Assembly: GCF_009696175.1 (NCBI RefSeq)
Contig: NZ_VUMM01000014.1
Span: 1 to 43,604, forward strand
Direction of reading: 5' to 3'
DNA length: 43,604 nt
Origin: Floccifex porci
GTDB taxonomy: Bacteria; Bacillota_I; Bacilli_A; Erysipelotrichales; Erysipelotrichaceae
The position numbers and the translations under genes were made by a program. Below are positions 1 to 43,604 of this stretch, one piece after another (within the stretch, counting starts at the first letter, position 1; every line of letters begins with the position of its first letter). The notes beneath the pieces were generated by a model. It ran no database searches, was not told where the DNA came from, and was given only the letters and a program-made list of their open reading frames with translations.

Positions 1-75
1 TAATTGCTTGTATGATATTCCTTGTTTTCGTTTCTTGTAAATTTCGATTTTTTGTTCTCTTGTAAGCTTTCCCAT
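1..75 (-). CDS. IS transposase OrfA, N-terminal fragment
   Basis: The first 25 codons of a transposase start at ATG 75 and run off the left edge. The peptide begins MGKLTREQKIEIYKKRKQ, a basic helix that opens the helix-turn-helix domain of IS3-type OrfA proteins, which bind the element ends. An aggagg lies 12 bases upstream. The same 25 codons appear on the plus strand at the right end of the window. Nothing can be said about whether the full gene is intact. Confidence 0.7.
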   Translation of the reverse strand, partial: MGKLTREQKIEIYKKRKQGISYKQL

Positions 76-121
76 AAAGAAAATGAACCTCCTTAATTGG
101 AAGTCCAATTTTTGGGGTTCA
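1..121 (-). mobile_element. IS3-like element, partial left copy (cut by window edge)
   Basis: This is the 5' end of an insertion sequence read on the minus strand. It begins with TGAACCCC, a TG-type terminus as in IS3-family elements, carries a Shine-Dalgarno-like aggagg, and opens a transposase reading frame that runs off the window. The stretch 1-126 is the exact reverse complement of 43478-43603, so the same element lies at both window ends pointing outward. The family call rests on the terminus style and the first 25 residues of the transposase only. Confidence 0.75.
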
Positions 122-142
122 TTTCACTGTTGTCTCCCTTTT

Positions 143-1549
143 TTATCCATCACTTCGACTGAAACGATTTAACATATTGTTGCTTCGAATATCTAAAATA
201 GTATGAAGTAAAGCGTAAGTATTTTCTTTTACAAATTTTTCAATTTTTAAATTCGCAATCTTTAATAAAGAAAGATCCTTTGTCTTGTTAAATTCTATAT
301 CTGTTTCATTTATAATATTATGACCGTAGGAAGGAATCTTATCCTGATATCTTTCGATATGAGGAATGGATTGTGAATAATCGGCATCGGCCATAGCTGC
401 AATTAAACGGGATGTCCAGTATAAAGAATCGGTTGAGACTTTTTCTTCACAAGTTCCATAATATTCAGGAATTTCATTCACATTGGCATAAAATGGAATG
501 AAGGCATTAAAGGCATTGGAAGCAAACGAGATCCATTCAATTGCCTGTATTTGTTCAGGGACATAAGGTCTTAATTGAACGCAGGAAAGAAAATTGTTAC
601 GATTGATTCCAATTGTTCGATAACAGTTTGGAAGCGTTGCGTTTTTTCCATATGGATCATAAGGGGTACCCTGATAATGATTGGATAAAATGCATTTAAC
701 ATCTTCTACTGTGACTTTTCTTTCTGGAACCATACACCAAGGCAAAGTATCCTGTTCCGGATGACCCTGGAAAGATGGATTTAAATATCGTAACATGATC
801 CAGGCACGTGGTGTGTTGTAGATATGGTCTGAATCACTGTGTGAACCAAAAGCAAGTCTTGGATCAAAGGGTCTATCTGGATTTAGATCCAAATGATTCT
901 TATTGACAAATTCTTTTAAATCAGAACAGCACATATAGTTTTCCTGTTTTCCATATGCATCTTCAAAATCAAAAGCATCGATTCCCAATTGATTTGGCAT
1001 GACAACATAACAATCATCTGGAACTCTACGAGCCATCCAGTGATGACCTCCAATGGTTTCAAACCACCATATTTCATTGACATCACTAAAGGCAATTCCA
1101 TTCATTTCATAAGTCCCATAAGTTTCATGAAGATATCCTAAACGAATAACTCCTTCTTTTGCACTGTGAATATAAGGCAATGTAATTGTCACAATGTCTT
1201 CTTCACCAATTCCATTTTCAACCAGTGGATCGGCTCCTAAAACTCTAGGATTGCTGGTAATGGTTTCGGTTGCGGTCATAGAAACATTTGCTTCATTGAC
1301 TCCTGCAGCTGCCCAGATTCCATTCTTGCCATGAGCACTGGGCATAGCTGTATAACGCATAGGATTTTCTGGTAATTCTATCTGAACTTTTGAAAGAATA
1401 GACTGATAGTGTACAGGCTGTTCTTCTGGATGAACAACAATCAGTTTTTTTTCATCAAAAGAACCTGCAACACTGTCTTCATTACGAGCAATCATTGTAG
1501 ATCCATCATAACTTGCATTTTTTCCAACAAGTAAAGTTGTGCATGACAT
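143..1549 (-). CDS. C69 family dipeptidase (PepD-like)
   Basis: The 468-residue protein resembles the PepD dipeptidases of lactobacilli, N-terminal-nucleophile hydrolases of peptidase family C69 that cleave a broad range of dipeptides. It starts MSCTTLLVGKNASYDGST; Cys3 is the expected nucleophile, exposed after removal of the first residues, and the following IARNEDS block is typical of the family. No signal peptide is seen, so it should act in the cytoplasm on peptides taken up for nutrition. Length is normal. The ATG at 1549 has aagg about nine bases upstream. It is divergent from the acyltransferase at 1636 and ends 17 bases from the IS copy, so the IS sits in its 3' flank without damaging it. 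Confidence 0.9.
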   Translation of the reverse strand: MSCTTLLVGKNASYDGSTMIARNEDSVAGSFDEKKLIVVHPEEQPVHYQSILSKVQIELPENPMRYTAMPSAHGKNGIWAAAGVNEANVSMTATETITSNPRVLGADPLVENGIGEEDIVTITLPYIHSAKEGVIRLGYLHETYGTYEMNGIAFSDVNEIWWFETIGGHHWMARRVPDDCYVVMPNQLGIDAFDFEDAYGKQENYMCCSDLKEFVNKNHLDLNPDRPFDPRLAFGSHSDSDHIYNTPRAWIMLRYLNPSFQGHPEQDTLPWCMVPERKVTVEDVKCILSNHYQGTPYDPYGKNATLPNCYRTIGINRNNFLSCVQLRPYVPEQIQAIEWISFASNAFNAFIPFYANVNEIPEYYGTCEEKVSTDSLYWTSRLIAAMADADYSQSIPHIERYQDKIPSYGHNIINETDIEFNKTKDLSLLKIANLKIEKFVKENTYALLHTILDIRSNNMLNRFSRSDG

Positions 1550-1635
1550 AATTTCACCTTCTTTTCAAATATAAATTATATATCAACTTTTCATTTAAAA
1601 AAAATAATTTGTGCTAAAATACAAAGGGAGTGTTT

Positions 1636-2622
1636 ATGAAACAAAGAGATTCTTTTTTTGACAATTATAAAGCTTTTTTAATTTTATGTGTGGTTTTAGC
1701 TCATTTCTTAAATCATTTTAAACCAGATTTTGAGATTGCCAATATCATTCGAATCTTTGTTTATTTTTTTCATGTACCTGCTTTTGTCTTCATATCTGGA
1801 TATTTTGCACATAAAAAAGATATAAAGTCTTTAATTCGACAATTGGCTTTTCCTTATTTATTATTTCAGCTGGTTTATTATGGTATGTACCAGCTTATTG
1901 ATCATAATGTTTCCTTTTCCATATATGATCCATATTTTACTTTATGGTATATCATCGCCTTATTTTTCTGGAGATTGATTTTAAATGTTGCAGAAGATAA
2001 TAAATATCTGCTTCCTGTATCCATTATCAGTGCCTTACTGATTGGATTTTTACCCGATGAACTGGATTATTTTAGTATTTACAGAGTCTTTTCCTTCTTT
2101 CCTTTTTTTGTATTAGGACACCAATTTAAAAAAGATCGGTTTATGGAATTAAAGTCAAAGCCATTTATAAAATACATATCTTTTATGGCTTTATTTATTT
2201 TATTTCTATTTGTCTGCAGACATTATGAAGCCATTGATCTGGAAGTTTTAAACTATCAGGATTCGTATGAAAATTTAGGAGTGGATTCTTCAGGAATTGT
2301 TATACATTTTATTCTTTCCTGTATATCTTTTTTCTGTATCTTCTGTATTGGATTTTTAATTCCGTTAAAAACAACTCCTTTTACAATGATTGGAAGAAAT
2401 ACAATGAGTGTCTATCTGCTTCATGGAATTATATATAAATATATTTCACTGGGAATGAATGTACTGGATTATGTAGATGGAAGAATGGATCTTTTGATTT
2501 ATATCATTTTGATTATTGGTTTAGTGTATGGATTAAGTGTAATTCCTTTAAATCGTTATTTAAATGAACTGTATGATAGGATTACTGGAATTCCAAAAAG
2601 AATATATAAATGGATATGTTAA
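1636..2622 (+). CDS. Acyltransferase family 3 membrane protein
   Basis: The 328-residue protein is an integral membrane acyltransferase of the AT3/fucose 4-O-acetylase-like group, which usually O-acetylates cell-surface sugars. About ten hydrophobic segments span the sequence. The first carries the family block DNYKAFLILCVVLAHF with its conserved His, the next has FFHVPAFVFISGYF, and a late segment has YLLHGIIYKY. I start at ATG 1636 because gggag lies five bases before it; a GTG two codons earlier overlaps that ribosome site. A TGcTAAAAT extended -10 lies just upstream (about 1611-1619). The actual substrate cannot be read from the sequence, and no polysaccharide genes are adjacent. Confidence 0.85.
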   Translation: MKQRDSFFDNYKAFLILCVVLAHFLNHFKPDFEIANIIRIFVYFFHVPAFVFISGYFAHKKDIKSLIRQLAFPYLLFQLVYYGMYQLIDHNVSFSIYDPYFTLWYIIALFFWRLILNVAEDNKYLLPVSIISALLIGFLPDELDYFSIYRVFSFFPFFVLGHQFKKDRFMELKSKPFIKYISFMALFILFLFVCRHYEAIDLEVLNYQDSYENLGVDSSGIVIHFILSCISFFCIFCIGFLIPLKTTPFTMIGRNTMSVYLLHGIIYKYISLGMNVLDYVDGRMDLLIYIILIIGLVYGLSVIPLNRYLNELYDRITGIPKRIYKWIC

Positions 2623-2682
2623 TTTGCGATGCTGGAGGAAATTCTCTATTTTACATACAATTTGTAAAAGGAGGAAAGGTTT

Positions 2683-3534
2683 ATGTTGAAATATAGTATA
2701 AATAAAGAATTACTAGAGATCACAAAACAAAAAGCACCATCAAATATAAAGCTTTATCCTCTTATAAGTTTTGCGATGAAATATATGTTCAAATGTAAAT
2801 CAGATGATGATGTTGATGTTTTACAATATGAAATTGAAGGATATATGGGCGCAAAAATAAAGACATATGTTATTGAACCAAAAGGTTGTAAGGAGATACT
2901 TCCATGCATAGTTTATTTTCATGGGGGTGGATTTATATTAAGGGCTAGTGCAGCACATTATAAAATCGCAAAATGGTATGCTCAAAAAGTGAAATGTAAA
3001 ATTGTTTATGTAGATTATCGGTTAGCACCTAAACATCCATTTCCAATTCCAGTAGAAGATTGTTATAGTGCATATCAATGGACAATTCTCAATGCAGACA
3101 AGTTAGGAATTGATAAAAATAAGATTGGAATAGGTGGTGACAGTGCGGGTGGAAATTTAGCGGCTTCTGTTACAACTATGTTAAAGGATAGAAAAGAACA
3201 GCTTCCTGTTGGAGCAATGTTGATTTATCCAGTGATGGATAGAAGAATGAAAACAGAATCTATGAAGCGATATACAGATACGCCTGTATGGAATGCAAAG
3301 TTATCTAAAATGATGTGGAAGGCGTATTTAAGGGATATCAATGTTGATGTGAAGTATGCTTCACCTATGGAGGCGGAAAGCTTAAGCTTTTTTCCAAGAA
3401 CGTATATAGAAGTGGCAGAATATGATTGTTTACATGATGAGGGCATGGATTTTTCTGATAGACTACAACAAGAAGGTGTAAAAGTCGAATTGCATGAGGA
3501 AAAAGGAACTTGTCATGGATTTGAAATGCATTAA
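2683..3534 (+). CDS. HSL-type alpha/beta hydrolase (esterase), C-terminus frameshifted
   Basis: This is a carboxylesterase of the hormone-sensitive-lipase group, hydrolysing short acyl esters in the cytoplasm. The oxyanion-hole motif HGGGF starts at residue 81, the nucleophile Ser154 lies in GDSAGG, the acid is probably Asp247 (EYDCLHDEG) and the catalytic His278 is in CHGFE. The frame stops five residues after that His. Directly after the stop another frame continues as STILKNAMERRVNWLKEIL and ends at 3605, which is how such esterases normally finish. A one-base loss near 3533 thus removed about 24 residues. Start ATG 2683 has a strong aaaggagg. The catalytic residues remain, so activity may be reduced rather than lost. 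Confidence 0.85.
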   Translation: MLKYSINKELLEITKQKAPSNIKLYPLISFAMKYMFKCKSDDDVDVLQYEIEGYMGAKIKTYVIEPKGCKEILPCIVYFHGGGFILRASAAHYKIAKWYAQKVKCKIVYVDYRLAPKHPFPIPVEDCYSAYQWTILNADKLGIDKNKIGIGGDSAGGNLAASVTTMLKDRKEQLPVGAMLIYPVMDRRMKTESMKRYTDTPVWNAKLSKMMWKAYLRDINVDVKYASPMEAESLSFFPRTYIEVAEYDCLHDEGMDFSDRLQQEGVKVELHEEKGTCHGFEMH

Positions 3535-3628
3535 AAAGTACAATATTAAAGAATGCAATGGAAAGAAGAGTGAATTGGTTAAAAGAAATCCTGTATAAGT
3601 ACTAATCTTATACAAAAATTAACTATAA

Positions 3629-4668
3629 ATGGAAAATTGCAATCACATTTTTAATAATGAACAGTTTAGTTATACAGCTATTCCGGCTAAAGATTTTTGG
3701 GTTATTGATGATGATACATTTGGTTTTGAAAATGGAAAAGGGGGTTAACTTTACAACACCTACGGCCAAAGGGCCAGATACAGAAGGAATTACAGTGGAT
3801 GGAAATGGCTTTGTTTATTTAGCAAGTGAATGTGACAATTCGGATAAGGGAGTTAACTACAATGTGATCTTAAAAGCTGATCCAAATGCACAAGGGACTT
3901 CTCAGAATGCGATGCAGCAATGGGATTTAACAAGTTCACTTCCATCTGTTTCAGCCAATATGGGAATTGAAGCAGTAGAATGGGTTTCCAATTCAAAAGT
4001 TGCAGGGAAATTATTTGATCAGAATACAAATAAAGTCTTTGATCCATCAAATTATCCAAATGAAGTTGCGGATATCGATTCAAAATTAGATGGGCCATTG
4101 CATTGGATTACGATATATATGAAAATAAATTATGGGTAACAGCGGATTATTGTTATTCATGTAAGTCCAACTGCTAGTGTAGATATTACATTCAATAATG
4201 AAGGATTTGCCATTGCAGGTGTAGAGTATACAATCAATGGACAAAAACCTGTTTACCACTTTAGAGATGGTGTTACATCTGGAGCTTTAACAATAGGTTC
4301 TTTAAGTAGTTCATATAACCAAGAGCAAACACATGAGCATGTGTATGGAGATTTGCAATATGATCAGACAAATCATTAGAAAGAATGTGAATGTTCCGAT
4401 AAAACGGAAATGGGTACTCATACTTATGAATGGGTAATTGATAAAGAAGCAACAACGACTTCTACAGGACTGAAACATTTAGAATGTAAAGTATGTAAAA
4501 AAGCACTTCCTTCGGAAGTCATTAGTAAGGTAAGTGAAAATACTACAACAAAAACAAAGAAAAAAATCCACAAATGCAGGAAATCTCACTCATTTAACAA
4601 TGTGGCTTTCAATGTTTGTTGTATCTGGAATGGGCATTGTAGCGATCCTTTTTAAAAAAATACGATAA
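3629..4668 (+). pseudogene. Surface-anchored esterase-like/phytase-like protein, decayed
   Basis: Pieces of one protein are spread over all forward frames. First comes SYTAIPAKDFWVIDDDTFGF (3629-3745). After a frameshift at a G run near 3743 come EGITVDGNGFVYLASE and GIEAVEWVSNSKVAGKLFD (to about 4110), the pattern of the esterase-like domain of phytase. Another shift leads into a C-terminal part with a TAG stop at 4377. A last shift near 4570 leads to a hydrophobic tail, MWLSMFVVSGMGIVAILF followed by KKIR, the shape of a wall- or membrane-anchored surface protein. The N-terminal part and signal peptide are missing. With at least three frameshifts and one nonsense codon it cannot make a product. 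Confidence 0.8.
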
Positions 4669-4711
4669 TTAACTCTTTCACAGGTCAAATAAATTTTACT
4701 TTTTCACTCAT

Positions 4712-4754
4712 AAAAAAGCTTTGTATTATGGTTATCATAGTACAAAGTTTTTTT
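4712..4754 (+). terminator. Rho-independent terminator after the surface-protein pseudogene
   Basis: The arms ctttgta (4719-4725) and tacaaag (4741-4747) pair, with an inner tatg/cata extension, and are followed by seven T. It separates the decayed gene from the operon starting at 5056. Confidence 0.8.
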
Positions 4755-4832
4755 ATTAGGGGAATTATTCATCATTATATAAAACTCTATCAGATAATAT
4801 AGAATTAAAACCTCTAAATCCACTTTGAAAAT

Positions 4833-4853
4833 GATATATTTATAAAATATATC
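4833..4853. promoter_or_regulatory. Perfect 9-bp inverted repeat upstream of the NTPase/toxin operon
   Basis: The arms gatatattt and aaatatatc are exact reverse complements around a 3-base centre. It lies about 48 bases before the -35 box of the operon promoter. Spacing and symmetry fit a dimeric regulator site, but in DNA this A+T-rich a chance palindrome is possible. No regulator gene is adjacent. Confidence 0.4.
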
Positions 4854-4900
4854 GGATATAACACAAAAAATAAAAGAATTATCAGGTTATATAAGCCCTA

Positions 4901-4929
4901 TTGACTATATAAAATCACTTGGTTATCAT
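4901..4929 (+). promoter_or_regulatory. Vegetative promoter of the NTPase/toxin operon
   Basis: TTGACT at 4901-4906 and TATCAT at 4924-4929 are 17 bases apart, close to the housekeeping sigma consensus. A small inverted repeat, cttata-aag-tataag (4931-4945), lies at the predicted start of transcription and could be an operator. The leader to ATG 5056 would be about 120 bases. The rest of 4755-5055 holds no gene. Confidence 0.6.
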
Positions 4930-5055
4930 ACTTATAAAGTATAAGAAAGCATCCGTATCCCTTTTATAAAATTTATAGTTGTGCAGCATTATGAAATTAT
5001 AATTAAGGGATTTTTTATAAATAAAGCATAAAAGTATTCAGGAGGTTTAATCTAT

Positions 5056-7584
5056 ATGAAGCAAGTCAAAATCATTAGTGATCCCTATAAAAAAGAAACG
5101 TCATTTCAAATATTTGATGAAAATCAAAAAAATTGGATAAATATTGATAAACTGTCAAATCCAAACAGTAAATTAATAAGTGACGATTTTAAAAGCAGTT
5201 TTTTTCCATTTAAAATTCAAGAGATAGTTGAAACGATTATTAAAGAGTATGGTATTGGTGATAATCAATTAGATATTTATTTTAAAGGTACACCAGACCA
5301 TTTTGATGATTTGCAACAGATTATAGAAACGATTGATGTATCTTGTAAACTTACGTTATTTCGTGATGATAGCTATTTAATTAATGCACAAGATGTATTA
5401 CCAGAAATTATAAATATCTTTAAAAAACTTAAACCAATTATTGAATTAGGTGAAGATAATAAAGAAAAGCTGAAAAAATACATTGAACGTTTTTCCGATT
5501 CTTCTGCTGACAGAATTCCATTATGTGTAATTGGAAATTACAGTTCTGGGAAATCAACTTTTATCAATGCATTAATAGGGAAAGAAATTCTACCTAGTGG
5601 TGATGATCCTGTTACTGCAAAAGTATTTAAAATTAATCAATTAGAAAATGATAACAGTACGTACATTAAATTTGAATATGATGGGAATGACGTTCAAATT
5701 TTAATAAATGATAAGAATTTTGAAGTTTTAGGTCAAACATCATCTTTTGAGCAAGAGTTAAAAGAAATCCTTAAGGAAAATATTGAAGATGGTAATGTAA
5801 AGACCATTAATGCATGTATTGCTTATATCAATAAGACTGACTACACAAGAATATCTTCAATCATAGAAATTGGGACATCTTTTAAAGGTGGTATTTGGAA
5901 TGAATGTTCAAGTAGGTTTATTATCATAGATACTCCCGGATCAAATTCAGCTACTAATTTAGACCATAGTGAGGTTCTAGATAAAGCTTTAAAAGGATTA
6001 ACAAATGGATTGCCACTTTATGTTTCTGAAGCCAATAAATTAGATAGTACAGATAACTTTGATCTGTATAAAAAAGTTAAGGACATGCCAGAAATTGATT
6101 CACGGTTTACTATGATTATTGTGAATAAAGCAGATGATAGTGATTTACCTGAAGAGGGTTATTATACTGAAGAAAATGAAATTGCATTGCTTAATCAGGC
6201 AATTCCAAAAAGTATGTATTCAATTGGAATTTATTTTGTTTCTTCTATTATGGGATTAGGTGCTAAGTGCAATGGAGATTTTGCTAACAAACACTCTAGA
6301 AAAATTCATAGAAAGAATTTAGATATGTTTAGTGATATTGAAGATGAAGATTACACATGTCTGTATAACTTTAATATTATGCCACGACAAATAAAAACGA
6401 ATTCGATTGAAAAATGTAAATCAATTATGAATGATTTAGTATATGTAAACAGTGGTTTATATGCAATTGAACACGGTATTCAAAACTTTGCAAATAAATA
6501 CTCTGCTTATAACAAATGTAAACAATCTTTGATGTATCTGGAAAAAATTATTAAATTAATAGATTCAGAAATTAAAAAGTTAGTATCAGAAAGTGAAAAG
6601 AAAAAGAAAGAATTGATCGAATCACTTAATGAAGAAAAGGCAAATTTATTAGATACAATTGAAAAAACCAGTAGAGATCGTAAAAGCGAATTCGTAGAAG
6701 AAGGAAGAGTCTTCTTAAGACAGTATACCCAAGAAAATAAACCTTCAATATCTCATAATGAACTGGTTTCTTATGAAGAGGAATTTATCAAAAAACAAAG
6801 AAGAAATATTCAATATTCTTTTTATCAAGAACAAGTTAAAGATTCTAAGCGTTCATTTGTAAACAACTTAAAGAGTGGATTTGGTGATACAATTCAGAAC
6901 TTATCATTTGATATCATCAGCAATGCTGTATCTACAGCAATTAGTGATGGAAAAAATATTATTGAAAGCTATTATGATCGTAATAAAGCAGAAAAGGATG
7001 CTGATAAATTAGCAGCTAAGGATATTATTGATAAAATTGATAAGGACTTAACTATTAATTCAGATGAATTTTTCAGTAAAACTAATGAAGCTTCTATTCA
7101 ATATTGGGATGATAAATCTTCAGAGGTTAGAAAAGAGTTGTCGAAAATTGTTTTAGGATCAACTGCTTTATCAGAAAGTAAAAAGAATGAGTTAACAGAA
7201 TTAATCATGAATTACGATGCCATTGAGTACAATGTAATACACGATAATATATTGAAAGTTGAAGATTATAAATTTCGATTCTTCTCAGAGAAACTTATTA
7301 AAATAAAATTATCAATTGATGTGAATAAATTGTATGATTCGTTTGCTAAATATACAAACAATACAATTTATGAAAGCCATAGCTTAAGTTTTAAAAGATG
7401 GATGGATCAATTATCTCATATCATTACTGAAAATATTGTAGATTACAATCCATTATTATCTGAGCTTCAAAAGGCAATCAATGCTGAAATTGATAAAATA
7501 CATGAATTGCAATACAGACAAGAAGTGGTTGAAAGTAATATTGCCTATATTCGTAAAAAAATTGATTGGCAAACAAATGAATAA
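5056..7584 (+). CDS. Dynamin-like GTPase
   Basis: The 842-residue protein is a bacterial dynamin-superfamily GTPase. The P-loop GNYSSGKST starts near residue 159, followed by a switch threonine in DDPVTAKVF, the G3 motif IIDTPGSNS near 290 and the G4 motif VNKADD near 356. About 150 residues with no recognised domain precede the GTPase. The rest is helical, with a Lys/Glu-rich coiled coil at about 495-560, as expected for a stalk that self-assembles. No clear transmembrane segment is present. It opens a four-gene operon: aggagg lies ten bases before ATG 5056, and the next gene starts 12 bases after its stop. Relatives remodel membranes or act in phage defence; its role here is inferred from its partners. 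Confidence 0.85.
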   Translation: MKQVKIISDPYKKETSFQIFDENQKNWINIDKLSNPNSKLISDDFKSSFFPFKIQEIVETIIKEYGIGDNQLDIYFKGTPDHFDDLQQIIETIDVSCKLTLFRDDSYLINAQDVLPEIINIFKKLKPIIELGEDNKEKLKKYIERFSDSSADRIPLCVIGNYSSGKSTFINALIGKEILPSGDDPVTAKVFKINQLENDNSTYIKFEYDGNDVQILINDKNFEVLGQTSSFEQELKEILKENIEDGNVKTINACIAYINKTDYTRISSIIEIGTSFKGGIWNECSSRFIIIDTPGSNSATNLDHSEVLDKALKGLTNGLPLYVSEANKLDSTDNFDLYKKVKDMPEIDSRFTMIIVNKADDSDLPEEGYYTEENEIALLNQAIPKSMYSIGIYFVSSIMGLGAKCNGDFANKHSRKIHRKNLDMFSDIEDEDYTCLYNFNIMPRQIKTNSIEKCKSIMNDLVYVNSGLYAIEHGIQNFANKYSAYNKCKQSLMYLEKIIKLIDSEIKKLVSESEKKKKELIESLNEEKANLLDTIEKTSRDRKSEFVEEGRVFLRQYTQENKPSISHNELVSYEEEFIKKQRRNIQYSFYQEQVKDSKRSFVNNLKSGFGDTIQNLSFDIISNAVSTAISDGKNIIESYYDRNKAEKDADKLAAKDIIDKIDKDLTINSDEFFSKTNEASIQYWDDKSSEVRKELSKIVLGSTALSESKKNELTELIMNYDAIEYNVIHDNILKVEDYKFRFFSEKLIKIKLSIDVNKLYDSFAKYTNNTIYESHSLSFKRWMDQLSHIITENIVDYNPLLSELQKAINAEIDKIHELQYRQEVVESNIAYIRKKIDWQTNE

Positions 7585-7596
7585 TGGAGGAACCAA

Positions 7597-10500
7597 ATGG
7601 GGATTAAGAATGTAGTAAAGAAAATTGCTGATAAATCCGCTGGTACAGTATCTAAGTTAGCATCATTAAGTTCTGAAGAATTGGAAAAGATAGAAAATCA
7701 ACGTTTATCATACTTATTTGATATGCCTTCAGTTGATGATGATGAATCCTTGGAACTGACGGGAAGATTAATGGCGGCTGCATCAGTAGAAATATATAAC
7801 GCATATTTACCTCAAATCAAAAATCTGTATTCACCTATAAAAAACAATGTTGAATATGGAAAAGATTTTATTCCAGGTCACAATATTCGCTATATCAATA
7901 TTACAAAATGGGTAACAAATAAGGAAGAAAACAGTCTTGAAAAACTTATTAATGTTTATGAAGTATTATCAAATGAAGAATGTAATATTGCATTAGTTTT
8001 CAATAGAACCGTAACTAAAACAAATGTATATTTAGCAGTAACTAATACTCTAAATGAAAACAACAATACGAACATTGACATCTATAAGAGGAGAATCGTA
8101 GATGCTATTAAAGGAAACTTTCCTGGTTCAGAATACATAGATGATGGAATTGGTACTCTTCCTTGTTTTAACGATGAGTTAAAATATTCTATTGCATATG
8201 CATCGAATATTCCAGCTGAAAAATCGGAAAAATTTATAAGTCAAACAATAGAAAAATTATTAGATGGAATTGTACCAATAAGAAAGAATCAAGAATACAC
8301 AATTGTTTTATTGGCTACACCTATTCAAGATGTAGAAGAAAGAAAATTAAAACTTGCTGAATTCTATACAGCTTTATCACCATATGCTTCATGGCAAACG
8401 GATTTCCATTTCAATGATATGCAAGCATTTGGAGCATCTGCAACAATTGGAGTAAATGTTGGAGCAAGTGCTGGAGTGCAAAAAGGAACAAATCATTCCA
8501 ATACAGACACAGATGGAAGTACAACAAATGAATCAAAAACAGATACAGATACAACATCTGAGGCAGTAACTAAAGGTTCTAGCGATACTGCTGGCGGAAG
8601 TATTTTTGGTTCAGGAACAGCTTCAGCAGGGGTCTTAGGAACTGGAGCTTCTGCTACTGCTGGCACAAGTGTAGATTATCGTCACACATGGAGCAGAAGC
8701 AAAACTTCCACAACAGGAAAAAGTGTTGCAAAGACCGTTGGTAAAGCTATAACCAAAAGTTCAGCAAAAACAATTGGATCTACTGCTAGTGGAAGCCTAG
8801 GAGCTAACTTTGGAGCTAACTTTGCTAGATCATCAAGTGTAACTGCGACAGTAGGAAAAAACGAAGGTATCACTCAATCGCATACAAACTATACTATCAA
8901 ACATACTCTTGAAGTATTAGAAGAACAGATGAAGAGATACGAACAAAGTGTTGCTTTAGGAATGTGGGATTTTGCCGCCTATATTCTAAGTGAAGATATG
9001 GATATTGCTAATAATGTAGCTCATTCATATGTAGCTTTAACACAAGGCGAAAAATCATATATGTCACAAGCGTCTATTAACTTATGGCGAGGGGATACAG
9101 ATAGTGAGGAAAGTTTAAATGCAAAAGAAATTTATCAATATATTTCTAATTTAAGACATCCTATTTTTGGCTTAGATCCAGGAATCATTAATTTAGACAG
9201 TACTTTCCTAGTATATCCTTCTGTTGTGACAGCAACTACATGTTTATCAGGTAAAGAATTAGCTTATTCATTAAATTTTCCTAAATCATCAATTTCTGGA
9301 TTACCGGTAATTGAATGTACGGAGTTTGGTAGAGATATTTCAAGATATAGTCAATTTGAATCTGAAAAAAACATTAAATTGGGAAATATTTTTCACATGA
9401 ATCATATGGAAAGTACAACTGTATCTTTAGATGTTAACTCTATGGCTTCTCATACTTTTATTACAGGTAGTACAGGTACTGGTAAAAGTACAACAGTATA
9501 TAGACTGTTAAATGAATTAAGGAAAAAAGATGTTAATTTTTTAGTTATCGAACCGGCAAAAGGAGAGTATAAAAACATCTTTGGTAATAGAAAAGATGTA
9601 AATGTATTTGGAACTAACCCAAAGAAAAATGAATTATTAAAACTAAACCCATTTAGTTTTAATGAAGATATTCATGTGTTAGAACACATTGATCGTCTTA
9701 CAGAACTATTTAATGTATGTTGGCCAATGTATGCAGCAATGCCAGCTGTATTAAAGAAAGCAATTGAATATGCATATAAAGATTGTGGATGGGATTTAGA
9801 TAATTCTATAAATGAATATTCAGAAAGCTATTATCCTACTTTTACAGATGTAGCTCGTAACATTAAATCTATTATTGATTCTAGTGAATACGATGCTGAA
9901 AATAAAGGTGCTTATAAAGGATCTTTACTGACAAGATTAGAATCTTTAACAAATGGTATTAATGGAATGATTTTTACTAAAGATGAATTATCTGATGAAA
10001 TCTTATTTGATGAAAATACTATTGTGGATTTAAGTAGAGTTGGATCGAATGAAACTAAATCATTATTGATGGGAATTTTAGTTTTAAAATTGCAAGAATA
10101 TAGAATGTCTACATCGGATATGAATGCAAACTTAAGGCATATTACTGTATTAGAAGAAGCACATAATTTATTAAAAAGAACTTCTTTTGAACAATTTTCA
10201 GAGTCATCTAATTTATTAGGTAAGAGTGTTGAAATGATTAGTAATGCAATTGCGGAAATGAGAACCTTTGGGGAAGGATTTATCATTGCAGATCAAGCAC
10301 CTGCCTTATTAGATATGGCAGCAATTAGAAACACAAATACAAAGATTATTATGAGATTACCTGATCAAGGGGATCGTGAATTAGTAGGAAAAGCGGCCAA
10401 TTTAAATGATAATCAAATAAAAGAACTTGCTAGACTTCCTAAAGGGGTTGCAGCTATTTATCAAAATGAATGGATCGAACCTATTTTATGTCAGATAAAA

Positions 10501-10989
10501 AAACCAAAGATAAATGAAAGCAGGTATGAATTTACACCTATTCCAATTAAAGGTGATATAGAACCGTTTAATAACTATAGGTCATTCTTGGCAACATTGA
10601 TTTCCAAATGTAATTCGATTACTGATGAAAATACATTGAAAGAAATAAAAGTTGCGATTGATAGTATCAATATTCATGATTCATCAAGAGTCGCAATAAT
10701 TAATTGGTTAACAAATCCACCAAAAGAACCTAAAATGACAAAAATGGCTCCATTGATTAGTGAATTGTATCCTGAAGTTTATAGAGCAGTAGCAAAATCA
10801 TTTTATGATTCAAACAACCCAAGAGAATGGACTTTAGCTGCTGTTAATACTCTTGAAAATATTGATTGTTCGTTACAAGGACAAATTAGAAGAGATATTA
10901 TTCAATCTATCATCACAAATCATATTTATCTTGAAAGAAATGATATCAAATCATTAGAAAAATGGACCAAAGTAGGAGGATTAAAATGA
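7597..10989 (+). CDS. HerA/DUF87-type ATPase with Ser/Gly/Thr-rich insert
   Basis: The 1130-residue protein is an additional-strand ATPase of the HerA/VirB4-like (DUF87) type, enzymes that form hexamers and pump DNA or protein through a central channel. Walker A is TGSTGTGKSTTVYRLL near residue 623 and Walker B is TVLEEAHNLL near 849. Later parts match HerA relatives, including an IIADQAP block and IIMRLPDQGDRE. Before the motor lies a 270-residue folded region, then about 140 residues (roughly 280-420) very rich in Gly, Ala, Ser and Thr with an N-terminal basis like a repeat tract, then a helix. This is about twice the size of a plain HerA. ATG 7597 has ggagg at six bases. Its stop overlaps the toxin start by four bases (ATGA). 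It may be a translocation motor for the toxin; that is inference. Confidence 0.8.
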   Translation: MGIKNVVKKIADKSAGTVSKLASLSSEELEKIENQRLSYLFDMPSVDDDESLELTGRLMAAASVEIYNAYLPQIKNLYSPIKNNVEYGKDFIPGHNIRYINITKWVTNKEENSLEKLINVYEVLSNEECNIALVFNRTVTKTNVYLAVTNTLNENNNTNIDIYKRRIVDAIKGNFPGSEYIDDGIGTLPCFNDELKYSIAYASNIPAEKSEKFISQTIEKLLDGIVPIRKNQEYTIVLLATPIQDVEERKLKLAEFYTALSPYASWQTDFHFNDMQAFGASATIGVNVGASAGVQKGTNHSNTDTDGSTTNESKTDTDTTSEAVTKGSSDTAGGSIFGSGTASAGVLGTGASATAGTSVDYRHTWSRSKTSTTGKSVAKTVGKAITKSSAKTIGSTASGSLGANFGANFARSSSVTATVGKNEGITQSHTNYTIKHTLEVLEEQMKRYEQSVALGMWDFAAYILSEDMDIANNVAHSYVALTQGEKSYMSQASINLWRGDTDSEESLNAKEIYQYISNLRHPIFGLDPGIINLDSTFLVYPSVVTATTCLSGKELAYSLNFPKSSISGLPVIECTEFGRDISRYSQFESEKNIKLGNIFHMNHMESTTVSLDVNSMASHTFITGSTGTGKSTTVYRLLNELRKKDVNFLVIEPAKGEYKNIFGNRKDVNVFGTNPKKNELLKLNPFSFNEDIHVLEHIDRLTELFNVCWPMYAAMPAVLKKAIEYAYKDCGWDLDNSINEYSESYYPTFTDVARNIKSIIDSSEYDAENKGAYKGSLLTRLESLTNGINGMIFTKDELSDEILFDENTIVDLSRVGSNETKSLLMGILVLKLQEYRMSTSDMNANLRHITVLEEAHNLLKRTSFEQFSESSNLLGKSVEMISNAIAEMRTFGEGFIIADQAPALLDMAAIRNTNTKIIMRLPDQGDRELVGKAANLNDNQIKELARLPKGVAAIYQNEWIEPILCQIKKPKINESRYEFTPIPIKGDIEPFNNYRSFLATLISKCNSITDENTLKEIKVAIDSINIHDSSRVAIINWLTNPPKEPKMTKMAPLISELYPEVYRAVAKSFYDSNNPREWTLAAVNTLENIDCSLQGQIRRDIIQSIITNHIYLERNDIKSLEKWTKVGGLK

Positions 10990-11756
10990 ATCTAGACAAA
11001 CTATCTAAACCAGAAATGTCAAATTCTACTTCATTAGAATCTTCTTTGTTTGATCCTGACAACCGCATAGAATTAAACGATACAGATCCTGAGGAATTTA
11101 CGGATGATAAACCTGATTTGAATGAAGAATCTGGAAATAGTGATCCAGATAAACGAATTAAATCAGATGATATTGATAAAGATAATCATCTAGATTCAGT
11201 AATTGACTCAGATTGTCTTAATAATATGGAAACAGGAGGAAATGAATTTAATCCTAATAATAGAATAGATACAAAAAATAAGGTGTATTATGATGATAAT
11301 GAAAAACAATATCGTGAAGGAGATAAACTTCTACCAAATAACAGTTATGAATTAAATGGGTATGCTTATGAAACTGATAAAAAGGGAAGAATCGTTTCTG
11401 CCGGAGGAAAACTTAGAATCGTTGATTCAACTTCAAGGAATATGGAAAGAGATATTAATACGGTAGGTAAAGGATACGAAAAAGAAAATGACAATAAAGG
11501 TCATGTGATTGGTCACCAATTTGGTGGAGATGATCGTTTAGGTAATCTTATAGCGCAAGACAAAAAAGAAAATCAAGGTGAGTATGCAAGACTTGAAAAC
11601 AAACTTGCTGATGCGGTAAAAGAAGGAAAAAATGTGACAGTTGATATTAAAATAGACTATTTACAAGGTTCATATAGACCATCCAAAATTGTATATACTT
11701 ATAGTATTGATGGTAAAGTAAGTCAGCAAACATTCAAAAACAGGAGTAGTAAGTAA
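10986..11756 (+). CDS. Polymorphic-toxin-type DNA/RNA non-specific endonuclease
   Basis: The 256-residue protein ends in a His-Asn type nuclease domain (Endonuclea_NS_2-like): KGHVIGHQFGGDDRLGNLIA at 171-190 with His173, His177 and Asn187, then QDKKENQGEYARLEN. Such domains are toxic tips of polymorphic toxins that degrade nucleic acid. The N-terminal 100 residues are acidic, seem unstructured and hold three copies of a [FS][DN]P[DN][NK]RI motif at 22-28, 52-58 and 88-94. There is no signal peptide and no LXG or WXG domain. I start at ATG 10986, six bases after aggagg and overlapping the ATPase stop; an upstream ATG at 10962 has no such site. It is followed by its likely immunity gene with a one-base overlap. 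Confidence 0.85.
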   Translation: MNLDKLSKPEMSNSTSLESSLFDPDNRIELNDTDPEEFTDDKPDLNEESGNSDPDKRIKSDDIDKDNHLDSVIDSDCLNNMETGGNEFNPNNRIDTKNKVYYDDNEKQYREGDKLLPNNSYELNGYAYETDKKGRIVSAGGKLRIVDSTSRNMERDINTVGKGYEKENDNKGHVIGHQFGGDDRLGNLIAQDKKENQGEYARLENKLADAVKEGKNVTVDIKIDYLQGSYRPSKIVYTYSIDGKVSQQTFKNRSSK

Positions 11757-12115
11757 TGACAATAAAATTATTTCAAAAAATATATGAAAAGTTAAATGTG
11801 TATCTACCAGAAGAGTGGGAAAAGATCGTATACTACGCTTATTATCCAACAGATGACAGTTATGACATGAAATTCTATGTTAATGTTGATCAAAAATATA
11901 AAAGTTGTTTTGATTATATTAATCATTATAAGATAGCTGATTTGTTTTCTGATATTGATGATTTGATTTATCCAATTAGAGAGACTATGAATGATAAGTG
12001 GACAATCATGACCATCACCGTTGAAAAAAATGGAAAATTTAAAACTGATTACGTATACGATAGAATAAATGAAACAGAATTCTTTAAAAAATGGGAAAGT
12101 CAATATTTAAAATAA
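11756..12115 (+). CDS. YezG/DUF600 family immunity protein
   Basis: The 119-residue cytoplasmic protein resembles the YezG (DUF600) family, whose founding member is encoded beside the YeeF toxin of Bacillus subtilis, a toxin ending in the same nuclease class. Typical features are the LPEEWEKIVYYAYY start, the Trp-rich KWTIMTITVEKNGKF strand pair and the FFKKWESQYL end. It should bind and block the nuclease encoded just before it. The ATG shares its A with the toxin stop codon (TAATG), so the two are translated together, which suits a toxin and its antidote. It is the last gene of the operon; a strong terminator follows 25 bases later. Confidence 0.85.
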   Translation: MTIKLFQKIYEKLNVYLPEEWEKIVYYAYYPTDDSYDMKFYVNVDQKYKSCFDYINHYKIADLFSDIDDLIYPIRETMNDKWTIMTITVEKNGKFKTDYVYDRINETEFFKKWESQYLK

Positions 12116-12139
12116 ACTGAAGAAATTCAAAAATACAAT

Positions 12140-12179
12140 AAAGCGACTTAAAGCAATTTGCTGTAAGTCGCTTTCTTTT
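12140..12179 (+). terminator. Terminator of the NTPase/toxin/immunity operon
   Basis: A perfect 11-bp stem, aaagcgactta (12140-12150) with taagtcgcttt (12164-12174), encloses a 13-base loop that can itself pair agca/tgct, followed by a T-rich tail. Confidence 0.9.
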
Positions 12180-12553
12180 ATGACGTATATATTTCGATTT
12201 AAAAGTAGTAGAATCTTAACAAAGAAAGTCTAGGAATATTTGTAAAATAGAAAACTTCTTTCCTATAACGGAATTGTAGATTTTTGTTGATTTAAAAAGT
12301 TATTCATGATTAATCTTGAATCAATACGATCTCTAACACATTTAGAAAACAATTCAATCAGTATATTGTTTGACATAGCACAGAAGAATTATTAGTTTAT
12401 GTGAGTTAATGGGTTTAAGCTAAAAATAGCTAAAGAGATCAGTTTTTATTATCCTAAGTGTGTTGTCCATAAAGCTCAGGTAGAAACCTCTGATATTATA
12501 TTGTACAATGAAATCACAAGTGAGATTTAAATTTGAATTAATGGAGTTTTGAT
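12180..12553 (+). other. 374-base gap with a possible coding remnant
   Basis: No intact gene is seen. Codons 12405-12530 stay open for 41 residues (ending AQVETSDIILYNEITSEI) and could be the tail of a lost gene, but there is no start or recognised motif. An earlier open stretch near 12307 is broken by TAG and TGA codons. No convincing promoter for the gene at 12554 was found. Confidence 0.35.
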
Positions 12554-12901
12554 ATGAATAATAAAATATATAAGATGTCCTTTTCAAAGGTTTATTCTCT
12601 TCTTATCGCAAAGGCTGAGAAAAAGGGACGAACAAGAGATGAAATGGATGAAATCACTTGCTGGTTAACGGGATATAGTAAAGAACAGATTGATGAATTT
12701 TTAATAAAGGATATTGAATATGGAGAGTTCTTTTTGAATGCTCCACAACTTAATGAGAATCGGAAAAAGATTACAGGAAAGATTTGTGGTATTCGTGTAG
12801 AAGAAATAGAAGAACCGCTGATGCAGGAAATTCGCTATCTTGATAAATTGGTTGATGAACTAGCAAAAGGAAAATCATTGGATAAAATATTGAGAAAATA
12901 A
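12554..12901 (+). CDS. DUF2200 family protein
   Basis: The 115-residue protein matches the DUF2200 family along its length: KIYKMSFSKVYSLLIAKAEK at the start, then RDEMDEITCWLTGYS, and near the end the conserved RVEEIEEPLMQEIRYLDKLV. The function of the family is unknown; the proteins are small, soluble and helical. A weak ribosome site (tggag) lies 10 bases before ATG 12554. The gene sits with other small uncharacterised genes between the toxin operon and adenine deaminase. Confidence 0.9.
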   Translation: MNNKIYKMSFSKVYSLLIAKAEKKGRTRDEMDEITCWLTGYSKEQIDEFLIKDIEYGEFFLNAPQLNENRKKITGKICGIRVEEIEEPLMQEIRYLDKLVDELAKGKSLDKILRK

Positions 12902-12924
12902 AATATTTTTTTGAAGGTTTTGTT

Positions 12925-13326
12925 GTGTAGACATGTCCTAAATGTGGAAGAATATTTAAAAGAACGAACCAGGGACACTATTGTGGTACGGCACCTGAAA
13001 GTGTTGATGAATATATAGAATTACAGATTCTACAAGCAAGAATATATATTATAGAATTAAGAAATATAATTCAACGTTGTGTTCCTGAAGTAAAAGAGAG
13101 AATTGCCTGGAGCATGCCTTTATTTGAAAAAGACAAGCATTCGATATCTTTAGCTGATTGTAAAAAACATATCAGTCTATATGTGGATACAAAAACGATT
13201 GAAATGTTAAAACCACAACCAAGTGAATTGGAAATAAAGAAAAATGCGATTTATATTCCATACGATAAAGATTTGCCAATAAAGACAATTGAAAATGTGA
13301 TAAGACAAAGTTTTGATACAAAATGA
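12925..13326 (+). pseudogene. DUF1801 protein with zinc-ribbon start, stop codon in place of codon 2
   Basis: The frame reads GTG (12925), TAG, then TCPKCGRIFKRTNQGHYCG, continues as a DUF1801 (YdhG-like) domain with RIAWSMPLFEKD and ends at 13326. Related proteins begin Met-Trp-Thr-Cys-Pro, so the TAG sits exactly where a Trp codon (TGG) is expected: a single G-to-A change. A gaagg lies seven bases before the GTG. No alternative start exists before ATG 13114, which would leave only 70 residues without the zinc ribbon and half the domain. DUF1801 proteins include a putative iron chaperone, but the role is poorly known. The break looks recent because the rest of the frame is clean. Confidence 0.75.
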
Positions 13327-13436
13327 TTCATTTAGTTTCTGAAACAGAAAAGACAAGATGATTTAAGTAAGAATGATAAAAATTTCAGTCTTGTGGAGAG
13401 TCTGAAAGCATGTATGAATTTGCAGGAGGAATGAAC

Positions 13437-13631
13437 ATGAGAAAATGCATACGTTGTGAGATTGAAATGATAGATGGACATGATGTTAAAGTAGAAGGAG
13501 CAGCTTACGGATTGAAGATTACAAAGCCTGATATCTTTAAAGAAAACTTAGGAAAGGTTCACGCAGCTGTATGCCCTGAATGCGGATATATAGAGTTTTA
13601 TCTTGAGGATACATCAAAGATAAAGAAGTAA
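13437..13631 (+). CDS. Small zinc-ribbon nucleic-acid-binding-like protein
   Basis: The 64-residue protein has two Cys pairs, CIRCE at residues 4-7 and CPECG near 46-49, placed to form a four-Cys zinc ribbon, with an acidic C-terminal end. Proteins of this shape are often annotated as nucleic-acid-binding, without known function. I choose ATG 13437, seven bases after aggagg; the ATG at 13431 is one base after that site and another at 13410 is upstream of it. A hairpin follows immediately after the stop. Confidence 0.75.
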   Translation: MRKCIRCEIEMIDGHDVKVEGAAYGLKITKPDIFKENLGKVHAAVCPECGYIEFYLEDTSKIKK

Positions 13632-13667
13632 AATTCCAGTTTGTCAAATTAGGAAATTGGAATTTTT
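13631..13667 (+). terminator. Hairpin between the zinc-ribbon gene and the next gene
   Basis: aaattccagttt (13631-13642) pairs with aaattggaattt (13654-13665) over 12 positions with one G-T pair, followed by five T. The ggagg of the next gene begins at 13668, directly after it, so the hairpin may act as an attenuator. Confidence 0.5.
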
Positions 13668-13681
13668 GGAGGTATATGGAA

Positions 13682-14020
13682 ATGAATAAGAAACAGCTAC
13701 ACGCAGCACAAACAGCAATGATTGAATGGTTATCTGACCCTCATGAATTAGGAAAAAAGCCTTTCAAAATTGAATGTGCAGGTGAATTTGATTTTAATGA
13801 AATGCATTATTACATTTTCAAATTCAAAGCATCGTTGCTTGGTAAATGGCTTGTTGGCGTTTGTGGTGGTTTTGAAGATGATGATTTAGAACCATGCGGA
13901 CATATTTTCAGCAAGATGCAAGAATATAATGAAACTACTGCTAAAAATGTGTGTATTACAATGGTTGAAAATATTATGGCATACTGGAAAGAACAAGCCG
14001 CCAAATATAATAACCAATAA
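13682..14020 (+). CDS. Uncharacterised 112-residue protein
   Basis: I do not recognise this family. The protein is soluble-looking, with a helical start (KKQLHAAQTAMIEWLSDPHE), a central beta-rich part (FDFNEMHYYIFKFKASLLGK), a Gly-rich turn (VGVCGGFEDDDLEPCGH) and a helical end with VENIMAYWKEQA. Two Cys and a His in the middle could bind metal, but no standard motif is present. The ATG at 13682 lies nine bases after ggagg; another ATG at 13676 is only three bases away, so the later one is preferred. It is probably transcribed from the same direction as the zinc-ribbon gene, partly separated by a hairpin. Confidence 0.6.
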   Translation: MNKKQLHAAQTAMIEWLSDPHELGKKPFKIECAGEFDFNEMHYYIFKFKASLLGKWLVGVCGGFEDDDLEPCGHIFSKMQEYNETTAKNVCITMVENIMAYWKEQAAKYNNQ

Positions 14021-14342
14021 TACAAATCCCGGTTTGTCAGACTAACTCCAAACATGTAAGATTGCTTTCATTATGCAGGCGGTCTTTTTTTTTGCGTTCA
14101 TAAATTTAATAAAATAATAAGTAATCTTAATAAAAGATAAATATGCTTTGGTACAAGATGAAAGATATTGATTATAGTTTCAATTTCATATATGGATTGG
14201 AAAGTATGGTATAATACAGAATAATACCATCGTAAAATTTAAAGTTTGAAAATAATATACAACAAATAAAATACAGGCTTATTCATAGTTGGATTTAAGT
14301 TAACCTGATTTTTTTAGTGAATAATAGAAAGCGTGAAAAAAT
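14021..14342 (+). promoter_or_regulatory. Intergenic region with extended -10 promoter for adenine deaminase
   Basis: TGgTATAAT at 14207-14215 is an extended -10 element with no good -35 box. It would give a leader of about 120 bases. I looked for a purine riboswitch, as is sometimes found before purine genes, and did not see its conserved core. A T-run at 14086-14095 follows imperfect pairing and may end the upstream transcript. Confidence 0.55.
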
Positions 14343-16076
14343 ATGAAAGAAATAATAAAAAATATAAAGGCAGCTCGATCTGAAAAAAAAGCAGAGCTGG
14401 TTTTAAAAAACGCAAATATTGTGAATGTTTTTATCAATGCACTGGAAAAGGCGGATGTTGCTATTGAAGATGGCATTATTGTTGGTATTGGTGAATATGA
14501 AGGAGAGACAGAAATTGATTTAGAGGGGAAATACTTATGTCCCGGTTTTATAGATGGACACATTCATATTGAAAGTTCTTTTCTTTGTGGAGCCAATTTT
14601 GAGAAAGCAGTTTTACCACATGGGACAACCGCTATCATTACCGATCCGCATGAAATAGCCAATGTTGCGGGTATAAAAGGAATCAAATTTATGATGGAAA
14701 CAACAGAAAATTTGAGTCTGTCTGTTTATTTTACTTTGCCTTCCTGTGTACCATCTACGGATTTAGATGAATCAGGTGCTATTTTAGAGGCAGCAGACTT
14801 ATATTCCTTATATTCCAGTCCACGTGTGGTGGGTCTTTCAGAAGTGATGAATGTATATGGAACCATTCATGGGGATGAAAAGGTTCTTCAAAAGATTGTA
14901 GATTGTAAAGTAAATGGAAAAGTAGTGGATGGACATGCGCCAGATGTAAAGGGTAAAGATTTGAATGCTTATATTGTTGCAGGGGTACAATCGGATCATG
15001 AATGTACAGATATTCAGGAAGCAATGGAAAAGCTAAAACGAGGACAGTATATTATGATACGAGAAGGGACAGCGGCACATAATTTAAAGGCATTATTGCC
15101 TTTATTTAAAGAGCCTTATTGTCAAAGATGTATGCTTGTTACAGATGATAAACATCCGGATGATTTACTGCGTTTGGGACATATTGATGATATCATTCGA
15201 AAAGCCATTTCGTTTGGAGTGAATCCTTTAATTGCAATCAAAATGGCAACTTTAGTTCCATCACAATATTTTAAATTAGAAAAGATGGGAGCTGTTGCTC
15301 CTGGTTTTAAAGCCGATCTTCTTGTTTTATCGAATTTAGATTCTCTAAGAATTGAAAAAGTATACAAGAGTGGAAAATTGATAGTAGAGAATGGAAAAGT
15401 TATACAATCTTCAAAATTATCCATTGATTCATCTGATTATGAGGAAGTTTTACATTCATTCCATCTTAATGAAATTACTATAGAAGATCTTCAACTTCAT
15501 CAACAAGGAGAAAATGAACGTGTTATTTGTTTGATGCCAAATGAATTATTAACAACAGAAAAAATTATACCATTTCAGAAACAGGAAGGAATGGCACCTG
15601 GTGTAAATACAAAAGAAGGAATTGTGAAATTAGCTGTATTTGAAAGACATAAAAATACGAATCATGCTGGATTAGGTTTTTTAGGAAATTATCCTCTTAA
15701 AAAAGGAGCGGTTGCTTCAAGCATTGCTCATGATTCGCATAATTTAATTGTAGCTGGAACCAGAGATGAAGATATGGTGTTAGCTGCAAATACAGTGATT
15801 CAGAATCAGGGAGGTCTTGCTTTTGTTGTGGATGGAAAAGTTTTAGGCGAAGTTGAACTTCCTATTGCAGGTTTAATGAGTTTTAAAGATGCAGAAACAT
15901 TGAGTAAGAAAATGAATCAAATGAAACAAATTTTATCAGAATATGGAATAAATAGTGATATTGATCCATTTATGACGTTAGCTTTTGTGAGTTTACCAGT
16001 TATACCAGAATTAAGATTGAATACATTTGGTTTAATAGATGTAGAGAAACAGGAAATCATACCTTCTGTGTTTTAA
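14343..16076 (+). CDS. ade: Adenine deaminase
   Basis: The 577-residue protein belongs to the amidohydrolase-type adenine deaminases, which convert adenine to hypoxanthine and ammonia for purine salvage. The metal-binding GFIDGHIHIESS starts at residue 69 (His73, His75). Family blocks follow: PHGTTAIITDPHEIANV, then DGHAPDVKGKDLNAYI, LVTDDKHPDDLL and, in the C-terminal domain, AVFERHKNTNHAGLGFL and SIAHDSHNLIVAGTRDEDM. Length is normal for the family. The ribosome site before ATG 14343 is weak (agcg-tgaa). It is a single-gene unit, divergent in neither direction from purine genes, with its own promoter at about 14210. Confidence 0.95.
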   Translation: MKEIIKNIKAARSEKKAELVLKNANIVNVFINALEKADVAIEDGIIVGIGEYEGETEIDLEGKYLCPGFIDGHIHIESSFLCGANFEKAVLPHGTTAIITDPHEIANVAGIKGIKFMMETTENLSLSVYFTLPSCVPSTDLDESGAILEAADLYSLYSSPRVVGLSEVMNVYGTIHGDEKVLQKIVDCKVNGKVVDGHAPDVKGKDLNAYIVAGVQSDHECTDIQEAMEKLKRGQYIMIREGTAAHNLKALLPLFKEPYCQRCMLVTDDKHPDDLLRLGHIDDIIRKAISFGVNPLIAIKMATLVPSQYFKLEKMGAVAPGFKADLLVLSNLDSLRIEKVYKSGKLIVENGKVIQSSKLSIDSSDYEEVLHSFHLNEITIEDLQLHQQGENERVICLMPNELLTTEKIIPFQKQEGMAPGVNTKEGIVKLAVFERHKNTNHAGLGFLGNYPLKKGAVASSIAHDSHNLIVAGTRDEDMVLAANTVIQNQGGLAFVVDGKVLGEVELPIAGLMSFKDAETLSKKMNQMKQILSEYGINSDIDPFMTLAFVSLPVIPELRLNTFGLIDVEKQEIIPSVF

Positions 16077-16439
16077 TAAAATACAATCAAAGTGAAATTA
16101 AATTGTGTTATTAGGTTCAAGAATGAATTTTTATTTTATTTCCTTTAAATTAATAATTTATGCATTTTAAGAGTTTTTTTGCCATAGAAATATTTTTATT
16201 TGCATAACTTGGCTATCTAAAATATTTTGGGGGCGATCTTGGGGTCGGCCCTTTTAAATTGTACCCTATAGAATGGACACCTATGCACTGTATAACATCT
16301 TTTCTCTGTCATATGTCATTACCTCACATTTCATTATTTTGGAGTCGGCATTCCAAATACTCCCTCTATATATCCAAAGTTTCAGAGAGGCTTATACAAC
16401 ATGTTTTAGTAAAAAAAATGTCAAGATGAGAAAAAGGGC
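16077..16439. other. Intergenic region with hairpin and IS-end-like sequence
   Basis: No gene is supported. A GC-rich hairpin (gggc 16231-16234 with gccc 16248-16251, then four T) may end the adenine deaminase transcript. From 16261 the sequence tgtaccctatagaatggaca resembles an IS3-type terminus and could be an IS scar. The open frame at 16273-16464 has no family features and no ribosome site. Confidence 0.4.
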
Positions 16440-16476
16440 AAAAAGAAACCTCCGTATGAATTGAATCATACGAAGG
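16440..16476 (-). terminator. Terminator for the minus-strand DUF308 gene
   Basis: cgtatga (16453-16459) and tcatacg (16466-16472) form the stem core, with cc/gg closing pairs. Read on the minus strand it is followed by a T-rich tail (complement of 16440-16448). It lies 24 bases after the stop at 16500. Confidence 0.75.
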
Positions 16477-16499
16477 ATCAATATACTTATCATCATCAA

Positions 16500-17012
16500 T
16501 TATCCTGAATGGGATATATTACAAAATGGAAAACTAACTGCTATTATTTCCAATCCTAATATAATTACATGATTGGATATCTTTTCAATCGGATTAAACA
16601 GAAGGAGTAATGCTAGCGTGATTCGTACGAAAAATTCTATCATTGGTATAACACAATTATTATTTCTACAAAAGAACTGCCTAATTGTCACATTCAATGA
16701 TTTAGATGCTTTTCTTATACCGATAATTGCCCAAGTAATTCCTAATGCCTTCAACGAATTGGAACCTTTCAGTAGAAATGCAACCCCCATAATAAACATC
16801 ATAATACTATATGCTAATTCGTCTGCCTGCTTTTCAAAGAACTTTTTTTCCTTAAAATAGCTTACTACCATCAGTGTGCCTACAAGTACCATAGCGCTTC
16901 CTAATAAATAAGGCAACAGAAGAGTTACTCTATCAGAAAACAAAATACAGATTAATCCTAGAGATGGAAACAATATACTCTTGACTTTTAATATTCTATT
17001 CATTTTTCTCAT
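16500..17012 (-). CDS. DUF308/HdeD-like membrane protein
   Basis: The 170-residue protein has about six hydrophobic segments separated by short basic loops, including VTLLLPYLLGSAMVLVGTLM and LAYSIMMFIMGVAFLLKGS, the pattern of DUF308 (HdeD-like) inner-membrane proteins. The function of this family outside enteric acid resistance is unknown. Its ATG at 17012 overlaps the stop of the broken TVP38 gene (ATGA), so the two were once translated together. A second, broken DUF308 gene lies at 19075-19672, suggesting that pairs of these proteins belonged to one operon. A second ATG at 17003 is an alternative start; neither has a strong ribosome site. Confidence 0.7.
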   Translation of the reverse strand: MRKMNRILKVKSILFPSLGLICILFSDRVTLLLPYLLGSAMVLVGTLMVVSYFKEKKFFEKQADELAYSIMMFIMGVAFLLKGSNSLKALGITWAIIGIRKASKSLNVTIRQFFCRNNNCVIPMIEFFVRITLALLLLFNPIEKISNHVIILGLEIIAVSFPFCNISHSG

Positions 17013-17511
17013 TTCTCTCTTGTTCTTTTATTCATATAGTGTTTCAAGACAACAGTTCCGGCAGCAACAAAAATTCTTAATAATAATACCATGATAAACT
17101 CTATTAAAATGGATTGCTCAACTTAGTTCCAAGCAAAGTAGTAGTAACAATACTGAGCAAAGAACCGCTTATTCCTCTGTCAGATAAGTAGTGAATTTCA
17201 CTCCACAAGTGCCAAAATACAGGCTCACAATGTCACCTGGCAAAAATCCAACAATTCTGGTAATAAAGCATACAAAAAAGCATTTTCATTCTGATATCCT
17301 GTCAGTTGTTGAACCTTGGGATATCTAGTCCCAATATACTGTATAATATCCTCACCGCTCTATCTTCTGATCCAATAAGGAATCGTAATGGTTGTCGTCA
17401 GTCCAACCATACTTACCATCACAGCTATAAATGGTGTAAACAGAATTCCACTTCTCAAATATAGAATCGACAATGGGAACATAATTGTAAGGCTTTTGAG
17501 AGCAAAGAATA
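17009..17511 (-). pseudogene. TVP38/TMEM64 (DedA-like) membrane protein, decayed
   Basis: Fragments in three frames rebuild most of a TVP38/TMEM64 protein, a DedA-superfamily membrane protein probably involved in lipid handling. They are [20 protein letters not shown] and TTTITIPYWIR, then YQNENAFLYALLPELLDF, then the family hallmark PGDIVSLYFGTCGVKFTTYL, then LSIVTTTLLGTKLSNPF, and finally a basic C-terminus ending NKRTREK. In-frame stops and at least three frameshifts separate them. The N-terminal end is replaced by a piece of metK. The stop overlaps the next gene by four bases. Confidence 0.75.
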
Positions 17512-17592
17512 ATCTGAAATAGCATCACACATTTTATCTGGATGCCCTTCTGTGACAGACTCTAATGTAAAAAATCGGTTACTTTTGTTCAT
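17512..17592 (-). pseudogene. metK N-terminal fragment (S-adenosylmethionine synthetase)
   Basis: The 27 codons from ATG 17592 read [20 protein letters not shown] then MCDAISD, the unmistakable start of S-adenosylmethionine synthetase, including the GHPDK ATP-binding segment. The homology ends abruptly after AISD, where TVP38 sequence begins in another frame. This is a junction made by deletion or recombination, not slow decay. The remaining 90 percent or more of metK is not in the window. Confidence 0.8.
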
Positions 17593-17661
17593 TTTTTGTT
17601 TACTTTCATTTATTTCTATTACCTGAATAAATACTTCAATGTTCAAATTTATAGTTTTTCT

Positions 17662-19017
17662 TTAATCTGCAATTTTCTTTTTCGCCCTGTTCTCTTTCCA
17701 AAGTTCATCTGCAACCGGCTTCCAATTCTTCGCATACTGGTCACATTTTGCACAAAGATGTTCTGCCATTTCTGGAGATTGAAGATCTGTTGAGTGAGCA
17801 CCTGATTTTTTAACCATTGCACGAAGCTTTTCAGGATTTTCCAGCATAGGACACGGACGAAGCATATTTTCATTAAATGGCTGATTATCATGGTAAGCCA
17901 TCATCATCGGTGACTGCAGTGCTTCCAGAAGTGTCTTTTCCCGAATATTAGAATCTGAATAATGAATAAATACACATGGATCGATATCACCGTTAGCATT
18001 TATATGTAAGTAGCGATGACCACCGGCGATACATCCGCCAACGTATTCTGCATCATTCTGAAAATCCAGTGCAAACAATGGCTTTGTGGCACGATAACGA
18101 CGGATTTTCTCATAAACTCCGGTACGCTGCTGCGGTGTAGGCATCAACTCTGGAACAGCATCGTTTCCTACCGGCATATAATGGAAATACCATACAAAAT
18201 AGGCACCCATTTCAATCAATGTATCATAGAATTCCTCTGATGTAATTGAATCATAATTAGCGCTGGTATAGCAGCAAGAGATTCCATAAATCAATTTCTT
18301 TCTTCTGAGAAGTTCCATGGCTTTATGTACTTTCTGATATACACCTGCTCCACGTCGTCCATCAGTTGCCTCTTCAAATCCTTCCAGAGAAATGGCTGGT
18401 ACAAAATTACCTACACGGAGCATTTCATCCGCAAATTCTTCGTCAATCAATGTTGAATTTGTAAAGCAAAGGAATACGCAATCCGAATGCTTTTCACAGA
18501 TCCGAATCAAGTCTTTTTTACGAACCAGTGGCTCGCCGCCAGTGTAAATATAAAAATAAACGCCCAATTCTTTTCCCTGGCAGATAATATCATCAATCTC
18601 ATCAAAAGTAAGATTTAATTTATGTCCGTATTCCGCTGCCCAGCATCCCGTACAGTGCAGATTGCAGGCAGATGTAGGATCCAGAAGAATAGCCCATGGA
18701 ATATTACAGTTATACTTCTTTCTAAGTTCTTCTTCCTTTTTCCAGCCAGCCAGAGTGGCATTAATAAAAAAATTCACGGCAAGTGTCTTGGTCACATTGG
18801 GATCTACCTCTTTAAAAAGACGGCGGATATAGCTATAATAAGGATGTTCTGGATCTGTAATTGCTTCTCGAATTATTTTTCTCTGAGAAATAAATTCACC
18901 ATCAGCAAATTTATCTGCCCAGTCCATCATCTTCGGCATATGCTTATCCGGATCCTTGTAAATATAATTGAATGCCTGCTCGATTCCCAGTTTCTTTAAA
19001 GTATTTGATGCGTTCAT
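17662..19017 (-). CDS. Radical SAM protein with SPASM-like C-terminus
   Basis: The 451-residue enzyme carries the radical SAM cluster motif CNLHCTGC (Cys118, Cys122, Cys125), binding the 4Fe-4S cluster that cleaves S-adenosylmethionine, and a GGEP motif (YIYTGGEPL). About 105 residues precede the barrel. The C-terminal part has further Cys residues (GGCIAGG, DPCVFIHY, RPCPMLEN, CAKCDQY) that could hold an auxiliary cluster as in SPASM proteins. The substrate is unknown; no peptide precursor is visible nearby. The ATG at 19017 has aggagg nine bases upstream. Codon use is visibly more G+C-rich than in the flanking chromosome. It lies downstream of oleate hydratase on the same strand. Confidence 0.85.
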   Translation of the reverse strand: MNASNTLKKLGIEQAFNYIYKDPDKHMPKMMDWADKFADGEFISQRKIIREAITDPEHPYYSYIRRLFKEVDPNVTKTLAVNFFINATLAGWKKEEELRKKYNCNIPWAILLDPTSACNLHCTGCWAAEYGHKLNLTFDEIDDIICQGKELGVYFYIYTGGEPLVRKKDLIRICEKHSDCVFLCFTNSTLIDEEFADEMLRVGNFVPAISLEGFEEATDGRRGAGVYQKVHKAMELLRRKKLIYGISCCYTSANYDSITSEEFYDTLIEMGAYFVWYFHYMPVGNDAVPELMPTPQQRTGVYEKIRRYRATKPLFALDFQNDAEYVGGCIAGGHRYLHINANGDIDPCVFIHYSDSNIREKTLLEALQSPMMMAYHDNQPFNENMLRPCPMLENPEKLRAMVKKSGAHSTDLQSPEMAEHLCAKCDQYAKNWKPVADELWKENRAKKKIAD

Positions 19018-19074
19018 AATAGAATTCCTCCTTATAATTTTATATTTGTTAATAATAAGTTTTACTTAAACATT

Positions 19075-19672
19075 TTATTCTTCCCAGTCAGTATCTTCCT
19101 CGTTCTTTTCCTGTCCTTGGATTTGTTTTAAAATCTTCACCGTTTCCTTGACGGTGAGATGATTCCTGAGACCTTCTGCAAAAAAACGCATCCGATAATG
19201 ACATGACTGATCTGACTTTCCTGAAACGGCTTTATTATAATTAAGATCCCAAAAGCAGTTACAATGATGGAAAGTGTCAATATCTATTTCCAAATTTCAA
19301 GTCCAAATACTTTTGCGTCTTTTGAGTTCTGAACTTTTAATACATCGTCAAGCAAAATCAACAATCTTAGTCCTGAGGAAAGATATGATCGGATACGTAA
19401 ATTACATCCAAGCACTATCACTCCTAGCACTATCAGTAATATTCCACAGGCCAGATCATATTGGAAAGCCAGATCATACAAATTATCTGAAAGATATACA
19501 ATAATCTTAACAATTCCATAGGCAACTAATATGATGCCCCTGTGATACATAGCACCAGTGGGGATATAGATGGTATTGCCATACATACGATTCCAACTAT
19601 ATAGAAAATAATTGAAATCAAAACATATCCACCTCTTGCCATACGAATCTTTTTCAATATTTTCCCATCCAT
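19075..19672 (-). pseudogene. DUF308/HdeD-like membrane protein, frameshifted
   Basis: The reading starts at ATG 19672 with MDGKILKKIRMARGGYVLIS and a transmembrane segment, stops at a TAG near 19530, and continues in another frame as GIILVAYGIVKIIVYLSDN and DLACGILLIVLGVIVLG. It then shifts again to LTLSIIVTAFGILIIIKPF and to a charged end with KILKQIQGQEKNEED. The order of membrane segments matches DUF308 proteins. At least three frameshifts make it non-functional. It lies between oleate hydratase and the radical SAM gene and is related in type to the gene at 16500. Confidence 0.75.
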
Positions 19673-19895
19673 TCTATTTTTCTTGCCTAAATTCTAAATA
19701 CTATTTCATTCTTCTTCTATGGGCAAACGTCTTCTATATATCCAAAAACCAGGCAATCTTAACATGTTTGTCTGGATTCATTCAAAGTCCAAGGTCGATA
19801 AAAGCTTCCCATTGCCGACATAAATGTCGACAAAGGAAAGCATTTGCTTATTTGTTTATCATGGAAAAGAATATGATTATTTTATTTTTTCAAAC
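19673..19895. other. Gap without a supported gene
   Basis: This 223-base stretch between the DUF308 remnant and oleate hydratase shows no reading frame with family features on either strand and no strong terminator. Confidence 0.4.
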
Positions 19896-21671
19896 TCAAA
19901 TAACATGATATTCTTTCAGCAATTTTTCCACATCTGTGTTTTTGATAAAGTCTAAAGCCTTTTTAACAGCAATCTTTTCCTTGATTCCCAGATTCATCTG
20001 AGTTAGTGGTTCTCCATCACGCAATTTGACAGTCGCATTCAAAAGATCTCTCACATCATATGTGCTGCACCAAACTTCCGGAACTCCACGGTCTACATTA
20101 AGCAAGGTATAAACAGCTTCCATACCGGTACGCATGGAATACTCTGTTGTAAAAATAGTATCCTTTGCGGTCTCGGCAAACTGGCCAATAAATGCAAAGT
20201 TTACTGCTCCATCAGGCACAACTTTTGGACGATCCGTATCATTACGTGGCATGAAAAAGGCATCAATATAAGGCATCATAACTGGAACTGTGTTTGCACT
20301 GTTCTCAGCCAGTTCTTCAATCTCGTTTTCCGGCACACCAATATGGTACAGCCATTCCATACAGATCTCTTTTCCTGTACAATCTCTCATTGGCTTTTTG
20401 ACATAGTCACCAGGTCTATCATTAAAGAGCGCATATACCCAAACGAGACAATGGTCTTTTGGCTGGGAACGGAACTGTGGCTGACGGTTAATCGTCCAAC
20501 TCAAAAGCCAGCTGGAATCTTTTACAGATACAATACCGCCGGTGACCACTTTACCAGTAAATGGATCTCGTTTACAGATATTTGTGATATATGGAATAAT
20601 TCTTTGATCAAGTGTCTCCACAGTGGCACTCATCCAGTTGCACAGCTCACTGTCATAACAGAATTTATCCGGATTTCCAAAGTCAGGGCTTTGGGCGGCA
20701 ATACGTCTCCACATATCCCATCCGCCACCTGGCTTGATTTCGGGATTATATGGAGCCGGTGTATTCTGGGATCCCATTGCAGAATTTTCCACACATCCAC
20801 CATTTGTGATGAACACAAGATCATCCTCTGTGAGGGCTACGAAATGTGTTTCACCTTCCGCCTCAATTTCAATACGGGTAGCCTGTTTTCTGTTGAATGT
20901 AACATCAAACTCAACATTTACAACCTTTGTATTATAGTGGAATACGACACCGGCATTTTCCAGATATTTTACCATCGGAAGGATCATACTCTCATACTGA
21001 TTATATTTTGTAAAGCGCAGAGCGGTGAAATCAGGAAGCCCTCCAATATGGTGAATATACCGCTTAATGTAACGCTTCATTTCCAGTGCGCTGTGCCAGT
21101 TTTCAAACGCAAACATCGTCCGCCAGTACAGCCAGAAGTTTGAATCAAATACTTCATCGTCAAAATATTCATCAATACGTTTATCATACAATTCTTCATC
21201 CGGCGTGAAAAACAGCCTCATGATCTCCATCTGTGCTTTGTCTGAAACTGCAAATTTCTTATCTGTATGTGCATCCTGTCCCCGGTTGACAGTAGCACGG
21301 CAAAGGGAGTAATTCGGATCTTCTTTATTGAGCCAATAATACTCATCCAATACACTGACTCCCTCAGTTTCAATAGATGGAATAGAATGGAATAAATCCC
21401 ACATAACTTCAAAATGGTTATCCATTTCACGTCCGCCACGCATTACATAACCTACACCCGGATATTCAAACCCATCACAGGCACCACCAGGAATCGAATC
21501 TTTTTCAAAAATGTGTATACGTTCACCTTTCATCTGACCATCACGGACAAGGTAACATGCGGCTGAAAGTGCTGCCAGCCCTGTACCAATAATATAAGCT
21601 GACTTGTGATCTACTCCTTCTGGTTTCTTCGGATGTGCAAAAGCTTCATAGTTTCCACTTGAATAATACAT
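19896..21671 (-). CDS. Oleate hydratase
   Basis: The 591-residue flavoprotein adds water to the double bond of oleic and similar fatty acids, giving 10-hydroxy acids and detoxifying host unsaturated fatty acids. It has the FAD-binding turn IIGTGLAALSAACYLVRDG near residue 28, EKDSIPGGA, and the conserved RGGREMDNHFEVMWDLF block that holds the catalytic Glu. Length matches the family. I start at ATG 21671, seven bases after aggagg; the ATG at 21677 is only one base from that site. It is probably controlled by the TetR-type regulator just upstream, since such regulators often sense fatty acids. More G+C-rich than the flanking chromosome, hence a probable acquisition. Confidence 0.93.
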   Translation of the reverse strand: MYYSSGNYEAFAHPKKPEGVDHKSAYIIGTGLAALSAACYLVRDGQMKGERIHIFEKDSIPGGACDGFEYPGVGYVMRGGREMDNHFEVMWDLFHSIPSIETEGVSVLDEYYWLNKEDPNYSLCRATVNRGQDAHTDKKFAVSDKAQMEIMRLFFTPDEELYDKRIDEYFDDEVFDSNFWLYWRTMFAFENWHSALEMKRYIKRYIHHIGGLPDFTALRFTKYNQYESMILPMVKYLENAGVVFHYNTKVVNVEFDVTFNRKQATRIEIEAEGETHFVALTEDDLVFITNGGCVENSAMGSQNTPAPYNPEIKPGGGWDMWRRIAAQSPDFGNPDKFCYDSELCNWMSATVETLDQRIIPYITNICKRDPFTGKVVTGGIVSVKDSSWLLSWTINRQPQFRSQPKDHCLVWVYALFNDRPGDYVKKPMRDCTGKEICMEWLYHIGVPENEIEELAENSANTVPVMMPYIDAFFMPRNDTDRPKVVPDGAVNFAFIGQFAETAKDTIFTTEYSMRTGMEAVYTLLNVDRGVPEVWCSTYDVRDLLNATVKLRDGEPLTQMNLGIKEKIAVKKALDFIKNTDVEKLLKEYHVI

Positions 21672-21759
21672 AATCATACCTCCTGAATTTCAATTCGTTA
21701 TATATTTTTCAATTACATCCTCAATATACATTGTAGGATAACTACTCTCAATCAACAGA

Positions 21760-21810
21760 ATAGCCCCATCATCGAAGAATTCGATGATGGGGCTATATTG
21801 TTGTTTTTTT
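21760..21810. terminator. Perfect 17-bp hairpin between regulator and oleate hydratase
   Basis: Bases 21760-21776 pair exactly with 21780-21796 around a GAA loop; the stem contains atagccccatcatcgaa. A T-rich tail (21797-21810) is on the plus side, so as an intrinsic terminator it works best for plus-strand transcription. On the minus strand it stands between the tetR stop and oleate hydratase and has only a weak T tail. Confidence 0.6.
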
Positions 21811-21822
21811 CGACAAACTCCA

Positions 21823-22404
21823 TTATTTGTTGATATTATTATATGGCTTATCAATCTGGCATTTTTCAAGCATACGAATGATATCTCCCTCTATTAAATT
21901 ACTCAGTTTGAAAATCATCTTTTCCGGTGATGGTTTCATGTTCTGCCGTATCCAGTCCAGCATCATACCTACAAAAGCATACTTGTAAAAATCGGCAATA
22001 AATTTTTTATCCTCCTCCCTGACACTCATGCCTTGTGCACATTCTTCAACAACGTTAATAATCAATTGATAAACAACCCTGTACAGATATTGAATAATCT
22101 GTTCCTGACTCACATGATGGTAAACATTAAGTATAAAAGGCTTGTTTTCTTCTACGGCTTGAAAAATATTCAGAAATCCCTGTTCCCATGTATCATATGT
22201 AGTATTTCCATTTGCTGCTATGCGGGAATCCTCCTCACAGGACCATTCAATGAGGTCATAAATATCTTTGAAATGATAATAAAAAGTTGCACGATTGACA
22301 CCGCAGTCTTCTGTAATATCACTAATTGTAATTTTGGTAACCGGTTTTTTCAGTAACATCTTTTTAAGAGATGCCTCTAATGCTCTTTTTGTAATATCCG
22401 ACAC
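21823..22404 (-). CDS. TetR/AcrR family transcriptional regulator
   Basis: The 193-residue protein has an N-terminal TetR DNA-binding domain: KITISDITEDCGVNRATFYY contains the helix-turn-helix at about residues 24-44, followed by HFKDIYDLIEW. The C-terminal ligand domain (about 60-180) resembles the group often annotated as TetR_C_7. It probably represses itself and the oleate hydratase gene downstream, with a fatty acid as the likely signal; this is inferred from position. It starts with GTG at 22404, nine bases after aggagg. A strong promoter is 50-75 bases upstream. Confidence 0.88.
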   Translation of the reverse strand: MSDITKRALEASLKKMLLKKPVTKITISDITEDCGVNRATFYYHFKDIYDLIEWSCEEDSRIAANGNTTYDTWEQGFLNIFQAVEENKPFILNVYHHVSQEQIIQYLYRVVYQLIINVVEECAQGMSVREEDKKFIADFYKYAFVGMMLDWIRQNMKPSPEKMIFKLSNLIEGDIIRMLEKCQIDKPYNNINK

Positions 22405-22451
22405 TTATCAATCCCTCCTATTCCGTATATCATTCCATTCGTTTGAAAAAT

Positions 22452-22480
22452 ATTATACCAAACTCGCATATTTTCCACAA
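22452..22480 (-). promoter_or_regulatory. Promoter of the TetR regulator gene
   Basis: On the minus strand TTGTGG (22475-22480) and TATAAT (22452-22457) are 17 bases apart, and the -10 is extended by TGG. This is one of the best promoters in the window. Confidence 0.7.
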
Positions 22481-22500
22481 TGAACAAAGAATAAATCAAA

Positions 22501-22593
22501 TTACAAATGACGAATCAGCCAATGCCTGATATCTTCATAAACGTCTTCATTGTCTGTCTCATTGATCTGTTGCTGATAATGGTAAAGTAGTAC
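22501..22593 (-). pseudogene. C-terminal remnant of an unidentified gene
   Basis: The codons read YHYQQQINETDNEDVYEDIR then HWLIRHL and a TAA at 22501. They look like a genuine protein end but have no start; the frame stays open upstream to about 22625. I do not recognise the protein. It overlaps the plus-strand remnant that ends at 22736, so a junction between two old pieces lies near 22590. Confidence 0.35.
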
Positions 22594-22736
22594 AACAAGT
22601 GCATATGTATGACAAACCTAAATCATCGACTCCAAACATTGGAGTTCCTGGACCAAATCCAATCTATTTTACAGGTGCAATCACTAGTGGTTTAGGTATC
22701 ATTTTATTATTGAGAAAGAAAAAACAATCTAAATAA
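22566..22736 (+). pseudogene. C-terminal anchor remnant of a surface protein
   Basis: The last codons read KPKSSTPNIGVPGPNPIYFT then GAITSGLGIILLLRKKKQSK and a stop. A Pro-rich stalk, a hydrophobic segment and a Lys-rich end form the anchor of a surface protein. Only about 50 codons remain, followed by the gene's own terminator. The true left border is unknown. Confidence 0.6.
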
Positions 22737-22753
22737 TCACCTTTATAGAGTCT

Positions 22754-22780
22754 AGTCTAATTTATTAGACTTTTTATTTT
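22754..22780 (+). terminator. Terminator of the lost surface-protein gene
   Basis: agtctaat (22754-22761) pairs with attagact (22764-22771) and is followed by a T-rich tail. The remaining 22781-23018 holds no gene that I can support. Confidence 0.75.
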
Positions 22781-23018
22781 AGGAGAGCTCTGTGGTTCTG
22801 TTAATTCCTGTCAAGACCAGATAAGACCTGAAAATTAGCAGATTCTTTGAGCTGCTAACATCCGGGGAAAGCTCTGTTGTTACTGACAGATATCATCTTC
22901 CGGCTACCATCTCCTTACAAGCGGGAATGATAAACAATTTTCAATTGACCAGATTTCTATTATTACTATTCACCGTTATTGAAAATTTGTCTATGGTGTT
23001 TCGACCACGACAGCCGAT

Positions 23019-24065
23019 TTAAATACGAACATATCCAGTTGCCGGCCCGGCACCTACTTTTACGATATATCCACTTTTAACCAGTTCCGTCAGGGTTCTT
23101 TCTACAGTTACCTTGCTTATATCCGGACATAACTCCATGATTTCTTTTTTGGTAATTTTTCCTACCTTATTATCAATCACTGCCTTTATACGATCCGGCT
23201 TTGAAAGGTTTCTATTTTTCAGGTGCTCTACACGCCCCCAAAATTCACTGTATGCTTTCAGAATAATTCCTAGATAATATTTTACAAATGGCTCATAACT
23301 GTTTTCATTTTCGTGCCATCCATTGGAACTTTCCTGTAATGCCTCATAATAAGTTTCTTTTGTCTTTTCAATCAGCATTTCAACACTGACATACTTTCCG
23401 ACAATATAGCCGGCTTTGTAAAACAAAAGAAGTGTTAACAGGCGGCTCATTCGCCCATTTCCATCATTAAATGGATGGATACACAGAAAGTCAAGAATAA
23501 ACATAGGGATAAGAATTAACTTATCTATTCGATCTGCTTCCCATGCTTCCAGAAAATTTGTACAAAGTTCATTCATATCTTCTGGAGTCTGAAATGCCGG
23601 CACCGGGATAAAACGCGCTTTTTGATGAACTTCTGCATCTGTTTCTACAATTACATTATCCAAATTTTTATAATTTCCACCAGCATTTCCTCCGGAATAT
23701 GAGTATAAATCCCGATGCAATTGTAAAATAATATTGGGTCTCGGATTAAAATACTCATAGCTTTCATGGATAGTGGAAAGAACTTCCCGATATCCGGATA
23801 TTTCCTGTTCAGACCGGTCACGCGGTACGGCTTTCTGTCTTACTAATTCTTCCAAACGTTTGTCGGTAGTATAAATACCTTCAATCCTGTTAGAAGACCT
23901 TGTACTTTGAATCAAAGCAACTTCCTGCAGAGTTTTCAATTCGTCTATATTGGCTTCAAGGAACAATTCCTGTTTACCTTTATGCTCATGAATGCTTCCG
24001 ACCATCTGAACAATTTCAGGTTTTAGCAATTGCTCCGGAGTTTTTATATAATCAAAACTTCTCAT
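23019..24065 (-). CDS. Fic family protein (AMP-transferase type)
   Basis: The 348-residue protein contains a complete Fic core, HPFNDGNGRMSRLL with the catalytic His near residue 197, so it should transfer AMP from ATP to a target protein. An inhibitory-helix motif SNRIEG (Ser58, Glu62, Gly63) precedes the Fic domain, placing it among the self-inhibited (class II) proteins that need no separate antitoxin. A C-terminal winged helix (KEIMELCPDISKVTVERTLT) suggests DNA binding and autoregulation. I start at ATG 24065, six bases after aaggag; an ATG at 24080 precedes that site. A 12-bp inverted repeat lies over its promoter. More G+C-rich than the chromosome around it, so probably acquired. Confidence 0.9.
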   Translation of the reverse strand: MRSFDYIKTPEQLLKPEIVQMVGSIHEHKGKQELFLEANIDELKTLQEVALIQSTRSSNRIEGIYTTDKRLEELVRQKAVPRDRSEQEISGYREVLSTIHESYEYFNPRPNIILQLHRDLYSYSGGNAGGNYKNLDNVIVETDAEVHQKARFIPVPAFQTPEDMNELCTNFLEAWEADRIDKLILIPMFILDFLCIHPFNDGNGRMSRLLTLLLFYKAGYIVGKYVSVEMLIEKTKETYYEALQESSNGWHENENSYEPFVKYYLGIILKAYSEFWGRVEHLKNRNLSKPDRIKAVIDNKVGKITKKEIMELCPDISKVTVERTLTELVKSGYIVKVGAGPATGYVRI

Positions 24066-24088
24066 CGAAATCTCCTTCATTTTAATAT

Positions 24089-24144
24089 TATCTCCATCAT
24101 TTTACCATCAAATGACGGTGATATTAATTAGCATGATGGAGATA
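24089..24144. promoter_or_regulatory. Inverted repeat over the fic promoter (candidate operator)
   Basis: tatctccatcat (24089-24100) and atgatggagata (24133-24144) are exact reverse complements 32 bases apart. On the minus strand the proximal arm runs over the likely -10 (TAATAT) and start of the fic transcript. The protein's own winged helix is the obvious candidate to bind it. Confidence 0.5.
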
Positions 24145-24200
24145 TATTTTTAACATTCCTTTTAACGAAACCCGTTTTTTCACTAAAATTACACTATTTT

Positions 24201-24365
24201 TCACTTCATTGTCTTCGCCAGTGACGTAAGAAGTGCTGCCATCTCAGGATTATTAAGGACCTTTGCAAGCAGCTCTTCATCCACGCCTTCCAGAACCGCT
24301 ACCGTGTTTTGTGCTGTATTCGGATGCATCTGCGGATCCAGATCTCCTTTCCCATAACCATTAGC
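24201..24365 (-). pseudogene. C-terminal remnant of an unidentified G+C-rich gene
   Basis: The 54 codons read NGYGKGDLDPQMHPNTAQNT through LEGVDEELLAKVLNNPEMAA to a TGA at 24201. Codon use is clearly more G+C-rich than the flanks, so it is a leftover of imported DNA. No start is present and I do not recognise the family. From 24366 to 24540 no gene is seen. Confidence 0.45.
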
Positions 24366-24542
24366 TAGTAGTGGATATGTAAAGGATTTTTGTGTGGTTT
24401 GATCGTTTTTTGTCTGTAATGTTGTGCGGTTTGGTGATTGGTGACAGAGGTCTTATTAGCAAGAGTTGTTATTTTATTAGAAAAAAAGGCATGAAAATGT
24501 TCGAATCCACTAAAATTTATTAGATGAATTTTTGGAAAAGAA

Positions 24543-24579
24543 AAGCGATGAACAGTTGTAGCTCATCGCTTACTTTTTT
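24543..24579. terminator. Bidirectional terminator beside the tRNA cluster
   Basis: aagcgatga (24543-24551) pairs with tcatcgctt (24563-24571). Six T follow on the plus strand and a T-rich stretch follows on the minus strand, where it would end the tRNA-Arg cluster transcript. Confidence 0.75.
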
Positions 24580-24617
24580 GGCTGAAAATGCCAAAAATGT
24601 CGTTATTTACGTCAAAA

Positions 24618-24694
24618 TGGCGTCCTCGAGGTGATTTGAACACCCGATCTACCGCTTAGGAGGCGGTTGCATTTTCCAGCTGTGCTACGAGGAC
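24618..24694 (-). tRNA. tRNA-Arg (anticodon CCU)
   Basis: On the minus strand the acceptor strand GTCCTCG pairs with CGAGGAC, the anticodon stem ACCGC/GCGGT encloses CTCCTAA (anticodon CCT), and the T arm is GGGTG-TTCAAAT-CACCT. The CCA end is encoded (complement of 24618-24620). The short D stem (GCA/TGC) is weak but acceptable. It reads the rare AGG codon. Confidence 0.85.
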
Positions 24695-24717
24695 ACATAA
24701 AATTTTAGGCACATTTA

Positions 24718-24776
24718 GATACAGAACCACCGATCTCTTAGGAGGCGTGTGCTCTATCCAACTGAGCTATTGGGAC
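24718..24776 (-). pseudogene. Degenerate tRNA-Arg(CCU) copy 1
   Basis: It starts GTCCCAATAGCTCAGTTGGA, a perfect tRNA 5' half, and keeps the anticodon loop CTCCTAA, but the 3' side of the anticodon stem and the acceptor 3' strand are lost and the T arm is partial (GGTGGTTC). It cannot fold into a tRNA. Confidence 0.7.
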
Positions 24777-24837
24777 GTATTTAATTTTTTGTCAGCCTCC
24801 GCAATGATCGGACTCAGCTCCCAACTAAGGTTTTTCC

Positions 24838-24899
24838 AAGGTGAGCGTTGTAACGCAACCTTAGGAGGCGGATCCTCTATCCACCTGAGGTACAAGGAC
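24838..24899 (-). pseudogene. Degenerate tRNA-Arg(CCU) copy 2
   Basis: It starts GTCCTTGTACCTCAGGTGGA with a well paired D stem (CCTC/GAGG) and the same CTCCTAA anticodon loop. After that the sequence no longer pairs, and no T arm or acceptor 3' strand follows. The paired D stem differs from copy 1, so the copies are not recent duplicates. Confidence 0.65.
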
Positions 24900-24908
24900 A
24901 AAAATAAA

Positions 24909-24985
24909 TGGTGCGCCTGACAGGGATCGAACCTGCAACCGCCAGAATCGGAATCTGATACTCTATCCAATTGAGCTACAGGCGC
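24909..24985 (-). tRNA. tRNA-Arg (anticodon CCG)
   Basis: The acceptor GCGCCTG pairs with CAGGCGC; the anticodon stem TCAGA/TCTGG has one T-G pair and a loop TTCCGAT (anticodon CCG); the T arm is GCAGG-TTCGATC-CCTGT. Discriminator A and CCA are encoded. Confidence 0.93.
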
Positions 24986-25108
24986 ATCTTAAATCATTAT
25001 ATAGTATTGAAAGTGAAATTTCTATGACAAATCTATTTCTTTTTACATTTAAAATATGTTTATCTTACATTGGATTGATATTTTTTAAAAGAAAGAAGGA
25101 AGGATATT

Positions 25109-25933
25109 ATGATTAAATTATTTGTTTCCGATTTAGATGGAACTTTATTAAATGAAATGCACATGACCGATTCTTTTATATTAGAAACGATTCAATTGGT
25201 TAAAGAAAACGGATATCTTTTTTCAACCGCTACAGGTCGTTCTCTACATGAGCATGAAGTGAATCGTCTACAATTAAATGACTGTTTTAGAATTAGTATG
25301 AATGGTGCTTTAATTAAGAATCCACAAGGTGAAGTATTGTATTCACAACCAATTGATTCAAAATGTATAGAGGAATTTTTAGAGTTATTTTATGGTATGG
25401 ATTGTGATTATTCTTCTGATGATTTTACTTTATCAACTATTTCAATGGAAGAAAAAATTGAATATTTTAAAAAAGATGGATTTAAAGAAATTGCAGGGTC
25501 ACCCCTTCGTATTCGTGACTTTTTAAAGGATTATAAATTTAATCAAAACAAAGAAGATATTAAAAATAAAAACATTTATAAAATCAATTGCACAATTACA
25601 GATCAAACCATTCAAGAACAATTCAGATCTTTTATTGATAAACATAAAGATTTAATAGTAAATGCACCAGCAGAAGAAAATCACTTTGAGTTAACTTCTA
25701 AACAAGTCAATAAAGGCCATGCGGTAAGTGTATTATTAAAACATTTGAAACTGGAAAAAGAAGAAGTAATGGTGTTTGGAGATGGAGGAAATGATTTAGA
25801 AATGTTGTCTATGTACCCACATTCATGTGCAATGGCAAACGGGAGTATTATGGCACAAGTAAAAGCCAGTCGTATAATCGGATACAATAAAGATTATGCG
25901 GTATGTAAAGAAATGTTAAAAATCATAGAATAA
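25109..25933 (+). CDS. HAD-superfamily Cof-type phosphatase
   Basis: The 274-residue protein is a Cof-type (class IIB) HAD hydrolase that removes phosphate from small molecules, often sugar phosphates or flavin precursors. The nucleophile motif is SDLDGTLLNE (Asp8, Asp10), the middle TGRS block is motif II, a Lys sits before the end (NKGHAVSVLLKHL) and motif IV is FGDGGNDLEML. The cap domain fills about residues 85-185. The substrate cannot be predicted. aaggaagg lies before ATG 25109. It is one of two related phosphatases separated by tRNA-Asn; they differ enough not to be recent copies. Confidence 0.92.
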   Translation: MIKLFVSDLDGTLLNEMHMTDSFILETIQLVKENGYLFSTATGRSLHEHEVNRLQLNDCFRISMNGALIKNPQGEVLYSQPIDSKCIEEFLELFYGMDCDYSSDDFTLSTISMEEKIEYFKKDGFKEIAGSPLRIRDFLKDYKFNQNKEDIKNKNIYKINCTITDQTIQEQFRSFIDKHKDLIVNAPAEENHFELTSKQVNKGHAVSVLLKHLKLEKEEVMVFGDGGNDLEMLSMYPHSCAMANGSIMAQVKASRIIGYNKDYAVCKEMLKIIE

Positions 25934-25958
25934 AAAAAACATCTCATTTGAGATGTTT
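25932..25958. terminator. Terminator for tRNA-Asn (minus) and the phosphatase (plus)
   Basis: aaacatctca (25937-25946) pairs with tgagatgttt (25949-25958). The eight A at 25932-25939 give a strong T tail for the minus-strand tRNA; the plus side tail is weak. Confidence 0.8.
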
Positions 25959-25967
25959 AATTGCGAA

Positions 25968-26043
25968 TGGCGCCTGAAACAGGACTCGAACCTGTGACCT
26001 GCCGGTTAACAGCCGGATGCTCTACCGACTGAGCTATTCAGGC
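25968..26043 (-). tRNA. tRNA-Asn (anticodon GUU)
   Basis: The acceptor GCCTGAA pairs with TTCAGGC; the anticodon stem CCGGC/GCCGG has loop TGTTAAC-type sequence with GTT; the T arm is ACAGG-TTCGAGT-CCTGT. Discriminator G and CCA are encoded (complement of 25968-25970). Confidence 0.95.
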
Positions 26044-26062
26044 ATTTCCTTAGCGCTCATAT

Positions 26063-26091
26063 ATATTATCATGTACATATATTTAATGCAA
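26063..26091 (-). promoter_or_regulatory. Promoter of tRNA-Asn
   Basis: On the minus strand TTGCAT (26086-26091) and TAATAT (26063-26068) are 17 bases apart, about 20 bases before the tRNA 5' end. Confidence 0.7.
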
Positions 26092-26109
26092 GTCTTTTTT
26101 TGAAAAATA

Positions 26110-26118
26110 TGGTAAAAT
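26110..26118 (+). promoter_or_regulatory. Extended -10 placed for a leaderless transcript
   Basis: TGgTAAAAT at 26110-26118 ends six bases before ATG 26125. Transcription would start at or next to the start codon. No ribosome site is present in between. Confidence 0.55.
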
Positions 26119-26124
26119 TTAAAT

Positions 26125-26997
26125 ATGATTAAATACATAGTGATGGATATAGATGGAACTTTATTAAATTCTAAAAATGAGATTTCAGAAAAGACAAAGG
26201 AAATACTGATTTCATTTCAAAAAAATGGAGGGAAATTAATTTTAGCTAGTGGAAGATCGTATCAAAGACTTTTGCCGATTGCTTCACAATTATGTATGAA
26301 TCGATATGGTGGTTTTTTGATTGAAGTGGATGGAATTGGATTTTATAATATTGAAACTGAAAAAAGAGAAATATTAAAAGAGATGAATCTTTTGGAAGTA
26401 CAGTCATTGATACAATATTTAATGTCTTTGGATTGTGAAGTGCAGGTATGCGAAGAGAATGCGATATATGCTTATATACCTGAAAGATTGATTCCCATAA
26501 AAGAAAAAATCCGTAAAGAAAGAAATCTGGATAAAGACTTTCCGTGGACATCTGGACCATGGGATTTCATATTTGATATGCGAAAAGCATATTCCAGTAT
26601 TTATTATTTTGAGGATTGTTCAGAGATTAAAGGAAAAATTAGAAAAATTCAGATTATGGATTATGAAACCCATATTCAGGAAGTGTTTCAATCATTAAAT
26701 AAAACGTTCAAGAATCAATTTGAATTCTTTAGAACATCTTATCGTCAAATCGAAATTCTTCCTTTTGGTTATAGTAAAGGCAAGACATTAAAGCATATTA
26801 TGAAATTGAATCATATTCATAGAAATGAAATTCTTTCATTTGGAGATGGAGAAAATGATGTCAGTTTATTTGAGCAGACGGAAAAATCTTATGCGATGGG
26901 ACAGGCAAAAGAATATGTAAAACAACATGCAAGTCATATCACGAAATCAAATAATGAAGATGGTATTTATTATGCATTAAAAAAAGAAGGCTTTTAG
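26125..26997 (+). CDS. HAD-superfamily Cof-type phosphatase (second)
   Basis: The 290-residue Cof-type HAD hydrolase has motif I VMDIDGTLLNSKNEIS (Asp8, Asp10), motif II LASGRSYQRL, the late Lys in GYSKGKTLKHIM and motif IV SFGDGENDVSLFE. The cap lies at about 85-195. Substrate is unknown; the family dephosphorylates small metabolites in the cytoplasm. There is no Shine-Dalgarno sequence before ATG 26125, and a -10 element stops six bases upstream, so the message is probably leaderless. The gene ends in a hairpin shared with the convergent M42 peptidase gene. Confidence 0.92.
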   Translation: MIKYIVMDIDGTLLNSKNEISEKTKEILISFQKNGGKLILASGRSYQRLLPIASQLCMNRYGGFLIEVDGIGFYNIETEKREILKEMNLLEVQSLIQYLMSLDCEVQVCEENAIYAYIPERLIPIKEKIRKERNLDKDFPWTSGPWDFIFDMRKAYSSIYYFEDCSEIKGKIRKIQIMDYETHIQEVFQSLNKTFKNQFEFFRTSYRQIEILPFGYSKGKTLKHIMKLNHIHRNEILSFGDGENDVSLFEQTEKSYAMGQAKEYVKQHASHITKSNNEDGIYYALKKEGF

Positions 26998-27013
26998 TAA
27001 ACCTTCTATTTTT
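26985..27013. terminator. Terminator hairpin between convergent genes
   Basis: agaagg (26985-26990) pairs with ccttct (27002-27007), followed by atttttg. The stem covers the end of the phosphatase coding region and the stop region of the M42 gene. Confidence 0.6.
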
Positions 27014-28034
27014 GTATCATATAAGCATACAACAATTTCATTGTGTTTAAAATTCCATCCATATGGCATCTTTCCATACCATGGGAAGCATGAACACCAG
27101 GTCCAATTAATGCTGTACGAATATTATTACCTCCACTTTGCGCAGCAGAAGCATCGGAACTATATTTTGGATAAATATCAACTGCATAAGATAACTGATT
27201 CTTTTTGGATAATTCGATAAGATTGGATACCATATCATAATCGTAAGGACCACTTGAATCTTTTGCACAGATTGAAACATCTTGTTCTGTACAGCTTAAA
27301 TCTAAACCAATACAGCCCATATCCACCGCAAGAAACTGAACGATATCCTTTTCTATATAAGAGGAACCATGACCCACTTCTTCATAGGTGGAAAAGATAA
27401 ATTTGAAAGTGTGGCAAGGAATGATCTGATTGTCATGAAAATATTTTAAGACTCCCATTAAAATGCAGCATGAAATTTTGTCATCGATAAATCTGGATTT
27501 CACAAATCCATTTTCTGTTATCGTTGTTTTTGGATCGATGCAAATATAATCTCCTGTTTCAATTCCCAGTTTTTGCGTATCTTCTTTAGAATATACAATT
27601 TCATCCAGGCGGATTTCCATATTTTCTTCATTTCTTTCTCTGGTTAATGCATCTAAAAATACATGAGAAGAAGGAGATTTTGATAATATGGTACCTGTAT
27701 ATATTTTATTGTTTCTTGTATAAATACGGCAATATTCTCCGTCCAATGTATTTAAATTGGGCCCTCCGATCTTTTCGAAATTTAATTTTCCATTGTCCTG
27801 AATGGATCGTACCATTAATCCTAGTGTATCCAAATGAGCTCCTACACCATATACAATGTTATCCATACCATTAATTGTACAAACCAGATTTCCAGATTGT
27901 GTATAATGTGTTTCATATCCTAACTCTTTAATTTCTTTTTCAAGATAAGCAGTGGCATTTTTGGTAAATCCAGATGGAGAATCGATGGAAAACAAATGAT
28001 GAATCATAGATTTTAAATAAACTAAATCAAACAT
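27006..28034 (-). CDS. M42 family metallopeptidase (aminopeptidase)
   Basis: The 342-residue protein is a two-metal aminopeptidase of family M42 (glutamyl aminopeptidase/tetrahedral aminopeptidase group) that trims peptides in the cytoplasm as a large oligomer. Metal and catalytic motifs are in order: GAHLDTLG, then RFIDDKISC (metal-bridging Asp), TYEEVGHGSS (general base Glu and metal Glu), AVDMG and, at the end, HASHGMERCH with the last metal His. Length is normal for the family. ATG 28034 has aaggagg five bases upstream. It stands alone and converges on the phosphatase gene. Confidence 0.93.
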   Translation of the reverse strand: MFDLVYLKSMIHHLFSIDSPSGFTKNATAYLEKEIKELGYETHYTQSGNLVCTINGMDNIVYGVGAHLDTLGLMVRSIQDNGKLNFEKIGGPNLNTLDGEYCRIYTRNNKIYTGTILSKSPSSHVFLDALTRERNEENMEIRLDEIVYSKEDTQKLGIETGDYICIDPKTTITENGFVKSRFIDDKISCCILMGVLKYFHDNQIIPCHTFKFIFSTYEEVGHGSSYIEKDIVQFLAVDMGCIGLDLSCTEQDVSICAKDSSGPYDYDMVSNLIELSKKNQLSYAVDIYPKYSSDASAAQSGGNNIRTALIGPGVHASHGMERCHMDGILNTMKLLYAYMIQK

Positions 28035-28072
28035 AACATCCTCCTTTAACTCATATATTTTATCATAATCCT

Positions 28073-28100
28073 TTGAATCTTTTTAATAAAATCATATAAT
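28073..28100 (+). promoter_or_regulatory. Promoter of the nitroreductase gene
   Basis: TTGAAT (28073-28078) and TATAAT (28095-28100) are 16 bases apart. The transcript would begin near 28107, just before the gtgagg ribosome site. Confidence 0.75.
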
Positions 28101-28122
28101 GTAAAAAAAGTGAGGATCGTTT

Positions 28123-28659
28123 ATGGAATTTAATGAAGTATTAAAAGAAAGAAAAAGTATTCGAAGTTATGAATACAAAGAAATTACAAAAGATGAAATA
28201 AAAGAACTGATTGAATTTTCAAATCTGGCTCCTAGCTGGAAAAATTCCCAGACGGTAAGATACCACATAATTTTATCGGATAAAATGAAAGAGAGTATGC
28301 AAAAGGAAGGATTGGCTCCTTTTAATGCACAAAGAACAAAAGAGGCCTCTGTTTATATTGTAATTTCATTTGTGAAAGACATTTCTGGATTTAATGAAGA
28401 TAAGACACCCATTAATGAAATGGGGCAAGGATGGGGCTATTATGATGCAGGAATCGCAACCAATCAACTGATCCTGAAAGCTTGTCAAATGGGGTATGGA
28501 AGTCTGATCATGGGAATTCGTGATGCCGAAGCGATACGTAAAATGTTACAAATTCCAAATGAAGAAATAATTACATCCGTTGTGGCAATCGGAAAAACGA
28601 AAGTAATACCTGAAAGAAACAAACGGAAAGAAATTGATGAAATTATGAAAATATACTAA
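28123..28659 (+). CDS. Nitroreductase family flavoprotein
   Basis: The 178-residue protein is an FMN-dependent, dimeric nitroreductase-family oxidoreductase that uses NAD(P)H. The FMN-phosphate segment ERKSIRSYEYKEIT opens the protein, SNLAPSWKNSQTVRYHI follows, and the conserved GYYDAGIATNQLILKACQMG helix and MGIRDAEAIRKML lie in the second half. Natural substrates are usually unclear in this family; quinones, flavins or nitro compounds are possible. It has its own promoter and a ribosome site seven bases before ATG 28123, and shares a terminator with the convergent PBP gene. Confidence 0.92.
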   Translation: MEFNEVLKERKSIRSYEYKEITKDEIKELIEFSNLAPSWKNSQTVRYHIILSDKMKESMQKEGLAPFNAQRTKEASVYIVISFVKDISGFNEDKTPINEMGQGWGYYDAGIATNQLILKACQMGYGSLIMGIRDAEAIRKMLQIPNEEIITSVVAIGKTKVIPERNKRKEIDEIMKIY

Positions 28660-28699
28660 AAATAAACTGTTATGAGCGTATCATAACAGTTTATTTTTT
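28659..28699. terminator. Bidirectional terminator, perfect 17-bp stem
   Basis: Bases 28659-28675 pair exactly with 28681-28697 around a gcgta loop, with A and T runs at the two ends so that it works in both directions. It overlaps the stop codons of both convergent genes (nitroreductase and PBP1). Confidence 0.92.
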
Positions 28700-31106
28700 A
28701 TAGAATGTCGATTAAATTGCGTATACCTAATAGGAATTTGCGAGGATCCAACAAGAACATTGCACCAATCTGATCTGAACTTCCACCTGTACCAGGGTCC
28801 GTTCCTGTACCTGGGTCTGTACCCGTTCCAGGATCTGTACTTGTACCTGGATCGGTACTTGTTCCAGGATCTGTACCAGTACCTGGATCGGTACTTGTTC
28901 CAGGATCTTCTGGTGTATCTGGTTCTTCTTCCTCTTCTTTTATACAAGTTTCGCTTTCTTCATCCCATTCGCCTCCATCGGCTTTACATGCTTTTTCTTC
29001 ATCGGATTCATCCTTCGCATTTGTTTCGTCTCCTTTTGACAGGTATTCGGTTTTAATGTACCCACCTTTATAAGAAGAAACACCATCTGGAACTTCAATA
29101 TCATGATAGTCATAATAATCCTGACAGAAATCCAATAAATTATGTGTGATCTGGAACGCAGTTCCCTGCATTAATTCAGCATAAGAGAAGTAATATCCTA
29201 ATTTCTGATATTGAGCGGTAAATCCAGACCATACTGCAATGGTAATTTCACTCGTATATCCTACAGACCATTCATCTTTGTAAGTGTAAGCTGGAATTCC
29301 GTACTGTAGACCATCTGTACCCCAGTCGGATGTACCTGATTTACCATAGGCTGTATAATTTGGAGAAATCAGCCATTCATTTAAGTTCTGGTATCCACCT
29401 GTAACTACATTTTCCAGCAAGTAAGACATCATGAAAGCTGCTTCTTCAGAAATCAATTCATACTCTTCCGTATTTCCTTCGACTTCCTGGTTGTCAGAAC
29501 GACGAATGACTTTACGAACTGTATGGGCGTTTACACGATTTCCTTTATTAGAGAAAATCGTATATGCACTGGCTTGTTGAATTGGAGATGCGTACATATC
29601 CGCCCCACCAATTGAGTATTGTTCCACAAAATTTTCACAGACATCTTCTGAATATCCAAGTTTACGACAGAAATCAATCCAATAGTCATATCCTTTTTCA
29701 TTCACAAGTTCAACCATAGCTGCTGCAGCCGGACAGTTCTTAGAAACCCCTAAAGCACGCTTTAAAGTCATTAATCCATCATATTTTCCATCCGAGTTAT
29801 TTAAATTCGAACCTGTATGGAAATAATCCTTGGCCTTATCGTTTACAGCATGCTCTGTTGACCATCCCAGTAAATCAAATGTTGAACAATAAGCCAGAAG
29901 TGGTTTCATTGAAGAACCAGGCTGTTTACGGTCTGTGGAATTATCAATTTTTACCGCATCGGTATGATATCTTCTACCAGGACCTACCGCAATGATTTCA
30001 CCTGTTTCACTTTCGATGACTGAAAAACCAATATCAAATTCATCTCTTGAAAAATCCACTACATTTCCTGCACAAATTTCATCTGCCTGCTTTTGAACAG
30101 CCTGATTACAGGTTGTATAAATATCCATTGGGATAATACCTGGATCCTGTCCTGTTAAGCTGATGGTTTCTGCAATGGCCTGATCGATAAAGGCTTCATT
30201 CGGATCGGTACTTGTCATTTCTTTGTAGTTTAAAGCCAAAGATAAATCTGTACTGGAAGCCAGTTTATATTCATTATCGGATATATAACCATGCTGATTC
30301 ATTAATTGTAAAGTGACATTTCGACGTTCCTGTGCCAGTTCCAGATGGTCAACTTCTGAATCGTACATATTCGCAAGAGGATTGTATTGTCCTGGAGCAT
30401 TGATACATCCTGCTAAGAAAGCCGCTTCGCTCAAATTCAGCTGAGATACATCTTTTCCAAAGAAATACTGAGATGCTTTCTGAATACCACGTGTATTGTT
30501 TCCAGAACCAAACCAGATTCGGTTTACATAATATTCAAAAATTTCCTCTTTTCCAATGGATTGTTCGGCAATTAAAGATAAATAGATTTCCTGAATCTTT
30601 AATTTGACCTGATCCAATTTACTGATGCTTCCTTTCGTATTAAGCAATTTATCTTCCTGATTTTTAGTAAACGCATTGTCAATCATCTGCATTGTCAATG
30701 TAGAACCACCCTGAGAAAAATCACCTGTTCTAAGATTGGTCAAGGCAGCAGATATAAAACGAGGAAGGTCAAATCCATTGTGGTCAAAGAAACGAGAGTC
30801 TTCAATAGATAGAAACGCATCAATTACATTCTGAGGAATCTGTTCATATGTGACATCTTCACGTATTTCATCTCCAAATTCATACATAAGATTTCCATCA
30901 CGATCATATATACGAGAATTAGATAAAGTGGTCAAACCATCCTCAGAGAATCGCATTCCTTCTGGATCGTTGATTACATTAACCAGTATGAAGAAAACGG
31001 AGATACATCCAACCAGAAAACAAGTCAGAACAACAATCGCAATTTTATTCCATATATCCAGTTTTCTACGTCTTTTTGATGTATTTTGTTTGACTTTTTT
31101 GGCCAT
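28698..31106 (-). CDS. Class A penicillin-binding protein (PBP1A type)
   Basis: The 802-residue bifunctional wall synthase polymerises and cross-links peptidoglycan at the outer membrane face. A basic start and one transmembrane segment (about 22-47) are followed by the GT51 glycosyltransferase (EDSRFFDHNGFD, GGSTLTMQMIDN) and the transpeptidase with SSMK in KQPGSSMKPLLAY (nucleophile Ser), SKN and KSGTSDWG. After the enzyme comes an acidic tail and seven Asp-Pro-Gly-Thr repeats ending in a hydrophobic segment. The gene follows recU on the same strand with three bases between them, the recU-ponA pairing known from other Bacillota. Confidence 0.94.
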   Translation of the reverse strand: MAKKVKQNTSKRRRKLDIWNKIAIVVLTCFLVGCISVFFILVNVINDPEGMRFSEDGLTTLSNSRIYDRDGNLMYEFGDEIREDVTYEQIPQNVIDAFLSIEDSRFFDHNGFDLPRFISAALTNLRTGDFSQGGSTLTMQMIDNAFTKNQEDKLLNTKGSISKLDQVKLKIQEIYLSLIAEQSIGKEEIFEYYVNRIWFGSGNNTRGIQKASQYFFGKDVSQLNLSEAAFLAGCINAPGQYNPLANMYDSEVDHLELAQERRNVTLQLMNQHGYISDNEYKLASSTDLSLALNYKEMTSTDPNEAFIDQAIAETISLTGQDPGIIPMDIYTTCNQAVQKQADEICAGNVVDFSRDEFDIGFSVIESETGEIIAVGPGRRYHTDAVKIDNSTDRKQPGSSMKPLLAYCSTFDLLGWSTEHAVNDKAKDYFHTGSNLNNSDGKYDGLMTLKRALGVSKNCPAAAAMVELVNEKGYDYWIDFCRKLGYSEDVCENFVEQYSIGGADMYASPIQQASAYTIFSNKGNRVNAHTVRKVIRRSDNQEVEGNTEEYELISEEAAFMMSYLLENVVTGGYQNLNEWLISPNYTAYGKSGTSDWGTDGLQYGIPAYTYKDEWSVGYTSEITIAVWSGFTAQYQKLGYYFSYAELMQGTAFQITHNLLDFCQDYYDYHDIEVPDGVSSYKGGYIKTEYLSKGDETNAKDESDEEKACKADGGEWDEESETCIKEEEEEPDTPEDPGTSTDPGTGTDPGTSTDPGTSTDPGTGTDPGTGTDPGTGGSSDQIGAMFLLDPRKFLLGIRNLIDIL
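28788..28907 (-). repeat. 18-bp tandem repeat coding Asp-Pro-Gly-Thr units in PBP1
   Basis: Seven units of about 18 bases (for example ggatctgtaccagtacct) encode DPGT[SG]T. The units are near identical, so the number of copies is expected to vary between strains by slippage. Plus- and minus-strand open frames seen here in other phases are by-products of the repeat. Confidence 0.9.
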
Positions 31107-31109
31107 AGT

Positions 31110-31700
31110 CTAATTATCCTCCTTAAAATATTTCGCATCGACTGCATCTAAATAAGAAAGTCTGGGATATAGACCTTCTTTGATCACAATTCCATTTTTT
31201 TCAAACCACATATAGGGAATAAAACTTTTTTCAGCTTTTTCAATAGCCAGTATCAGATCGGCTGAATCAATTAAAAAAGTTTTATCATGGGAATTGAATC
31301 GGATTAGAAAAAAACCAATTCCCCCATGGTATTTCACACCTTTTAAATGTTCAATCTGATGAGAATGAATCATACTGATTGGAAACTGAGTCTTGTTTTT
31401 GGTTTCTTTTGCTTCAAAATCCAGATATTTTCCCCTATATACTCCATTATAATCGGTCGTTGAAGGAGTTCGATAATAAGCTTCTACAATTTTAGCTTTA
31501 TTACGAGCTGGATAATCAACGCGAACAACCTGGACAGGAGTGGGTTTTTTATATATGAGTGCCCGTTTGCATTCTCGATAATACTGATTGGATTCATTGA
31601 CATCATTTTCTAGAAACATTCCCCTTTTCGAATGATGATCCATAACATTTGAACCCTTAATTACAGGATGCTGTGCACCCGGATATTTGATTGTGCTCAT
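31110..31700 (-). CDS. recU: Holliday junction resolvase RecU
   Basis: The 196-residue protein is RecU, which cuts Holliday junctions symmetrically during recombinational repair and chromosome segregation in Bacillota. Seen motifs are NQYYRECKRALIYKKPTPVQ, then VDYPARN, TDYNGVYRGKYLDFEAKETK (the Asp and Glu-x-Lys metal site) and HQIEHLKG. I start at ATG 31700. The ATG at 31709 lies inside the -10 box and would not be transcribed. There is no ribosome site, and transcription should start within one or two bases of ATG 31700, so the message is probably leaderless. pbp1 follows three bases after the stop, on the same transcript. Confidence 0.92.
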   Translation of the reverse strand: MSTIKYPGAQHPVIKGSNVMDHHSKRGMFLENDVNESNQYYRECKRALIYKKPTPVQVVRVDYPARNKAKIVEAYYRTPSTTDYNGVYRGKYLDFEAKETKNKTQFPISMIHSHQIEHLKGVKYHGGIGFFLIRFNSHDKTFLIDSADLILAIEKAEKSFIPYMWFEKNGIVIKEGLYPRLSYLDAVDAKYFKEDN

Positions 31701-31707
31701 CAAAAAC

Positions 31708-31736
31708 ATTATATATTAATTTATAGTAACATTCAA
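31708..31736 (-). promoter_or_regulatory. Promoter of recU-pbp1
   Basis: On the minus strand TTGAAT (31731-31736) and TATAAT (31708-31713) are 17 bases apart. The -10 overlaps an upstream in-frame ATG and ends seven bases before ATG 31700. Confidence 0.8.
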
Positions 31737-31743
31737 ATTGCGG

Positions 31744-31772
31744 TTGATTTTTTAATGTCTAAAAGGCATAAT
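31744..31772 (+). promoter_or_regulatory. Promoter of gpsB
   Basis: TTGATT (31744-31749) and CATAAT (31767-31772) are 17 bases apart, back to back with the recU promoter. The -35 boxes are only seven bases apart, so one regulator or supercoiling could affect both. Confidence 0.6.
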
Positions 31773-31805
31773 ATTTATTAGAATTACTAGATTGGGGGAA
31801 ATAAT

Positions 31806-32144
31806 ATGGCTCAAAAAATTAATCTAACTGCAGATCAGATTGTAGAAAAAGAATTTCATATTGATGTAAAAGGATATGCAGCTTTAGAAGTGGATATGTT
31901 TTTAGATGAAATCGTTGAAGATTATGAAAGTTTTGATGAATCCATTCAGGAATTATCACAGGCAGTGATGCGCTATGAAGAAAAAATTAAAGAACTTCAA
32001 CAGGAAATTTATACATTACAGAATGAAAATCAGAGTTTAAATGAAAAATTATCAGTAGCTCAGTCATCTGGAAGCTATGATCAGGTCGATATTTTAAAAC
32101 GTATTGCACGTTTGGAACAGGCTGTATTTAAAACAGAAGAATAA
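31806..32144 (+). CDS. gpsB: Cell-division regulator GpsB
   Basis: The 112-residue cytoplasmic protein is a DivIVA-like GpsB that links class A PBPs to the division site and the side wall. The membrane-binding N-terminal domain has EKEFHIDVKGYAALEVDMFL and DEIVEDYESF, followed by a coiled coil (about 45-80), a flexible part (AQSSGSYDQ) and a short C-terminal helix (LKRIARLEQAVF) that forms trimers. ATG 31806 has a ggggga site. It is divergent from recU-pbp1, the enzyme it is expected to bind, and RNase P RNA follows at once. Confidence 0.93.
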   Translation: MAQKINLTADQIVEKEFHIDVKGYAALEVDMFLDEIVEDYESFDESIQELSQAVMRYEEKIKELQQEIYTLQNENQSLNEKLSVAQSSGSYDQVDILKRIARLEQAVFKTEE

Positions 32145-32490
32145 TCAGATTCGACAGTCGCTGACAATTTGTTAGAGGAAAGTCCATGCTCGCACAATCT
32201 GCGATGATTGTAGTGTTTGTGCTAGATGAATTAATAAGTCTAGGCAAGAAATTGACGGCTGTTCTTCGATCTAAGGCAATTAAGCTAAGAAAGAAGACTT
32301 TAAAAGTGCCACAGAGACGAGCTGGTATGGAAACATACCAGGTGGAACGGGTAAACCCCACAAGCGAGAAACCCAAATTTGGTAGGGGAATCAGCCAGAA
32401 TGAAATGAAAGGATGGCTGGAAGGTGAAAACCTTAGATAAATGACTGTCACTGGGAAACCAGAACAGAACATGGCTTATGAATTTGATTT
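32143..32490 (+). ncRNA. rnpB: RNase P RNA, B type
   Basis: Conserved blocks of the Bacillus-type ribozyme are present in order: gaggaaagtccatgctcgc, gtagtgtttgtgct, agtgccacagagacga, ggtggaacgggtaaacccc, gcgagaaacccaaatttggt and acagaacatggctta. The ends aatcagattc (32143-32152) and gaatttgatt (32480-32489) pair over ten positions with one G-T pair as helix P1. At about 348 bases it is shorter than the 400 or so of Bacillus. It processes tRNA 5' ends. The 5' end touches the gpsB stop codon, so gpsB readthrough or a promoter inside gpsB must drive it. Confidence 0.95.
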
Positions 32491-32494
32491 TAAG

Positions 32495-32517
32495 AAAACC
32501 GCTTTGGCGGTTTTTTT
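32495..32517 (+). terminator. Terminator of RNase P RNA
   Basis: aaaaccgc pairs with gcggtttt around tttg, followed by seven T in total. Confidence 0.95.
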
Positions 32518-32519
32518 AT

Positions 32520-32548
32520 TTGACATTAAAAAGATATAAAGATATAAC
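32520..32548 (+). promoter_or_regulatory. Promoter of the sugar isomerase gene
   Basis: TTGACA (32520-32525) and TATAAC (32543-32548) are 17 bases apart, near consensus. The transcript would begin at or next to the gaggtg ribosome site (32555-32560). Confidence 0.8.
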
Positions 32549-32565
32549 AAATATGAGGTGATGTT

Positions 32566-33441
32566 ATGAATTTAGGAATTATCAGTGATCAGATCGATCT
32601 GGATTTGGAAAAAGCCATTCAAATTATTAAAAATCAAGGTTACAATACGATTGAATTACATAGTGTATTTAATAAACCGGTTGAAACATTAAATGAAGAA
32701 GAAACTAGAAAAGCGGTTGAAATCTGTGAAAAATATGAAATGAAAGTATCTAATCTGGCAACTACTTTATTTTTTCTTTGTCCATTATATGAAGAAGATA
32801 AAGTCAGTTTATTTAATGATTCTTTTCATTGTATAAAAGGAAATGTAAAAGATCATTTAAATCATATTGAAAATGCATGTAGAGTCGCAAAAGCATTTGG
32901 CTGCGATAAATTAAGAATGTTTCCATTTCGATTTCCAGATAATCGTAAGCCTCCATTTGGAACAGAAAAAGATATGGAAACGATATGTACTTATTTTCAA
33001 ATGGCAGCAGATATTGCTCAACAGTACGATTGCACATTAATCATTGAAAACTGTCCATATTCTCATTGTCCTAAAGGAGAAATGACATTAAAACTATTAA
33101 AAATGTGCAATCGTCCTAATTTAAAACTGCTTTGGGATCCAGCAAATTCTTATCGTGCTTATCAGAATCAGGTAGAAGACAAATATCTTCATAAAACTTT
33201 ATTAGAAGAATTGAAATGGATTTATCCATATATTGGTCATATTCATATTAAAGATTATCATTATGATTCTAATTTTGAAAAACCATTTATTCATAAACCG
33301 ATTTATTCAGGTGATATAGATTTTGATGTATTATTTCAATATTTAAAAGAAAAAGAATATCCATATACTCTTTCTTTAGAACCTGAAGTGGCTTTTGAAG
33401 AAGCAATTTTATGTATGAAAAGACTAAAAGAAAAAGCATAA
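32566..33441 (+). CDS. Sugar phosphate isomerase/epimerase-like TIM barrel protein
   Basis: The 291-residue protein belongs to the xylose isomerase-like TIM barrel (AP_endonuc_2) superfamily. Metal ligands appear at the ends of barrel strands: Glu in TLIIENCPYSH, Asp in LKLLWDPANSY, His in GHIHIKDYHYD and Glu in YTLSLEPEV. Members isomerise or epimerise sugars such as hexuloses or inosose; the substrate here is unknown and no transport or kinase gene is adjacent. ATG 32566 has a gaggtg site five bases upstream. Its stop touches the stop of the convergent phosphoesterase gene. Confidence 0.88.
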   Translation: MNLGIISDQIDLDLEKAIQIIKNQGYNTIELHSVFNKPVETLNEEETRKAVEICEKYEMKVSNLATTLFFLCPLYEEDKVSLFNDSFHCIKGNVKDHLNHIENACRVAKAFGCDKLRMFPFRFPDNRKPPFGTEKDMETICTYFQMAADIAQQYDCTLIIENCPYSHCPKGEMTLKLLKMCNRPNLKLLWDPANSYRAYQNQVEDKYLHKTLLEELKWIYPYIGHIHIKDYHYDSNFEKPFIHKPIYSGDIDFDVLFQYLKEKEYPYTLSLEPEVAFEEAILCMKRLKEKA

Positions 33442-33454
33442 TTACTTATGCTTT
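33433..33454. terminator. Hairpin containing both stop codons of convergent genes
   Basis: aaagcataa (33433-33441) pairs with ttatgcttt (33446-33454) around ttac. The two stop codons face each other with no base between (TAA at 33439-33441, its counterpart at 33442-33444). The minus-strand side has a short T tail. Confidence 0.55.
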
Positions 33455-34284
33455 AACATGATATAAAGTATTTCAGAAGTGGAATTGAGTCTTGCTTTTA
33501 TATGAGAACAGCCTGTACCCATTGAAATGATATAGGGGAAAGATAATTTTTCCAATTTTGTTCGATTAATGGTTTTGGCTCCTTCCACTTCTTTGTATCC
33601 TCCTAGTATAGGGTATGTAACCTGTGTTCCATGAGAATGACCAGCTATGGCATAATTCACAAAGGAATTGGATAATTGATTAAATAAATCGGGCTGATGA
33701 GCAATGAGTAAAGTATATTGCTCAAGGCTCGAATTTTTCATTATATAGTCGGTATTGGATAAAAGACCCATCAGCTGAATTCCATTGGAAGATTGCTTTG
33801 TCAATTTGGTATAGGAATCGGATAAGACTTCTACCTGGGACTGAGAATAGATACGATTGACTTCGCTGGTCCTTGTATCCGATTCTAAATCTTTTTCTCC
33901 TAAAACCGCAAATTTACCTAGAGGGGATTCAATTTCATTAAAAAGAGAAACAAGAAAATTAATTTCTTCTTCAGTAATCGGATATGCATTTTCAATCAGA
34001 TCGCCTCCAAAAATAAGCAGATCGGGATTAAGATTCTTTATTTTCTCAAATATTTTTTTACATTCTTTTTCATTCTGAAGCTCACCAAACTGCAGATCGG
34101 TAAAATAAGCAATGGTTACATCATTCATGTCGGATGGAATCTTTTCATCTTTCAGTGTGATGTAATTGACTTCTAAGCGATATGGATTGACTTTAAATGC
34201 TCGATAAATTGTGATATTTAAACTGATAGAAATGACAGTTAATATAGCTATGACCAGAATCAATTGTTTTCGATAGCGATTCAT
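33442..34284 (-). CDS. Membrane-anchored metallophosphoesterase with altered metal motifs
   Basis: The 280-residue protein has an N-terminal transmembrane anchor (about 8-28) and a calcineurin-like phosphoesterase domain facing outward, as in the YkuE group. Motifs run FTDLQFG (65 is Gln where His is usual), FGGDLIEN (Asp95), LGEKDLES (130-131 Glu-Lys where Asn-His is usual), LLIAHQPDL (His196) and AGHSHG (His216, His218). Three of the expected metal or catalytic residues are therefore changed, so the metal site is unusual or the protein is not a standard enzyme. ATG 34284 has aaggagg four to five bases upstream. It stands as a single gene before RNase J. Confidence 0.85.
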   Translation of the reverse strand: MNRYRKQLILVIAILTVISISLNITIYRAFKVNPYRLEVNYITLKDEKIPSDMNDVTIAYFTDLQFGELQNEKECKKIFEKIKNLNPDLLIFGGDLIENAYPITEEEINFLVSLFNEIESPLGKFAVLGEKDLESDTRTSEVNRIYSQSQVEVLSDSYTKLTKQSSNGIQLMGLLSNTDYIMKNSSLEQYTLLIAHQPDLFNQLSNSFVNYAIAGHSHGTQVTYPILGGYKEVEGAKTINRTKLEKLSFPYIISMGTGCSHIKARLNSTSEILYIMLKHK

Positions 34285-34323
34285 GAGTCCTCCTTAGTGT
34301 GATTGTATCATAAAAGAAAAATA

Positions 34324-34350
34324 TAAAAAAAACAACCCAAATGGGTTGTT
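34324..34350 (-). terminator. Terminator of the def-rnj transcript
   Basis: aacaaccca (34331-34339) pairs with tgggttgtt (34342-34350); on the minus strand seven T follow. The stem includes part of the RNase J stop codon. Confidence 0.9.
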
Positions 34351-36133
34351 ATGCGTTTTCAAAACGTTTTTTACGGTAATTTTTTCTTTGAGCTGCCAAT
34401 TCTTCCATTGTCTGTTTTGAATTAATAATGACGGGAATTACAATTGGATTTCTATGTGTTTTCTGATATAAGAAAGGTTCTAATGTTGAACGAACACAGT
34501 TTTTGATTTCCGAAAAAGTGATTTTTTCTTTCATTTTTTCCTGTAAAGAATTATATACAATATATTCTGCTTCTTTTATCAGACTTTGAGAATCTTTAAT
34601 AAATACAAATCCACGGGATACAATAACAGGTTTCATTAAGATTTTATTAACTTTAGAATCAATCGCAATTACAACGGCTACCAGCCCATTGTCTGCTAAA
34701 ATGCGACGATCTTTTAAGACGGCTGTAAACAATCCGGAAATATCATTTCCATCTACATATATATCGTCTCCCTGATATCTCCAGTTGCTTTGGATGACTT
34801 CGTGATTTCTTAAAATCAATATATCTCCATTGGCACAAACAAATATGCTTTCTTCAGGCATGCCCAATTCCATAGCGGTTCTTTTATGAAGCATCAGCAT
34901 CTTGAATTCACCATGAATTGGCATAAAATAACGAGGGCGAATCAGATGAAGCATTAATTTCTGTTCTTCTCTTGAAGCGTGTCCTGTTGTATGCAGATTG
35001 TTTAATACGGATTTTGTCAGCACAGTAGCCCCAGATCTGAATAATTTGTCAATGACTTTATTAACGCTAGATGCATTTCCTGGAATTGGATTGCTTGAAA
35101 ATATGATCGTATCACCAGGTTTTAAATGAATGAAACGATGAGTGCCATTGGCAATTCGGGATAAAGCGGCTAAAGGTTCACCCTGTGAGCCAGTGCATAT
35201 AATACATATTTTATCATCAGGAGTATAGGCTAGATCTTCAGGGGATAATAAGTCGCTGTTTTTAATATGAATCGTCCCCATTTTTCTTCCAATATCCACA
35301 ATATTTTCCATACTGCGTCCAAATACGATGACTTTTCGTTTACACTTTATCGCAGCTTCAATAATTTGAGCAACGCGATGTACATTGCTGGCAAAAGTCG
35401 CAACGATCAGTCTTTGTTTTGTTTTTCGGAAAATATCGTTGATTTCATTGGCAACTTTTGTTTCAGAAATCGAAAAATCTTCAATGGCTGAATTGGTAGA
35501 GTCCGATAACAGTAAATCGGGATTGATGGCTCCAATATAAGCCATTTTCTGATAATCTGCATTGGTTCCTACTGGAGTTAAATCAAATTTAAAATCTCCT
35601 GTATGAACAATGGATCCATTTGGTGTAGTAATTAAAACACCTAAAGAATCTGGAATAGAGTGAATGGTATTAAAAAATCCCAATGAAAAATATTTTGTTT
35701 TGATGCTGGAATTTTCATCAATTTCAATCACTTTTGTATTTTCCAAACCTTTATATTCACTTAACTTTTTATGAATCAGAGCTTTGGCAAAACGAGGTGC
35801 ATAAATCGCATCTATTTTTACCTGCTGAAGTAAAAAAGGAATTCCCCCAATATGATCTTCATGACCATGGGTAATGACTAAAAATTTTCTTTTTTTATTC
35901 ATGCGGATCAGATGATGATAATCAGGAATAACATAATCCACCCCAAGTAAATCATCGCCTGGAAATAATACTCCACAATCAATGATACAGATTTCATTTT
36001 CATGTTCAAAACAATACATGTTTTTTCCTACTTCACCCAATCCACCTAATGCATATATCAATGTATCATTTTTTTGAGTGATATTATTGGCTGGTAAATT
36101 TTTCTTTGTTTGCCCATTTGATTTTTGTGGCAT
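34349..36133 (-). CDS. rnj: Ribonuclease J
   Basis: The 594-residue metallo-beta-lactamase/beta-CASP enzyme degrades and matures RNA from the 5' end and also cuts internally. The zinc motif THGHEDHIGG (His89, His91, Asp93, His94) is intact, followed by VHTGDFKFD, the beta-CASP blocks SDSTNSA, VATFASNVHR and ICTGSQGEPLAAL, and the HTTGHASREEQ and PIHGEFKML motifs. A short Lys-rich N-terminal extension (about 24 residues) precedes the enzyme. ATG 36133 has agaggt upstream. It follows peptide deformylase by 39 bases on the same strand and is probably transcribed with it. Whether it is RnjA or RnjB type cannot be settled here. Confidence 0.95.
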   Translation of the reverse strand: MPQKSNGQTKKNLPANNITQKNDTLIYALGGLGEVGKNMYCFEHENEICIIDCGVLFPGDDLLGVDYVIPDYHHLIRMNKKRKFLVITHGHEDHIGGIPFLLQQVKIDAIYAPRFAKALIHKKLSEYKGLENTKVIEIDENSSIKTKYFSLGFFNTIHSIPDSLGVLITTPNGSIVHTGDFKFDLTPVGTNADYQKMAYIGAINPDLLLSDSTNSAIEDFSISETKVANEINDIFRKTKQRLIVATFASNVHRVAQIIEAAIKCKRKVIVFGRSMENIVDIGRKMGTIHIKNSDLLSPEDLAYTPDDKICIICTGSQGEPLAALSRIANGTHRFIHLKPGDTIIFSSNPIPGNASSVNKVIDKLFRSGATVLTKSVLNNLHTTGHASREEQKLMLHLIRPRYFMPIHGEFKMLMLHKRTAMELGMPEESIFVCANGDILILRNHEVIQSNWRYQGDDIYVDGNDISGLFTAVLKDRRILADNGLVAVVIAIDSKVNKILMKPVIVSRGFVFIKDSQSLIKEAEYIVYNSLQEKMKEKITFSEIKNCVRSTLEPFLYQKTHRNPIVIPVIINSKQTMEELAAQRKNYRKKRFENA

Positions 36134-36172
36134 ATATACCTCTTTTCTAATAAACAGAATAAAAGACAGAAA

Positions 36173-36724
36173 TTATATAACTTCTGCCTCTGCATCTTCT
36201 TTCCATGGATTATTTTTATCGATTCGATCGTAGAATAATATGCCAGATAAATGGTCAATTTCATGTTGTAGAGCAATTGCGAAATAACCTTCTGCACTGA
36301 TCACAACATTTTTATCCTGGATTAAATCGTAGCCACGTACTTTAATACGTGCATGTCGAAAAACATGTCCTGGATGCTCATCCTTAACGGATAAACAACC
36401 TTCTCCTGAATCCAGATATCCCACCTGCGTGGATTCTGATATTATTTTTGGATTGGCTAATGCCACTTCGTCTACACCATCTTCATAAGGAATGACCACG
36501 GCTATTAATTGTTTGGGGATTCCTAATTGGATGGCTGCAATTCCAACGGCTGGCTGTAAGCCTTCTTTTTGAGCAATTTCTGGATCCTGAGAATCTCTGA
36601 CATAAGTTAACATGCTGGACAGCAGTTCTTTGTCTTCATCATTCAATGGTAATGAAACCAATTCGCTTTTTTGTCGAATTCTGGGATCACTATCCAAAAT
36701 TATATTACTGCTATTAATTTTCAT
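36173..36724 (-). CDS. def: Peptide deformylase
   Basis: The 183-residue enzyme removes the formyl group from new proteins at the ribosome exit. All three motifs are present: GIAAIQLG (about 61-68), EGCLSV with the metal-binding Cys110, and QHEIDHL with His154, Glu155 and His158. Insertions between the motifs fit the type 2 deformylases of Gram-positive bacteria. ATG 36724 has a gagg site nine bases upstream. It leads a two-gene unit with RNase J and is divergent from the SEDS gene. Confidence 0.96.
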   Translation of the reverse strand: MKINSSNIILDSDPRIRQKSELVSLPLNDEDKELLSSMLTYVRDSQDPEIAQKEGLQPAVGIAAIQLGIPKQLIAVVIPYEDGVDEVALANPKIISESTQVGYLDSGEGCLSVKDEHPGHVFRHARIKVRGYDLIQDKNVVISAEGYFAIALQHEIDHLSGILFYDRIDKNNPWKEDAEAEVI

Positions 36725-36806
36725 AGTTTTTTCCCTCGTGAATATAATATATGTTTTTTGTGAATTTTACAAGTCATTCGTTTTATGTGTTTCTTATTAT
36801 GAAATA

Positions 36807-36815
36807 TGATAGAAT
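36807..36815 (+). promoter_or_regulatory. Extended -10 placed for a leaderless SEDS-coaD-rnc-polC message
   Basis: TGaTAGAAT at 36807-36815 ends six bases before ATG 36822. No -35 box and no ribosome site are seen. Transcription should begin at the start codon. Confidence 0.5.
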
Positions 36816-36821
36816 AAGAAC

Positions 36822-38030
36822 ATGACGAAAAAGAAAGAGAACAAACCATTTAAAATTTCTTTATCCCTGAAAAGAAACAGCGATTCAATCATTAATCTGG
36901 TTGTATTTTTACTGATCTGTTTTGGAAGTACTATGATCGTATCGACCAATGTTGGACAGACAACCACCAATTCTATGGTTGTACTGAATACCTTTGTACG
37001 ACAGATTATATATGTTGGACTGTCTTATTTATGTATGTACCTGATCAATCGTTTCTTTTCGTTAGAACGATATGGCATGTTTAAATTTATTATATTACCT
37101 GCAGCTGCATTCGCTTTAGGGATCACACAGTTTTTTGCGGAATCTGGAGGATCTAAATCCTGGATTCGTATTGGAGGCTTTTCGATCCAGCCTGCGGAAT
37201 TTGTTAAGCCATTAGTGGCAGTAATGATTGCGTATGCAGTTTTTTCTGTTAAAAACAGACCTAAAAAGCTGAAAAATTTCAAATCTTTATATGGAAAAAC
37301 AATTGCCTGGATCTTTGTTTTCCTTTTAGAAATTTTATTTCAGAAAGATATTGGTACATTAACAATTGTTTTTATGATTTCATTTGTTTGTCTTCTTACC
37401 GTTGACTTTCCATCGATTCGAAAGACAACGCGAAATTTAAAGCGATTGTTTTTTGCTGGAGTAATGATTATACTGATTTTTTTCTGTTTTACGGATATTG
37501 GAACCAATATTATTGCACAGACTCCATTCAGTCATATCGCAACACGATTCCGTAATATGAAAAATCCTTATGACGATGTATATCAGGAAGGCTATCAACC
37601 AGCCAATGCGTTATATGGAATCGCAAACTCGGAAATAATTGGACAGGGAATCGGAAATTCAATGCGAAAGTATGGATATCTGACGCAGGCAGATAACGAT
37701 TATATTTTTGCGGTAATGATCGAAGAAACAGGAATTTTTGGTTTATTTATTTTAGTTATATTATATGGAATATTATTTTTTAAATTGTTTTATTATGCTT
37801 TTAAAACAAACAATCTGGCTTATAAAGTCATTCTTACAGGAAATGCGACCTATTTATTTATGCACTTCTTTTTAAATGTAGGAGGAGTTACGTGTCTGAT
37901 TCCTATGACAGGAGTACCTTTGCTCTTTATAAGCAGTGGAGGATCGGCTTTAATGGCCATTTGTATCATGATAGGAATATCTCAGAATTGTATAAGTGAT
38001 ATTCGAAACAATGAGTTAAAGAAAGGATGA
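36822..38030 (+). CDS. SEDS family peptidoglycan polymerase (FtsW/RodA type)
   Basis: The 402-residue integral membrane protein polymerises peptidoglycan from lipid II together with a class B PBP. Around ten transmembrane segments are seen. Family blocks include GGSKSWIRIGGFSIQPAEFV with the essential loop and KPLVAVMIAYAV, then FQKDIGTLTIVF with the catalytic-type Asp, YQPANALYGIANSEIIGQGI, DNDYIFAVMIEETGIFG and MTGVPLLFISSGGSALMA near the end. FtsW and RodA cannot be separated safely. No ribosome site is seen; a -10 element six bases upstream suggests a leaderless start. It opens a likely operon with coaD, rnc and polC. Confidence 0.93.
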   Translation: MTKKKENKPFKISLSLKRNSDSIINLVVFLLICFGSTMIVSTNVGQTTTNSMVVLNTFVRQIIYVGLSYLCMYLINRFFSLERYGMFKFIILPAAAFALGITQFFAESGGSKSWIRIGGFSIQPAEFVKPLVAVMIAYAVFSVKNRPKKLKNFKSLYGKTIAWIFVFLLEILFQKDIGTLTIVFMISFVCLLTVDFPSIRKTTRNLKRLFFAGVMIILIFFCFTDIGTNIIAQTPFSHIATRFRNMKNPYDDVYQEGYQPANALYGIANSEIIGQGIGNSMRKYGYLTQADNDYIFAVMIEETGIFGLFILVILYGILFFKLFYYAFKTNNLAYKVILTGNATYLFMHFFLNVGGVTCLIPMTGVPLLFISSGGSALMAICIMIGISQNCISDIRNNELKKG

Positions 38031-38035
38031 TGTCT

Positions 38036-38503
38036 ATGACAATTGCTGCATTTTGTGGAAGCTTTGATCCCATCACAAAAGGACATCTGGATATTATTGA
38101 AAGAGCCAGTCGGATGTTTGAAGAAGTCTATGTTTTTATTTCAATCAATTCTGGTAAAACCAGTTCATTTAGTTTAGAACAAAGAATGAACTGGATAAAA
38201 CAGTCATGTCAGCATTTATCCAATGTACATTGTCGGATACAGAATGGATTGAGTGTAGAAGCCTGTAAAAGTGTCAATGCAACGGTTTTAATTCGAGGTT
38301 TAAGAAATACACTGGATTTTGAATATGAAAAGAATATCGCTGCTATGAACACATTACTGGATCCTTGCATTGAAACCATCAATTTATTCACAAAAGATGA
38401 ATATGCGAACTGTTCAAGTTCAAATGTCAAAGAATTATTAAAATATCATCAGGACATATCCCGTTTAGTTCCTGAATGTGTATTAAAGGAGATAGAGAAA
38501 TGA
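38036..38503 (+). CDS. coaD: Phosphopantetheine adenylyltransferase
   Basis: The 155-residue enzyme transfers AMP from ATP to 4'-phosphopantetheine, the fourth step of coenzyme A synthesis. It has the nucleotidyltransferase start MTIAAFCGSFDPITKGHLDI (His17 in TKGH), LIRGLRNTLDFEYE, and the C-terminal NCSSSNVKELLKYHQDIS. I start at ATG 38036, nine bases after aaagg; two earlier ATG codons (38027, 38030) lie on or beside that site. It begins five bases after the SEDS gene and overlaps the rnc start by four bases, so it is translationally linked. Confidence 0.95.
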   Translation: MTIAAFCGSFDPITKGHLDIIERASRMFEEVYVFISINSGKTSSFSLEQRMNWIKQSCQHLSNVHCRIQNGLSVEACKSVNATVLIRGLRNTLDFEYEKNIAAMNTLLDPCIETINLFTKDEYANCSSSNVKELLKYHQDISRLVPECVLKEIEK

Positions 38504-39183
38504 AATCATTTTTAGAATGGATGGATAAAAATGGCTATCCGCATACAAACGATAAATTATATATAGAAGCCTGTACTCATTCTTCCTATGCCAATGAACA
38601 TCATAATCAGGGAAGTGACAATGAAAGACTGGAATTTATGGGTGATGCCGTTTTACAGATCTGGAGTGCTTATCAGCTGTTTCAGATGAAACCAAAAATG
38701 AAAGAAGGACAGATGACCACTTTAAGAGCACAGACCGTATGTGAAGCCACGCTTGCCAAGTTGAATAAACAATTAGGATGGTATCAGTATCTTCGTTTAG
38801 GAATTGGCGAAGAAAAAACAGGAGGACGGATGCGGATCAGTTTACTGGCGGACCAGTTTGAAGCCTGTATTGGGGCCATTTATATTGATCAGGGATATGA
38901 ACTGGTGGATCGTATTTTACTTCAGTATATGAAACCATTGATTGGAACGGTAAAAGATGAAGATGTAACGGATTATAAAACACATCTTCAGGAAGTGATT
39001 CAGGCAGACAGTCGAAAAACCATTCAATATCGTTTACTGGAAGAAACAGGACCAAGCAATGCGCCTACCTTTACTATGGGAGTGTATCTGGATGATATAT
39101 TGCTGGGAACTGGAAAAAGTACGACAAAGAAAAAGGCGGAGCAGAAAGCAGCCAAAAATGCTTTTGAGAAAATGGCGAAATAG
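38500..39183 (+). CDS. rnc: Ribonuclease III
   Basis: The 227-residue enzyme cuts double-stranded RNA, including ribosomal RNA precursors. The signature NERLEFMGDAVLQIW (Glu45, Asp49) and the second metal pair in DQFEACIGAIYID (Asp118, Glu121) are intact. A double-stranded RNA-binding domain fills about 154-227 (DYKTHLQEVIQ through KKKAEQKAAKNAFEKM). ATG 38500 overlaps the coaD stop (ATGA), with aaggag eight bases before; a frame-open ATG at 38476 is inside coaD and less likely. polC follows 12 bases after its stop. In many relatives rnc is followed by smc instead. Confidence 0.96.
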   Translation: MKSFLEWMDKNGYPHTNDKLYIEACTHSSYANEHHNQGSDNERLEFMGDAVLQIWSAYQLFQMKPKMKEGQMTTLRAQTVCEATLAKLNKQLGWYQYLRLGIGEEKTGGRMRISLLADQFEACIGAIYIDQGYELVDRILLQYMKPLIGTVKDEDVTDYKTHLQEVIQADSRKTIQYRLLEETGPSNAPTFTMGVYLDDILLGTGKSTTKKKAEQKAAKNAFEKMAK

Positions 39184-39195
39184 AAAGGAATGTGT

Positions 39196-42100
39196 ATGAG
39201 TGTATGGAAAATATTAAGTTCCGTTCTGAATCCAGAACTGGAGAGCTATCTTAAAAATGCTTCTTTTGTTGAAAATCCGAAATACCATTCCATTAAAAGA
39301 ACATTAGATTTGAAAATAAATACAGATAATGTGCTTCCTTTTGATATTTATGAACAGATCGTTCATCAATTAAAAGTTCACTTTCAGGTTCATGTAAATG
39401 TATATATTCAGGCCAGGAAGACCTCTGTGTCGGTTGATGAACTGTATTTATATGTAGAAAAAATTATCGAAAAGAATGCTTCTTTACGTTGTTTTCGTTT
39501 TTTACATCCATATATGGAAAATGAAACAGTATGTTTTTCCACAAAAGATGATAGTCGATTAATCGATTTAAATAAAGGACTTCCTCAATTACAGGAAGAA
39601 TGTAAAGCGTTTGGTATTCACATGGATATGAAATGCATGCTGGTTTTTGATGATGATGAAATTGAAACAAATGTGATTGAAATTCCAGAGAAACCAAAAG
39701 AAGAAAAGAGAACGTATGCCAGAGAAGCAAAAGTTGAATGTAAAATTTGTGAACTTCAAGTGGGAATGAAGAATATTGTATTTGAAGGTCATGTATTTTC
39801 ATTGGAAAATAAAGTCTTAAAAAGTAAAAAAACACTTCAGCAGCTTTATATCAGTGATTATGAAGATGCCATTATTGCCAAACGTTTTGAATCCGCTCGT
39901 TTACCTTTAGAAGAGCTTGAATCGATAAAGAATGGACAGACGGTTCGTATTACAGGGGATGTAATCTACGATACATTTTTAAAATGTGATACGGTAATGA
40001 TCAATAAGCTGGAAACCATTTCAGAATCAAAACGAATGGATACAGCTATGGAAAAAAGAACGGAATGGCATGTTCATTCTACATTTTCGGAAATGGATGG
40101 AGTGTGTGCCATTGAAGAATATATACAGACTGCCTATGACTGGGGAATGGATGCCATTGGAATTTGCGATCATCAGGTCGTGCAGGCTTTTCCAATGGCA
40201 CAGCATAAAATAGAAGCTTTAAATAAGAAAAATCCCAATAAACCATTCAAAATGTTGTATGGCTGTGAAATGCTGATGGTCGATCCAGAATATAAAATCG
40301 TTTACAACAATAATCATACTCGATTAGAAGATGCGACTTTTGTGGTATTTGACCTGGAAACAACCGGATTGTCACAAAGACTGGATAAGGTCATCGAATT
40401 TGGTGCCGTTAAGATGAAACACAGGGAAGTTTTAGAAACCAAACAGGTTTTTATTAATCCTGAAAGAAAAATTCCTGCCAGCATTTCCAGTTTGACAAAT
40501 ATCCGTCAAAGTGATGTGGATCAGGCCAAAACCATTGATCAGGTCTTACCTGAACTTTTAGATTTTATAAAAGACAGTATTCTTGTAGCACATAATGCAA
40601 CCTTTGATGTTGGTTTTATGAATGCGGCCTGTAAAGCATGTGGATATAAAACATTAACCAATCCTGTAATAGATACGCTTCCATTAGCTTATTCTTTACT
40701 GGATACCAAACGATACAATTTAGGAAGTGTATGTCGTCATTATGGAGTGGGATATGATGGAGAAGGGGCTCACAGAGCGGATTATGATGCACGTGTATTG
40801 TCTCAGGTTTTATGTCATATGATGAATGATGTTGGCAGTGATGCAACCTTAGATACACTTCAGAGTCTGCAGAAAGAAGATAGTTTTAAAAAAGTAAGAC
40901 CTTCCCATGTAACGGTTTACGCGAAAAATAAAGAGGGATTAAAAGAATTATTTGAATTGATCACGTTATCACATACGAAATATCTTGCATATAGTTCAAG
41001 CAGTTCAGAACCTCGTATTATTCGTAGTGAAATTGAAGAAAAATATAAAAATGGAAATTTATTGATTGGATCTTCCTGTCAGAATGGAGAAATCTTTGAA
41101 CTGGCTCATACCAGAAGTGAAGAAGAATTAAAAGAGGCTATGAAATTTTATGATTTTATAGAAATTCAGCCATTGGCCTGCTATAAAAATTTACTGGATC
41201 GTAATTCCATAAACAGTATTCAGGATTTGAAACAGATCTTATTGTTTATCATTGATGCTGCAAAAGAAATGGATAAAAAAGTCATTGCATCCAGTGATGC
41301 CCACTATGTTCATCCATATCAGAAACGAGTTCGTGATGTCTATATTAATGCCAAAGCAATTGGAAATTCCAGACATCCTTTATATATTTATAATGATACA
41401 AAGAGAAAAGCAACTTCTTCACCTGATCAGCATCTGTTAACAACCAATGAAATGCTGGATGCCTTTGATTGGCTGGATAATGATCTGGCTTATGAAATTG
41501 TGATTCTCAATCCAAACAGACTAAAAGAATTGACAGAGCCTATCTTTCCAATCAAAGATAAATTATATCCTCCTGATATTGAAGGATCGGATCAGAAATT
41601 AAGAGATATCTGTTATGAAACTGCACATAAAGTATATGGAAAAGACCTGCCTGAAATTGTTGAAGCTCGATTAAAAAGAGAATTGGATAGTATTATTGGA
41701 CATGGATATTATGTGGTGTATTATATTTCTCATCTTCTTGTGAAAAAAAGTAATGATGATGGATATTTAGTAGGATCCCGTGGATCGGTAGGATCCAGTT
41801 TTGTAGCAACGATGTCTGGAATTACAGAAGTAAATCCATTAAAACCACATTATGTATGTAAAAAATGCCAGTATCATGAATTTTATGAGGATGAAGTTGG
41901 AAAATCTGGATTTGATTTACCAGATAAGATTTGTCCTGTCTGTGGTTCTGTCATGAGAGGGGATGGCCAGGATATTCCATTTGAAACATTCTTAGGATTT
42001 GAAGGCGATAAAGTTCCAGATATTGATTTGAACTTTTCAGGAGATTATCAGCCCAAAGCACATGCCTATACCAAAGAAGTATTTGGAGAAGATCACGTAT

Positions 42101-43464
42101 TTAGAGCGGGTACTGTTGGAACGGTGCAGGAAAAAACAGCTTATGGTTACATTAAAGGATACGAAGAAGAAATGGGAATTGTGTCTGGTTATTCAGAAGC
42201 AAAACGCATTGATCTGGCAAAATGCTGTGAGGGAGTAAAGCGAACAACAGGGCAGCATCCTGGTGGTATTGTCGTAGTCCCTTTAGATATGGATGTTCAT
42301 GATTTTACCCCGGTTCAATATCCAGCCAACAATCCAAATGCAGAATGGAAAACCACTCATTTTGACTTTCATCAGATTCATGACAACATTTTAAAATTTG
42401 ATATTTTAGGCCATGTTGATCCAACGGCAATGAAAATGATGGAAAGAATTTCTGGAATTGATGTAAAGACCATTCCAATGAATGATAAAGAAACAATGTC
42501 CATCTTTTCATCTACAGATGCATTAAATATTGATTCGACACACTACAATCAGGTAACAGGAGCTGCTGGTCTTCCTGAATTCGGGACTCCATTTGTTCGT
42601 GGGATTCTGGAAATGACAAAACCGACAACTTTTGCAGAGCTTGTCACCATTTCTGGATTGTCACATGGAACCGATGTATGGCTGGGCAATGCGAAAGATT
42701 TAATTGACAATGGAACTTGTAAGCTAAATGAAGTAATAGGATGTCGTGACGACATCATGGTGGATCTGATTGGGTATGGACTGCCTTCAAAAATGTCATT
42801 TACTATAATGGAAAGTGTACGAAAAGGAAAAGGATTAAAGCCGGAATGGATCGAAGAAATGAAAAAGCATGATGTTCCAGACTGGTATATTGATTCTTGT
42901 CAGAAAATTAAATACATGTTCCCAAAAGCGCATGCGGTTGCTTATGTTATGATGGCTGTTCGTATCGCATGGTTCAAGGTTCATATGCCACTGGTTTATT
43001 ATTGCCAGTATTTCAGTATTCGCTGTGATGCCTATGATATACAGACAATGATTGCTGGAGAAGAGGCCATTCGACAAAGAATGTCTGACATTCGAAGAGC
43101 TCGAGAAGATAAAACGCAGAATGTATCCGATAAAGAAAATGCGATATATGACGTTCTGGAACTGGCTTTAGAAATGAGTTTAAGAGGGTATCGTTTTTCA
43201 AATGTATCCATCAATCGAAGTGCAGCCAATGAATTTATTCTGGATCCAGAGGATGATAAAGCCATTATTCCTCCATTTACAAGTTTAGATGGATTGGGAG
43301 ACAACGTAGGAAAGTCTGTTGTACAAGCCAGAGAGCAACGTCCTTTCTTATCAAAAGAAGATGTCTTAAAACGTACACAGTTGTCTAAAACTTTACTGGA
43401 TCGGCTGGATCAGATGGGCGCATTAGAAGGATTGGACGAAGAAAATCAGATGACATTATTTTAA
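39196..43464 (+). CDS. polC: DNA polymerase III PolC-type alpha subunit
   Basis: The 1422-residue replicative polymerase of low-G+C Gram-positive bacteria. In order: an N-terminal domain (1-175), an OB fold (about 180-275), PHP domain (WHVHSTFSEMDGV near 288), an inserted 3'-5' proofreading exonuclease (VVFDLETTG near 380 to about 555), the rest of PHP (to about 700), a four-Cys zinc site (CKKCQ near 887 and CPVCGS) and the polymerase with PDIDLNFSGDYQPK near 940 holding the catalytic Asp pair. Length is normal. I use ATG 39196, seven bases after aagg; ATG 39190 touches that site. It is the last gene of the operon and stops 18 bases before the IS copy, with no clear terminator. Confidence 0.97.
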   Translation: MSVWKILSSVLNPELESYLKNASFVENPKYHSIKRTLDLKINTDNVLPFDIYEQIVHQLKVHFQVHVNVYIQARKTSVSVDELYLYVEKIIEKNASLRCFRFLHPYMENETVCFSTKDDSRLIDLNKGLPQLQEECKAFGIHMDMKCMLVFDDDEIETNVIEIPEKPKEEKRTYAREAKVECKICELQVGMKNIVFEGHVFSLENKVLKSKKTLQQLYISDYEDAIIAKRFESARLPLEELESIKNGQTVRITGDVIYDTFLKCDTVMINKLETISESKRMDTAMEKRTEWHVHSTFSEMDGVCAIEEYIQTAYDWGMDAIGICDHQVVQAFPMAQHKIEALNKKNPNKPFKMLYGCEMLMVDPEYKIVYNNNHTRLEDATFVVFDLETTGLSQRLDKVIEFGAVKMKHREVLETKQVFINPERKIPASISSLTNIRQSDVDQAKTIDQVLPELLDFIKDSILVAHNATFDVGFMNAACKACGYKTLTNPVIDTLPLAYSLLDTKRYNLGSVCRHYGVGYDGEGAHRADYDARVLSQVLCHMMNDVGSDATLDTLQSLQKEDSFKKVRPSHVTVYAKNKEGLKELFELITLSHTKYLAYSSSSSEPRIIRSEIEEKYKNGNLLIGSSCQNGEIFELAHTRSEEELKEAMKFYDFIEIQPLACYKNLLDRNSINSIQDLKQILLFIIDAAKEMDKKVIASSDAHYVHPYQKRVRDVYINAKAIGNSRHPLYIYNDTKRKATSSPDQHLLTTNEMLDAFDWLDNDLAYEIVILNPNRLKELTEPIFPIKDKLYPPDIEGSDQKLRDICYETAHKVYGKDLPEIVEARLKRELDSIIGHGYYVVYYISHLLVKKSNDDGYLVGSRGSVGSSFVATMSGITEVNPLKPHYVCKKCQYHEFYEDEVGKSGFDLPDKICPVCGSVMRGDGQDIPFETFLGFEGDKVPDIDLNFSGDYQPKAHAYTKEVFGEDHVFRAGTVGTVQEKTAYGYIKGYEEEMGIVSGYSEAKRIDLAKCCEGVKRTTGQHPGGIVVVPLDMDVHDFTPVQYPANNPNAEWKTTHFDFHQIHDNILKFDILGHVDPTAMKMMERISGIDVKTIPMNDKETMSIFSSTDALNIDSTHYNQVTGAAGLPEFGTPFVRGILEMTKPTTFAELVTISGLSHGTDVWLGNAKDLIDNGTCKLNEVIGCRDDIMVDLIGYGLPSKMSFTIMESVRKGKGLKPEWIEEMKKHDVPDWYIDSCQKIKYMFPKAHAVAYVMMAVRIAWFKVHMPLVYYCQYFSIRCDAYDIQTMIAGEEAIRQRMSDIRRAREDKTQNVSDKENAIYDVLELALEMSLRGYRFSNVSINRSAANEFILDPEDDKAIIPPFTSLDGLGDNVGKSVVQAREQRPFLSKEDVLKRTQLSKTLLDRLDQMGALEGLDEENQMTLF

Positions 43465-43482
43465 AAAGAGCACATTTTGAAA

Positions 43483-43604
43483 TGAACCCCAAAAATTGGA
43501 CTTCCAATTAAGGAGGTTCATTTTCTTTATGGGAAAGCTTACAAGAGAACAAAAAATCGAAATTTACAAGAAACGAAAACAAGGAATATCATACAAGCAA
43601 TTAT
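43483..43604 (+). mobile_element. IS3-like element, partial right copy (cut by window edge)
   Basis: The sequence starts TGAACCCC and is identical, as reverse complement, to the left end of the window. It lies 18 bases after the polC stop codon. Five further bases outside the presumed terminus (tgaaa) are also shared by the two copies, so the real end could be slightly further out. The element may have brought the transcription end for polC. Confidence 0.75.
43529..43604 (+). CDS. IS transposase OrfA, N-terminal fragment
   Basis: From ATG 43529 the frame reads 25 codons identical to those of the left copy and runs off the window. aggagg lies 12 bases upstream, a little far for strong translation, as is common for transposases. 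It points away from polC. Confidence 0.7.
   Translation, partial: MGKLTREQKIEIYKKRKQGISYKQL

Follow-up and report, generated by a model that had tools for sequence, protein, structure and literature searches.

The tRNA-Arg(CCU) site of Floccifex porci analyzed here is best explained as a layered relic of tRNA-dependent integration, produced in at least two events by integrative conjugative elements that target tRNA-Arg(CCU); we put the probability of this reading at roughly 0.92. The only intact tRNA-Arg(CCU) gene of this genome appears, from its sequence relationships, to have come from a mobile element, namely the second of these elements. According to the mechanism proposed, recombination by a tyrosine integrase would take place between the attP core (CTCCTAAG) and the host tRNA-Arg(CCU), in its anticodon loop. 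This would split the host gene, whose 5' half would stay at the left junction and whose 3' half at the right one, with no tRNA rebuilt. The replacement would be a complete tRNA-Arg(CCU), located about 80-125 bp away (core to core) inside the left end of the element. Since the element tRNA contains the same core, it would represent a fresh target for the next element, and repeated integration would generate successive 5' halves in a row, with the newest tRNA, the only intact one, behind them. Within the window (i.e., the whole stretch of 43,604 nt that was analyzed), the elements would later have been lost, and what remains would be left arms, halves of tRNA genes, one intact tRNA derived from an element and an integrase tail. 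We infer that the element tRNA is expressed and needed by the host, and likewise the order of loss in this genome; tRNA-Arg(UCU), which is also encoded in the genome, might also read AGG.

Read along the minus strand, the array consists of tRNA-Arg(CCG), scar 2, the element 1 arm, scar 1, the element 2 arm, the intact tRNA-Arg(CCU), the element 2 left end and the integrase tail (Table 1).

Table 1. Features of the tRNA-Arg array and the adjoining element remains, in window coordinates
Feature	Position	Strand	Basis
tRNA-Arg(CCG), intact, native upstream neighbour of the target gene	24909..24985	-	ARAGORN, Rfam; CCG-CCU order as in G001, G003, G025
Scar 2: native tRNA-Arg(CCU) 5' half, cut at the anticodon loop	24860..24899	-	Alignment with G001, G002, G003, G025
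Element 1 left (attP) arm and upstream region of its tRNA	24777..24859	-	91% identity in G013
Scar 1: tRNA-Arg(CCU) 5' half, from the complete gene of element 1, cut at the anticodon loop	24737..24776	-	Same element sequence continues in G013
Element 2 left arm; start like a decayed tRNA 3' half (AGATCGGTGGTTC)	24695..24736	-	Similar arms in L051, L164, L166
Intact tRNA-Arg(CCU), assigned to element 2	24618..24694	-	ARAGORN; genome tRNA search; 92-93% identity to tRNA-Arg(CCU) of another family
Element 2 left end up to the hairpin leader and ribosome-binding site of the lost parA	24344..24617	-	73% identity to G135 contig 29
Integrase tail: C-terminal end of the tyrosine integrase of element 2, joined to the parA leader	24201..24343	-	End of the G073 integrase; LDPQM stretch of G024

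ARAGORN called the two intact genes, with anticodons CCT and CCG, and Rfam family RF00005 concurred with both (58.6 and 63.5 bits, respectively); on the two scars, no tRNA was called by ARAGORN. Each scar starts at the first tRNA base and ends in the anticodon loop, beyond which the DNA diverges; the scars are therefore 5' halves and not randomly broken tRNAs. The first-pass annotation had described an intact CCU and an intact CCG tRNA with two broken copies, all on the minus strand, and ARAGORN, Rfam and sequence comparison confirmed this arrangement. The 11-mer core that it had reported, CTTAGGAGGCG, is found exactly at 24655, 24737 and 24860, and these are the only three copies in the entire genome of 2,024,886 bases; when up to one mismatch was allowed, shuffled sequences yielded a mean of 0.12 matches per window and none of 100 shuffles reached three. 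A tRNA family search, used in place of a broad CCT-anticodon pattern that was too loose, identified 49 tRNA genes in the genome, including a single tRNA-Arg(CCU), which is the intact gene of this array. A class B RNase P RNA was also detected, as would be expected of a low-GC Bacillota.

The native arrangement of the site is seen in two members of the genus (G001 and G003) and in one genome of another genus (G025), where tRNA-Arg(CCG) is closely followed by an intact tRNA-Arg(CCU). These relatives carry the CCG-CCU tandem without scars, and the arrangement with broken copies was not conserved among them; G002 looks alike, but its CCU gene runs off the contig. Alignment of the window with these four genomes covers tRNA-Arg(CCG) and the first CCU half and ends at 24860, in the anticodon loop. 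Scar 2 is therefore the native gene, broken at this point. The 83 bp after scar 2 and the first part of scar 1 recur at 91% identity in a genome from a different genus (G013), where they stand behind a different native half, and the start of this arm also matches that of L062, G073 and G033. The same arm and tRNA joined to different host halves is the pattern left by an inserted element. Tandems of tRNA-Arg(UCU) in G037, G039, G041, G042, G047 and G050 were set aside as ordinary intact paralogues with the same 5' half. A viral scan for the GCAC/GCAT form of the D-arm gave no match.

For element 2, the exact junction after scar 1 is uncertain because the start of the arm resembles part of a tRNA 3' half (AGATCGGTGGTTC), as do the arms in L051, L164 and L166; such an arm could have simply decayed or could represent a stage between the canonical and the tRNA-dependent mode of integration. 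On the other side of the intact tRNA, 274 bp of the element 2 left end are 73% identical to contig 29 of G135, where parA follows. The integrase tail (DEELLAKVLNNPEMAALLTSLAKTMK, followed by a stop) is 76% identical to the end of the G073 integrase over 25 residues, and the remnant contains an LDPQM stretch as found in the G024 integrase. At 24343/24344 the parA leader is fused to the last codons of the integrase, and one internal deletion therefore explains the loss of the element 2 body. The foreign origin of the intact tRNA is supported by its 92-93% identity to the tRNA-Arg(CCU) of another family; counting against the reading of the site as a relic, the downstream DNA in G135 matches the window but the element tRNA of G135 differs from that of the window. 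No attR, tRNA 3' half or further core was found in the window or the genome, and the events in the window are therefore read from left ends only, with scar 2, the element 1 arm and the integrase tail established by alignment. The hairpin leader before parA (24344-24401; CTCCTTT...AAAGGAG enclosing the ribosome-binding site) is conserved and recurs in many elements; a second copy is located on contig C23 of the same genome (G000:C23:74102-74167, locus L138), and it was also seen at L137, L139 and L140.

Sequences from relatives display both junctions, the attP, an empty site, serial hits and, in nine of nine cases, regenerated native tRNAs. In G073, the layout is a native 5' half, an arm, a complete but different tRNA-Arg(CCT), the element body, a tyrosine integrase and an attR with the native 3' half; the element is 46.2 kb long, with a GC content of 45% compared to 37% in the flank, and the flanks joined across it fold as a tRNA-Arg(CCT). 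Its genes encode a VirB4 (CD1110 family) and a VirD4 (CD1115 family), which score above the NCBIfam cut-offs for these families, as well as a relaxase, a topoisomerase, an NlpC/P60 protein and a large SNF2-domain protein. As VirB4, VirD4 and a relaxase are encoded, this is an integrative conjugative element. An integrase, type IV secretion genes and a relaxase between att sites were found together for the G073 element only, and the window contains no conjugation gene. A second, independent set is formed by an empty site in G051, an attL and an attR at the same place in G049 and the attP of the viral contig L065, where non-tRNA DNA is followed by CTCCTAAGCG, the arm and then a complete tRNA. 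Across 182 nt, the joined flanks of G049 are 97.8% identical to the empty site of G051. The core CTCCTAAG(CG), which overlaps the anticodon, is common to the L065 attP, both G049 junctions and the G051 empty site (11 attR were compared), and the Pfam domain Phage_integrase was identified in the integrases of G073 and G049. A complete tRNA-Arg(CCT) lies beside attP in L065, G073 and L062. L065 looks phage-like, with an amidase beside attP.

Canonical tRNA integration, in which the 3' part of the host tRNA would be rebuilt at the junction, a displaced fragment would lie at the far end and 16.5-24.4 kb would be the remaining island, seems very improbable. While an anticodon loop target and a tyrosine integrase are also typical of classical islands, the fragments in the window are 5' halves adjoining the intact gene and not 3' fragments at a far border. 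Moreover, in G073 and nine other hosts the 5' half is found at attL and the 3' half at attR, no tRNA is rebuilt at either junction and the element itself contains the intact tRNA; an attP lacking a complete tRNA is refuted for L065 and G073. The GC content, which reaches 38-43% in parts of 18-24 kb, and the one shared orientation of every ORF judged a gene between 16.5 and 24.1 kb would fit an island, yet its left border carries no core copy. The first-pass annotation had named 16.5-24.4 kb as a likely imported product of this site, which is not supported, as neither a core copy nor a tRNA 3' half is present at the left border; the core, which was to be sought there as a direct repeat, has no copy at this border or elsewhere in the genome beyond the three of the array. 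Its view of the anticodon loop as a repeatedly used integration site, with the broken copies as scars, is supported by both the window and the relatives. It missed two points: a whole tRNA arrives with the element as a replacement, and it is the intact gene that is foreign.

Demonstrable element DNA is limited to approximately 24.20-24.62 kb, and the gene content of 16.5-24.1 kb does not appear to support the assignment of this region to an element. The TetR-oleate hydratase pair and the radical SAM gene occupy other chromosomal locations in relatives; the pair adjoins an attR in Suipraeoptans intestinalis and is a common module elsewhere in the order. The Fic gene (23019-24080) is 84% identical to one in Mediterraneibacter catenae and may be horizontally acquired, without a tie to the tRNA site. 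Just upstream of this gene is a palindrome (24090-24143; ATCTCCATCAT...ATGATGGAGAT). The C-terminus of the Fic protein resembles a transcriptional regulator, and palindromes of a similar kind lie on either side of the 84%-identical Fic gene in L184; the palindrome looks like a putative operator of a self-regulated Fic protein. Elsewhere in the window, genes for a dynamin-like GTPase, a HerA/FtsK-type ATPase, a DNA/RNA non-specific endonuclease and a YezG-like immunity protein follow in a row (5056-12115) and represent a possible defence or polymorphic-toxin cluster. A T-arm scan also detected an identical 67-bp stretch, inverted, at both contig ends (about 8-74 and 43530-43596), where the contig probably breaks at a dispersed repeat.

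Even less probable is an element that brings only a promoter and a 5' half, forms a hybrid tRNA with the host 3' half and lies between the scar and the intact gene. The scars are 5' halves, as this explanation would predict, and a hybrid tRNA is present on contig 46 of G038, but the intact tRNAs of G073, G049 and G024 pair with themselves along the acceptor stem and are unrelated to the host half; the tRNA of the window self-pairs too, and the host 3' half is observed at attR, far from the intact tRNA. A promoter-plus-5'-half element was the design considered first and was rejected, as the element tRNA is complete and the element lies downstream of the tRNA.

Serial use of the site is apparent in several genomes. 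The tRNA starting with GTCCATA is intact in L062 and G073 and is found as a scar in G033, where it is followed by another arm and a third tRNA, and two scars precede the intact tRNA in L164, L165 and L166. In G009 (L051, about 8150-8420), two identical 93-bp units of arm plus tRNA form a tandem, which would be expected had the element inserted a second time, into the tRNA it had brought. The tRNA-Arg(CCT) on contig 46 of G038 (L141, 7822-7898) has unpaired acceptor halves (GTTTCCG vs. TAGCGAC), with the 5' half from one element layer and the 3' half from another, and is preceded by an attP-like junction. Both the G009 tandem and the G038 hybrid suggest recombination between copies. Two phage contigs of another lineage (L060, 2186-2217 and L069, 8300-8331) carry a tRNA-Arg(CCU) 5' half cut shortly past the anticodon loop, possibly representing another group that uses the same site.

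An integrase-alignment scan of genome contigs identified at least 525 relatives of the integrase in the genome collection. The G073 integrase itself is 100% identical in Anaeromassilibacillus, Agathobaculum, Clostridium fessum, Blautia, Oscillibacter, Eisenbergiella and others. Among the best 80 of the at least 525 integrase loci, 68 are adjoined by a tRNA-Arg(CCU) 3' half or an intact gene, compared to 0 of 80 reversed-sequence controls. Eleven loci with integrases 93-100% identical to that of G073 were compared; the 66 nt through the core average 97% identity and the following 36 nt, which represent the host half, average 53%. The 201-bp left end of the G073 element is whole and 100% identical in seven of the genomes with these loci, and an eighth has one base missing. 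Both junctions could be paired in nine genomes, and in 9 of 9 the flanks, once joined, fold as a tRNA-Arg(CCT); the native tRNAs regenerated from these nine hosts differ (their 5' halves average 62% identity), whereas the left end of the element is the same. In a subtype represented by L159-L167, the integrase gene follows immediately downstream of the element's tRNA, on the other strand, rather than lying near attR, and the element tRNA, where intact, is identical across hosts. Least credible is a history without mobile elements, in which the tRNA gene was duplicated locally in tandem and then decayed at random, for although tandem tRNA copies exist and undamaged tRNA-Arg(UCU) tandems occur in relatives, breaks at the anticodon loop are found across many genera, are followed by common non-tRNA arms and coincide with integrase loci, and identical arms and halves recur in unrelated hosts.

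On balance, we lean towards a broader view, in which a large clade of conjugative elements of gut Bacillota would normally integrate in a tRNA-dependent manner, each element replacing the host tRNA-Arg(CCU) with its own, which becomes both the only copy and the next target. By this ratchet, hosts would stay dependent after the element has decayed, and arms resembling decayed 3' halves would mark a transition between the canonical and the tRNA-dependent mode. The reading of the site as a relic of tRNA-dependent integration accounts for stacks of half-tRNAs and for the replacement of a host tRNA by foreign copies, and makes the nesting of scars a record of the past order of elements.

Several known systems resemble these elements. 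Canonical islands restore the gene they split, and the Islander search relies on regenerated tDNA plus a displaced fragment (PMC4383910). The tRNA target, the tyrosine integrase, the anticodon-centred sites and the tandem occupancy are shared with canonical tRNA islands and ICEs (PMC4383910); a regenerated tRNA at one end with a displaced fragment at the other was not found here. Island finders that need a rebuilt tRNA and a displaced fragment may therefore miss or misplace such elements. With Tn1549/CTn-like conjugative elements, the G073 element has the CD1110 family of VirB4, the CD1115 family of VirD4 and a relaxase in common, but its site is the anticodon loop of tRNA-Arg(CCU) and it carries a tRNA. 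Tn1549 itself prefers other sites. A literature search, with most subscription journals outside its scope, identified no report of a tRNA-dependent mode for conjugative elements.

The closest likeness is to tRNA-dependent lysogeny, named in 2024 for actinobacteriophages such as Fionnbharth, LeBron, Gaia and others (Guerrero-Bustamante and Hatfull 2024; PMC10865867). These phages also use a tyrosine integrase, their core of 8-11 bp overlaps the anticodon and the host tRNA is not reconstructed (PMC10865867). They are phages of Actinobacteria that use tRNA-Lys, -Ile2 and -Leu, whereas here the hosts are Bacillota, the target is tRNA-Arg(CCU) and the characterised element is conjugative; strict tRNA-dependent lysogeny presupposes a temperate phage, and the G073 element has conjugation genes and a relaxase. 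Here the tRNA is located directly beside attP and is re-targeted, leaving stacked 5' halves, whereas serial scars are not described for actinobacteriophages in the portion of the paper considered (PMC10865867). Dependence on the carried tRNA was tested in actinobacteriophages (PMC10865867), whereas here it is presumed. Among Bacillota, prophage Lj965 of Lactobacillus johnsonii reportedly carries a cognate tRNA, with no tRNA reconstructed at the junction; this is a single prophage (as cited in PMC10865867). The tRNA-dependent integration named for actinobacteriophages is thus encountered here in conjugative elements, with an integrase that is widespread across many genera.
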